The position numbers and the translations under genes are program-made. The notes under the pieces were generated by a model, which searched no databases, was not told the origin of the DNA, and was given only the letters and a program-made list of their open reading frames with translations. From assembly GCA_016758965.1 (NCBI GenBank), contig JAEPRB010000080.1:64501-128500 (forward strand): a stretch of DNA of 64,000 nucleotides, in the 5' to 3' direction. This document shows, one piece after another, positions 1 through 64,000 of this stretch (its first letter is position 1; every line of letters begins with the position of its first letter). This stretch comes from Circinella minor (lineage: Eukaryota; Mucoromycota; Mucoromycetes; Mucorales; Lichtheimiaceae).

Positions 1-2561
1 AGCTCGCGATGCTCCTGTTCAGGTGCACCGAATTTGGGGGGATTGACAAAAACGTTTTGGGCTCGATCACTCGATTTTTTCTTGCATAAACAATTATGTA
101 TTACAAAAAACTACTAGAGTAATACAAGTGGCACTATTACAGTATTTTGATGGACACAGAAAAATGAGTTTCGAAAAGAGTTATATGTTTCTCAGTAGCT
201 CCAAGAAAAAAGGGATTGTGGCTCAGTGTAAGTTAGCGTCGTTTTTTCTTTTTTTTTTTTTTTTTTTTGTATACATATAGAAAAAGGTAAAAAAAAATGT
301 ATATTTTATTTCAAATAATTCGTTCGTGCTTGAGCGATAATAAGAAATAATAACAGCAGGAACGGCCGATTATCGACAAAAATGTTTAAATTGATTTTCG
401 CCGCTTACATATATGAAACGTGTAGGTATGATGAGTTATTAGGGCATTTTAATGAACTAAAGTAAAATTTATTATTTGCGTCTTAACAACGCAAAAGACA
501 AATATTAATAGTTTTTTAGTATGTAAATCACTAAAACAGAAGGTAATATAATAATAATATGTATATCATTATTAGATTGCCTCCAAAAATGCATTTATTG
601 ACCCCCCTTCGTAATGATTTTTTTTGCATGCTATTAGATTTTATCCAATTTTGTCAGTCAATGTTCAATATAAAGATTGCAAGGGGAAATCGGTGTTCTA
701 TTGTTACAACATTGGTGTAATATATAATGCTACCCGTTCCTTCCTTTTTTTAGGGGTCGCTAGGGCGGATAAGAAAGGAGTGAAGGGAGTGGAAACTTCT
801 GCTCATGTGTCATCAATACAACACAAAAGCAACAAAAAAATAATAGCATTATTAAGTTTGTTTGTTTAAGCGAACATACTTTTACTCACTAGTCCATTCC
901 CCCCACACACAGTATTATAAAATATCGAAAAAGTTTTAAGTATTAGGCGCGGGATGCATGGAGCAGATGATTTATTTTCATCGTTCTCCCTCCCTTTCCC
1001 CCCTATCCCACCCCCATTTTCCTTGTCCGTATCACGGTTCACAGCAATAGTACCAACACCAACACCAAAACAAAGGATTATCAGAAGCTCCTTTTTTTAT
1101 ACTTTCTAAAGGGATAAAGTGTAACAAGTTTCCAAACTAATGGTAAGTGTTTCAAATGCATCATTAACGCGCTTCATCAATATTACCAATGCACGGTGGT
1201 AGTCTCGCGCTTCCGTCCCTTCTGCTCCTTGCCTGTACTTTGACCTGTATATATCCCTTAATATGACCTTAACATACTTAGTTGGTGATTGAAACTTCTA
1301 TATATGTTATGGAATGTGGATTATAATGCTTTGGTGGCTTTAGGGATGACGCAGTATAAATGTATTTGTTTTTTATGCATCAGCAGCGCATGTGCGCATT
1401 TTTATTATTATTCTTGTGGGGAATGATTTTAGCAAAGCCCTCGATTTTTGATGGACAACGATCATCCGTAATAATATACTAATTAATTTTTTCATAGATA
1501 TATATTGGTTTTAGAGCTATCGTTAATAACTTTTTCACATAAATAGTTATATTTTTTTTGAGTACTGTATATAGAAAAAGTTAGTGGATGTAGTTTTTCT
1601 CTATTGCGGTAATAAATTGTTTCAAAAATAATTAGAAGTTAATCTTATTTATTATTTCCGTGTTTGTTTCTAACATCATACGTGTCTAACAGTTCTGATA
1701 AATGCATTTTTTACCAAGATAAAATGTATCGATGTATAACCATCGAGAGAGAATGGTTTTACGTTGAATAATAGTGATTCAACAGGATGCTTTTTCCACG
1801 TCAAATAAAAGGAAGTAATAGACTTTGAGTGGGATTTTGTCACACGCCATCATGTGTAAAGATATCAGCAACATTGTGAGCTTAGTGAAAAAAATTAATT
1901 ACTCGTCTCCTTGTCGAGCATGGTGTTCAATAGTTTATCAGTAATAACCGACCCACATTACTCTTGGTCAACCATGTGAGAATAACAATATCGCAGTGAT
2001 AAAGAGTATCCACCCACTAGCACGCAAACACCTGCATATATGTTCTCAGTTCTTATTTAAAAATCTAGTGTTTGATGAAAACAAATCTTTGCAAACATGT
2101 GCATAAAATATATGTCACATTATTATTTTAAATGATAACGATACAACCAAATCATTCAACAAGTGCTGTCATAGTATTCCTTCGAAGAACCAGTCATGCA
2201 TTTGTGTATGCCTTTGACATATCATGCTACTTTTAAGATCCAAGTACCATACTACGTATTTACAGATTATATTTTACTTATTAATTACTCAACTTCTGTA
2301 TAATGCAATAAGGGTACTGACAAAAGGAAAAATATTGCTAAAAACGTTTTTTGTACGATGTATGAACAATGGAAATTACTTTTAACATCATAGTTTGATC
2401 TGAGGAGGAAAAAGCACATTTTTTCAATACCATCGCATCAAAACCTCTTGTTTATTATCAGAGCTCAAATATAGCAACAACACCCAAACAAAAATATGTA
2501 CCAGGATATTGTAAATAGATTACTAATAAAACAATGTTTTTTTTTTGATATCGTGACAATA
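1..2561. other. AT-rich intergenic region without a supported gene
   Basis: No open frame with recognisable coding character was found on either strand. The longest frame (624-869, plus, 81 codons) is low-complexity and has no family resemblance. A T-tract lies at 241-268, and an isolated ATG followed directly by a good donor (ATG then GTAAGTG at 1139-1148) sits downstream of AT-rich promoter-like sequence, but no second exon could be connected to it. The first 70 bases could be flank of a gene left of the window; nothing more can be said. Confidence 0.5.
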
Positions 2562-5215
2562 CTATATGGATATATTTTTTTGTAACGTCGCTGAGATAGT
2601 AGCTATCACTGCGAACCCACTCATTGCCAAGAATGCCTTTTCCAATGATTTGCTTAGCACGTCGCGCACAATTTCTTGTATTTCTGGTTCAAGTGTATGA
2701 ACATTCATTATAGATGTTCTAATAAAATGTATCAACTGATAAACATTATTAATACATATGTATTAGTTTTATATATTCGTTTTTGCGATTTTTTTCTCTT
2801 TATCAATGAAATTACTATATGTAAAATACCTCTTGAGCTTTTGGACCATCTATTCGACCTAGTAGAAGCGACTTCAAATTACTTTGCACAATAGCTGATG
2901 AAATTGCCGGACCCATAAGATTTCCCATGAAGCGACACATTGTCAAAACCACCATTGCACATGATATTTCTTTTTAAGAAAAAAAATGTTCATTTGCAAA
3001 AATAATACCGTAATTGTATGTTACAACAGTTACTCAAACACGATACTTTCTTGCTTAAACGAATTCCTACATTAAATTTATAGTATATTGTATTTTACCT
3101 TCTTGCGGTATATCTGTTCCCACTGCGATTACGCTTCCAACAATAGCTGATCCAGCGAAAAAGCCTTCCGACCCAATGGATATTATTCCGACCGTAAATG
3201 GTACTGAAAGAATCATCCACTGACTGATCCAATACAATGCTACAGCGTAAAACCCAGATGATACGATTGAATAATTACGGAAGCGGTTAGTATAACGAAT
3301 ATACTGTCCTGCAACTGAACACCCTAAAGGAATGGGAAATGCTTCGGCCATTGACCAAAATCCAGCTTTTGATGTTGTAAACTTCAAAATACCCTAACGA
3401 AAGTATCATAAAAAAAATGAAAGCGATAATGAATATTTACGCACGACTAACAAGTTTACTGATTTCAATGTTTGAAAGCTTCACCTACCATAAAGAACTG
3501 TGGCACCAAACATATAGTGGCGCTACTTGCTATACAAACAAAAAGCATACAAGCAGATGCGCCACATACATTTTTGTTTGCAGCAATTGTAGGTGAAATG
3601 ATGGGATTTTTCGCCCAACAGACTTGATGGAATCCGAACAACAGGAATGTGATAATTGAAAATGCTATCAATGAAACAATAAGAAAGCTGTTCCAGTCAT
3701 GTGTATTGCCTCCAAGTAGTAATCCAGTTGCAAGTGCTACATTGGCAAATGCTACTAGGGCTGCACCAGTAAAATCGACTGAGCAGAGCTTTTCACCTAA
3801 CTTGTCAGCAGTTAACGGAGCATTATAGTTATCCAGGTGGAAAATAAAAATGTAAAGTATCCATATAAAGGGTAGGATATTGATCTTAAAACAGTACCTG
3901 GAATATTTGTTTTGAAAAGATAAACGAGCGTTATATTTATTAACAGAAAAAATTGCGATGATAATCTATCAGAAACTGAAGACCTTTCATACCTCCAACC
4001 GATTGTATCTGTAATGAGACCGCCAATTGAAGACCCAAGCGCTACTCCAAGCTTTTGTGTTATAAGAAATTATACTATAATTAGCGTTCAGAACACTCTT
4101 AAAAAATGCAAATTTCTTAATAATATCCACCTACTGTTTGTATTGCTCCAACATAAGACTGGTACTGACTACGTTGGTGTAGTGGGACAAGATCGTGGAT
4201 GATGATATTCGCCATCAAAGTAAGGCCGCCACCTCCAAGCCCAGCAATAGTTCTTGCAAGGATTAACTGATTGAATGATTGCGCAGTACCACACCCAATA
4301 GAGCCGATCAAAAACAACGAATTAATTAAAATCATTACAATTTTACGTCCAAATATATCTGACAATTTTCCAACTATCGTTTTGTACAAAGTCAGTCTGA
4401 TGATAGTTCTATTTATCTTGTTGGCCATTGGTTATTGTGATTAAAGAGCAACAATATATTATTTACTTACCTAATGGCATGGTGACCAGCGTTGCTAAAG
4501 TGTATGCACTATGAATCCATGTAGAGAGATTGGCGCTACATAATGGTATATGTGAGGAGATTATTAATATCTAAAAAACAAAATCCTTGACAAAAATATT
4601 ACTCCGTTGGCATTCAATAATAAAATGTTGTAATATGATACTTTTCAAACTCGGTTCCAATCTGGCTCATAACAATCGAAACAATAGACGCATCAATACA
4701 TGTGAGACATACACCTATATAAGTACTAGACAATTTTTAAAATTTGATTGTTTGATGAAACATACATAGAGGAGACACTTTGAACATGTCAAAATATTTG
4801 TTTTGTACACTAACCAAATTATAATTGTGTTTAAACTCGCCTTACCACCCAAGACATATTGAGTACGTAAACCTTCAGAAACTGTAGTCTTTATTGAATT
4901 TTTACCGTCACCAACGTTGCCACCCCCGTCGCTATTAGCAGTTGACTTATTACGAAAATATTGATAGTCCGGTATTTTTATTATACTGTCATATGAACGA
5001 ACCGTTGAATAACTATTGTTGCGTAGCAAAGCTTTTCCCATAGTGGTCCCATTACTATCCTTAGCTTCTGTTGTCGGCAAACTGTTGGCGCGTGATACAG
5101 TGACCTCGGCTACTTGATTATTATCATCACAATGAAATATTGGAAGATCTCGTTGATTGATTGATACAGCATCATCACTGTTCGATTGTAAATTTTCATT
5201 GTTATTAAAGTGCAT
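2562..5215 (-). CDS. MFS drug/amino-acid antiporter, DHA2 family
   Basis: Multi-exon gene for a 12-14 helix major facilitator transporter, expected in the plasma or vacuolar membrane. The start ATG (5215-5213) opens a hydrophilic N-terminal tail rich in Ser/Asn of about 120 residues. Then come helix 1 (CIDASIVSIVMSQIGTEF, exon from 4714), the helix 2-3 signature GKLSDIFGRK (near 4380-4350) and the motif-C-like run ARTIAGLGGGGLT (near 4270-4220). Later exons give ALGSSIGGLITDTIGW (near 4050-3990), LDNYNAPLTADKLGEKL (near 3840-3790), the C-terminal helices and a tail ending at TAG 2564-2562. The loop 2-3 signature and the GxGGGG motif fit DHA2 proteins (Vba/Azr1/Sge1 relatives). All junctions examined could be joined in frame, including an acceptor at about 4374 that restores PLVGKLSD, so it is probably functional. 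Substrate cannot be predicted. Confidence 0.8.
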
Positions 5216-8200
5216 AAGATAATTAAATTGATAGAAAAACTTATGCAATAAGAAAAAGCAACAAAGAAAAGGGACAGAATTCTCTGTTGATGTTACCACA
5301 ACAATTTTTTACTAGAACTATACTATTTTTTTATGAAACATGTTCGTTAACCCGTATACAATAAAATAAATAATGACTGCTCATGTTCATAGTATTTATC
5401 GAACAAATATAAAAGTTCGCTTCGAATATAATTTCGTGCTTCTATTATAGTTGGACATACACTTTTATCATACAATAATAATAATGATAGAAAAATGCTC
5501 TCCATTATTGAGTACTATCAACAAAGTAACACTTACAGCTCTTAAGTTATTTCATCTATACTCAACTATCCAAAATATTCATGCTATTCTTTTCGGTGGT
5601 TGTAACCTTTTCTTTAAATTTAATAAATCGCTTTACGGCGTAATATTTGTTTGTTATTCTGTAATATTTGTTATTTAGGAATCCGCCATAACAAATAAAC
5701 CAATTAGTTGGTTTATATTCACTTTTTCGCGGGACTCACTCGATGGATGTAAACCATCGTTATGAAGAACTTTTTTTGGTGAATTGATTCTGCATTACCT
5801 CAGATGACTGCTTTTTTTCTGTGATATTTGGATATATTGTACCATGATCTGGTAATTACAAAATAATAACCTCTATTCTTGTATGCAAGCCGCCACGTAA
5901 TATATTTCCAACAATAGTGAGTTTTTGAACGTTCCCTACAAATCTCTTCAGAATTTTGCACTGCATAAAAATATATCTGCTATCTTGGTACACAAAAATC
6001 TAAAGTCAATATAGTATGGATTTCTTAGAGAGACGTCTTCAAAAAGAGTCAATGAAATCTGAAAAATAAATTCTTGAGGTGTGAAATCTCGTGATCTAAA
6101 ATTGGTATATGTACTACACAAAACCCGACTACACGGATCAGTGTGCTTTTATCAATCTTAACACCATCTCTGTCTGTATATTTATTATATTAATTAGTTA
6201 TTACTTTATCTTTTTGTATTTCATTATTATATTTGATGAAATAAATGTTTTAAAGAAGTAAAATAAAAACAATGAATAGATTGTAATGCAAGGTACATTG
6301 TTATGGGGATTAAGTTTCTGCTCCCCAACAATCATTGTTCAGCGAAATAACATTTTATAAACTTTTCACGACAACTTTGTCGTCAAAAACGTACATGTGT
6401 CGACTATTCACAATGACTGATACCATTTAAGTTAATACCACGTTATCAAGGAATGAACTGAACCGTGACAACAGAACATAGTATCGGTAGTTGCATATGA
6501 TTTAGTCTACCTAGGGCCGAATATTAGACATTGAAGGCTGTTTTTCATACAAACATCACGAAAGGCCACACAACACATTCATATTATGTGGTAATTACTA
6601 TCAACAAGATTATCAATAGTATTAGTAATAGCAAACGCATGACATAATATGGCTTTGAACAAGAACCGGCCATATGATTGGCTCTTAAACGTTTATAAGA
6701 TACATTTAACTTTTAATGGAGATGGCATCAAGATTACGACAACCATTGTCGGAAGCATGCATTTCATGAAAAATCTGCCATTTTTGAGTTCATTCTTTTT
6801 TTACGTTATCATGATGAATGTTTTAAGTGTTCTAAGGTTCGGTCCGTAACTTTATATATTGTGTTCATATATCTATGCTCCTTCTTTTCTCATCTCCGCT
6901 GCCGTTCTTACGTATCAGTTTTACTGTTGGTGAGACGGCCATGCAAAGACGATCACCGCGGCAAGCTATATGGTGTCACAAAAGGGCTTTGGCTTTTTTC
7001 CAGTGATAAGCGCGATAATAGAAATAGAACTGCCCAATTTTAATTTATTGGTGTTACAAACGAAGCAGATTCCCGTCTCTTTCGCGTGTGTAAAAAAAAA
7101 AGGAAAAAGGGTGAGTGTCCAAGCTTTGGGATATTAATTGATCAATGATCGTGTGTTTATGGTTGCACAGGTTTGTAGCTGTTTGTTCTCAGAGAAATAA
7201 ATTTAGTGTTGTAAAAAAACGAAAACCACCAGAAAGGTAATCGGCAGAAAAAAGAAGTTGTATAAAACAATGTTACGGCATTTGTTTTCCGATGCTTTTT
7301 TAATTCTCTATTAACCCCATCTTCATGTGTGTCGTTTGAACACGATTCAACAACAAAGGTTGTAATGGATATCTGGATTCACTATATGCAACACATGACA
7401 TATGACGGTAGTTGTATATTCGACCTTACCAGAATAATATCCAATAAACTACAGCCTTATAACCAGCTCTTCTGAAATCAAATGTATATCCTAACAAAAA
7501 AAATCAAAATTACTGACAGTGATGCATTGTTATCTGTACCATTTTTTGTTATTAGATGCAGTTGTCTGAAATAGAACCTTGTTTTTCAAAAAAAGTTGCG
7601 AATAAATAAATCGAAAACGCTTGTCATTATTTTGCTAAGAGAAAAATAATTGCTATATGTGAATCATCAACAAATTAAAAAGGGCACGCTCCGGGGTGTC
7701 CTGGTATGTTTATATTACTATTAAAAAAAGAAATTTGAAACCAAAAGGAACAGTTTTCCGGAGACATAGTAATATATGCGACTTGTTAGCCAAATACTAT
7801 AATAGCTGATGAGGGGAAAAATACTCGAACAAGAGACATATCCGAACGATTAGCATACAGCCTCAGAAAAGATTTATCGTTGGCAATAAATTCTAATTCG
7901 TTATATTAAACTATTAATGTCTTAGCGTAATACTCATTCTCCCACATCTTCGAAAACTCATTTTATCCCCCTTTGCCTACCCATATATCAGTAGGGGTGA
8001 GCGGTCAGACTTTGCAGTATTAACATATTTTTCCATTTGTACTAATATGTTCTGGTACTGTAATAATAAAACAATGTATGTTCGTCTTACATATAAAGTT
8101 TAACCTGTTTATTATAGTAAATTGAAAAAAAAAGGCGATCCTCATCCCCGTCTAGTTGATTGACTTTTACAGTGACATCTTGACACAATGCGCTAAATTC

Positions 8201-10245
8201 TTGTGAAACTTTTTTTTCGATCGCCCCTGAAAAGGCAATCAGTGCCAGAACAATATACAGAACCTTAATACATCCGAGGGGCGGGTGGGGGGGAGCAAGT
8301 ATCTTGGCCTCGTGACTATACACATGCATTACAATTTCGAGAAGAGACTCCTAGTGACACAGAACAAAATATTGTTCAATGATACCCCTGGCCAAACCAA
8401 TATATAGGCGGCTGTTTTTTTTGGGGGGAAGGGTTAAAAGTAGTGTTATCTCACACACACACACACACATATACACATATACACACACATATATACACAC
8501 ATACACATACACTCACATATACATGTACACAAATACAAATATACATTTAGATGTTAAGATTTCAATAGATGCTTAAAAAAGTTAGTTACCTCAAGCTAAT
8601 GTGTATTTTATGCTGAGCAAAACTAACCCACATAAAAAAGTTTAAAGCTTATAAGTTATGGGTTACAGGTGACCAAGGCTTTAATTATGTAAATGATGCT
8701 CACCACATCGTCATAAACAAGCCGATAATAATAAGAATTTTTATATCGAATAACGGACTGGGGCTGATCGATCCTTCATTTAAATGTCTGTGATGTGTGA
8801 TTTATATTACAACTGACCCAAAGCTTCGTTACAATCATTACAAATTATAAAATCATAAAATTATATAAAAAGTGCAATGCAAAATGATCCGTGCGTATTT
8901 CTTTGCCTTTGCTGTAATGTTATAGTCTTTTTTTTACAGGGCTATTTTCCACGAAAGCTACATTGCACAAAAGTTAGTATTTCCAGTTTCGAAAAACACA
9001 TTATCAAAATTGCCCTCCTCTCCTCCTTCTTTTTTGTTCTTCTCCCCTCTAGGTTATATTACCAATCTTCAAATTAATGGCGATAATTTATTGAATACAT
9101 TGACAACACTACACGGAGAGAAAAAGTGATTTATTGTGTTAGCATATTTATTAAGGAGAGTTGTATGCGCTTAAGGATTGTGAAGTTCTCGTTAACAATT
9201 TTAATTTGCAAATATCGAAAAATCCATATATATGCAGCAATCGCATGTTGTTTGGAACTGCTGATCGCTTCCCCCTTTTAGATAGAACTATCGAAGCCAA
9301 ATTCGTCAACCACATAGTATACTCACAAATCTTGATTTGCGTCTTACCCCCCACTTTCCCTCTCTATCAAACATGCATTTGCGAATGCTGTACAATAAGG
9401 AAGTTTGAGAGGGGTGCTGGCTTGCGCAACGTTACATAAATGATCACAAATTCTTTGTTTACGAACAAAATGTGCTGGATGCATTAATACACGATGGTAA
9501 TACCAGTTACATAACAGTGGCATGGGCCCCGATGAACAGGTAACCCGGAAATCTTATTAATAGGGTAACACTTTATATATACATACAAAAGAAGTTAGAT
9601 GTTAGAATATAATATCCATGCTGAAAAAGGTAGAACAATATGCAATAAGACAACTTTTTTTTCGCTCCCTTAGCACATTATGCTATTAGTTAGAGATGCG
9701 TATTTTTTATTTTACTTTTTTTTGTACATGCGTCCGTGTCTCTTAAATTTCACCTATTACTTTTGGAAAAGCATATGGAAAAATAGGCCTCCTTATAAAC
9801 CTTTTCTGATTTCCTTCCAGGTACAGAAATAAAAATTTATCAGTAGCATGCCTATAATAGTTTTTTTTTCTCTTATTACTAACAGTCGAAAGAAAAATAA
9901 AGATGAGCGGATAAGTATACCTGCAACTAAAATCATTATAGGGCGTGTTATGAGGTAGCTTTTATTGTTGTTGTATTACGTATCAAACAACTTCTTCAAC
10001 TTTCATTTATACACAAATGTTTTATAATGTAGAAAAGGGATTGGTCCTTAGAAAGGCTTTTTGTTATTACATACATATGTATTAAGCTATTCTTGTCGGG
10101 TTTTTGCCCCTGACCCGTAAAACGTTCACTACTTAAAGCATGCAAGTTGAAACTATCCGTGCTTAATTCTTTCTTCTTTACTTTCCTTTCATTTTATTTT
10201 ATTTATTTATTATATGCCTTTAGGCTCTCAGCAGTAATAGACCCT
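5216..10245. other. Long AT-rich intergenic region
   Basis: About 5 kb with no convincing gene. Short frames (5451-5678, 6649-6849, 6861-7043, 8877-9077, 9161-9439) have low-complexity or random-looking translations. The minus frame at 8087-8329 contains a hydrophobic segment followed by a charged stretch and is discussed separately. A perfect 9-bp hairpin with a 4-nt loop lies at 5695-5716. Coding exons of the C2H2 gene may begin in the last few hundred bases, but no 5' exon could be identified. Confidence 0.5.
8451..8540. repeat. (CA)n/(TA)n microsatellite
   Basis: A run of CA dinucleotides (from 8452) grades into mixed CATA/TACA repeats over about 90 bp. It is a simple-sequence repeat in intergenic DNA. 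Confidence 0.9.
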
Positions 10246-11395
10246 ATGACCAAGAAACGTATTCTTCATTGCGAATTTTGCTTCAAAACATTTACACGTC
10301 CAAGTGCCTTGCGACCACATAGATATACCCACACCGGTGAAAAACCATTTGCTTGTCATGTGTAAGTTCTATATTTTATATATTGATGTTCTTAAGAAGG
10401 GCTATGTATAAGAAGAAAAAGAAAAAAAAAATTCTTAAAAAAACAAACTATTTTTTATTACAATGCTTACATGTCTACAATTATTTTATTACAGTCCAGG
10501 TTGTGGCAGGCGATTTACTGTTATAAGTAATCTTCGTAGACACTACAAAGTTCATGAGAGACGACAGTTTCAACCAGTCTTTGCTACCTATGGCGAACTT
10601 TCTGCTTTCCTTTTTGCGTATTTATCTCAACAACAGCAACAACAACAGCATCCACCCCATCCACAGCACCAAGTAGGTACTTATTCTTCTGGCATGCCAA
10701 CTGATAATACCACAGCTACTGCTCATCCATCCCAATCTTCTCATCCTCCTCATCCAACAGCGGGTGGCCCTTACGTTCCTTCTAGCAATGGTTATCCATT
10801 TTCTTCTATCAACAACGTACCAACATCAGCATGCTTTTCACCAGTATCATCTACAACAAGCTCCGCACCAAGTCTTGTAAATACACCTATACCCCCAAAT
10901 ATTCCACGCCGTGAAAGTTTACCTTATCATCATCAACATCAAGTCGTATGTACTTCTTCCTGTACAGCACCATTGCTTCCCGAATCACCTCCACCAGGAT
11001 TACTGGAAGATCAGCGTCAGCCACTACAACAACAACAAGTTGCAAGTGTTCCACTTACCGCTATAAGCAGTGTCAGTAGTATTGGCAGTACTTCTACAGC
11101 TAGTAACTCCCCCCCACTTCCCATTATACCCCCCACACTATCTAATCATAATTCAACAAATATGGACTCAACTTCATCGTCATCGGTCCCATTCCAACGA
11201 CAACAACAATATGCTTTATCTCACCATAATAATAACAAAGCCGCTAATACTATTTCTGAAAAACCTATGCTGGATAATGAAGAACTCATGTCATGGATAT
11301 TATCCCAACAACAACAACAAAAACAGCAAGATACTCCCCTTTATTATGATGATCCAAATACCACCATGTATCCAAATTTTTATTATTCGCAGTAG
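10246..11395 (+). CDS. C2H2 zinc-finger transcription factor, polyQ-rich (5' end uncertain)
   Basis: Two exons are clear: one ending at 10361 and one from 10495 to the TAG at 11393-11395. They join within a Val codon. The protein carries two adjacent C2H2 fingers: CEFCFKTF...HRYTH, the TGEKPF linker, then a second finger CHVPGCGRRF...HYKVH that spans the intron. The rest (about 280 residues) is low-complexity: Gln runs, Pro/His-rich and Ser/Thr-rich stretches, typical of activation or disordered regions of fungal regulators. The frame is open upstream of Met 10246 and an acceptor-like TTTAG lies at 10221-10223, so the true start may lie in an unseen upstream exon; 10246 is only the first ATG in the fingers' frame. 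DNA target unknown; nuclear localisation expected. Confidence 0.8.
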
Positions 11396-11720
11396 TAGCT
11401 AAAACCCCTCTTCTTTAATATCGTAGTTATGTTGTATGACAAAGAAAGAAAATAATAATAGTAATAATAATAATATTTTTATGATTTCTCCTGTTATACT
11501 CTGTTATTATAACTTGTTGTGTTTGGTTTTTAGGTTGTTAGTTCTAATTTCTAATAAAAAAAAATTCGAGAAGAAGACAAAGAAATTGGGGGAGGTGATT
11601 TGTTGCTAGAGTTGTTAACCATGTGAAAAATATATAGCTCTTTTCTCTTTTCTCTTTCTTTTTTTTTTTTTTTTTTTTTTTTTGTCATCCTAGAAATTTT
11701 AACTTATGGTACGAAGTAAT
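11396..11720. other. Convergent 3' intergenic gap
   Basis: A 325-bp spacer between the 3' ends of the zinc-finger gene (plus) and the FHS transporter (minus). It holds a TAA-rich stretch (11453-11475) and a long T tract (11659-11683). No ORF or RNA gene was seen. Confidence 0.6.
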
Positions 11721-13882
11721 TTAGGTATTATTTTTTTTACTCATTCCAAATAGATCGAGTATTGCATAATTTCTATGGCCAAGTTCAGAATTTGGAATTA
11801 AAAACCAAGCGGCCAAGATAAATAGAGACATTGCTAAGGTTAATGGAGGTATTATCTTGACGCTAAAACCGTCAATAAGCACACCAGTAAGATAAGGAAA
11901 AATAGCAGACCCACCACTACCAAACTATAGAATGTTGTTCGTCAATTGATGATAGAAATGTAATATTAGTCAGTAAAACGTGGTAGTTCATACAAAAGCA
12001 AAGAAAATCTTTTTGGAAAGGAAAACGAAACTTACAGCACAAAGAAAGCCAACACAAGTGGCATAGAGATAACATGGAACACACTGGCTTGCAAGTGACA
12101 ACATTGTTGGAAATAAAGGCCCCAGTGCAATTCCAGATAGTAAGAGAGCTACAGAACTTACGGCTATTATGGGAATGGCCCAGAAAATAGCACACATACA
12201 AATCAAAATGGATATATAAATGTAAACCATTTGTTTTTCACCACACTTGAGAGTTATATAACCCAGACAGAGGCGTCCAATGCACAAATCAGCCCTTTCA
12301 TGTAGTATATATTATTATTATTATATAACAGAATTATTATTACTAATATATAGGTTAGTATCATTATTACTTATTTGTATTCTTTCTTACCAATATCCGG
12401 ACATTAAATGTGCCATCGCTGGTCGATTATCGCTACGTTCTGAAATTAAACGTGTATGCCCAATCTCCAATAGTTACTTCAATGCCAACATAGACCAAAA
12501 GATAGAAGCACCCGATATATGCTACACGATAACAAATGACTTGGGCTAAAGAATTTTTTTCTTTGTCTTGAGAATTATTATTTTCTTCAATATAAGAAAC
12601 AGCTGTTGTGCCACTAGCAGAAGAATGGTTAGATTGAATGGAGTTTATAGAAGAGCAACGAAGAGATGAATAGCGTAGTTTATCTAATGATTGTTGATTA
12701 TTATCTTTAAAACCATTTTTTTCACTGACATTTTCACTTTTTCTCAGCTCGACTGTAGTAGCCTCAAGATCAGGCTCAGTACAAATCCGTTTACGCCGAT
12801 CATTCTAGTTTCGTTCTTCTGAGATTTTAACATACCGGAACGAGAATATACAAGTGATCAGATTCACCACTGCAAAACTTGCAAGTACAAGGTAAGTGTA
12901 ATTCCATGATCGATGTTGAAGAAGCGCTGATGCAATAAACGGCCCAAGCAGTGCCCCTAAACCAAAAAAAGCTACGAAGAAAATTATGTATTGCTTAGCT
13001 TTCTTTTATCATCTCAGAATCCACAACAGCAATTTTTTTATGTATTCGAATACAAAGTGCTCGAATACTTTTTTTTGTGAGAATAATTCATATATATATA
13101 TATATATATTACCATGTAGAAAGTTTAGCATCATGGTCGCTTTCGGGAGTTCACCAACAAATACATTCGCACCAGACTGCGTTAGCGCGACGCCAAACCC
13201 AATGAAAACATAAAACACGCAAAGGGCAGGGAAAGGCAACGCCATAAACACCATGGCGAATCCTATCACCAGGGCTAGTGCTCCGATCATCATTGTTTTT
13301 GCTTGAGTCAATTTCGTAATAATCATTCCATCCAGTAGTGCCGCTATATTATAACGATAGTGATACAGTGTAAATAAATAAGGCTAATCATTTTTTTTTT
13401 GTTTGCTGTTTTAAAACGATTTTGATTGATGATGATGACTACCAAATCGATTATCTGAGGATTACCAATTGCAAAACCTGATGCATAACATAGAAACACT
13501 GTTGATATGACGGTCTGATATACAACATAATGATCTTTTATATGCGGTAAGGTGATGCCCTAAAAGCATAACCATAACAAAGGCTAAATGATGAGCGGTA
13601 GTTCTGTTAAATTATTGAAAATAATGATTCTTTAGCATATCTTACAAGATTTCCTATAAAAAATTCAACAAGTTAATAGGTTTCAAAGATTATTTTGTCC
13701 ATTCTTCTGGGAATAAGACACGAACCATCATTTAATCCGGTCATAAACTGAATAAAAAACGATTGTAATAACGGTGATAAAAATGGTCGTAACCAGGCAC
13801 AACGACTTTGTTTTTCAATGGCACTACTATTATCTTTGTTTTCAGTATGATTTGCTTGTCCTTCTCCCAGTGATGCTTCCAT
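11721..13882 (-). pseudogene. MFS transporter of the FHS (fucose permease-like) family, apparently frameshifted
   Basis: Minus-strand multi-exon gene. The start ATG is at 13882-13880 and the stop TAA at 11723-11721. Recognisable parts in order: N-terminal helix with FMTGLNDGS (near 13720), GITLPHIKDHYVVYQT (near 13550), TMMIGALALVIGFAMVFMAL (near 13290-13220), SGANVFVGELP (near 13170-13140), LFGLGALLGPFIASALLQH, a long hydrophilic central loop, YVGIEVTIGDW (near 12500-12450), CIGRLCLGY, GIALGPLFPTMLSLASQ, and a last exon FPYLTGVLIDG...SELGHRNYAILDLFGMSKK. This is the layout of fungal FHS-family sugar or general-substrate transporters. Within the exon around 12450 the frame breaks: EVTIGDWAYTF runs into a stop, while the conserved continuation ISERSDNRPAMAHLMSGYW is one frame over. 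No intron of acceptable size explains it. The first exon junction after NDGS is also hard to close in frame. Either a young pseudogene or sequence error; the rest is well conserved. Confidence 0.65.
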
Positions 13883-14654
13883 GTAGAAATAAAATAGAGC
13901 GAAAAAGAAGGAGAAAAGGTGTTTATTAAAATGGTGTGAAGGGGGATAAATGAATAGACTGCCTCGTTTTAAAAAGAACAGCACTTTAAGCTACATTTAG
14001 ATGGATATTGCTTCTAATGAATACGAAAAGTCACATATCACTAATACTGGTTTAACTTGAGAATCAGATACCGCATGAAAAAAACAAGAAGATATGGCAC
14101 CAAAAAAAAAAAAAAAAGGAGCAGTTAAATGCAATAGCAATATTATGATAAACTGTTTAGATTTACTTGTCATGGACATGTTTAGTTTTGATCTAAGTTT
14201 AATTTTCTATCTGTTATCTAATTGAATATAATGCCTTTCTTCTGTTTGTAAACTTACAGCTGTCTCCTAGTATGGGAGAGAGAAGATTGCGGTGTAAGAG
14301 AGAGGTCACCAAATAAGACGGAAGTATAAAGAGAAGTGATAAAAGACAAGGGATCGACAATGCAGATCCGGCTGGTGATTGATTAGCGTCGATCAAAAAA
14401 GATGTATTATTATTTTTAAATATTACCGCCAAAAAAAAAGTATATATATATATATATATATATATAAAGAAATAAAAATTAAAAATAGGCCAAAGGGACG
14501 TCGTCAGGTGATAAATATTACAGCGTAAATTACTTTGTATAATAGATGGTGATAAAACATAAAAGAAACAGGAGGAGAGAGGGGTCAGTATGAACAGAAA
14601 GCATTAAAAGAAAATGAAAAGGTTTGGCTACATAAAGGTTATTTGAAATGTTTA
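13883..14654. other. Intergenic region with (TA)n microsatellite
   Basis: Spacer between the FHS transporter start and the glyoxalase II stop, both minus strand, so it contains the transporter promoter. An A15-type tract lies at 14101-14117 and a (TA)13 repeat at 14441-14466. No gene was recognised. Confidence 0.6.
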
Positions 14655-15837
14655 TCATCGAAATGCATTCTTAAGTTCGCGAAGCGTAGCCAAAGCTTCA
14701 ACGGGATCATTTTTTCCTGTAATCATTTGTATGGATTGTTCGTTTACTCGTAAAAATGGGTTATACAATTTCTCCTGCGCAATTGTTGATGGAACTGTAC
14801 TCTGTTTATCTTGACACCATGACCATTTCGCCAACAATGCCTCATTATGTGGCTCTAATGACAGTGCAAACTTTAAATATATAATTTCTACTTTTAGTTC
14901 ATGTCATTATTTGCATCCCTATTGTCATTATTTCTCTGATACGTATTTATTTTTCTTTTTCTTTTACCTTTAAATTTGTCTTTGTATACTCGTGACCACA
15001 ATAAACCCATGTATCATCTGGTAATTTTGAGATGACATGGAATAAAATTCGGTACATATCACGTGCATCGCCTTCATAGAATTTACCAACGCCTGCTACA
15101 AACAGTGTACTATTATCATAGGTAAATATAAAACTATATGGTTATAATCAAAGTCGCATTATTTAATGGGATCAGATATTTTTATATCTTACTCTCCGGT
15201 AAACACCGCTTTTTCATTTGTGCTAGGATCTGTAACATAATAACAGACATGACCTTTTGTATGGCATGGAGTATGTAATGGTGTCACTATTATTGAGCCA
15301 AGTTTAAATTCTTCATTATCCTTGCAAACAAAATTGATTTCGGGTACACGAGCATCGGCGCCATAAACTGCAAGACCTGGCTTCTTTGCTAATATTCAAA
15401 GAACGTTTTTCCGTTATTATTTACATTATATGTATTATTTTTTTGTGTTACTCGGATCCGTTATTAAACTAAAATGGTAATAAAACAAAAAACCGTTTTG
15501 CCGATTATATTTACCTACTAATTCGATATTTCCTCCACAATGGTTCCAATGATGATGAGTTACAAAGACACTATTGACAGAAATAATTTAGCTCTTTATC
15601 CCTGAAAAATAAATAAATATAAAAAACAGCACAGAAAAAGTGAAATGGGGAGGTAAATATATATGTCAGCTGCTTTTTTATGCTCTTTTACCTCGTTAAT
15701 TTAGCACCTGTTTGGCTTACGACGTTAAGAATTTTGATGGGATCGACACAGTCAATAACAGCAGCCTCTTTTGTTTTATCGTCAATTAAAATATAAGAGT
15801 AGTTGTTCTCTAATACATGAATAGGGATTATTTTCAT
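14655..15837 (-). CDS. Hydroxyacylglutathione hydrolase (glyoxalase II)
   Basis: Cytosolic or mitochondrial metallo-beta-lactamase-fold thioesterase that hydrolyses S-D-lactoylglutathione in methylglyoxal detoxification. The gene has about five exons. The start ATG at 15837 gives the family's typical N-terminus ([18 protein letters not shown]). The metal-binding motif exon (15570-15515) reads [12 protein letters not shown]; the family consensus is THHHWDHxGGN, so the Asp metal ligand is replaced by Asn. Other ligands are present: [14 protein letters not shown] (near 15290-15240), the [15 protein letters not shown] segment formed across the intron near 15190-15115, and [16 protein letters not shown] (near 15020-14870). 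The C-terminus [16 protein letters not shown] ends at 14655. No N-terminal targeting peptide is evident. Length (about 260 residues) fits the family. Confidence 0.9.
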
Positions 15838-18549
15838 CTGTGCAGTTTGCGTGGAACAAAAAGAAAGAAAGAGAGAGAAGGAGAGATAAAAAAAAAAAAA
15901 GGAGACGCACAAGACTAAAAAAAATACTTAAAAGGATTTTTTTTCCTTCCAACGAAAGTTCTTTTCATAAAAAGGTCCGCAAAAAGAAATATAAGTAATT
16001 GAAAAGGGGGGGAAAAAAGCTAAAGCTAGCGCTTGAATGATCGGAAAATGGATCGATTGGTAAGATCATAAACCATTTTATATTATTTGTTATTGCCACT
16101 CATGATTCCTTTTTTTTTGTTGTCTACCAGAAGATCTGAACTTATTTTAAATGTCAATTTCTCATTAAAACATTCATTCTACAACTTTTAAGGAAACTAT
16201 TGTTTTAAATAAATGTAAGCTGTTACAAATGTTTGCACATTTACGTATAATTACGTTGTGAATCGAAGCGCAGTAATAACTGCTGTACTTATAGAAAACC
16301 TTATAGCATTTTTTACTCAGTGATACCCGCTTAGTCGTTATTCATTCAAAAAGTTTCAGTCTTTTTCCCAGCTTCTTTCTCATCAGCGCATAGAAGATTC
16401 TGCACCGAAGAGGTCACTCGGATGAACGATTCAGAATCAATTCGCCAATAACTTTGATGGAATATCGAGTTATAAGTGGTGATTGGAATAATGCAAGAAA
16501 CTGATCAGCAGCAATCTAGAAAAATATAAGATGAAGTCATTCTATCAACAATAATGTGGTTAAGAATATCGATTTAGGCTCAATCTTGATAACTCATATA
16601 TTCATATTATACACACTCTTTTATAAAAAGTTCATTTTCGCATGTATCCACTCATATGCACCTTGATTTATTATTACAGTGGGTTAGTTTCTCACCCCGT
16701 ATATTTTTACTCCAAGAAGCTATATTTCTTGAGTTACCTTATTATGTTGAACGTACAAAGTTACACAGACCTTCATTTTGATTTGTGCCACACAACTGAA
16801 TTGACGCCACCAGTAACATGACGATAGGTTTATATTTTTAATGTGAAGTTATCTGCTATCAGGTTACTATGTAATTGCTAGTCCATAGTTTAGAAATTAA
16901 CTGTTTATCCAAAACTTCATGGCATGACGATTTGCTTCAAAAACTCATTATAATCATGACGGAGATAAATTATGCTACATATATAAAACAATCATGTTTC
17001 TTTGTATTGGAGTCTTAGCACTAAAGTGTCTGTGTTATTGATTACCAGAAATATTTCTAGAAATCATTTTAGAGAGCTTTAGGGTAAAAAGAAGCTGAGA
17101 CTAAAATAGATTGAATCAAAGGACTGTTATCAATGGGATCATATAATTATACTTTCGAACGGAAGCAGTACTATCATGCAGAGTATACAAGAAGTGTATC
17201 TGCCTGATGATTCAAAAGCACTAGTGTTTTTGAAAAAAAAAACGGCAAGAATATTATTATTATTTTTCATTTTGTAAAAAAGAATTACGCATTCAATTGT
17301 TCATCAGTTGATATTGTAATTTATGTAAGCCATACTGCTGTTTTGTCCAAAAATTATTAAAAAAAAAGTATTTCATACATACCACGTAAGAGAGACAGAG
17401 AAGAAACAGAAAAACATTAAGAATGTCACCCAATGTGTCCAAGGTACTCCAAAGAGTTTGATATATTGAACCTGAAATCTCCATAAAAAAAGAACCTTTC
17501 AATGGACGAGGATGAATAAAATTGGTTTAACATGGAGTACTTGTATATGTAAAAAAGGATAATAAGAAAAAACTATCGAGTAATTATACAATACAAACAA
17601 TGTGTATTTGGTGCATACTCGAACACGTACGTATGTACTCATATGTACAATGTACTTTCATGAAATTGTGTTGCTACGTACTTCAACTTTAAAAATAAAA
17701 TAAAATCGATCGAAGTTCGATATAACCACATCATATTTTTTGGTTCCAAGACAGATTATGCGAGGAAATATTACAAATTTCTGTAAAAATAAACTGATGC
17801 TGTAAATGTATTATTTAATATATGACCTCTTGAGCATTTTGATTGGGTTACGTTAAATTAGACTATTTAACCTCTAAAATTCGAGAAATGGTTCAAATTC
17901 CAGATCAAATCGTGGGTTATGATTATCTAGAACATATTGGTGAAAGAAATCTGATCACTGAATGAATGAAGAATGGTGCTACTACTGAGCTTATAATTAT
18001 ATAACTGATCAATCGTTATATTATTAATATTATCATTGTATTAGTGATATACCATGTTGATTAGTAATTCTCATTACATTATTTAGCAAAAGATCACATA
18101 ATTGTACAGGGTAGTAAGTTAAGAGCTAAGAATTATAACGCAGTTCAGTTTGGTCTAAAAGAAATAATCAATATAATACAACAAAACTATTTTTTTTCTA
18201 TAACATATGCAAAAGAAGGTGTTTGTGCTTTAAGTATATGCACATAAGCAGGCGAAAACAGATGTAAATAAATATACTACTTCGGTGCTTTCGGGGCTTT
18301 ACAAAAACACTCCTTTTAAAGCCCTACAAGAAGCGTGGGAGTGCAGTTTGACAGCCAACGCCACGTGTAATACACACCACTTGTACGGTATTTTCCCAAC
18401 ACTATATATTACATACATTTAACTTCTGTACAATCAAAGACATTCAATTTTTATTTTTTAATTTTTTTGTGAGTATGGTACAAAGCGCAAGTAATAGAGG
18501 GGAGAGAAAGCAAAATGCCATTGTCTTTATCATATACAGCTAAAAGCAC
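15838..18549. other. Gene-poor region with possible decayed exons
   Basis: No intact gene. On the minus strand several short segments flanked by acceptor-like sites have coding character: around 17935-17875, 17480-17390, 17220-17140, 17040-16990 and 16517-16420. They are in different frames and separated by stops, so a degraded membrane-protein gene is possible (see findings). The remainder is AT-rich without recognised features. Confidence 0.4.
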
Positions 18550-19489
18550 TTAGTTGGCCTTTTCGAAGTATTCCTTGGAGGCCTTGACTTCGGGCTTGAT
18601 GGTATCAGCACCCTTTTGCCAGCCAGCGGGACAGACTAAGAAAACAAAATATTTTTGTTAGTTGGAAAAGATCAAACGATAACGCTATCTCACTTTGAAA
18701 ATTTTCTATTCTTACCTTCACCGTGGACATCAGTGAACTTGAAAGCTTCGACGAGACGGAGAGCTTCATCGACGTTACGACCAACGGGAAGATCGTTGAT
18801 GGTGATTTGACGGACAATACCCTTGGGGTCGATGATGAAAAGACCTATATTACAAGTACATTTAATAACCCAAATAACATTCTCTCAAGTATTCACATTT
18901 TCCTCATAATCAAACATATAATATACGTACCACGGAGGGCAACACCAGCATCTTCAATCAAGACACCGTAGTCACGGGCGACCTTCTTGGTCTTATCAGC
19001 AACAATAGGAATGTTCATTTCACCAAGACCACCTTGCTTGCGGGGAGTGTTGATCCAGGCAAGATGAGAGAATTCTATGGAAATCAAAAGAAGCAAAATT
19101 ATAGGTTAGAAAAAAAAACGCGAGGCTTTAAAAAAAGTGAGATAAATAACATGACACTTTACCAGAGTCAGTGGAAGCAGCGATGACAGCAGTGTCCAAA
19201 GCTTCGAATTCCTTGACGCGTTCAGAGAAGGCAAGAATTTCAGTGGGGCAGACGAAGGTGAAATCCATAGGGTACCAGAAGAAGACAACGTACTTGCCCT
19301 TGTAGTCAGAGAGGGAGACATCCTTGAACTCACCATCAACGACGGCGGGAAGGGTGAAGGCAGGAGCGGGCTTTTGAACTTGAGCGACTATAGAAAGTAA
19401 CAAAAGATAGAGTCAGAATAAAATGAAAAGACCCTTTTCATTTTTAGACGCAGCGAAGGTCTTTTACATAAAAAGAGCGGCTTACCCAT
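18550..19489 (-). CDS. Typical 2-Cys peroxiredoxin (thioredoxin peroxidase)
   Basis: Cytosolic thiol peroxidase that reduces hydrogen peroxide and alkyl peroxides with electrons from thioredoxin. Exon 1 is only four coding bases (ATGG, 19489-19486) followed by a GTAAGC donor; exon 2 starts at 19387 and restores [12 protein letters not shown]. The peroxidatic cysteine lies in DFTFVCPTE (near 19245) and the resolving cysteine in HGEVCPAGW (near 18710 and 18620, split by an intron). [15 protein letters not shown] matches the GGLG motif of peroxide-sensitive eukaryotic Prx1-type enzymes, and the C-terminus ends KEYFEKAN, so a YF motif is present too; together these predict sensitivity to hyperoxidation. 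Codon choice is biased to C/G-ending codons compared with neighbours, as expected for a highly expressed gene. The stop TAA is at 18552-18550. Confidence 0.95.
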
Positions 19490-19902
19490 TTTTTTTATAT
19501 GAAAGGAGAAAAAGATGATTCTAAAATTACAGCTTTCCCCCCGGCTTTTATATGAATGGCGGGTTTTTAAGGTGACGCGCGCTTCCACTTGTTGATAAAA
19601 GAGGCAAACCCCCCCGCTCGCTCCTTGAAATGCTTAGTCAATCCTCGTGATATCCAATCAAAAACACAGCATTTGTTCGAATGATTTCGATTCTTCTTCG
19701 GTAATGTCGGAGCAGAGGAATAATTTCTCGGCTTTTGCTTAATCATGCGCTTTATACCCTATCAAATTTCATTGTTTTCATTTTTTTTTTTATTTTTGTC
19801 ACTAGACACTTCTTTCATTCCCGAAAAAAAGGTTGGGAGAGAAACAAATGGAAATAACTTATATGACTGATATATATACTTTTCTTTATTATTATTGTTA
19901 TA
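19490..19902. other. Peroxiredoxin promoter and KTI12 3' flank
   Basis: A 413-bp spacer between two minus-strand genes. Apart from the TATA box at 19545-19552 it contains a GC-richer patch (19560-19630) and T runs (19770-19800). No gene seen. Confidence 0.55.
19545..19552 (-). promoter_or_regulatory. TATA box of the peroxiredoxin gene
   Basis: TATAAAAG on the minus strand, about 56 nt upstream of the start codon and preceded by GC-richer sequence. Spacing and the strong codon bias of the gene make it a credible core promoter element. Confidence 0.55.
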
Positions 19903-21158
19903 TTATTCTAAGTTTGTATTAAGATAGTCAACAAAAATATCGCCAAGACGATCGGTATCTAGAGTAGTACGCATCTTATTAATCGATACAAATTGTTTTC
20001 GTAATCGTCTTAATTCTGATAAGGTGACTGTCCGTGAGGGATTGATCACCTTGGCTGAAGCATGTGGAACAACCATTGGCAAGCCACCAGCGCCAAATTC
20101 CTTTTGCCCTTCAGTAGCTGCATTGATGATTTCAAGTGTTATTTTATCAAGCTTATACACATAGCCGGTATCTGATACGGGTTTCTACGAACAAAAACAA
20201 ATATTAAAATAAGGTTTAAGTTAAAAATATATAAAACCTTGGAGGTTGCACACTCACAGAAATAGTTGACATGTTTGGTGGTGGAGGTTTGCGTAAAATG
20301 ACTGCATCCCAGATTTTATCCCCTGGTATACTTTCGTCATCATAAATGACTGTAAAAAGAGGTGAATCCCATCGATTCTTTGAATCTGGTTCTTCGTAAC
20401 GTGTAACTAATTCATCGAACCTAAAAAAGAATGATAAAGAATTACATTCCATTTTTCTCATCAGTGCCTCAAATCACATCATCTTCTTTGTGCTTCCCCA
20501 CTTTTTATATATTTTTTAATCAGTCCCCCCCACACCTCCCTTTTACAAAAATGGATGGAAAAGGTTTTCTTTACACAGTGGAATCATATGCTGCTGCGGG
20601 TTCACGTTTTGTATTCCATTCTTTTGCCATAGCAATTGGTGTACCAGCATGCACCTAATATATATATAACTTGGTTACTAAGTTACAGAAAAAATATTGT
20701 ATATAGGATACAGACAAGTATATTTCTCTTCTCTTACCACACAGTGAGGTGTACTAATGCCCCGTGCAACGCAGTAAAGTTGATATCGAAATCCTTTAAT
20801 GTAGTTCATACCGTCTGCAATCACAATATCGTCTCTAGTCAAAAGACGTTCTACAGCTGAGAGCAAAGCACCTCGTGCCTTTTTTTCTTCGCGTGCTTCT
20901 ATTTTTTGGTGCAACACAGATAAGCTTACAAATCTAATTTCATTTTACTTTGAACAAATCAGGAAAGAAGACGTTCATTCATAAAAAAAAATTACCTCGA
21001 TAGGCTTCTTTACTGACATTTAATGAATCGTCGTTAATTATATGAACTCGCATGGGCCGATCCTCGGCTTGAAGCCGTTCAAGCATATACTGCTCAATCT
21101 GTTTTGCTCTAGTAGTCTTGCCACTGCTCGGAAATCCCGTCAATACGATTAACGGCAT
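19903..21158 (-). CDS. KTI12: KTI12, Elongator-associated P-loop ATPase
   Basis: KTI12 binds tRNA and the Elongator complex and is needed for wobble-uridine (mcm5/ncm5 U34) modification. Five exons: 21158-20996, 20898-20738, 20654-20575, 20420-20258 and 20184-19903; each junction closes in frame. The N-terminus PLIVLTGFPSSGKTTRA carries the Walker A motif GFPSSGKT at residues 7-14, followed by INDDSLNVSKEAYREAREEKKARG, the family's switch region. DDIVIADGMNYIKGFRYQLYC is the Walker B-like strand, then CVVHAGTPIAMAKEWN and the C-terminal tRNA-binding part RFDELVTRYEEP... ending RLGDIFVDYLNTNLE. About 280 residues, the usual fungal length. It is divergent from the arrestin-like gene at 21751, so the two share a 592-bp intergenic promoter region. 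Confidence 0.93.
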
Positions 21159-21750
21159 ATTTGGTATTAGACAAAAGGTGTTATAATTGCAAAAAGAATA
21201 GTGCACTGTGACTGTGTAAAAAAGTCGCTTTCTGTATCCGAGAGAGTAAAAAAAAAATAAGAAAGGAACCGAGAAATTATTACAAAAAATTGATCAGATG
21301 AGCCCATATGTATACCAGATAATAGCTGTTTTCTTTCTGGATAAGCTTTTAGCGAATGGGAACACATACCGATCAAAGATATGACATGACTTCCAAAAGG
21401 AAGTAAATTTTTCTCACGGCTTTCAATTACAAGTCAAAAAGAAGATCTTGATCTGAGCGGACGCATGGACAATAATAATATTTCATATTGTTCCCGTTTT
21501 TCGGTGATAATAAATATAAATATCACTGAAAATGAAATCGAAAATATCCAATGAACAATCGATTTCATTTTTTTTTTCTTTTTTTTTTTTTCTTTTCATT
21601 GAAGTTTTATAATTTTTTTTTTCGTTATTGTTGCTTTTTCTCTCTTTTACGTTTAGCTAAGAAAAAAAATTTAAGGGTCCACATTTTCCCATTGCTTTGT
21701 TCTTTTTTTTTTCGTACTTTGTTGTAGTCGTCCCTTTTTTTTTTAACGCG
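21159..21750. promoter_or_regulatory. Divergent promoter region between KTI12 and the arrestin-like gene
   Basis: The 592-bp spacer between two divergent starts. It is rich in long T/A tracts near the plus-strand gene (21567-21625, 21715-21745), the same arrangement seen before other starts in this window. No TATA box stands out. Confidence 0.45.
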
Positions 21751-23523
21751 ATGAACTTGAAAAAGATCTCGCAAACTCATTTGTCGTTTGATCCTTTAAA
21801 ACCGGTCATTCTGCGAGGAAGTCCTGAAGAAGATGCTAAATCAGTATTTTCTGGCAATGTTGTTTTATCATTACCAAAGGCAACAAGGATAACCACTGTT
21901 ACTGTCACTCTTAAATGTACAGCAACAACTTATTGGCCAGAAGGTAAAGAAAAAAAAAGAATTGGAATTTCAATTAGGTTATATATTTTAACCAATCTAC
22001 TTGCTTAAAATTATATGCAGCTTTATCATTTATCTTATCATCGGTTAAAAATTTTTTTTTCAATTCTTGTTTGTTAGGCATTGGAATTCGTGGTACTCGA
22101 TTAACTTCAGAAAAGGTTTTGAGTGAGGAAATTTTACAAATTATGGACAAGACTGATAACCAACAATCAACGAAATTACCTGCAGGCACTCATAGATTTC
22201 CTTTCGTTTTTCTTATTCCGAATGTTAGTAGCTATTCTAAAAATATGAATTTTTTTTTTTGGCTCCCAAAAATATATTAATACCAACCAATTTCTTTACT
22301 TTACTTTTCTTTTTGTATAGTCTATTGTCGAATCTATTGAAGATATGTACGGACGTGTTCGACATACTTGTGAAGCCAAAGTTGCTCGTCCTGGTATCCA
22401 ACTTCTTAACTCTTGGAGTGTTACCAAAAACGTTTTAATTTTACGTACCTACATGTCCAATTCCCTTTTGACGAATAATTCAGTACAAGATCTTTCTCGG
22501 ACTCTAGAGAGGCGCATTGCAGCAGCGGACATCCAAGTTGTTATTGAACAAGCGGCATTCTCATCAGGCGAGGCATTCAGTATCCGCACAATTATCCAAC
22601 CTCAACGGAAACACGTGCGGATCGAAAGCATGGATTTGGTCGTGAGCGAACTTTATAGATATCTTGAAATTGAAATGCGAGCACAGCGCAATGGCCATGA
22701 GAAATTCCCATTCGAGTTTCGTGCTTCAACCTCATTAGAAATACCAGAGTATACCACCGATTCCTTACGCTCATTGTTTGATAAGCATAATGGGACAAGA
22801 CCTATTCAATTAGACGATACATTTGCTCATCGACTCACGTTTGCTACACCGACGTGTCACCAAAATATTCACCATACAACCACACATTATAAAGAAATTC
22901 AATTTCGCCATTTTCTTACCGTTTCCATGACAATTTCGTCCCCTGATGACGGTGGCACAACAACCCCTCCACTTATTGAATCATCTTCAGCTTCTACCAT
23001 CTCAACTTCGTCTTCTACTTCATCACCTTTATCGACACCCTCTGCTCACTCTGCAGATATGCCTATGATGTTTGATACCGCTGCAGCAGGGGTAGGCGCA
23101 GCAGGATGGCATAATGTTTTATCACGATTCCGAGTCAGTCGAAACAAAAGCAAGGAAAAGAACCGCGTTTATGATACAATTGTATTCGAAGTCCCTATCA
23201 GTGTATTTGACTGTCGTCTTAAAGAAGATTTTGGCCGTCTTCCATCTTATTTTGATTTAGGTACGGTGCCTCGTTTGATCACAAAACCTAAGAACAAGAA
23301 TAAACACAAGGAAAAGAAGACTGCCATTCTAGATCAAAGTGGAATCCCGGAGATTGATAAACCTCATATACCACCCCATACGTTCCTTTGTTCATGTTAT
23401 CATGACTTTGCTTTACAAATGCAATATGCTTCACAATCACCCTTTTTAGTAACGACCACAGCCGAACACGAACATCCTCAACTTGAGCGTATACCTTCAC
23501 GACCTCCTCCAGAATATACTTAA
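21751..23523 (+). CDS. Arrestin-domain protein (alpha-arrestin, ubiquitin-ligase adaptor type)
   Basis: Alpha-arrestins recruit Rsp5/Nedd4-type ubiquitin ligases to membrane transporters. Three exons: 21751-21943, 22078-22223 and 22321-23523 (TAA), giving about 510 residues. The arrestin-N fold is visible as a beta-rich start (LSFDPLKPVILRGSPEEDAKSVFSGNVVLSL...TVTLKCTATTYWPEG) and FPFVFLIPN before the last exon; the arrestin-C part follows (MYGRVRHTCEAKVARPG, later FRVSRNKSKEKNRVYDTIVFEVPISVFDCR). A Ser/Thr-rich insert (near residues 320-360) interrupts the C-domain. The tail contains ERIPSRPPPEYT at the very end, in which PPEY is a PPxY motif, the WW-domain ligand expected for binding the ligase. 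It is preceded by a long T-tract leader. Which transporter it serves cannot be predicted. Confidence 0.88.
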
Positions 23524-24275
23524 TATATTCTTAGTAAAATACCCTTTTTTAAAAAAAAATTATTTGTTATTCATCTTTTATTTCTTTTGTAATTTTTTTA
23601 ATTCATAATTTACATTATTATCATTATTATAAACTAGTTAAGTAGTATAGAAACAAAACATTCAAAGCACACACACACACACACAATTTATATATTACAC
23701 ATCATCTGATACAACGTAGCAATGTCAATTGCAATAATAGTCTAATTTAATTACCAATAAAGCAAAATGTGGTCTATGGAACCCGCTCTTATAATTACCG
23801 CTGATTCCCTTTGGGTCGAGACAAATGTTAGGGCCATTGTTGTGTAACATCAATTTCGGGCTTGTCATTTTACCACTTGTATATCACAGTAAAAAGATGC
23901 TTATAAAAAGGGTATTTCCACCACGCGCACCACTTAAAACGGTATGTGTCAATTAACAGCATCGTACAAAGAGGGGGGGATGATTCTTCTGCGGACATGA
24001 TCGTCTCAAAAACTTTTCTCCCCCCCTCCGAGGTCAATTCACATTGAAGTTAATTGAACAATTATAAAAATTGAAACATATTTCTAGACCAATTTGTTTT
24101 TTTTTCAATCATTTATCTTCTCCTTCTTTTTCCTCTTTTCCTTTAATTTCAAAACAACATTCTCCTTTTTTTAAAAAAATAAACCCCCTTAATGTAAATT
24201 TGCCTTATTCTGTCCTAAATAAATAAATAATAATAAAAAACAAAAGACTTCCCCCCACCTTTGTATATCAATATC
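23524..24275. other. Intergenic region with (AC)n repeat, homeobox promoter
   Basis: Spacer between two plus-strand genes. It contains a short (AC)n microsatellite (23670-23686) and C/T-rich runs (24010-24030, 24251-24259) just upstream of the homeobox start. No other gene recognised. Confidence 0.55.
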
Positions 24276-25618
24276 ATGAAGCACCATCATCAGCAGCAGC
24301 AGCAAGAACAACAACAACCACGTAAACGAACACGTACATCACCCAATCAACTTTCTGTATTGGAAAACACATTTACTGTCAATCCATCTCCTAATGGTCG
24401 TATGCGTGAACAACTATCACGTCAGTTAAATATGACAGAACGATCTATACAAATTTGGTTTCAGAACCGTCGTGCCAAAGAAAAAAACATGGCAAGGCGA
24501 ACGTGTATTGCTCAGAATCGAATTTGGCGTATGCAGCAACTTGCCGCAGAAGCTGCTTCAAATGCTTGTCAGCAGCATGATTCTAAAGATCCACAAATGT
24601 ATTATTATTACTACTATTATTATTACAATCAACAACAAACAGTGTCACCAAATAGCAGCACTAGTAATAGTAGTAACCCACACACATTATTTGCTCATCC
24701 CCCTCCACCCCCACCCCCTCCACCACCCACTCCATTACGTGCACATTCTTTGGAACCAGGTACTACGTTGCAACATCAACAACAGCAACATCATCAACAA
24801 CAACAACAACAAGTTCGCCATCAACGTGGCGCAACCATGCCGATTCTTTCAACAGCTACAGCAAATGGATCGTGGTCCCCTACAGACGTTTTCCAATCAT
24901 GTAATGTTTATTTATTTATTTTTGCAATAGACACTAAGTTGTATTAAAAGACTAACAAATAATCGCATTGTTAATATTTATTATTACAGATCCAGTGTTG
25001 AGTCGGCATGATTTCTCAATTGATACATTGGAGATTGGTACTTGGAAGCGAGTTATGCTACAACCCAATGATCTACAATGCTATTGTGATACTGTACAGC
25101 GCAACATGACATGGGTGATTCAAGATGGATCATATTCGTTCAAAATGACTTTTGATCTTGACGCAGTTCAAGCCATCCAACTCGACCCTATTACGAATGA
25201 TAGACTTGAAATCCAACTCACATTAGATGAGAAAAAGTGCAGCACAATGGCATTCTATATGCATGATCCACTGAATGGCTGGACTCAGTGTCGGGATTTT
25301 ACTCAAGATAAACAAGCGACATCAGAAAGAGTACATCGTCTATCTGGGCCTGCATTAAATATTTGGGCTGAATGGCAATCGCTTTTACAAAATTTATCTG
25401 AATCAGATCCATTTCATCATAAAATGTTCATAAATACCAATACTACCCCCTCTTCCTCCCTTCCTTCTACTATTGCTACAGCTACTGCTACTACATCAAC
25501 CTCTACTTCTTCTACCACAATGAATACCACCGCCAACAATACTACTACTACTACTACAGATTCTATAGATCACTCTTCTTCTGAAACTCCCACTATTACA
25601 ATTAGTGCTAACCCCTGA
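24276..25618 (+). CDS. Homeobox transcription factor (PHO2/HOY1/Htf1-like)
   Basis: Two exons, 24276-24900 and 24990-25618 (TGA), joined within a Tyr codon (FQSYPVLSRHDF). After a short His/Gln-rich start, the homeodomain covers about residues 15-75: RKRTRTSPNQLSVLENTF, then the recognition helix SIQIWFQNRRAKEKN with the invariant WFQNRR. The middle is low-complexity: nine consecutive Tyr codons, a Pro run and Gln/His runs. Exon 2 encodes a second conserved-looking globular region, DFSIDTLEIGTWKRV...LQCYCDTVQRNMTWVIQDGSYSFKMTFDLDAVQAIQL. This matches the family-specific C-terminal domain I recall in filamentous-fungal Htf1/HOY1-type proteins, followed by a Ser/Thr-rich tail. Likely a nuclear DNA-binding regulator; in ascomycetes relatives control phosphate metabolism or sporulation, but that role is only inferred here. 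Confidence 0.88.
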
Positions 25619-28600
25619 AATTAGCTTATTTATTTTCTATTTTTTTTAATCATTTTTTTTTTTTTTTACTTTATGCTGTTCTCTTTTTTTCTTCTCTGTT
25701 AAATCAATTGGAATAATATACCCGACGTTTTTTGTGATTTTTCATTGAATTTCTTTTTGAAGTTAGTATGTGTAATTTTAGTTCATTTATAAATAATGTC
25801 GTCTGCCATATGAAGGCAATAACAACCCGGCTCGACCATATTTCAATTGTTCCATTGCTAGCAAACAAAGTTAACATGAGCATATTACTATCCCATTGTA
25901 TAGTCCGAAAGATCTGGTAGGTACACATAGACCCTATTTTTATTGTGCTAGTATGTATTCATACTATTACTATGTGACAATAAAAACTAAAATGACTTTA
26001 TTATATATATATATATTTGTTTCAGCTTAAAGTTATATAAAGTGACTATACATCATTTATCTTGTGTAAAAGATATACGATAGGAACTGAGGAACCAAGC
26101 TTTTTTTTCCCACAAAAAAAAAAAAAAAAAAAAGGGATCGTGAAGTTACTTCAATTTATTATTGTCAAGGATTAGGTGTCGTTGTTACTTTTTTAAAGAA
26201 GTTTCACATCCACATGATCATGTCTATTATATTTTTGCTTTGTTGTTAGAGTATGATACACTCGATACCAATATTTCTTGATTATAATAATCACTCCTTT
26301 ATTTTTTTTAAAAACACCTTCTTCTGACGACTATATTATTTCTTTCGTTAATTTTTTTTTGTACATCGTTACATAAAAAAGGGATATATTAACATATGAT
26401 TTAATTAATCAAATTATTATTATTGTAATTATTATTTGTTGAAAAATAAGAATAAATCGTCGTCTTTCTTAATCTTTATATGTACCTTTGTTAATCTATC
26501 TAAAGTTTTCGAAAATTTTAATCCATACTATTATCAAAATTGTATTATTTTTTACTTAAAAAATTGATCTATAGGTACAATAGATTTTTTTTTACCCTAT
26601 TTTATGTATTCCCCTAGGTCTCCTCTATTTTTGTTCAAGCACCGAAATTTATCAGTTTGTTGATGCTGAATCATCGTGACAATGTAGAAGCCACGGTGAT
26701 TTTCAACAGCTACCAGAATAGGGCTAAATCTTCTTTGTTTTCTTTACATATGCTGATTTCCCATTAATACTATCTCTACCATCATTATATTTATTTATCA
26801 ATTTAAACTAAGGGTAACTAAAAGTAGAATGAAAAATGGGAATAACTGTACGTACATCAGTAGAGTAAATTACCCATCCAACAGTGTGTATCATGCACTT
26901 TATATTTAGTTAATCAATTTTTACATAACAACGAAAAATACTTTAAAAAGAAAGTAAAACATATAGTAAATTTCACATTATAATAATAGCTTGGAATGTG
27001 AATCCAACATTGTTAAGTTTAATTGCATTATAGAAGAACCCTCAACGATATTAATTTAAATTGCCCTAGCGTACAAGATACAGGGGAAATGGTATCACAA
27101 TTATACTAAACTGGGAATAGTATAACTATTTATTTGAAAAATAAAATAAAAGTAACGTACTGTAAAAAAAAAAAAAAACTGTAATATACAAATTTTGCTT
27201 TCATTATAAAAAAGGGTACAACTATTTACTCATAACCTCCTTATATGGCAAAGATCTATACTAAAAATATTTTAAATTGTATATGCCTAAAGGGGCATCA
27301 ATGTTGTTTGGTTTCATACATATATAATAAGTTTCTGAATCTTTTGGATATCATTACATATTATATAACATATTGAACGTTCGTTCGTTACATTCATGTG
27401 GTTTACTTTCATTTGGTACGTAGAAAATATATTACAACTGGGAGGAACCTTCTATTTATTATATTATTTGTTTACTGTTATCTTACCAATAACCATCTAT
27501 TCACAGGGAAGATTGGTTATTCTCTCTCTTTTTCAACACTTCAATGTTTCAATGCTTTAAATGTTAAATTTTGAGTGGTTGCTCATGATATTTAATAATG
27601 ATTTTGTTCTGATCTTAACTATTGATGTTAAACATACTTCTCAAAGTAATCATTTAGTCATTATTACTCGCTGTTGTACTAATTTATGATGTAAGCTATT
27701 ATATAATTATTGAGCTTTAGATATCTCAAAGATATTCATAACTAAATTTACGTATGGCCAAAGTGAATGAGGCAGTGAAAACCAATAAAAAAAGACTATA
27801 ACGTTTGACTATGACATGTTGCTGAGACTTAAACAGATAGCATAAAACATGCGATCTTTCTTTTTCTCTCTCCTACAAAATTCTCATTTATACATTAACT
27901 CACTAGATATAGCTTTCTTAATCTCGAACCTTTTTTTTAATTATCTCTCCACAACGGGCGAGTCTTTTTCTACTCTCCAATACAATAAAAATATACAATT
28001 TTTTTTTCTAATGGACCAAAAGGAGTATTTAATGGGGAGTTCATGATTGCGTGTGGAGATAAAAATTCTACTGATGTTAGTGAATCCAAGAACATTGTCG
28101 ACAAACCGAACCATTAATAAGGAATCTACCATTGGTCTAACTACTGCCACTGATTCCAGCGCTATGGAATTGAGCATATATGAAGTGATAATTACGTCTC
28201 CAAAAGTGTTAATTGTAGTTGCAACATAATTTAGTGTTAACAGATCCAAATTCTATTATAACACTTCAAATATTTACAGATAGCAGCTGCAACAGCATTA
28301 ATAATCTGCTTAAAGACATCCACAAAGAAAATTAAGGGCACGTGCCATATGTGGCAACATTGAATGTATAAAGGGAACAACAAGAAAGCAAAGTGCAATG
28401 TTTATGTTTGTGGCAAAATCGATTGTAGAGAAAATACATCTCGAATATATACAGAGTACGTATAACAAATAGCTATCTATTATCATTATTATTTTTTCAA
28501 ATAGTTATAAGTTCCAATCCATATATAAAATATAATTGTCATTTTACAATAGAATAATCTCGCTACTGGGGCCATTTCCTAATTGGGAACAATTAATTCG

Positions 28601-31291
28601 CTTGCCTCATACATGGTATCCGGGCCCATTTTTTTAATCACTCAACCTGATAAAGACAACAGCACTGAAGATGCCAAAGTCTAAATCTCGAAAAGAAAAC
28701 GTTCGCGCTAAATCGGCAAGTCCTTCTATTGTCAAAAGCCGATGATTTTTCTCACACGGAAGCTTGCTCAGGCCCTATCTCACATACGATCAAGCTTAGA
28801 AAATATTGGAAAATCGAAAAACGTACCAAACCAATTGTCAAGGTTTGCAATAATTGTTATAATTATTCCCTCATAGTTCTCTGAGGACTTCGTTAAACTA
28901 TATCATAGAAGAAGACTACGATGATCACTATAATCTATACCAATTATTTATCTCTGTTCCCTCTCTCTTTCTTACTTACTTTCCACTAATGTATTTACAT
29001 CTTTATCTTATTATCTTATTATACATATCGTAACGTTCCTAAAAATATGTACTCCCTTTTTTTCTCTTCTCTTCACATACAATAACACCATCAGTAGTAT
29101 TAGTGTTTACGTATTATTATTATTATACACAATATTACTATTGTTTCCTTTTATTATCATAATATGTTCTGCCATAATTTGATTGTATTTACAAAAGTTA
29201 TTGAATATTTTTACCATTGGTAATCAATATAAATCCTCACCATTTCTTCAGTTCTATTTTTACTTAATTTTATCTGTTGTCTTTTTAATAAAATATCTTT
29301 CATAAATTAATCTTTAGATGATTTCCCTTTTATAATTTTATTAAGACTTCATGGATTCAGCCGTCAAATTCCTGAATATTAGAACTCCCACTCATAAACA
29401 TTATCAAAAATTATTTAGTTTATACTATTTTCTTGACATATGTAATTCATACCATTTTATATAACGAAGTATTTTTCATTCTCCTCGTTTATTATTATTA
29501 TTATTATTATCAAATAAATAGTCTATCTTATAATTGTAACCTTTTTCAATAATATTAATAATGCATTGAGAAGTGGATGATAAAAAAAATTAGACGAGAT
29601 GATGGGTTACAAGTTACTAACATACCTATGATTTTTGTAGCCCATGTAGTCATTCTCATATAGATAGATGTTTGGTTGGATTAAATAGTCCAAAATTTGC
29701 ACTAAATATTCAGAATTCCTGGATACAATGTCGTTTCTCTTATCACATAAAGATTATATAAATAATTATAGTACGTATGGACTACTCGTAGTAATTATAT
29801 TTCTTCAATAGGGTTCCATTTATTATACATACAGAACAAAAAAAAAGAGAAGAAAACTAGTGTTATAAAAGCACAAGTAATAATGTCAAAAAAAAAAAGA
29901 GCAAATGCCGGTTTAAGACTAGAAGCACTAATTTTTCCGACACTATTATTGTTGCATATAAAATGTTGACATAAAGAGAATAAACGAGTTATCGCTCTCT
30001 AAAAAAAGTTAAGAAGTATTCTAGATTGTTTACTATTGCATTATTTTATTAGTACCAATTTATATTTATACATAATGATGCCAAATAAGAAGACCGCATG
30101 TAATAATGTCATTCTCTGATTCGTTGTATTGTTCTTTTTTTGTTTGGTGCGATTTCTTTTTTACATTTTTTTTGTTATAAGCCTTACATTTTATTGTTAT
30201 CGTTGACGGGGTTGTTTCTTATTATATCCTAAACTAAACCGAGATAGACTAATAATGTTGTTTGCTTATTTTTGTCCAATAATAATACACCAGGATTAAA
30301 ATCTTGGGCAATAGCACTACTATTTTATATTTGGATCTACTGCCCTGTAACAATATCCAGACATAAACACGAATACTCATGCATTAACAAAAGGGTATAC
30401 AAGTATCGTCGATGGGAAAAAAAATCATAATTTTGCACTTGTCCTTTTAAGGTTACTACTCAAATCGTTTTTCTTGATCACGAGTGAACTCCTATTACAG
30501 CTTTGAAAAAAAAAAAACTGATAACAGTACAACTATAAACTAAAATCTTTCATTTTATAATAAAAAATTGATAGTGTTTTTAAAATAATAACTCTTATAA
30601 TATATAGTAAGCTTTTCTTTAAAAACAAGTATATGAATTCTGAAATTCCATAAATATAAAATATTTGTGTGTATAAATGGGTGTCACAGAAAAAAAAAAG
30701 TGAGTTGAGAAAAGTATACTATTGCGCCACTCATAAATCCAGTACATGGTTGTTTTCTTTTAAAAGTGTAAAGATCATACAAGTTAAAATGAAGGGAAGA
30801 AACAAAAGCTGGGATCAACTTGACATCTAACATTATTACAAGTGCTATAACTAACATAGAGTCTGGAATTTCACAGCTTCAAAAGCGAGGTGACAGGGCT
30901 TTTTTTTTTTTAATGCAGACGCGTCATGTCGCGTGATCCATACCAACAATCCGTCAAATATAACATAATTGTTTTTTTCTACAAAAAAATCATAATATCT
31001 AACTCATTTTCCCGCTTGAAAAGAAAGAAACTCCGTTTTTTATTATTTTAAAACGGAGGCTTTTGTTATTAACCGATATAACCGAGACGTTTAAAAAAAA
31101 AGTACTCACCGAATTATTTAGAAGTTGTAATACACGTTATTAAACTCTCTCTCAAAACCTTTTTGTATTTTTTTAAAAGTCAGTTTTTCTTTTGGATTCC
31201 ATTTTAGTCCACGCCTATTTAAAAGAGTTTGTTTTTTGCAATTCTTTTCAAAACAAGCTTTTTTTTTCTTCTTATATCTTTTTTAAAAAAA
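25619..31291. other. 5.7-kb gene desert
   Basis: AT-rich DNA with many homopolymer runs (for example 26116-26134 and 27163-27177) and TTA/TAA repeats. Small frames at 27849-28249 on both strands and a 24-codon frame at 28670-28744 (basic, Lys/Arg/Ser-rich) show no family resemblance. No tRNA, intact transposon or terminal repeat could be recognised. The last 150 bases hold the cyclophilin promoter. Confidence 0.5.
31216..31224 (+). promoter_or_regulatory. TATA-like element of the cyclophilin gene
   Basis: TATTTAAAA about 70 nt upstream of the cyclophilin start codon, followed by T-rich leader sequence. Position and composition fit a fungal core promoter; it is untested. Confidence 0.4.
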
Positions 31292-32225
31292 ATGTCCAAC
31301 CCCAAGGTAAGGAAAATATTGAAAAAAATTTATGTATAAATGATTTACTAACTGATAAAATTTGATTTCATATCTTAGGTTTTCTTTGACGTCTCTATTG
31401 ATGGCCAACCTGCTGGTCGCATCACCATGGAATTGGTATGTTTTCTTTTCTTTTCGTTTTTTTTATCATATTTTGAAAAAGTTTTATAATAAAAAGATTA
31501 CAAAAAAAAAAGTAAATAAACAATCATCTAACTCTATTCTATTTGAATAGTTCGCTGATGTCGTTCCCAAGACTGCTGAAAACTTCCGTGCTCTCTGTAC
31601 CGGTGAAAAGGGTTTCGGTTACAAGGGTAGCATCTTCCATCGCGTCATCCCTCAATTCATGCTTCAAGGTGGTGACTTCACCAACTTCAACGGTACTGGT
31701 GGCAAGTCTATCTACGGTAAGTATTTCAAATATAGGATATATATATTATGGGAAATAAATATAAATGAAAGCATATATATAAAAGGAAGGGAAAGGGTTT
31801 AGAGAAAAGAGTAGTTGAACTTGTTTAGTAACATTAATAAACTCATTATTATTATTATTATTATTAGGTAACAAGTTTGCTGATGAAAACTTCAAATTGA
31901 AGCACACTGGTCCTGGTCTTCTTTCCATGGCTAACGCTGGTCCTAACACCAATGGTTCCCAATTTTTCATCACCACTGTCACCACTTCTTGGTTGGATGG
32001 CAAGCACGTTGTCTTTGGCAAGGTTGTTGATGGGTACGTAATTTGAAAGGAGAACAAAAAAAAAAAAAAAAAAAAAAGGATATGTTATACGCGCAAAAGT
32101 TACTAAAATAACTCTTTATTTTTTTTAATGACAGTTTCGATCTCGTTAAGAAGATTGAAACAAAGGGTACCGAAACTGGCCGTACCAAGGGTACCATCAA
32201 GATTGAAAACTCTGGTCAATTGTAA
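31292..32225 (+). CDS. Cyclophilin A, peptidyl-prolyl cis-trans isomerase
   Basis: Cytosolic prolyl isomerase and the binding protein for cyclosporin A. Five exons: 31292-31306, 31379-31435, 31551-31716, 31868-32033 and 32135-32225. The first is only 15 coding bases (MSNPK). The protein of about 164 residues is full length. Catalytic and ligand-binding residues are visible: [15 protein letters not shown] with the active-site Arg, NGSQFFITT, and [11 protein letters not shown] with the Trp that contacts cyclosporin. Codon use is strongly biased to C-ending codons, so expression is probably high. The four introns are short and T/A-rich. Confidence 0.96.
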
Positions 32226-32525
32226 ATTCCCTTTTTTATTTTTCAAAAAAATCCTTTAAGATTCCAAATAATGAATAAATAAAATAAAATAAAACCTGCA
32301 TATATTCGATGCCTGAAGTGCCCATGTAAAAAAAAAAAAAAATGAAAACTCGTATCTATTCTGTTTTAAGTATCAAATGAAGTCATTTGTTAGTTTAGTA
32401 GAATTTCGTTGTGTTAAGTCTATGATCTTTGTTTGGGGGGTAATAAAAAAATAGAAAGATTGGTGGGGGGAGTTGAAAGTTTAGTTCGTTAGGCTCTTTT
32501 TTGAAGAAAAAAAAAAGGTTTGACC

Positions 32526-33509
32526 ATGGCAGTAAAAGCATTACTTATTGATTTGAGTGGTACCATTCATATTGATTCCAAAGCTATTCCAGGTGCAGTT
32601 GAAGCTATACACAAGTTAAGAGCAAGTAAGGTTCCATTTCGGTAAGAAAATAGGTTTTTGAATATTTTTTTATTATTATTAACGCATAAGTAATATTATT
32701 TTTCCGCGTAAACACTATAACAATGGGAACCGTTTCTCAATAACGCATAATTTTCTTAATAGGTTTGCAACTAATACGACCAAAACATCGTCGCGTAAAC
32801 TTGTTGATAAGTTAAATGCTATGGGTTTTGATGTCAATGAAAATGAAGTGTTTACATCTTTATCTGCTTGTCGCGATCGTGTTAGTCATTTGAGGTTTGC
32901 ATATTCTTTGACTTTTTTTTTTCTATTGGCATATATAGATAAAATTCATAGTTTGACTGAAATAATGCGATAATAATATATATTATGAACGGTGGATTGA
33001 TAAACCAGACCTCTTTTATTAATGGAAGATGCTGCCCTTGATGAATTCAAAGGTATCAATACACATGATCCAAATGCTGTTGTAGTAGGACTTGCACCAT
33101 CAAAATTTTGTTATCAATATGTAAGTTATTTTGTCATTAATGAAAACAAATTATATGTTTCCATAGTGATAGACAATTCTTTAATAATAAGTTGCTAATA
33201 TATTTTGTTTTTTCTTCCAATCAATAAAAAAAAAGATGAATGAAGCATTTCGTTTATTAATTAATAATCCATCTATTCCTTTAATTGCGGTTCATAAAGC
33301 TAAATATTTTGCTGATAAGGATGAAAAATTATCGATGGGACCTGGTGGATTTGTGGAGGCTTTAGAATATGCAACGGGTACCAAGGCAACCATTGTTGGT
33401 AAGCCAACAAAAAGCTTTTTTGAATTAGCATTAAAACAAATGTAAGATGATAAAAAACCAAAGACAAAAAAAAAAGTAGAAAAAATATATTTAAAATCTG
33501 AAATCCTTT

Positions 33510-33546
<37 letters not shown>

Positions 33547-33679
33547 TGGTATGCTAGATAATCCAGAAAACGTGGCAATGATTGGTGATGATATAAACAA
33601 TGATTTAGGCGGAGGTGCTTTAGAATTGGGATTACATCGTTACCTTGGTAAAAAGCAATATATATATAGCTCAGCCATG

Positions 33680-33720
<41 letters not shown>

Positions 33721-33873
33721 ATTAATATGATATAATCATAATATTAATTTATATATATAGTACGCACAGGTAAATATCGTTCAGGTGATGAAGACAAAGC
33801 AGATAATAAAAAGCTTGTTGTATACGATTCTATTGTTGAAGCAATTGAAAATATACTTAAATCAAATACTTAA
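32526..33873 (+). CDS. HAD-superfamily phosphatase, HDHD2-like
   Basis: Six exons: 32526-32641, 32763-32894, 33009-33120, 33236-33441, 33547-33647 and 33761-33873, giving about 260 residues. The N-terminus [12 protein letters not shown] is HAD motif I; the usual second Asp is Ser, as in HDHD2 and related family members. FATNTTKTS is motif II, the region [13 protein letters not shown] carries the motif III Lys, and [15 protein letters not shown] is motif IV with its Asp pair. The cap between motifs II and III ([18 protein letters not shown]) is of the C2 type. Substrate is not known with certainty for this family; phosphohistidine, phospholysine or pyrophosphate has been reported for the related LHPP. 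Two introns contain pure TA/TG microsatellites (33513-33540 and 33680-33720). Confidence 0.9.
33513..33720. repeat. Two intronic (TA)n/(TG)n microsatellites
   Basis: Simple repeats inside consecutive introns of the HAD phosphatase gene: (AT)n at 33513-33540 and (TA)n passing into (TG)n at 33680-33720. The exon between them (33547-33647) is intact. Confidence 0.85.
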
Positions 33874-34236
33874 TGCAACTTGTAACACCAAATTTAGATA
33901 GACAACACTTTTTTTTATTTTTTTTATTTTTATTATTCCCTTTTCCTTTATCCCAAAAAAAAAATATACAGTGAAAAAGAAACAAAACTCGTGTTATCCT
34001 ACACTCAACTTTATAATTCCTTTTTCTTTTCGTTATTTTTTAAATTTCTTTTTTTTTTTAACACATTCTCTTTGATTTTTGATTGAGTAAAAAGAAATAG
34101 GGGAAAAAAAAAAGACGAGAGTGTTTTTCTTTTTTTTTTCGGTTCATTTCTCATACCCCTCTCCTTCTCATTCTTTTTTATTTCTTGATATATATATAAA
34201 TTTAATCATAATACTATAAATACATAACTGGCAACA
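33874..34236. other. Intergenic region and dynactin leader
   Basis: A 363-bp spacer between two plus-strand genes, very T-rich with several runs of eight to ten T. TATATATAAATTTAA at 34189-34205 lies about 40 nt before the dynactin start and may act as a core promoter. Confidence 0.5.
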
Positions 34237-37200
34237 ATGGACAGATATAAACGACGATCATCTGTTCTCGATTCATCTCGCTCACCTGCCAGTAATAACA
34301 GCAGTTCTAGTAACAGAAGCAATAGTAACATACCCGATTCAGAACTTAAAGTAGGTAATCGTGTTCAAGTTCAAGGTAAACTGGGTACCATTCGATTTGC
34401 AGGTACAACAAGTTTTCAAACTGGCAAATGGATTGGTATCGAACTCGATGAAGCAACGGGTAAAAACAGTGGTGTAGTTCAAGGTAAACGATATTTTGAT
34501 TGTCGAATGAATCATGGTGTCTTTGTTCGACCTAGTCAAGTAAGAGTATTACCTTCAGCACCGTCAAGTACAACAAGTGAGGTAAATAGTTTTTTTTTTT
34601 TTTTTCGTCACATTCTTTCATGCACTCACCATATATTAAATTTGTTTCTTACTAAAAATAAAATAAAATTAACAGGATGATTCAGATACGAGTTTTGCTC
34701 CACCACAAGATCCAGGTTTAACAGCAGCACGATCAGCACAACAACGAACACCTTCACCTTCATCCACACTTTTACCATCTCGTATATCATCACCTATCGG
34801 GTCACGTATAGGTAGACCTTTATCCACCGGAGGAGGAACAGGTGGTCAAACTGGGATCAGACGACCTACTGTGGCATCACCACGAAGTAGCGCCGTACCA
34901 ACATCGAGTATTACAATTACTCCTAATGGTGGACGTCAAAAAAATGTAACTCAACGTCCACGTTCAGGTACTCAAGGTGCATCATCATCTGGAGGTACGC
35001 AACAACGTGATAAACAATTACAACAATTAAGGCAACAACGTATCCAACAACTTCAAGAAAGAAAACGTCAACAGCAAAAGGCTGAACAACATCAACAACA
35101 ACAGAAATATCGTCCTCAACAGATACATCAAGAGGAATCCGAACAAGAGGAGGAAGAAGAAGAGGAAGAAGAGCAACCTCCATTATCTCCTTCACCACCC
35201 CCATCGACTCATCAAGAGCCAGAACCAGAAGAACCCGAGCCAGTAGAAGAACTCGAGCCTTCACCTCCTCCTAAGCCCGAGCCAGTAGTGATAGAACAAC
35301 CGGTTACACAACCAACATCTGTATATGGTACACTTGCACCTACAATGCCAATTAGCAAATCGGAACAGGTAAGAAAAGATATATATATGTAGAAAATTTA
35401 AACAATACTATGAATCTAAATATAATACACTACTAGATGGTTCCAATGAAAGATTATGAAGAGTTGCGACTCAAGTTAAAAATATTGGAAGTAAAACGAC
35501 AAGAAGATCGGGAACGTCATCGAGAAAATGAAAAGGTGAAAGAAGAAGCTGAACAATTTTTGACTTTACGAAATAAATTGCAAGGTAAAAAAAAAAGGGG
35601 GGGGGGAGACGAATGAATGCTTCATAAATCAAAATATATAATTGATTACTCATTAAGATTATTATTATTTTTTTGTGGATGGTCATTTATTATAGATAAA
35701 ATATCCGAACTTCAAAAGGATTTACGTGATACCAAGCGACAACTTAAAGAAACAGCGACTGAAAAGGATTCTTATGAAGCTAAATACACAGATATTATTG
35801 AATCTATGGAAATGATGACACTGGACAAAGAAGTTGCTGAAGAACGTTCTGAAAATTTACAACAAGAGGTTAATTTATTAAAGGATAAGATTGAAGAAAT
35901 TAGTGTGGATTTGGATGTTTTACGAAAGGAAGCTGATATTCTAAACCGTCCACCTGCAGAGAGGGAGGGTGACGAAGAAAAGACACCAATAGAGGTTATT
36001 CAATTAGAACGACACAACGAACGACTCAAGGATGCATTGATGCGGTAAAATCCTGGAGAGAGAAAAAACGAAAAAACCAGTGATATGATTCATTGGAAAA
36101 AAAATAACTAGAAATTTCTAATGCGAGTTACACCATATTGTTATTATTATTATTATTATAGTCTTCGTGATGCAGCTCAAGAACATGAAGCTGAACTGAA
36201 TCGTAAAGTCAAGAGTTTAGAAAAGGAAAATTATGAACTTGAAGATTTCAAAGGTAAATTACAGCTTAAAATAAAATGGGGGAGGGGGGGCATGTATAAC
36301 AAAAAAAACAAGTTTTTTTGTTTTTTTTTGAAGGCATGAATCGTGTAACAAACATTCTTTTTTTATATTTTCTATAAATAATAGTACAATATGAACATGT
36401 TAAAGAACAACTTGACAATGCAGAATTACAAATTGATGATCTTAAACAACGATTGGATGATTCATTGGGTGCTGAAGATTTAGTCGAACAATTAACAGAT
36501 AAGAACTTGACTTTGAACGAAAAATTAGAAGAAATGAGAGTCGCTGTTGAAGATTTAGAAGCACTTAAAGAACTTGCTGATGAATTGGAAGAAAATCATA
36601 TGGAAACTGAAAAACAACTTCAAGCTGAAATTGGTAAAAGATAAAAAAAAAAACCAACAACATATTTTTAATTGTTTTCAACGAAAAAGAGGTGGGGGGC
36701 GCGGAATAATGTACTAAATCGAAAAAACAAAACATATTATAGATCATCGTGATATGCTTTTACGTGAACAATTGGAACGTCTTCGATCTTCTGAAGAAAC
36801 AAATGCTGATTATGAAGCTACTATCCAACAGTTTAGAGAACTTGTTATCAATTTACAAAGTGATTTGGAACAACTTCGTGAAAATGAAGTGAACAAGGAA
36901 TCCGAAAAAAGTTCACTTAGCAGTCAATCACAAGCAATGATGTCATTGAATATGCAGCTTCAATCCACTGTTATGAAAGCACAAGCTAAGGCTGTCGACC
37001 TTGAGTTACGTAAATTGGAAGCTGCACAAGCGAACGATCGTTTGACTTATGTTCAGGTAACAATGCTCCCTCCCCACTCCCAAAAAAAATGAATATTAAA
37101 TCTTCAGTAAAGTAAAGCCAAAGGAATATTTTTTTTACTAAAACGATACATAATCTATTTATATATAGCCCTACCTTCCCGACTCTTTCTTCAAGACAGA

Positions 37201-39740
37201 AAACGATCCTATTTCTTGCTTACTTTTATTCAAGCGTCTTGTATTTAAGTCTGAACTTATTATTAAACAACTCGATCAAAACCATCCAATCAGCGAAAAA
37301 ATCATGGATACTGTCAATGAAAGTCTAGTATCAGTGTGTGAGGTAAGAAACAAAATGCATTAGTTCTATGTTTCTTTTTTCGTAGATATGGATATCTAAT
37401 AAGCGGGAATTTGTTTTTTTATTGGATATATATAGATGAGACAACGTGCTGGATGGCTTGGTGATCTTGCTAAACGTTTTGTCACATTTATTAAACATTG
37501 TGGTCCCGAGATTTTTATTAGAATGGGACAAGTTTACCATGATTTAGTAGGTACCGAACGTCGCTTAAATGGTATTGTTGAACTTTTACGCACAGATGAA
37601 TTGAATGAATCTGAATGCATTTTGGATTTACAAAGGTAAAAAAGAAAGGAAAAAGATAAGTGTGTATCTGGTGAAATACATTTATCTTTTAAATTTGTAT
37701 TTCAAAATATGGATGAAAATTACTTTTTTTTTACTGAAGAATTCCAATTTTTTTTAAAAATATATATATTTAGAATGATTGCTCAATTGGAACATCTCAC
37801 TGAAGTTTATTTGGTACAAAATGGTGAAACCATCTTGGCTGATCAATTCTTTGGTCTTACTAGAGCACTTGACCTAAATGCTGATAGAATGACAGTTGAA
37901 TTAACATTTGTCAAACAAACTGTCGAGAATGCAGTTAGAAAAGAAGGTATCAGTATTACTGAAGGAGAAGAACGATTGGATTATGATTATATTGAACCAT
38001 TGGGTCGTCTTATTAGTCATGCAAAGAACAGCAAGATTTTAGCAAAGTATGACAACTGAAAGAAATGTTGGATATTCGAAATATTTATATATATAAAAGG
38101 ATAGTAAGCACTAACAGCAGATCAAATGTTTGTAGGAAGTTACTTCGTCAATTGGAAGATTTGTCTGAACAAGCGTTGATGTTGAAATCAGAACATTTGC
38201 ATAGATTCAAAACTCTTTATGCTATTAGTTCCAAACTTAGTCAGTTCTGTTTTGAGGTAAAGATAACCTGTTCTCATTATTAGAATTATATATTACATAC
38301 CAAATTGAATTTAATTAATCAAAAAAAAAAATTACTGTATTCTTGAATTATTATGAAAGGTTTATAAACAAATTGCAGCCTATGTTGACGCTAAACGTGG
38401 TAGCAAAGAAGAAATCAGTCTTGGTATTATTCAACAAGTCGTATATAATAAAGCTGATGAAATTCTTGAGATTGCCGAAAGTTCACTCTGGGAAGGTTGT
38501 CTTCGAACACTTAAATCATTGACCAATGAATTAAATACAACTGTCACTCGCGTTGATAACGACAACAAAATGGATAAGATTGCTACTGGTGTAGCACCAT
38601 GGATACAACGTGCTTCTGATATGAAGGCCGAAGTTGTTGTTAGCCATGATATGGAACGTAAATTACAACAGCATAGTGATGAAATTCTCAAATTAATCAA
38701 GGATCTCAAGTTAAAGGATCAAGCCTTACAAGAATCAACCGTCAAGGTCGAATTGTTAGAAAAGCGTATGGTTACAGTCAAGAAACAAGCAGAACAAATT
38801 GCGGCACTGGAAGAAACCTTGCAAAAATCACAAACACAAGAGCATATGTATGCTGAGGCGATTGAAAATCTGCAGGCAGAATACGACTCCCTCGAGCAAG
38901 AAAATACAAAGTTAAAGACTGCAGCAGCTGCACAAGAAGCTAAATTACAATTGTCAACTTCTGAAAGTGATAGTAACAAGAGTAATGGTAATGGTAAAAA
39001 AGAATCTGAAGATGATGATCAAGAGCTATTCAAGGATAGTGGAGATACAACAGCAACCACCACCATTACAAGTACAAGCTATGATGGGGCTGGTCAAGTC
39101 GAAGCATTAAAATCTGCTATCCGTTACCTAAAGGCAGAAAATGCACACTTGAAGAGTCGGGATTTGGCATCCACACTTAAACTTGATATAGCTGCCGATC
39201 CATTAGCAGCAAATACCTCCAAGGCAACCAACCCTGAACTTCGAACAGTTGCCATTGAAACTCGTGTGTTGATTAAGGAAATGCGCACAGCAGGTGCTAC
39301 GCCCAAGGTAGTTGCTCTTAATGCTGATCGACGTGGTGGTAAATGGCAAAGTCACAAGAAGACACCAGATTATCAATACCAAACACAACAGTCTGTCCTG
39401 TATACCCTCAAGCAACGAAGTGACAAGCTTCGTAATCGAATGGATCAACTGCAATTGCAACCAACTGCAAAGAAAGAATCCGTTGCTAATAATAATATAA
39501 AGGTAAACAAACAAATATGCCAAACAATTTTTGATGTTGATCCACTGTGTTTTTTTATCCTTCATCTTTTTAATTTATCAAATTATTTTTATCTATTGTT
39601 TATTATAGTCACTACAGGAAGGATTGTCACGAACATTAGCTAAGATCCAATTACCCGCATTATCATCCGCCACGCATCACCGTATACAAATTAAGAGTGC
39701 TGCTGAATTTGAACGAATCCATAGTATGTTTTTGCGATAA
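34237..39740 (+). CDS. Dynactin large subunit p150Glued
   Basis: Dynactin activates cytoplasmic dynein and links it to microtubules and cargo. About thirteen exons encode roughly 1,400 residues. After a Ser/Asn-rich start, the CAP-Gly domain spans about residues 37-108 (VGNRVQVQGKLGTIRFAG...[27 protein letters not shown]...FVRPSQVRVL). Its usual GKNDG signature is GKNSG here. A basic, Gln/Pro/Glu-rich linker follows (34676-35370), then coiled coil 1 (from 35440 to about 37060, heptads such as DKISELQKDLRDTKRQLKETATEKD). Next come the intercoil domain (37170-38260) and the conserved dynactin segment AAYVDAKRGSKEEISLGIIQQVVYNKADEILE (38370-38470), and coiled coil 2 (38500-39300). The C-terminus reads LQEGLSRTLAKIQLPALSSATHH and ends at TAA 39738-39740. 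No break was found. It converges on the carbamoyl-phosphate synthase gene 152 bp away. Confidence 0.93.
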
Positions 39741-39892
39741 TGGGGATGTTATAAACAAAAACCACAAACAAATTATTATAGAAAAAAACCCTCGTTTTTT
39801 TGTCGTAAAAAATATTATTTTTATTATTTCTTTTTTTTTCTTATTATTATTACTACTATTATTATTTGTTATTATTATTATTATTATTTTAT

Positions 39893-41158
39893 TTATGCAA
39901 CAACACTATCATCTTCCGTCATACGCTTAAGTTTTTCAGCACGGACGAGCGTAATGAATTCTTCAAACAAATATTCTGTATCTTGAGGACCCCCCTTAGC
40001 TTCTGGATGAAATTGTACTGAGAAAATAGGAAGGGATTCATGACAAATACCCTCATTGGAACCATCGTTGGCGTTAATAAAAAGTTTGTTCCAACCGACT
40101 GGCATCACCTTATCATTCAAAGCATAACCATGGTTTTGAGAAGTAATTGAACATTGACCTGTTTGGACATGTAAAGCAGGTTGATTATGACCACGATTAC
40201 CAAAAGGTAATTTGTAAACCTTCATACCAATAGCCATACCGAGTAATAAGTTGCCCATGCAAATACCAAAAATGGGTTTGCCAAAAGTTTCAATGGCTTC
40301 TTGCAAATGTTTCACAACGGTCATACCGCATGTTTCTGGGTTACCCGGTCCGTTGGAAACAAAAAGACCATCGTATAATTCTTGATCTTTGTTGAAATCA
40401 TAATCAAAGGGTAAAACAGTAACACTGGCACCACGCTTTGTTAAGCATCGAATAATATTTTGCTTGACACCACAATCGACAACAGCAATCTTAATATCAC
40501 CATCTGGATTATAATGAAGAGGGGTTGGGGTGGATACACGAGCAACCAAATTTTCTGTATTTGGATCCCACAAGAATCCATTTTCTTTGGGATTTATTTG
40601 TTCTTCTGTAGCATGGACAGTGAGATGAGCAAGTGTAGAGCCTTGTTCCCGAAGCACTTTAACAATAGCACGAGTATCAACTCCAGTAATGGCTGGGACA
40701 TTGAAACGTTTACACCAATTACCCAAAGATTCTACAGCAGTCCAATGTGAGTATTGAGCAGCATAATCGGTTACAATAATACCAGAAACTTGAATCTTGT
40801 CAGATTCAAAGTATTTAAAAAGACCAAACTTGTCTTTTACAGGTCCTGGTACACCATAATTGCCTAATAAGATAAAAAAAATACGGTTAGTTTTTTTTTT
40901 CCCACTTGTAAACTTTTTGTTTTCTTAACTTTTGTTTATTTATTTATTTTTTAACATACCAATGAGCGGTTGAGTAAAAACCAGAATTTGGCCAGTATAT
41001 GAAGGATCAGTCATAGATTCGGGATAACCTACAAGAGAAGTAGTGAAAACAGCTTCACCAGTAACACTTGTATCGGCACCAAACGAAACACCGGTATAGG
41101 CTTGACCGGATTTTAACTTGAGAGTAGCAAGGTTAGGCTTTTGATTTAAAAGATGCAT
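39893..41158 (-). CDS. CPA1: Carbamoyl-phosphate synthase small (glutaminase) subunit, arginine type
   Basis: Glutamine amidotransferase subunit that supplies ammonia to the large subunit for carbamoyl-phosphate synthesis in arginine biosynthesis. Two exons, 41158-40960 and 40863-39893, give about 390 residues. The N-terminal CPSase small-chain domain contains [33 protein letters not shown] and TQPLIGNYGVPG. The class-I GATase domain has the strand [14 protein letters not shown], the oxyanion region SNGPGNPE, the nucleophile Cys in [19 protein letters not shown], and the catalytic His-Glu in FSVQFHPE. The Gln normally following the nucleophile motif (GICxGxQ) is Leu. The segment [20 protein letters not shown] and [12 protein letters not shown] resemble vertebrate CPS1/CPS III more than yeast Cpa1, but the polypeptide ends as a separate small subunit (TEDDSVVA, stop 39895-39893). 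No mitochondrial presequence is apparent. The leader carries an AAP-like uORF (41162-41353). Confidence 0.93.
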
Positions 41159-41161
41159 AAT

Positions 41162-41353
41162 TTAAAAACTTCCAGAGGCTTTCCAGACTATATATTAATA
41201 TATATTTATGAGGGGGGGGGGATGTCATAATGACGTTAGTAAAGTATTATAAGAATAAATAACAAATCCTTTTTTATCAAAAATAAAAAAAAAATACATA
41301 CGTTGATCGCAAATATAGTCGGCTGAGCACGTTTCAAAGGCGTGAATGTACAT
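41162..41353 (-). CDS. Arginine attenuator peptide-like uORF of CPA1, intron-split
   Basis: A 25-codon upstream ORF in two exons: ATG at 41353 to 41302, then 41187 to the TAA at 41164-41162. The 114-nt intron has a GTATGT donor (41301-41296), a perfect TACTAAC branch sequence (41241-41235) and a TATAG acceptor (41190-41188) that is the first AG after the branch. Residues 8-19 of the spliced peptide read TCSADYICDQLW. From memory, the Neurospora arg-2 AAP is 24 residues with SQDYLSDHLW at positions 10-19; the alignment is gapless, with Ser-10, Asp-12, Tyr-13, Asp-16, Leu-18 and Trp-19 in register. Asp-12 is the residue whose loss abolishes arginine regulation in Neurospora. The start context is poor (C at -3, T at +4), which favours leaky scanning. 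The stop is followed by only 3 nt before the CPA1 ATG, which has A at -3. Arginine-dependent ribosome stalling is inferred, not shown. Confidence 0.85.
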
Positions 41354-43551
41354 AAGCAGGGCGAAAGTAAATCGCTTTAATAGAGTTGTGTTTTTTTTTG
41401 TCGCGCTTAATAGAAGTTTCTCTATGAAAAAAGAGAAGGCAGCAAAAAAAAGAATGAAAGAGGAACAAGGAGAAAAAAAAAAAAGAAAAAAAGAAAAATT
41501 TTATTGTTTAGGAACAAACAATTTTGGGGATTCATAATGAATCATCCGACATAACTCCGACTCGGACTCGACTTGATTTGTTTAATAAAATGTTCACATT
41601 TTAACGCCCTCCTTCCGATTTTTCTCGTTATACTAAAATTCTGCCACATGGCAACAAATGGATTATAATAAAACAAAAACTTTAACAAAAAAAATGTGTG
41701 TGCATGAAAATGCAGATTTTCTGGTTTTTTTTTTTATTAGTGGGTTGGATTGATAAATAGATTTATATACTCAACATTAAAAACTTTGTATGTCTATTTT
41801 CGCTTGGATTCATTTAACAATTACAAAGCTATGAAGTATAAATCTGTAGCAACACCCTCAAATTGAACTATTAACCTGAAGAATGGGATAAGTTCGGCTT
41901 TTTCATTCATTTTTTGATAAATATAATATGCAACGTAGTACAAGTTACCGAAGCTATACATAGATAGTTAATGTTTTCATTAACTTGAATGTAAAGGATT
42001 CATTATTATCGTGTGTCCTTCTCCGTTACACTATTTTATATAATTGGCCAAATTTGATATGGATAAAAGGTAATCCAGAAATTCAAACAACATATATAAG
42101 CTCCCCCTGTATAATAATAATAATTATAACTGGATATCTCTCTGCTGTCATATTTCACTAATTGCATTATAATAAAATGGTAAACATGCACTGATTATTT
42201 TTACAAGAGTAAAAAAAGTTGTTTTGAAATGAAATATAATAATCATTTTAATCTTCCATCATATACATTATAACAGATATAGATGATTATTTATTGTAAA
42301 GTAGTCTACATTTTTAATAGATATCTTTTTTACTTCACCAATTGTTAGTACAGATAATCCGGTTAGCCTGTGAAACATATCAAATCAAATACTTAAGCTT
42401 TTCATTAACGAGATTCTTTGTAACAGGCTTTTCAGTATGATCCACCCTATTTGTTCATATCAAGCATGAAATTTTTTTGTATTTTGAACAATCATATTTT
42501 TATATGCTAGTTCATGTAGTGATTTCATTCCTTATCCATAAATAATAATATAAGATAACCACTTGATACGTCTGCTAAATAATTGCATATATAGTACTAT
42601 AGAGCAGCAATTTTAACTTTAAAAAAGTATTTCAATTATCCTGGAAAATTAAAAAGCGGTACTATTTCTTGATAGTGTATAGTTTATTTTAGCCATGTCA
42701 GCACTCTTAACTTTATATTGGCGGAATTTCACACTGTAAAACTTTAAAGTATTTGCTGTCCATGATTCCTTTGCATTCTTTGAGCGACTAACGCTAAAGG
42801 TAATGACTATTTAAACAAAAAAAAAGAGATTTTAGCTGGATGAACCGAAAAGTTACTACACATTCAACCTCCCCTGGTAATATCAATATTAGGATCTTGT
42901 AATAATAAGTTTCATAAGTGCTTGATCCTGATTTTTATTGAATATTAAACATAATCATGGCAAACCGATATGGTGGATCATTTCTAATATACCTTCAGTA
43001 TTTTTTTGCATCTGAAACAAATAGAATCATCGGATGTCATGTTTATAATGTGTGAATTTAAACATGTTGGTGGCGTTACGTGTATATTTTATGACACCGA
43101 AAAAATATAATAATTGATACTAGCGTAACTTTGCGTAACTTTTATGAGGATTGTCATTGTAGTCATGCTAGCAGTCGCCCCTGACTAATGATGATATCCC
43201 CTTTTCGCTTTAACGTTGTGATTACGAATAAAGGTTATTATCTTTTATAATGCGAATAAAAAAAAAAACTACGATTTATATCTTCGGACATTACTAAAAC
43301 TACTGAATAGGAAAAAAAAGATCAGTAATTATGAAAGATATGCTGTAAATAGTAGTAAACTAATAATTAAAAATTGGCAATCTTGTGTTTTCTCCCCCCG
43401 ATGCCTTGATTGGAGTATACATCTCCGCATTCTCGTCAATAACATATATTCATATATTTTATGTTAATAATATTATCTATTTTTCTCTTAATATTATTTA
43501 TATACATGTGTAATATTTCATTGGATTTTATACATCCAAGGAGCTTATTGT

Positions 43552-43755
43552 ATGAAAAGGAGTAATACACACAAAAAAGCTTTTTTGTTTTTGTTATTAC
43601 TTTTATGTCTTTCAATTGTCTTATTTGGCTACAGATATTCTATTGCTGAGAATGAAAAAAAAGAGTACCATTCATTTATTGTGCACAGTTCATTGGCAAG
43701 CACAAGAAGCGTGACACAAGGTAACCGAGCAGTTGGTCCGGGAACCCGATCATGA
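43552..43755 (+). other. Short ORF with N-terminal membrane anchor, possible exon relic
   Basis: A 67-codon frame: basic start (MKRSNTHKK), a strong hydrophobic segment (AFLFLLLLLCLSIVLFGY), then a polar stem. This is the N-terminal layout of Golgi type II glycosyltransferases. A donor-like GTAACC follows SVTQ (near 43721), so it could be the first exon of a gene whose remainder is gone. No downstream exon with coding character was found. No family can be assigned. Confidence 0.25.
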
Positions 43756-44895
43756 AAAGCATCGATTTCTGGCGTATACTATTTGTGTTTACTGTGCTTC
43801 AACAATAACAATATTTAGTTCAGCCACTGTCAGAAATAATGGAAGTATGTTTACAGTCACTGGTACAAATATTTAATTGTTTTGTGTTACTGATAGACAA
43901 GATATAATAAACACTGAGTAAAGAAAAGATAAATGGAGAAATCCTCTATCAATTCATTAAACTTTGAGATCAACAGAAAAGTATCATGTATAATTTAATG
44001 GTACCGGGTTATTGCTATACTGATAGTGTAAAAAAAAAAATAAGGATGACGGATTGGGTCGTTAGCTTATATTTTTGTTAATGAATTAGACACCCATTTA
44101 TGGCTATTAATTTTTATTAAAAAAAATAAAAAGTAGAGCCCTACCATCCCCGCTCAGACATCACCAAAAAATTATTTTCTCCTCCCTTTCACGAAGAGAA
44201 AAAGATCAATTACTTTTTTTTTGCTATTACTAAAGGGAACTAACAATGCAGTAGTAGTCGATCTTCTCGTTTGCATACATCTACGATAAATTAGTTCCTG
44301 TGTTTGAAGAACATAATTACTTTCATACTTATTTATCATTTATGCGTTAGAGATTTTTTTTATCTTTTAAACTCACATATATCATTGTATAGAGTAACAC
44401 AAACGAAAAAAAAGGTAGCGTCTTACGAAAGCTGTCAGACAATGACTCAACGGAAATGTAATTTTTTATTAACAAGCTCAAGTTACCTTGTCCATGTGGA
44501 GCTCTGGGAACTCATTAAAGAAAAAGTAACGATCGGGTGTAGATAGTAAGCAATAACAAAAGAAAAAAAGGGGGTTTTAAACTGAACACGACAAAGAGAT
44601 ATAATTGACCTTATTGTACTACCACTGCTTTAAAATTAAGAAAATACGGAGTTATGATAAATAAAATGATGTGATACTAGATCCAATAAATATGTCAATC
44701 CTCATTGTAACCTACACACATACCTTAATAGATAATCATCATTTTTTTTTATATAAAAGAACTTACTTTTTGGTTTTTTTTTTAATTCTTTATCCAAAAT
44801 CTTATTTTACATAGAACAATACATACAAAGTTCAATCCCCCCCTCACAATCTTTTTTCTATTCTTCTTTCAAGAAGTGTACATATACATCATCCA

Positions 44896-44903
44896 TATAT
44901 AAA
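44896..44903 (+). promoter_or_regulatory. TATA box of the first PL14 lyase
   Basis: TATATAAA lies 50 nt before the start codon, followed by a C-rich patch and a short A/T leader. The pseudogene copy keeps a similarly placed TATAAATA at 47210-47217, which supports it as a shared core promoter. Confidence 0.55.
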
Positions 44904-44952
44904 CGGCCCCTCACCTTCCCTTATATTAAACATACATATTTACATAAAAAAA

Positions 44953-46155
44953 ATGCATCTCACTCTCATTCATATTTTTTTGGCTATCTTTTCTGTACAT
45001 TTCGTTGTAGCAAGTGATGAAACGTGGAAATTCAGTAATTGGAACAAATACAAGAACAGTAAGAAATCTGGTGATTCCGAAAGTTGGTTTAAAGCTTGGG
45101 GTATTGCCAAAAATGATGGTTGGTCATGGCCTCACAATGATGGCTCTGGTAGCAATCATAAAATTGTAAAAGATCCTTCCGGTTCAAAAGATCAAGTTTT
45201 ACAAGTCACTTATCCATCAGGTAGCAGTAATCCAGCTGGTGATCCACAAGGTGGCATTGGATTTTATGCTCAACCAATCAAGTTAAGTCATGAAGCTAAA
45301 ACTGTAACTTTTCAATATCAAGTTTATTTTCCAAAAAAATTTCAGTTTGTTAAAGGTAATATATATATATATACATATGACAATTACAATTACTATAGCA
45401 TGTGTCATAATTTGTTACACAGATCTTAAATCACTCACACGCGTTTAATATTTTTTTCTATTAAACTATCAATTATTAGGGGGTAAATTACCAGGATTAT
45501 ATGGCGGACATGAAGGATGTTCCGGAGGTGCTGATGCTACTACATGTTTCTCAACGAGGTATATATAATAAAAATTTATTACATAATCAAAAAAGGCTCA
45601 AGGGAAATATATAATATGTCAAGACACTTATTTAATATTTTTGATGCAATGAAATGTGCGTATTAGATTTATGTGGCGCCGTAACGGTGATGGTGAAGTC
45701 TACGCCTATTTGCCTGAAAGCAAGCAACGTGATGGTCTTTGTGATGAGAAAGGAAATGTTTGTAACAAAGATTATGGTTACAGTCTTGGTCGCGGTTCAT
45801 GGCAATTCAAGACGGGTAAATGGACCACTGTTCGTCAAACTCTAAAACTTAACCGTCCTGGAAAGAATGACGGTATGGTTACAGTCGAAGTAGACGGTAA
45901 AAAAGCTTATACCGAAAATAAACTCGCATTTCTCAACAAAAATACTGGCAAAGTTGTTGGTGTTGGTATGTATTCTTTTTCAATAATATAAAACTACTTA
46001 TCCATGTTTTGTTCTGTATATGTAATAACAATTATATTTTTGTTTTTGCTTATGTAGCATTTCATACTTTCTTTGGAGGTAATGGTAAAGATTGGGCACC
46101 CAAAAAGAAAGAAAACAGTTACTTCAAAGGCTTTTCTTTAAAGGCAACCTCTTAG
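44953..46155 (+). CDS. Secreted polysaccharide lyase, PL14-like
   Basis: Four exons, 44953-45355, 45480-45558, 45667-45965 and 46058-46155, give about 290 residues. The first 20 residues form a signal peptide (LTLIHIFLAIFSVHFVVA), so the enzyme is secreted. The rest fits fungal PL14-type jelly-roll lyases: WKFSNWNKY near the start, GGIGFYAQPI, the conserved GGKLPGLYGGHEGCSGG (exon 1/2 junction), FMWRRNGDGEVYAYLP, YGYSLGRGSW, TVRQTLKLNRPGKNDG, FHTFFGGNGKDWAPK and YFKGFSL. Cys pairs at CSGG...TCFSTR and LCDEKGNVCN probably form disulfides. PL14 enzymes cleave uronate polymers (alginate or glucuronan); since Mucorales walls contain glucuronic-acid polymers, a wall glucuronan is a reasonable guess but unproven. 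It is the first of a tandem cluster with a pseudogene and a second intact copy. Confidence 0.88.
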
Positions 46156-46350
46156 ATACCCTGATTCATTTTTGATGCATTCTGTATAAAAAAAAAGCTG
46201 TTGCTGAGCAACTTTTAACAACATAAAGGGGCTGGTTCCTTTTTCTTTTTGAAACAATAAAAAAATTCATTGTAGATCATAATAGAACAAAATTTACTTT
46301 TATTATTTAATGATTTATTGTTGATGTTTTTTTATACATGAAGAAATGGG

Positions 46351-46390
46351 ATGTGAGCAGACATTGAAAGATGTGAGCAGACATTGAAAG
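46351..46390. repeat. Exact 20-bp tandem duplication
   Basis: The unit ATGTGAGCAGACATTGAAAG occurs twice in direct succession without mismatch, just downstream of the first lyase gene. Confidence 0.95.
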
Positions 46391-46837
46391 CTTCCCGTGA
46401 CAATTTTTCCAGCTGTTCCTATAGCTACGTACAACATCTCTGCCCAGCTCTTGGACTAATAAGTTCAAATTCTACTCTTTGATACGATTTCTCTAAATAG
46501 ACTATCCATAAATATAAGAATATATAAAGCGCATGTAACAACGCTGTATAAAGCATTATAACAAAAATTCATATCATCCAAAAAATGAGAATCGAGCAAT
46601 AAAAGAAAAAGATATACATTTACTGTCTTATTTTTTGCTTCACATAATACATGTATACAGTATCATTTGGACGGTAATTTTTATAATCATTGACTATTTA
46701 AAAAACTTGCCGCTATCAGTTCTGCTTTTTTCATCATTATTTTCACGCATGGTTGTTATTAAGGAAATATAGAAAAATATAAGTTTGTTGTGAAATCCAA
46801 ACACCCTTGGCCCAAAGACATTCATAGATAGTAACAA

Positions 46838-46990
46838 TAATAGGTGGTGGTGGGATTACGCTTATCATATTTGCCTGAAAGAAAAGAGCATTACAACAAA
46901 AATCATGGTTATATTTTTTGATGGCAGATCGTGGTGATTTAAATGATAAAAAAAAATTTAAACCGGAAATAATGGCACATTACGTAACAA
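46838..46990 (+). pseudogene. Remnant of a PL14 lyase exon
   Basis: The bases read like exon 3 of the neighbouring lyases after decay. GGTGGTGGTGGGATTACGCT matches the region coding for GDGEVYAYLPE, then TTGCCTGAAAGAAAAGAGC matches the LPESKQ codons. A shortened match to the YGYSLGRGSW codons follows (ATGGTTATATTTTTTGATGGCAGATCGTGG, given here in two parts: 46903-46921 and 46922-46935). Several indels destroy the frame and the rest of the gene is missing. Homology is by eye only. Confidence 0.55.
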
Positions 46991-47276
46991 AGATACTAGG
47001 ATTGTTAAGTATTTTTATTTTTATTTTTAATAGCCTAATAGTACTTTTTATTATTTCGTTGCGTTTAAAAATTGTGAACTTTTTACAATATTAAAGGCCA
47101 ACATTTCAAAAAGGGAGTGGTCCTTTATTTACTTATATGCATGAATTTGTTCCCGTGGAAAGAAAATTAGATGTATGAGAAAACAGTTTTCCTGCGAATC
47201 CAACATGGCTATAAATAAGACAATGTACCATCCTCCCTATTCCTACATTACTTTTTGAGGCTCAGCAAAAAAAAAA

Positions 47277-48653
47277 ATGCATTCGGCTCACCATCTCTTA
47301 TTATCATTACTTGTCATTTTTTTATTATCACAACAGCTCGCTATGTTTTCGCACCAACTTTTTATTCGGTAGAGCAAAGCTGGACTATTAAAAATTGGAA
47401 GGAATATATAAACGATACATCGGATGATACTTGAGAATGACATAAAGCTTGGGGTATTCCAACAATTTCAACAGAAAGTTGTATTTGGCCAAGTCGTCTC
47501 GGGACTAGTTATAATGATCATCGCGTTGTTGATGACTCTAATACTATTAATACTGCTACAGAAAATGACAGAACTGAGAAAGTACTTCAAGTTATATATC
47601 CTAAAGAAAATATAAATTTAAAAGGCATGTTGTTGCGTCAACAATGTGGTATTGGATTTTATGCTGAACCGATTGTTTTACACGAGCAAACCAAACTTGC
47701 AATTTTTGAAGACCAGATTTATTTCCCAAAAGATATCGATTTTGTTTAAGGTTCGTTTGGACTTACTTGGAGTCCGTTTGTTATATTTGTTACATATCAA
47801 TATAAAAGCTACTAATATTGGGCCAATTTTTTCATCGTTTAAATCATTTATCGTTTATAGTAATTATTTACGTACTATTACTATTAACGATACAATAAAT
47901 ATCGTTTCTTTTGTAAATGTACTCGCACATTTCTATGTATGTAGGAGTTAATTACTAGGACTTTAAGGCGGTCGTCTCATAGAAATATGTTCTGGTGGTG
48001 TGTATACTAATATTTGCTTTTCGACACTGTATATAAAAAAACTATTATATTATGTTTGTTGCTTTTTTAATTTATAGTAAATATTTTTATTATGGAGTTT
48101 TGGAGAGAATAATGATAGAGCCATGTGGCGTCCCCTTGGAGCTGGAGAGCTTTATGGATAAATTCCTGAAGATCTACAGGGAAAGGGTCTTTATGTCAGC
48201 GAGAAAACGTTTACTGTGATACCACTTATGGTTACAGTCTTGGCCGTGGTTCATGGAGATTCGAAACTGGCGAATGGACCAAAGTAAAACAGACACTTCA
48301 TCTTTATCAACCTGGTAAACCTAAAGGAAGAATAAAACTTGCTATTACTGGGAAAACAGTTTATATATAGAAAATGGCTTGGCTTTTGTTTCTGAAAATG
48401 CAGAGAATGTGCTTCGTATCGGTATGTGTTTTATGAAGAACGTATTCTTCCAATGGTTTACAGTATATGAAGACAGTGGTCGTGGACGTTTGTATTATAG
48501 TATACTTTTTATAAATTCATTGATCCTGGTTATTTACACTTACTGTACATTATAATTTTCCCTATCTTTTTTGGTGGTTCAAAATCCCAATGGGCAGCTA
48601 AAAAAACAGAATACACTTATTTTAAAGACATCTCGCTAAAGATATATTATTAA
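47277..48653 (+). pseudogene. Full-length PL14 lyase pseudogene
   Basis: The copy keeps promoter, start ATG (47277), a signal peptide (SAHHLLLSLLVIFLLSQQLA) and the order of all conserved blocks, but is broken many times. After the signal peptide a frameshift leads to a stop near 47370, and the WTIKNWKEY block is in another frame. A TGA interrupts DTSDDT-HKAWGIP near 47433. The block VGFYAEPI analogue (GIGFYAEPIVLHEQTK) ends in a stop instead of FIRG at about 47748. MWRPLGAGELYG is followed by TAA near 48160; YGYSLGRGSWRFETGEWTKVKQT is in a shifted frame; FFGGSKSQWAAKKTEYTYFKDISLK ends in a stop at 48651-48653. Intron-like gaps sit at the same places as in the intact copies, so it arose by DNA duplication, not retrocopying. 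Confidence 0.85.
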
Positions 48654-50110
48654 ATACTAATCACGTATCAAATTCCTTAATTTTTTCTATTATTATTTCT
48701 GGGCTTATAATAATAGAATATCCCATTTGGTTGAATCCAATGATCTTATCATTCCGGTCTTGCACTAGTATATAGTTATATTCCATTTTAGTTATAATAA
48801 TCGATTCTTGAAAAGGAAATAAGTTACATTGATACATTTGTGTTTTCTGAGACCCTGATCACAACAACAGTTCTACCCTTTTGTAAACATGGCAAATATT
48901 TATATTATTATATTTAACAAAAAAAATATTGGTATTCTAGTACGTATCAGGTTAATATATTCGCAGCACTTATGATGTCGTTTCATGAACATTAATCAAC
49001 GCATTGTGTCAATAGAAACAGAGCCCGAGTCAGTTAATATTTACATAATGACAATCATCTTTGCCACAACAATGAATTTCTGTAAGGCGTTTTTTTCTGT
49101 TTTTGTTGATAAAGAATGGTTAACCATAAAAAAAATAAATTTAAAAAAAAAACCAGAGCTCAAATCCTGGGACCTCAATAATACAAGCATTCATATAATT
49201 CTAGAACATTGCATAAAATAAAACATGTGCTTGAAGGAAATGACGGAAATACCTGGGACTCGTCATTTTAATAAAAAAATCCAGTTTTCATTTAATAAAC
49301 TATAGTAAACAAAGAAAAAGAGACATAATATATATGATTTGTTATGAATGGATGGTTATAACAGTGTCGTTTCACAAAAATTGTTCTGTATACTGGTTTT
49401 ATGTGTCATGGATTATTTTGGTTAAAAATCACAATTTTCTATGTTTTGACATCTTATATATGTATATATATAGGACAATTTTGAATTCAGGGGTTACAGT
49501 AAGGAGAAAGTGGTCGATGCTTCTCAACAACAACAAAATTCAAGTAATTCTCAGTATTGACAGAAAATTTCGTTTGATAGCAACAGAAAAAACAAAGAAT
49601 GAGTTGGGGGGCTGAGTGGCAAAAAAAAAGCCAATTCTCAAACAACCTCCTATTGAACTTAATTTGGACAAGCGAATGCTCCGCTATAATGCTAGAAGTG
49701 TCCATGTGAAGTTCCTTACAAACAAGTGGCAACACAGACGTTAAGTGAAGCGTTACCACCAAAAAATGACAAACCGTTAGTGATTACACAACAACCATGC
49801 TATAACCTTATATATTTAAATGTAACCATTTATTATATGTATTTAACTATTTCTTATATAGTTACCAAGTACCATGACAATGAATAATAAGCGGTGACGA
49901 TTTTCTTTTTTTGCTCTAAAAAGTAACAAATATAAATATGGATTATTTAAATTTTTGTTTCTTTATTTTTTTTTTTTTTATTTTTTTTTATTTTTTTTTT
50001 ATTTTTTTTTATTTTTTTTTTACGACATACTCATCATTTTGATTAAAACATTTTTCTTTATTGCTTTTATTATCATAATACAATTATAATACATTAGTAC
50101 TATTCATAAT
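48654..50110. other. Spacer between lyase pseudogene and second lyase
   Basis: AT-rich with several small frames (48985-49221 and 49334-49615 plus, 49487-49762 minus) of no recognisable family. A striking tract of T runs separated by single A lies at 49962-50021, about 90 bp before the second lyase start. Confidence 0.5.
49962..50021 (+). repeat. A(T)9-15 tandem tract upstream of lyase 2
   Basis: Runs of nine or more T separated by single A, repeated about five times over 60 bp. Such tracts exclude nucleosomes in fungi and may open the promoter of the lyase that starts at 50111. Confidence 0.7.
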
Positions 50111-51267
50111 ATGCGTCTAATTCAACTTCTTGTTTTACTTATCCTGTCTATACAATCTACCAATGCCTACTCTTTAGAACATTGGTCATTTAAAGATTGG
50201 AATGATTACGCTGACGACAAATCTGACAGTAGCGCAGCATGGCGTAATAAATGGAAAATCAGTCGTTGGTCGTGGCCTGGTAAAGGAGGTACTTCTTACA
50301 ATAACCATAGAATTGTGGATGATCCAGCCGGTTCAGGCGACAAAGTTCTTCAAGTCACTTATCCAAAAAAAAGTAGCAATCCTGCAGGGAGTCCTCAAGG
50401 TGGTGTTGGATTCTATGCCCAGCCTATTGCTTTGAGACGTGAAGCTCGATTGGTTGTTTTAGAATATCAAGTTTATTTTCCAAAACCATTTACTTTTATT
50501 AGAGGTTTGTTGCTAGTTTCTATTTGCTGTTTCTTGTCACTGATCAACGTGTTTTATAATTATAATAATTACTTTCCTAAAACTGATTAACAACAAATAC
50601 ATGTCACAATTGTTATTATTTATATAAACTATAGGTGGCAAATTACCAGGTTTATATGGTGGCCATGAAGGGTGTTCGGGTGGTTCAAATTCAGATACAT
50701 GTTTCTCTACAAGGTATAACACTTACTTAAGCAATACTATGTAATAAAGGTATTCTTTTATTAATATATCATTTATTAGATTTATGTGGCGCCGTAAAGG
50801 TGATGGTGAAATTTACGCTTATATGCCTGAAAAAGAACAACGAAAAGATCTCTGTGATGAAAAAGGGAACATCTGCAATCCCAACTACGGGTATTCACTT
50901 GGTCGTGGATCATGGCGATTTAAACTGGGTGAATGGGTAAAGGTCCGTCAAACAGTCAAGCTTAACCGAGCTGATAGACAAGATGGTATGGTAACGGTCT
51001 ACGTTAACGACAAACTTGTATATGATGAAAAAAGATTAGTATTTGTTTCTGAGGATACAAGCAAAATTATTGGAATTGGTATGTACATAACAACAACTTG
51101 GGAAGCAATAAGGAATAATATACTAATAACTGACTTGCATTTCTTTTTTTTTTAAAAAAAAAATTACAGCATTCCATACTTTCTTTGGCGGCAATGGAAT
51201 CGAATGGGCACCAACATCACAAATGTATTCATACTTCAAAGGGTTTTCCTTAATGGCATTTTATTAA
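50111..51267 (+). CDS. Secreted polysaccharide lyase, PL14-like (second intact copy)
   Basis: Four exons at 50111-50504, 50635-50713, 50780-51078 and 51170-51267, with the same intron phases and positions as the copy at 44953, so the two are tandem duplicates. The signal peptide is RLIQLLVLLILSIQSTNA. Conserved blocks are intact: HWSFKDWNDY, GGVGFYAQPIALRREA, GGKLPGLYGGHEGCSGG, FMWRRKGDGEIYAYMP, LCDEKGNICN, YGYSLGRGSWRF, TVKLNRADRQDG, FHTFFGGNGIEWAP and YFKGFSLMAFY. Differences from copy 1 concentrate in the N-terminal third and in charged surface positions, suggesting that the two copies may have diverged in substrate or expression. The enzyme is expected to be extracellular; the uronate substrate is inferred from the family only. 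Confidence 0.88.
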
Positions 51268-53743
51268 TTCAATTATCAACGAACCCCTCATCTTTTTTGG
51301 TCATTTTTTTATTATCTAGTACGTAATTATTAATACAATGTATCATATACCATTATCGTTTTATTACTTTTATGAACCCTTATCATTTATATGAATAGTA
51401 TCGTCACAATGACAACAGGATTATTCGTCTGTAATTCAATGAAGGATTCGTGATACGCAAAAAGAAAAATAAATAAATACATAGTCATTTTGTCATACAG
51501 TAATTTTTTGCTTAAATAGCAAAATAATAGAATAACTATTTTTATCATATAAAAAATAAACAATATGCTACATAAAAACAAACATTTAATATATTAAAAT
51601 AATAATAAAGAAAGGTGACCCTGATCATTGTCAACTTTTTAATTCTAAAACGTCGTTTTTTTTTCAATTTTTATTTTATTTTTATTTTTAACTTCTAGCA
51701 CAATTCTTGTTGGTTCCAGGCTTTGGCTAAGTTTTTTTTTTCTTTAATTTCTGGTTTAAAAGAATATGTTACACGTTGGGTTGTTGTACAGAAATATTGG
51801 AATAAATCTTGTAAGTTAGTTGTTGACAATGCTGCGGTCTTTTTCATTAAAGAGCTAAACAAGTGGGGTAAAAATATAAATGGAATGTATTCTGGGGGTG
51901 AAAGAAATTTATTTTGTCATTCGATTAATATGGATTAATAATGTTATCTAAGCCTAAAATAGAGATTAGTTATCCACATAATTAGTTACTATTAAAATGA
52001 CCGGGTATCGAGATTTTTTTTTATTCACACATGCGCACATTTTGAGTAATTGAAATTATTTCCAATTGGATCTGAATTTGGGTGATACAACTTTTTGTTG
52101 TTGGCATTCTTCGTATTGTTAGTCTTTTGTTGTTTATTTATTAAGGCTCTTTATTTTACATACCCACACTTATTGGTACCATGGTTATTTTGTGTTACTT
52201 TTGTCACATTTACTTTTTGTCCCCCCTCACGAAAAGTAAACTCAATTAAATACAATAATTATAAGTATCTAAGTAAAAAAGAAATTGGTTCTTAAAATGT
52301 GAATAATGTATAACATACTCTATTTGTTTATGAAAATCAAAATTAGCGTTATAGATTGTTATAATAAAAAAAGATTAATAATATATACCACTGGAACTTG
52401 TATAGACTTAACATACCTATCATCATTGGCAACTTCATCACTGATGATAGATAATAGTGCTAAGGATTCCATTCATATAATAGCTATATTATCATTAGCA
52501 TAGCAAATAATAAATTATAATGATGATAAAGGGACAAAAACAAACATTTTAAATACGCCATTGTACACTCATTTGCAAATAATAATGGGTATACGTACAA
52601 AGGTCTGGATCAAAAAACAAAATAATGTTGTCGGGCGCTGACGAACCAGTAACTATAGGTTACTACGATCAAAGTAAAAGAAACCAGGGAGAGAAATTTT
52701 GTATATTGATTTATAGGGGTTTGATAGTGGGTTACTTATTTGTATAGCATTAAAAAAAACCGATTGCACTCATGAATTTCGTAAAAAGAGCTTATATCTT
52801 GGTTGTTGAATTGTCGAAAGTTTTTTTTCTTACAGACTCATTAGTTATCCTGATGTATGATGACTGCCTTGGATAACTTTCCCTGTTCTTCATGAGATTT
52901 GCTTAACTGTTACTCGTTACACCCAAGATAATTAACCTTTACACTTTATATCCATTTTCAAATTACAAACCTAGCAATTGTCTTTTTATGGAAATAAAGG
53001 CTTTTATTTTCTTATCGTCCCAAACTATTGTAGCCATAGATAATCATGAAAAGGCACACTTTTTTTTAAGTCATGTCAATCAACCAAGTGGGGACACTAG
53101 CAGAAATAAAAACAGAAACTCTGAGACCTTTTTTTATATATTTTTTAAATCATCCTTTTATTTTCTTATATAGTACTAAAGATAATTCTTAATTCAGAAT
53201 GCCAACGTCTAAAGAGAAAAAGTAATGCTCTTGTTCACATAAATCATTCTATTAGAAATCAAAGCACATATTTTTATAATGTTTTATCGGAAAAACGCGC
53301 TTTTAATAACGAATACTTCATTGTTGTTATCCGAATCTACGGAACGCAGTAATTGACTTTTAAAGGAAAAGTTGCTCTTTATTTAGTTCTCTGTGCTTCA
53401 GGTCACTGGATCTGCTTGATTTTTTCTGGAGAGTGTGTTTGGTAAAAGATATATTACTATAATAATGTGGCTAAGAGTTAAAAAAAATTGTCGCATTATA
53501 CATTCTATAATATTCTTTAGATTAGGTGTGTTGTGCTCAATTCATTTACCTCATTAATTTAAAGGAGATCGTTAAAGAGTTTGATTTTTCTTATAATTAC
53601 CCATATTACACACACTTTTAAGCGTTCATTCCAGCAATATATTTTAAAAGGCTTTGAACAAGATACTGGATTCTCTAATAAATATTTGTAGTAACTATTA
53701 TTATAGATGGTACTTAAGACAATTGTCCCGTTTACCTAATATA

Positions 53744-54182
53744 CAGGATTTTGCATTCATTTCCGGACGCAACCCTCAATTTGTTCGCTTATAATGTCAG
53801 TTTTTTTCGCTTATGATATGCTATATTGTTCGCTTATGATATACTATATTTTTTCGCTTATGATGGCGGTATTTTTCGCTTATAATATGTGATATTTGGT
53901 TAATCTCATAAAAGCAGATGTAGCAAATAACTTACAAAAAAAAAAGATATTAGTTGCGAAAACTCCACCTATCATTTGTGTAAATCTCTAATCTTCACAA
54001 GTGAATCTCTTAGACCCCATAAGTAAGAAAATTATATATGCATTATAAGCGAAAATTAATGCTATCATAAGCGAAAAATACCGCCATCATAAGCGAAAAA
54101 TACCGCCATCATAAGCGAACAATATAGCATATCATAAGCGAAAAAATTGAGGGTTGCGTCCAGAAATGAATGCAAAATCTTG
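53744..54182. mobile_element. MITE with long terminal inverted repeats, Tc1/mariner-type TA target
   Basis: A 439-bp non-coding element. Its left end begins CAGGATTTTGCATTCATTTC and the right end is the inverted complement with few mismatches, continuing through GGACGCAACCCTCAATT. A TA dinucleotide flanks both ends (53742-53743 and 54183-54184), the signature duplication of Tc1/mariner elements. Inside each arm the motif TTCGCTTATRATR is repeated about five times at 20-30-bp spacing (53784-53885 left; inverted at about 54043-54138 right), so the arms together make a 140-150-bp imperfect inverted repeat. The centre (about 53900-54040) is AT-rich and has no transposase. Confidence 0.85.
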
Positions 54183-54620
54183 TACTATATTACTATAAAA
54201 TAAAACTTTATTTTGAAAATTCTTTGCTCTGAGCGATCAGCTATAATAAAATTTAAACACATGTTCAAAATTGGTACTGTTACAGTATGTAATATATAGA
54301 TAACCATAATATATGTTTCATTGTCAAACCAAAGAACAATTGTGCCAACAAGAAAAAGAAGAGGTATCGGATTAAAAACCCCTCACCCTTCCATATCTTT
54401 TTTCTTTTCTGTAAAGTCTGAATTTTACATGAGCCTTTTTAAGTTCTAATAACAATAATTTTACATTCATATAACGGAAAGAAAAGAAACAAAAAAAAAT
54501 CAATTATTAATATAGAAATAGTCCCTGCATATAAAAGGCGTCTGCCTCTCTGCACATATTTTTCGCAGCGACGCTTTTTTTTTTGTACCACCCCTGAATT
54601 TTCTTCCTCAACTTCGTATT

Positions 54621-54674
54621 ATGGATCCCGCAAAAGAAAGTGACAGCTTGCGAGCAAAAAAAGAAATTGACTAG
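54621..54674 (+). CDS. 17-codon uORF upstream of the small membrane protein gene
   Basis: A short frame MDPAKESDSLRAKKEID ends 20 nt before the next ATG (54695). It could be a regulatory uORF, or a true first exon joined by a splice not recognised here. The peptide is hydrophilic with balanced charge, like a cytosolic tail before a membrane helix. Confidence 0.35.
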   Translation: MDPAKESDSLRAKKEID

Positions 54675-54694
54675 CTTTATGTTGTACTATATAT

Positions 54695-55134
54695 ATGGGT
54701 GATCGACTTTACGCAAATCGTGCAACATTAATCTCATTCTGTCTCGGATTCTCGGGAAGTGCCCTTGGATTAGCAACTGCTCAATATGGATTCTACATTG
54801 GTATGATGGACCAATTAACTGCATGGCGTCAAGACATGTTGGACATGAGACGACGATTGGAGGTTGGTGGAGGTGTTCCATATCTTCTGCGTGACGAGGT
54901 ACATAATATAGATTGTTTGAACCATAGGGAATATGAATGATATTGAATAATAATGGTATTGAATGATTGTAGGATTTTGTTGCATATTGGGGTCAACTTC
55001 CTTTACCTCGATATCGAAGACGACAGGCTCGACGTGATGCAGTAAAACAATGTTTACAACATGAATGGAACTATATGATACGCACGACAGCAACTACACT
55101 AAGCAGCTGGTTTGCAAGACGTTATGAACCATAA
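54695..55134 (+). CDS. Small single-helix membrane protein, family unknown
   Basis: Two exons, 54695-54898 and 54973-55134, join in frame (RDE/DFVAYW) to about 121 residues. Residues 10-35 form a small-residue-rich membrane segment (ATLISFCLGFSGSALGLATAQYGFYIG) with several Gly/Ala/Ser. After it come a polar stretch with LTAWRQDMLDMRRRLEVGG, then an Arg-rich part PLPRYRRRQARRDAVKQCLQHEWNY and a C-terminus SSWFARRYEP. Good splice sites and even codon composition argue for a real gene. I do not recognise the family. The basic C-terminal half after one helix is reminiscent of small mitochondrial inner-membrane proteins, but this is only an impression. The frame upstream of 54695 reaches a stop at once, so this ATG or a splice from the small upstream ORF is the start. 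Confidence 0.6.
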
Positions 55135-56941
55135 ATTCAAAAATTGCTCTTCTCTACAACAAAAACATGTACATTATCAAAAAAAAAAAAACCAACAAAT
55201 ATAATTTTCACTATAATCTTCTTTCCCCAACTTCCTTTTCTACCCAATCATATAATAGTAATTGTTTTTTTTCCTCTTCTTTTTCCTTTTCTCTATCATG
55301 ATATGATGAATTGAATACTCTTTGTTTGGATATTATTTCTATCTACAAAAAAGATGTCATTAAATTGATTATTTCTTTCAATAATCGAGTTTTTGATAGG
55401 TAGTTGAAAAAATCAGCAGCAATCAATCAATCATAACAAAGGAGCACCAGTAAAAATGATATATTATAAACTATGTAATTTACAATATATTTTAGAGTGT
55501 CAAACCGGGATTCATCATACAAAAAAAAAATGGTGAAAAAAGATTATGTCGCATAACTTCTTTTAAGCTCTTGTTATATTTATATTTATATTTATATGCA
55601 TATTTATTTTCTTATTGTGACGAAAAAACTGAAAAGTTAGGGATATTATCCCACAATCATTTTTTCACAGTAAGTATAAATTAAATTATTAGATGAAATA
55701 AAAGGAAGAGGTAAATAATACTTGAGAAACTAGGTACTCAAACTTACCAAAATTAATTTAAAGAGAAACATAGGTTGATGACAGCCATAAAGATTTCTGA
55801 TATTACATGCCCTAATAATGGTAGTACGAGCATAACCCGAATTAAGGGTCGGTCAACTAAACAAAAGCAACTACATCACTAAAATGATTGTTTTTTTGAC
55901 AAGACAAAAAAAAATAATTATTCTTGAATAAATACATTCTATTAATAAAATTCCCTTGCATGATTAGTAATTATTCAAAATTATGACAAGGGGAAACAAT
56001 AGTTGCTTTATTTATGATATTTTTAAACTTTTGCAAAATGACTCCCTTTTTATGATATTCTTCGGTTCAACTCATTTTGGGCTTTTGGTGCAACCAATTT
56101 GTTTATATAATACTTCGTGCTCTTTTTTTTTTTTTTTCGTTAGCTGGATATCAATGTCAATTTTTAGTTCGTGTAACATTTTCGCATTTTAACTTTTGAA
56201 AAACTTTGGTAAGATATTTTTTTTTTGAATAGTCATACAACAAATGTAATTGTTATTATATTTTATTAATAGTTATCTTTTATAAAAGAAAACATTCAAA
56301 TAAAATTATGCTGCAATATTTTATACTTTTAAATTCGATTTATTTTATTTAACGTCTCAAAATTGAGCACAGCGTCCTTGGCGGACATATTTGCTCGAGA
56401 CAAGGTAGTGGGGGTAGCAATATTTTATACAGTACAAACAAATCTAACATATATATACATTTAGATAAGTATATATATATATATATATTTAAAGTTTTAT
56501 TTGTTTAATTTAAAAAAAATCGACCGTGCTCAACACAGACATAAAAAGAAAAGAGATAGTAAAACAAATTGCATATAAAGAAGAAAAATAGAATATTGGC
56601 CATAAATAACAATGATTTTAAATAAAATTGTGTAAAATGTAAAGGCATAGTGAATGTCTGTATGTGTGAGTGTGATATATAATGATAATATGGATTGAAT
56701 GGAAGGGCTTAAAAAATATTACAAGGAACAAGAAAAAAAAGTACAGATAAATGTGGTTAAATAAAATGTATGATAAGAAAGAACATTGCGAATTAAAAAC
56801 GAAAAATGTAAGATTGTGTGTATGTGCGTTTGTCGTATGTATAATTTGATAATGCAAATACAGCTGCATGTGTTTGTATGTATATGAAGTATATATGCAA
56901 GAAGAGTTATCGTGTTATTGATTCGATTGTAAAGGAGGGAG
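55135..56941. other. AT-rich intergenic region
   Basis: Long A/T runs and short repeats, for example (TA)n at 56468-56488. Frames at 55983-56192 and 56618-56869 are low-complexity. No gene seen; it includes the 3' flanks of both neighbouring genes. Confidence 0.55.
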
Positions 56942-57202
56942 TTATTGGCGACGGTGGTAAATTCGTTGTTTTTCGTATCGACGTGCGATGGTATAAGCAT
57001 AGCCACTATGAGTTATAGTCAAATCTGCTGCGTCAACAAATACGGCCTGGCCCCCAAAGGAAGGGCTACTGTAAATCCATGAACAACTATTCTGTGACCA
57101 TAACGCTTCAATTGATTGTTGTGTGTACTGATCCAATGGAGTCCAATTTGATCCAGAACTATAGACCCATTGAACGATTCCTTTTGATCCTTGGTTTACC
57201 AT
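56942..57202 (-). CDS. Stand-alone WWE-like domain protein (86 residues)
   Basis: A single-exon gene of 86 codons. The sequence has the spacing of a WWE domain: QWVYSSGSNWTPLDQYTQQSIEALWSQ supplies the paired Trp, the Pro and the IE helix, then a beta region (SWIYSSPSFGGQAVFVDAADLTIT) and a terminal basic strand YAYTIARRYEKQRI, matching the R-x-x-RR end of the fold. In other eukaryotes WWE domains bind ADP-ribose units of poly(ADP-ribose) and sit inside ubiquitin ligases or PARPs; here the domain is the entire protein. Function is therefore unknown. The alternative is a chance resemblance, which I consider less likely because the key Trp and Arg positions are all present. Confidence 0.65.
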   Translation of the reverse strand: MVNQGSKGIVQWVYSSGSNWTPLDQYTQQSIEALWSQNSCSWIYSSPSFGGQAVFVDAADLTITHSGYAYTIARRYEKQRIYHRRQ

Positions 57203-58927
57203 TTTAATTCAACGTGTAATTATAAGAAAAAAACGATATACTGTTTCTTGGTTGCTTGGTTTGTAAATGGAATGAGAAAAAAAAAGAGAAAGAGTAACCA
57301 GACAATTATTATAAAGAAGTTCAACGCAATGATACCTTTTTATAGTTTTTTTTTCCGCTTCATGCTGCGCTTGGGCACCGGGGGTTATTATCAAGCAAAA
57401 GCGGAAAAAAAAATCAAAAACTATGTTATAATTATCTTTTTTTGCTTCAGCCTGATGAGACTATTGCGCCATCATAAGAACAAGGCAATTTAAGGGTGGC
57501 GTATGTAATTCCCCCCCTCCCCGAGTAGTAAACACCTTTGAAGCACCAGCCACTTGATTCAAATAACCTAAAGGATACAGAGGAGGATAAATAAAATTTA
57601 CTTGCTTTAATCCCCAAAAAAAAATTTGTGTCACATTCCTGTAAGATGCTATTTTTATCTTTCAAAAGCATCAACGGCAACACAAAAACAACACTAAATT
57701 ATAAAATATTTGTGGTCAACTCAATTTTATTACAACAAAAAAAAACCTTTCATTTTATTTTTTCTATATTTATTTTTATTTTTTTTAAAAAAAGTATTAT
57801 CTTATGCTTTTTATGATAGCATTTCTTGATTATTATATTTTTATTCTTCAAAAGAGGTGTTTAATGTAATAGCATAATAAAGTTGTTGTTTTATTACGTT
57901 GTGTCGTAATTCAAGAACTTGTTTATTTTCTGTATACGCATAAATGATCGAAAATATACAAATTTATTATAATAATCATGTTGTGTATGACAAATTGTCC
58001 AAGCCGCATTATGCAGATCCAACCTTTTTATATAGTATCAAAGTTAAATTCCAATTAAAGATCATAATTATTATTATTTTTTACTTTGGATCACTAATCA
58101 TATCACACTTCCAGTTTTTTCCACCAGCATACAAGGAATATTATTAAAACTACTTTGGTTAGAATACTTTTCCTCCACATGAAAATAAAAAGCGCGCAAA
58201 ACAAAATAAATGGGACCGAAGAATTAAAACAAAATGGTTGTGCTATTTTTGAACAAGGAGCTATCAATAATATTCGACCTACTTTATTATATATTATTAA
58301 AGTTCTGTGCGAAAAAAAAACAAGAACTATTATTATAACCAGGTATAAGATTAATAATAATATTCGAAAATGTTTATATTAGATACTTAAAGTTGAACTC
58401 TGATTTTATTATTATGAGAATTAATATCTTTGGCATTTTCTTTAATGCAATTACAACATTCTATACGCTTTTATATAATATTATTAATTTTAAAGGAGAA
58501 TAAACAGGAATTATAAATGCATTTATTTTAATATCAAAGTAAGTAAAGTAGTACAGATGCGTCATCACTTTCTATAGAATACTAATTTACTGATAAGGGG
58601 CAGTTTTCTTTATAAACTCATGTTAATCAACGACATAGTATAGGTAATTTGCTGCCATGATGCTATCCCTGCTTTAATTAAACTTCTTCGCACCTACTCC
58701 AGTTACCATCGTAACAGTTGTAATTAATTTACATTTGAAATTTGATAACTTTTCTTATGCATTAAAGGACTGAGTGAAGTACATAGTTACATTTGAAAGA
58801 TGTTTATTTATAACCTTTTTGAATCGTAGTAATTCAGCAACAAATTGCGGTTTCACAAACAAAGTCGGCGTGATTTTTTTTTTTTACTTCACAATTTTTT
58901 TTTAAAAAAATTAATATACCCAATTCA
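57203..58927. other. AT-rich intergenic region
   Basis: Short frames at 57191-57493, 57447-57683, 57944-58147 and 58155-58382 are Ile/Lys/Asn-rich and have no recognised relatives. A C-run (57511-57522) is the only compositional landmark. TAF13 starts after a T-tract (58877-58886). Confidence 0.5.
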
Positions 58928-59514
58928 ATGAGTGATCAAAAAGAAAAAGATGCTCCTGCACAAACTAAAGAAACTGGTAGTGGTCCAGGTCGTCGAAAGA
59001 CTGTTCGAAAAGGAATGTTTGCAAAGGATCGTAAGTTTAATTGATTATTCGGACGCCATTACTTTTTGTTGTTGTTATGTCTCCCACTATATCATATTCA
59101 TTATGACTTCCCTTTTTTATTTATTTGGTTCAACTAGTGAAACTATTAATGTATGGTTTTGGTGATGTTTCTAATCCTGCATCCGATTCAATTGCTGTCA
59201 TGGACGACTTGGTGATAAATTATATAACCGATATGGTATGACGCTTGACCAATGACGTTTTTTTTTTGTGTGTGGGTTAATGTTCTTTTAAAAAAAAAAC
59301 TTATGTTTGTATAAAATAAAACTAGTGTCAAGAAGCTGCTAAAGTTGCTGAAAGTCGTGGTAAAGTACGAGTTGAAGACTTCAAGTATGTTTTACGAAAG
59401 GATAAAAAGAAGATTGGACGTGTTGAAGAATTACTATACATGAATGATGATATTCGACGAGCCAAACAGTTATTCGATGAAAAGGAAATGGATCCAGCAG
59501 ATGAAGCACCATAA
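58928..59514 (+). CDS. TAF13: TFIID subunit TAF13
   Basis: Histone-fold subunit of the general transcription factor TFIID; it pairs with TAF11 and contacts TBP. Three exons, 58928-59030, 59138-59235 and 59326-59514, give about 129 residues. A hydrophilic start (SDQKEKDAPAQTKETGSGPGRRK) is followed by the family signature FAKDLKLLMYGFGD and the histone fold (DSIAVMDDLVINYITDMCQEAAKVAESRGKV), then VEDFKYVLRKDKKKIGRVEELL and MNDDIRRAKQLFDE. All landmarks of TAF13 are present and the length is normal. It converges on PEX2, with 263 bp between the stops. Confidence 0.95.
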
Positions 59515-59777
59515 AGAACGCTAATACAAACCTCAAGCAAAATATTCCCATCGTATTTTATATATTAAAAAAAGACAAAATCTGTATATGCTCTGTTTAT
59601 TGTAAAAAAAAAAAAAGGAACGGGAGGAGATTTTGAAGGAATCTCTATATGGGTGTATATTTGGAAAACACATGTTATCGTGTACGTGTGAGGATGGAGG
59701 AGAGAGAGGTAGTGTTTGTACATAGAATAATAACAATAAAATAATAACAATAATATCAACAAAAATAATTTTTTCTT

Positions 59778-61364
59778 CTATTCCTTTGTATCATCTTTCT
59801 TTTCAACGTGTTCTTCTTTTGTATCTTCATTCTCCTTTACATCGTTATCCACGTGCTCTTGACGATTTTCATCATCTTCAACCTTTTCCACAAGCTTATT
59901 AATCGATTCAACGCGTTCACCACATCTTAAGCATGGCCATTCATCACCAAAAACAGATATTTTACTTTGGATACAATAATAACAATAAGTGTGACCACAA
60001 TTGGTTTCATAGGGATTATGTATAGTAAAATCTTGTATTTGACCAACAGGTCCCGATTCTGCGGAAGATGCGTTGTCATGACAAATAGCACATTGATTGG
60101 AGGGGAGTTGATCAAAGCCCTTTGAGGAAACAAGATATGATTTTGGAAGTAATGATCTCATCAACCGAAGTTTGAGTTTTTCAACATTAATCAAAGGTAC
60201 TAGAAATAGTAAAAATTCCTATATATAAATAACAAAAATTGCATATTAGAATGTATATAGAGATATATTCATGGTATTCCTAAACCCCTCACAGTCATCT
60301 AACTGAAGTACTAGTTACTAAAAAAAAGACTTACAGTGAAAGCATGCCAAACCATTTGTCTATTTAAGAATTCAAAACTGACTTGACGGTTCAAAGATTT
60401 CTTTCCATAGACAAGTCGCATAGCTAAGATTCGATCAATCAATGTTCGGTATTTACCGTTCCATAAAAAGATCAAAAAGTTCAGTAATGAGAATGCTTTC
60501 CAATATTTCTCGCCTGATTGTAAAACTCGATACACTTTGTTACGAATATCATCCTATTTTTATTATAATTATACATATTCAGTCAGACTGTTATGTTTGA
60601 CCTCATAAAATATATCAATTGATTTACTATACAATCAAAATAGTTACCTCCTCAAGTTCACCCCAACCTTGCGAAGTAATATATCGATTAGCTCGCGTCC
60701 AAGCATATTGTCCTCCCACTGTGAATAGACCATACAAAACTTTTTGTGTTTGACTCAATGGTGCATCTTTGGCAATGGATTCCACTATAATTTTAATAAT
60801 GACAGATTTCATTAGTATACATACATACATACACGGATATATATATAATCAATCCACATAAATATCACAGATATTAAAATACTAAAACAAACTTACATGC
60901 TCCACCATGTTTCCATTCATTTCTATATTTCAAATTCTGTAACTGTGAACCATAAGTGGCACTTGAGTCATATACAGAAAGTTTAAATAAGCACAAGTTA
61001 AGAACTGCCAGCAGCTCAGGTTCGAATTGCTCTTTGAAGGTTGGCTATAACAAATAACAATTAGTTTCAACAAACAAAAAATACCCTTTTCATTCGAGTA
61101 TTCCTTTTCTTGAATATTTAATACCCTCTTCTTCTTTTTTTTTTTTACCTTGAAAAGAGAAAGTGCACTCCATAATTGATCTTTAAGGATTTGAAAAAGT
61201 TCACTATCAAGAATATCGGAATCGAGCTGACTCACTCTCATTACTTTAATAGGTGATGTTCTTGCAGTTACCATAGATCGTCGTACTTTTTGTAATGCAG
61301 GTTGTAAAGCATTCCAACTTGTTTTCCATTCTGGTTGTGGAGGTTGTGATGGTGAACGAAACAT
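59778..61364 (-). CDS. PEX2: Peroxin PEX2, RING-finger ubiquitin ligase of the peroxisome
   Basis: One of the three RING peroxins that ubiquitinate the import receptor PEX5 at the peroxisomal membrane. At least five exons run from ATG 61364 to the stop at 59778. Blocks in order: RVSQLDSDILDSELFQILKDQLWSALSLF (near 61240-61150), FEPELLAVLNLCLFKLSVYD, SQTQKVLYGLFTVGGQYAWTRANRYITSQGW (near 60760-60670), KVYRVLQSGEKYWKAFSLLNFLIFLWNGKYRTLIDRILAMRLVYG (near 60540-60410), and LNRQMVWHAFTEFLLFLVPLIN with the C-terminal membrane helices. The C3HC4 RING follows: CAIC, NCGH, CYYC and CLRC (60080-59930). A Glu/Asp/Lys-rich acidic tail of about 50 residues after the RING ends the protein and is longer than I would expect. 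Confidence 0.93.
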
Positions 61365-61719
61365 TTTGTTTGTATTGTATATTAGTTAATTGAATAAAAA
61401 GTTAAGTGATTAAAGATTACAAAACTGATATTTCTAAAATTTCCCCGCATATTATATCATAAATAGAAATGCGGAGAGAGAAAGGTATAATTTTCACAAG
61501 ATAAAGAAAAGAACGTATTTATATGAAATATTGGGGGGAATAAGTAATATAATAAGTTAATAATAAGAAAAAGTTGATAATAATACAAAATTGAAGGAAA
61601 GAAAAGGTGGGTTCTACTTTTATATAACTAATTAATACAAAAAAAAAATAAAGATAAAAGATATATGTATGTGTATATATATACGTGTATATGTGTATGT
61701 GTGTGTATAATGAATAATT
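61365..61719. other. PEX2 promoter and channel gene 3' flank
   Basis: A 355-bp spacer between two minus-strand genes, purine-rich with a (TG/TA)n stretch at 61663-61710. No gene seen. Confidence 0.55.
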
Positions 61720-64000
61720 TTACATTGTCGCTGTGGTAAATACAAGTGTAGAAGCTGCGCCTGCTTCTGCTCCAGGGTTATCATTGTTACTTCCACCAGG
61801 TCCACCTGGGCCTCCAGGTCCTCCTCCTCCTCCTCTCCCACTACTACTACTAGAAATCCCATCATCATCATCTCCTTGCTTAAATCCTTGTCGCATATAT
61901 AACCCTTCTCGACCATATGATTTCTTCTTGCCCATATTATTTACTTCGGCTGGAACATCATCACCATTCTTTGAATTCTCGAAAGGTTGAGATGGCAATG
62001 TATAATCAATTTGTAATCGATCACACTCATCCTTTAACTCCCACATAAATTTATTATGTCGAAGCCATCGATCCCCAAGATCTTGCCAATTCTTGGTATG
62101 TTCAAAGTAAAGTGTTACAGTGATTCGGTTCATATTTTCGAATGAAATAATGTTAGCCGTAGTACCGTTGAGATTATAAAGACCAGGAAATTTGTTAGTC
62201 CATTCAGCCATATGGTCACGTAATTGATGAATTTTCCACGATGGCGTATTAAATGCAATATTTATATCTATTATTAATAATAGTAATAAGAGTAACATTT
62301 ATTAGCTTATTACTACAATGATGGACAATGAAAAAAAAAACACCCCATCAATGTTATTTATTATTGTAACTTACCAACTGTTTGACCTGTGATACCAGAA
62401 CGACGAACATTAATGATATATTGAGTTGCCAGTATAGAGTTTTTAGCATATACAACAGAACCGTCCCATTTTCTATATAATAAAAAAAATTAGTTAGTAT
62501 TGTTATGAAAAGTTCTTTTTAAAAGTATCATAGTGAGTTAAAAAGACTTACATAAAAGTTGATACTAGTAAACCGACTTGATCCACTACCCAATTCTCAT
62601 CACCAATGAAGACACGATCACCAGCATCGAATGGATGCTATAAAATAGATTCCCCAAATAAAATTAGTACTTTATATCAAAATGAATGACATGGAATGAA
62701 TATATCTACTTACCGTAACAAAGACGAAAATAATGGCTTCAAAAGCGTCTTTTGCGCTGTTACCGAATACGAAACTGGCAGCAATGAAAGCACTCCATAG
62801 AGGCATCAGTTGAGTACCAACATCAATACCAAATGAGGCGCAAACAATAATGGCCTATATATAAATAATTCGTACGCATTTATACATACGTATATATGTG
62901 TGAGAAGAGAAAATAAAAATAGACTATGTATAGTTCTACTTTATAAACATTGAAGAAAAAAAAAGGAATATTGAATAAGGTTTACCCAAATGGCAGTAAA
63001 AATAATCAACAAAATGATATCCATTTTACCAGTTGCTTGAGATAAATCACGCATTGAAGTAGCCAAATTTTTACGTTCTCGATAAATTTTTACACAAGCA
63101 GATCGAAGCTCACTTCTGTCAATCGAACCATTACCATCACGATCAAACAATAAAAATGCATCAGAAGCTTCTTGATGAGTTCGAAAATATGGATATAAAT
63201 CTTGTACACTAATTGAATCACGACCTGTTGTTCCCACAATATTGTGAAAAATACGTTTAGCCAGTGATTTAGCTTGTCGTGAAGTATTTTGTGGTGCAAC
63301 AATATTGTTCGATTGAGAACGTAACTTTTTGATTCCACCTTTCAAAAGGCGCCCCGGAATCGATGCAGTTTGGTTGGTTGCCTTTAAAAATGATCGATCT
63401 TCACTTTGCCATGACATCCATGTATTTGTCCGTGATAAAGGTGGTGGAGAATCTATTTGAGGTGGGGATCCAACCTTTTGTTGCTGTTGCTGTTGCTGTT
63501 GCTGGTGATTTTTTTTATTGGCTTTAACTTCTCGAAGTTTACGTGTCAAATTGTTAACAAAATCAGATGAAGTTCGTCGTTCAGGTTCATTATTAAATTG
63601 TTGTTGTTGGTGATGTTTTTCATTATCAATGGGTGATGAAAATTTCTCGTCAATATCAATCGCTTGTTTTTCATCATCAGAGCGTTGTTCCAAAGCAGGA
63701 ATAGCAATTAATGTATCCATATTATGGGTAGGAGGGAAATGAACATTACCACGACCTGTACCCTCTTCTGCACGCATAATCGATTGAGTCGTGTTACCAT
63801 GATTATGTTGTTGTTGTTGTTGCTGTGGAGGGGAATCATCAGCTGAACCCGATCGACTCGTTTTATTATGTTTATCATGTTTATGATGATTATGGCGTCG
63901 CATACGTTTAAAAATGAAATCCTGGGGTGCTCTTCGCTTCGTTTTTTTTAATCGGTCAAGAATTTTCAGTGCATGGTCATTTTCTTTGATACGCTCACCA
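61720..64000 (-). CDS. EF-hand MscS-type mechanosensitive channel (partial, 5' end beyond window)
   Basis: The gene enters from beyond the right edge and ends at 61720. Visible exons encode, from N to C: a basic, low-complexity cytosolic region with a Gln run, KRRAPQDFIFKRMRR, then an EF-hand (LLFDRDGNGSIDRSEL near 63150-63100). After this comes SMRDLSQATGKMDIILLIIFTAIW, the helix AIIVCASFGIDVGTQLMPLW and the pore-proximal helix SAKDAFEAIIFVFVTHPFDAGDRVFI (near 62760-62600). The beta domain follows (VVDQVGLLVSTFMKWDGSVVYAKNSIL). The C-terminal domain runs to a Gly/Pro-rich tail (GRGGGGGPGGPGG) and ends LVFTTATM. This architecture, with an EF-hand before an MscS core, matches the fission-yeast Msy1/Msy2 type of endoplasmic-reticulum channels, which regulate calcium under hypo-osmotic shock. 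Ca2+ control is inferred from the EF-hand loop. Confidence 0.9.

Follow-up and report, generated by a model that had tools for sequence, protein, structure and literature searches.

A probable arginine attenuator peptide encoded in the CPA1 leader of the Mucorales fungus Circinella minor

The CPA1 gene and its leader

The DNA analysed here, a stretch of 64 kb referred to as the window, carries on its minus strand a gene for the small subunit of carbamoyl-phosphate synthase (CPS), CPA1, preceded by a short upstream open reading frame (uORF). From 5' to 3' on the minus strand, the features are as follows:

41302..41353, minus strand, 52 nt: uORF exon 1, codons 1-17 and the first base of codon 18 (MYIHAFETCSADYICDQ + C)
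41188..41301, minus strand, 114 nt: uORF intron, predicted from the sequence, which splits codon 18 within the arrest core
41162..41187, minus strand: uORF exon 2, the remainder of codon 18 through codon 25 and TAA, (L)WKASGSF and stop
41159..41161, minus strand, 3 nt: spacer ATT between the uORF stop and the CPA1 start
40960..41158, minus strand: CPA1 exon 1, the start of which is near-identical to that of Phascolomyces articulosus P0001
40864..40959, minus strand, 96 nt: CPA1 intron (GTATGT ... ACTAAC ... TTAG); the spliced protein aligns over its full length with P0001
39893..40863, minus strand: CPA1 exon 2, the remainder of the 389-aa protein (CPSase_sm_chain, GATase)

The initial annotation had described a 25-codon uORF on the minus strand that stops three bases before the CPA1 ATG, and both its coordinates and its reading proved right. 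When 41353-41302 is joined to 41187-41162, the product is MYIHAFETCSADYICDQLWKASGSF followed by a stop, a peptide of 25 residues in which positions 8-19 read TCSADYICDQLW. The uORF and CPA1 (ATG at 41158) are in a common frame, with only TAA ATT in between. Downstream of the ATG at 41535, the next ATG is that of the uORF at 41353, and the spliced message has no other AUG between the 41535 ATG and the CPA1 ATG. The context of the uORF start, ctgcttATGT, has a C at position -3, whereas the CPA1 AUG has an A there; this poor-looking start would be compatible with leaky scanning. The uORF and CPA1 presumably share one mRNA.

The spliced CPA1 ORF encodes a stand-alone 389-aa small subunit with the domains CPSase_sm_chain and GATase. 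Among the best 120 of 8000 scored homologues, it is 93% identical to the protein of Phascolomyces articulosus and 92% identical to that of Zychaea mexicana, both of which belong to the Lichtheimiaceae (Mucorales, Mucoromycota). By its CPA1, the fungus stands close to these two genera. A second close copy was not found in the 46.6-Mb genome. Other loci resembling the CPS small subunit (L003 and L004/L006) share 51-55% identity and lie within open frames of 811 residues; they probably represent two copies of a CAD-type multifunctional pyrimidine gene. CPA1 at the present locus is most likely the arginine-type gene, present in one copy.

The CPA1 start (41158-41090) does not have the longer N-terminus of the Phycomyces, Umbelopsis and Mortierella entries and is much like that of Rhizopus. 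In this lineage, CPA1 may reside in the cytosol. Public records label many stand-alone CPA1 proteins from early-diverging fungi (P0005, P0006, P0066 and others) as 'Multifunctional pyrimidine synthesis protein CAD', although these have a length of only about 400-470 aa.

Similarity of the leader peptide to the arginine attenuator peptide

Few metabolite-sensing arrest peptides of eukaryotes have been studied as thoroughly as the leader peptide of arg-2/CPA1, the arginine attenuator peptide (AAP). Its reference family is Pfam PF08252 (Leader_CPA1), for which the curated cut-off is 18.5 bits. Residues 8-22 of the uORF peptide matched this family at 18.8 bits (E 0.0011) and thus narrowly exceeded the cut-off; the known AAPs of N. 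crassa and yeast reach 56 and 58.8 bits, respectively. None of nine residue shuffles of the peptide matched the family, and neither did the unspliced 42-aa frame. The low score fits an old, diverged member. A search of the PDB sequences gave a single match at E<=10, which was 2xl1, the arginine attenuator peptide of N. crassa; it is in the same register, and weak (E 1.2).

A gapless alignment to the N. crassa AAP shows the residues S10, D12, Y13, D16, L18, W19 and A21 to be identical, and two positions have changed conservatively, from Leu to Ile at 14 and from Arg to Lys at 20. I14, K20 and S22 are shared with the yeast AAP. This alignment bears out what had been read from the letters of the window, namely that Asp-12, Tyr-13, Asp-16, Leu-18 and Trp-19 are kept at their positions, and that Gln-11, Ser-15 and His-17 of N. 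crassa and yeast are replaced by Ala, Cys and Gln. A further difference from both known peptides is the number of residues between the Trp and the stop, which is six here and five in N. crassa and yeast. The length of 25 residues is within the 24-25 residues of AAPs, and the uORF lies in the leader of a CPS small-subunit gene, of a type that is predicted to be arginine-specific.

Asp12, Tyr13, residue 14 and Trp19 have been named as the residues critical for stalling (PMC3130931). Residue 14 is given as Lys in the text of that source, but the N. crassa sequence (P0121) has Leu at this position. All of these critical positions are kept in the peptide (D12, Y13, W19, and I14, which is Ile in yeast and Leu in N. 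crassa), and none of the three replaced positions 11, 15 and 17 is among the critical residues listed in PMC3130931. The importance of the Asp is also described for a yeast cell-free system, in which the equivalent D13N exchange (yeast numbering) abolishes the arginine response (PMC7969011).

The match, the right gene and the critical residues support the assignment as an AAP. Judged by these sequence features, the uORF very probably encodes a genuine AAP of the fungal arg-2/CPA1 leader family, with a diverged core and a predicted arginine-dependent stalling activity; we infer that the uORF is translated, that ribosomes stall on it and that arginine is the signal. The strongest competitor of this assignment, which we regard as unlikely, is that the peptide is an AAP by descent whose response has been lost or altered, so that stalling is arginine-independent or does not occur and the uORF is constitutively repressive, perhaps together with nonsense-mediated decay (NMD). 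The marginal PF08252 score, the three changes within the core and the extra residue before the stop would agree with such a loss. However, Asp-12, Tyr-13, Trp-19 and an aliphatic residue 14 are all kept, and without selection these critical residues should have decayed since the separation of Mucoromycota and Dikarya.

Splicing of the uORF

The uORF intron has a GTATGT donor, a TACTAAC branch-like site at 41241-41235 and a TATAG acceptor, and the stretch between the last two is free of AG. The CPA1 intron has the same donor hexamer and also contains ACTAAC. Unspliced, the uORF frame comprises 42 codons and terminates within the intron, and the full core is absent. The splice signals and the family match that is created by joining the exons together point to splicing of the intron in vivo. 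This support is partly circular, because the PF08252 match is itself created by the splice. Patterns of the form GTATGT..ACTAAC..AG occur three times on the minus strand and not at all on the plus strand of the window, and 20 mononucleotide shuffles contained 0-2 of them each, so that the real number is barely above background.

In an intron-retaining mRNA, there would be a second uORF at 41228-41133 (31 codons), which overlaps the CPA1 start out of frame. Because of this overlap, the unspliced mRNA should be poorly translated.

Assessment of chance similarity and of a coding function

A chance origin would mean that a meaningless short ORF in the leader appears AAP-like only under one particular GT-AG joining. 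To this reading, which we consider very improbable, one can count that the junction is predicted and that the splice-site patterns hardly exceed the background. All uORFs in 500 nt of leader, taken both as they stand and after removal of each possible GT-AG intron of 40-250 nt, were scored by BLOSUM against the AAPs of N. crassa (residues 9-21) and yeast (residues 10-22). The best score of the real leader was 43, which was not equalled in any of 963 dinucleotide shuffles that were subjected to the same splicing scheme (largest score 28), at a similar number of candidate uORFs (114 in the real leader, about 112 per shuffle). Permuting the peptide in a fixed register 200,000 times did not yield a score of 43 either; the largest value was 40.

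The same comparison was extended to both strands of the window. With GTATG donors, the uORF ranked first among about 25,000 spliced blocks, the next unrelated one scoring 30. With any GT donor, it was still the best of about 1.2 million blocks, but one unrelated block came close with a score of 42, which speaks for chance as far as the motif is concerned. The case thus rests on the place of the match in the right leader and not on the motif alone. Against chance stands the coincidence of gene, length, register, position before the ATG and critical residues, together with the fact that the peptide exceeds the PF08252 cut-off. When the unspliced six frames of the 46.6-Mb genome were searched with PF08252, nothing exceeded the cut-off, and four weaker matches were obtained, the best of them at 14.5 bits (six candidates scored after a loose first pass). 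Such an outcome would be expected of a peptide that is completed only by splicing. In the same search, one of 14 control genomes gave a signal below the cut-off.

It is hardly conceivable that the exon pair instead belongs to the CPA1 coding sequence as a 5' exon, encoding for instance a targeting extension, with the TAA circumvented through alternative splicing or readthrough. The frame shared across TAA ATT and the longer CPA1 N-terminus of many other early-diverging fungi would allow it, but the close relatives P0001 and P0002 have the same CPA1 start as the gene described here, and the peptide, judged by eye, contains three acidic residues and does not resemble a targeting sequence. Splicing to either of the next two AGs 3' of the acceptor, followed by hand, would end at the TAA already described or run beyond the ATG in another frame to a different stop. 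The motif D-[YF]-x-x-D-x-[LIVM]-W is present in none of 120 homologues (best 120 of 8000 scored), on which ground an N-terminal CPA1 extension was rejected.

Proposed mechanism

In the established mechanism, the AUG of the uORF is poorly placed and the main ORF is supplied by ribosomes that scan past it, and at high arginine the nascent peptide holds the ribosome at the uORF stop (described in PMC7969011, PMC11550727 and PMC4505036). The start context of the yeast CPA1 uORF is likewise described as inefficient (PMC7969011). If the peptide of the present locus acts as an AAP, many scanning ribosomes would bypass the uORF AUG in its poor context and initiate at the CPA1 AUG. In those ribosomes that do translate the uORF, the exit tunnel would contain the nascent D-Y-I-x-D-x-L-W core, and at high arginine these ribosomes would stall at the TAA or one codon earlier. 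Since the distance from the core to the stop exceeds that in N. crassa and yeast by one residue, a stall that is fixed by the distance from the Trp would place codon 25 in the A site.

The CPA1 AUG begins 6 nt downstream of the position at which the uORF stop codon starts. A ribosome of the usual footprint with a stop codon in its A site would extend over an AUG that lies 3 nt beyond that stop. Because the gap is only 3 nt, the stalled ribosome would cover the CPA1 AUG itself, in addition to damming the scanning subunits behind it. As the outcome, less CPA1 would be made, and hence less carbamoyl phosphate for arginine. The 3-nt gap also makes coupled reinitiation at low arginine possible. More tentatively, arginine-sensing control of CPA1 might predate the split between Mucoromycota and Dikarya and might here be coupled to splicing, the core being present only in the spliced mRNA, and to direct occlusion of the CPA1 AUG; we give this broader proposal clearly less credence than the identity of the peptide.

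Comparison with known systems

The peptide shares with the N. crassa arg-2 and S. cerevisiae CPA1 AAPs (PF08252) the leader of the same gene, that of a CPS small subunit which is here presumably the arginine-specific one, as well as the 25 codons and the poor-looking start context of the uORF. It differs from them in its occurrence in Mucoromycota and, apparently, in the predicted intron within the core at codon 18 and in the gap of 3 nt between the uORF and the main ATG.

The initial annotation had put forward an AAP in a non-ascomycete. The identification as an AAP held up on the PF08252 cut-off, the right gene and the critical residues, but a non-ascomycete host alone is not new. An AAP-type uORF outside the Ascomycota is described for the CPA1 homologue CND01050 of Cryptococcus, where the uORF shows strong ribosome occupancy, the main ORF is repressed and the mRNA is 5-fold up in a upf1 mutant (PMC7049704). 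This uORF precedes the same gene as the one described here, but belongs to a basidiomycete. In Toxoplasma gondii and related coccidia, the uORF of TgApiAT1 is reported to encode an AAP-like peptide with a required Asp and to confer arginine-dependent repression; a function shared with the AAP would, in the words of its authors, amount to convergent evolution (PMC8370653). The TgApiAT1 uORF controls an arginine transporter, whereas the peptide described here precedes the same gene as the fungal AAP, which makes descent the simpler reading.

It is the phylum, and not the non-ascomycete status, that is the surprise of an AAP at this locus. In the literature searched, which covers few of the subscription journals, none of the titles listed concerned an AAP in Mucoromycota. 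Three aspects are apparently new: the occurrence of an AAP beyond Dikarya, the interruption of the arrest core by an intron, and a gap of 3 nt by which the CPA1 start would come to lie within the stalled ribosome. A zygomycete entry in the survey by Hood et al. 2007, if there is one, would lessen the novelty of an AAP in Mucorales. If the assignment is true, a diverged AAP in Mucorales suggests that the switch predates Dikarya as well as the lineages that have served for its study. The core changes at positions 11, 15 and 17 would then be a natural test set for the sequence rules derived from Neurospora mutants, and the combination of a 3-nt gap and a core intron would offer a layout that allows the effects of occlusion, reinitiation and splicing to be distinguished from that of damming upstream.

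Additional observations

AAP words were present in the protein collection in the N. crassa peptide (P0121) and in a fused AAP-CPA1 gene model of 469 aa (P0122, source 'merc'). The latter matches PF08252 at 48.6 bits. Its alignment with other CPA1 proteins does not begin before about residue 118, and the AAP and CPA1 parts are separated by a scrambled stretch. P0122 is probably a frame-broken gene model, and it provides an example of an AAP uORF that was swallowed by gene prediction.

When viral contigs were searched with P0001, no relative was found, and eight stretches matched a pattern. With a 25-member CPA1 alignment, three loci were obtained from the viral contigs, at 38, 39 and 54% identity. 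The same alignment retrieved 591 relatives from the genome contigs, and the 80 of them that were listed are all bacterial by title; a fungal contaminant may be present among the others. In the literature, the terms PF08252 and CPA1 leader peptide also occur in a comparative genomics paper on mycobacteria (PMC3388012).

Elsewhere in the window, two ORFs about 5 kb apart (44815-45426 and 50090-50587) each contain the start of a polysaccharide lyase 14 domain. By eye, both have starts resembling a signal peptide.
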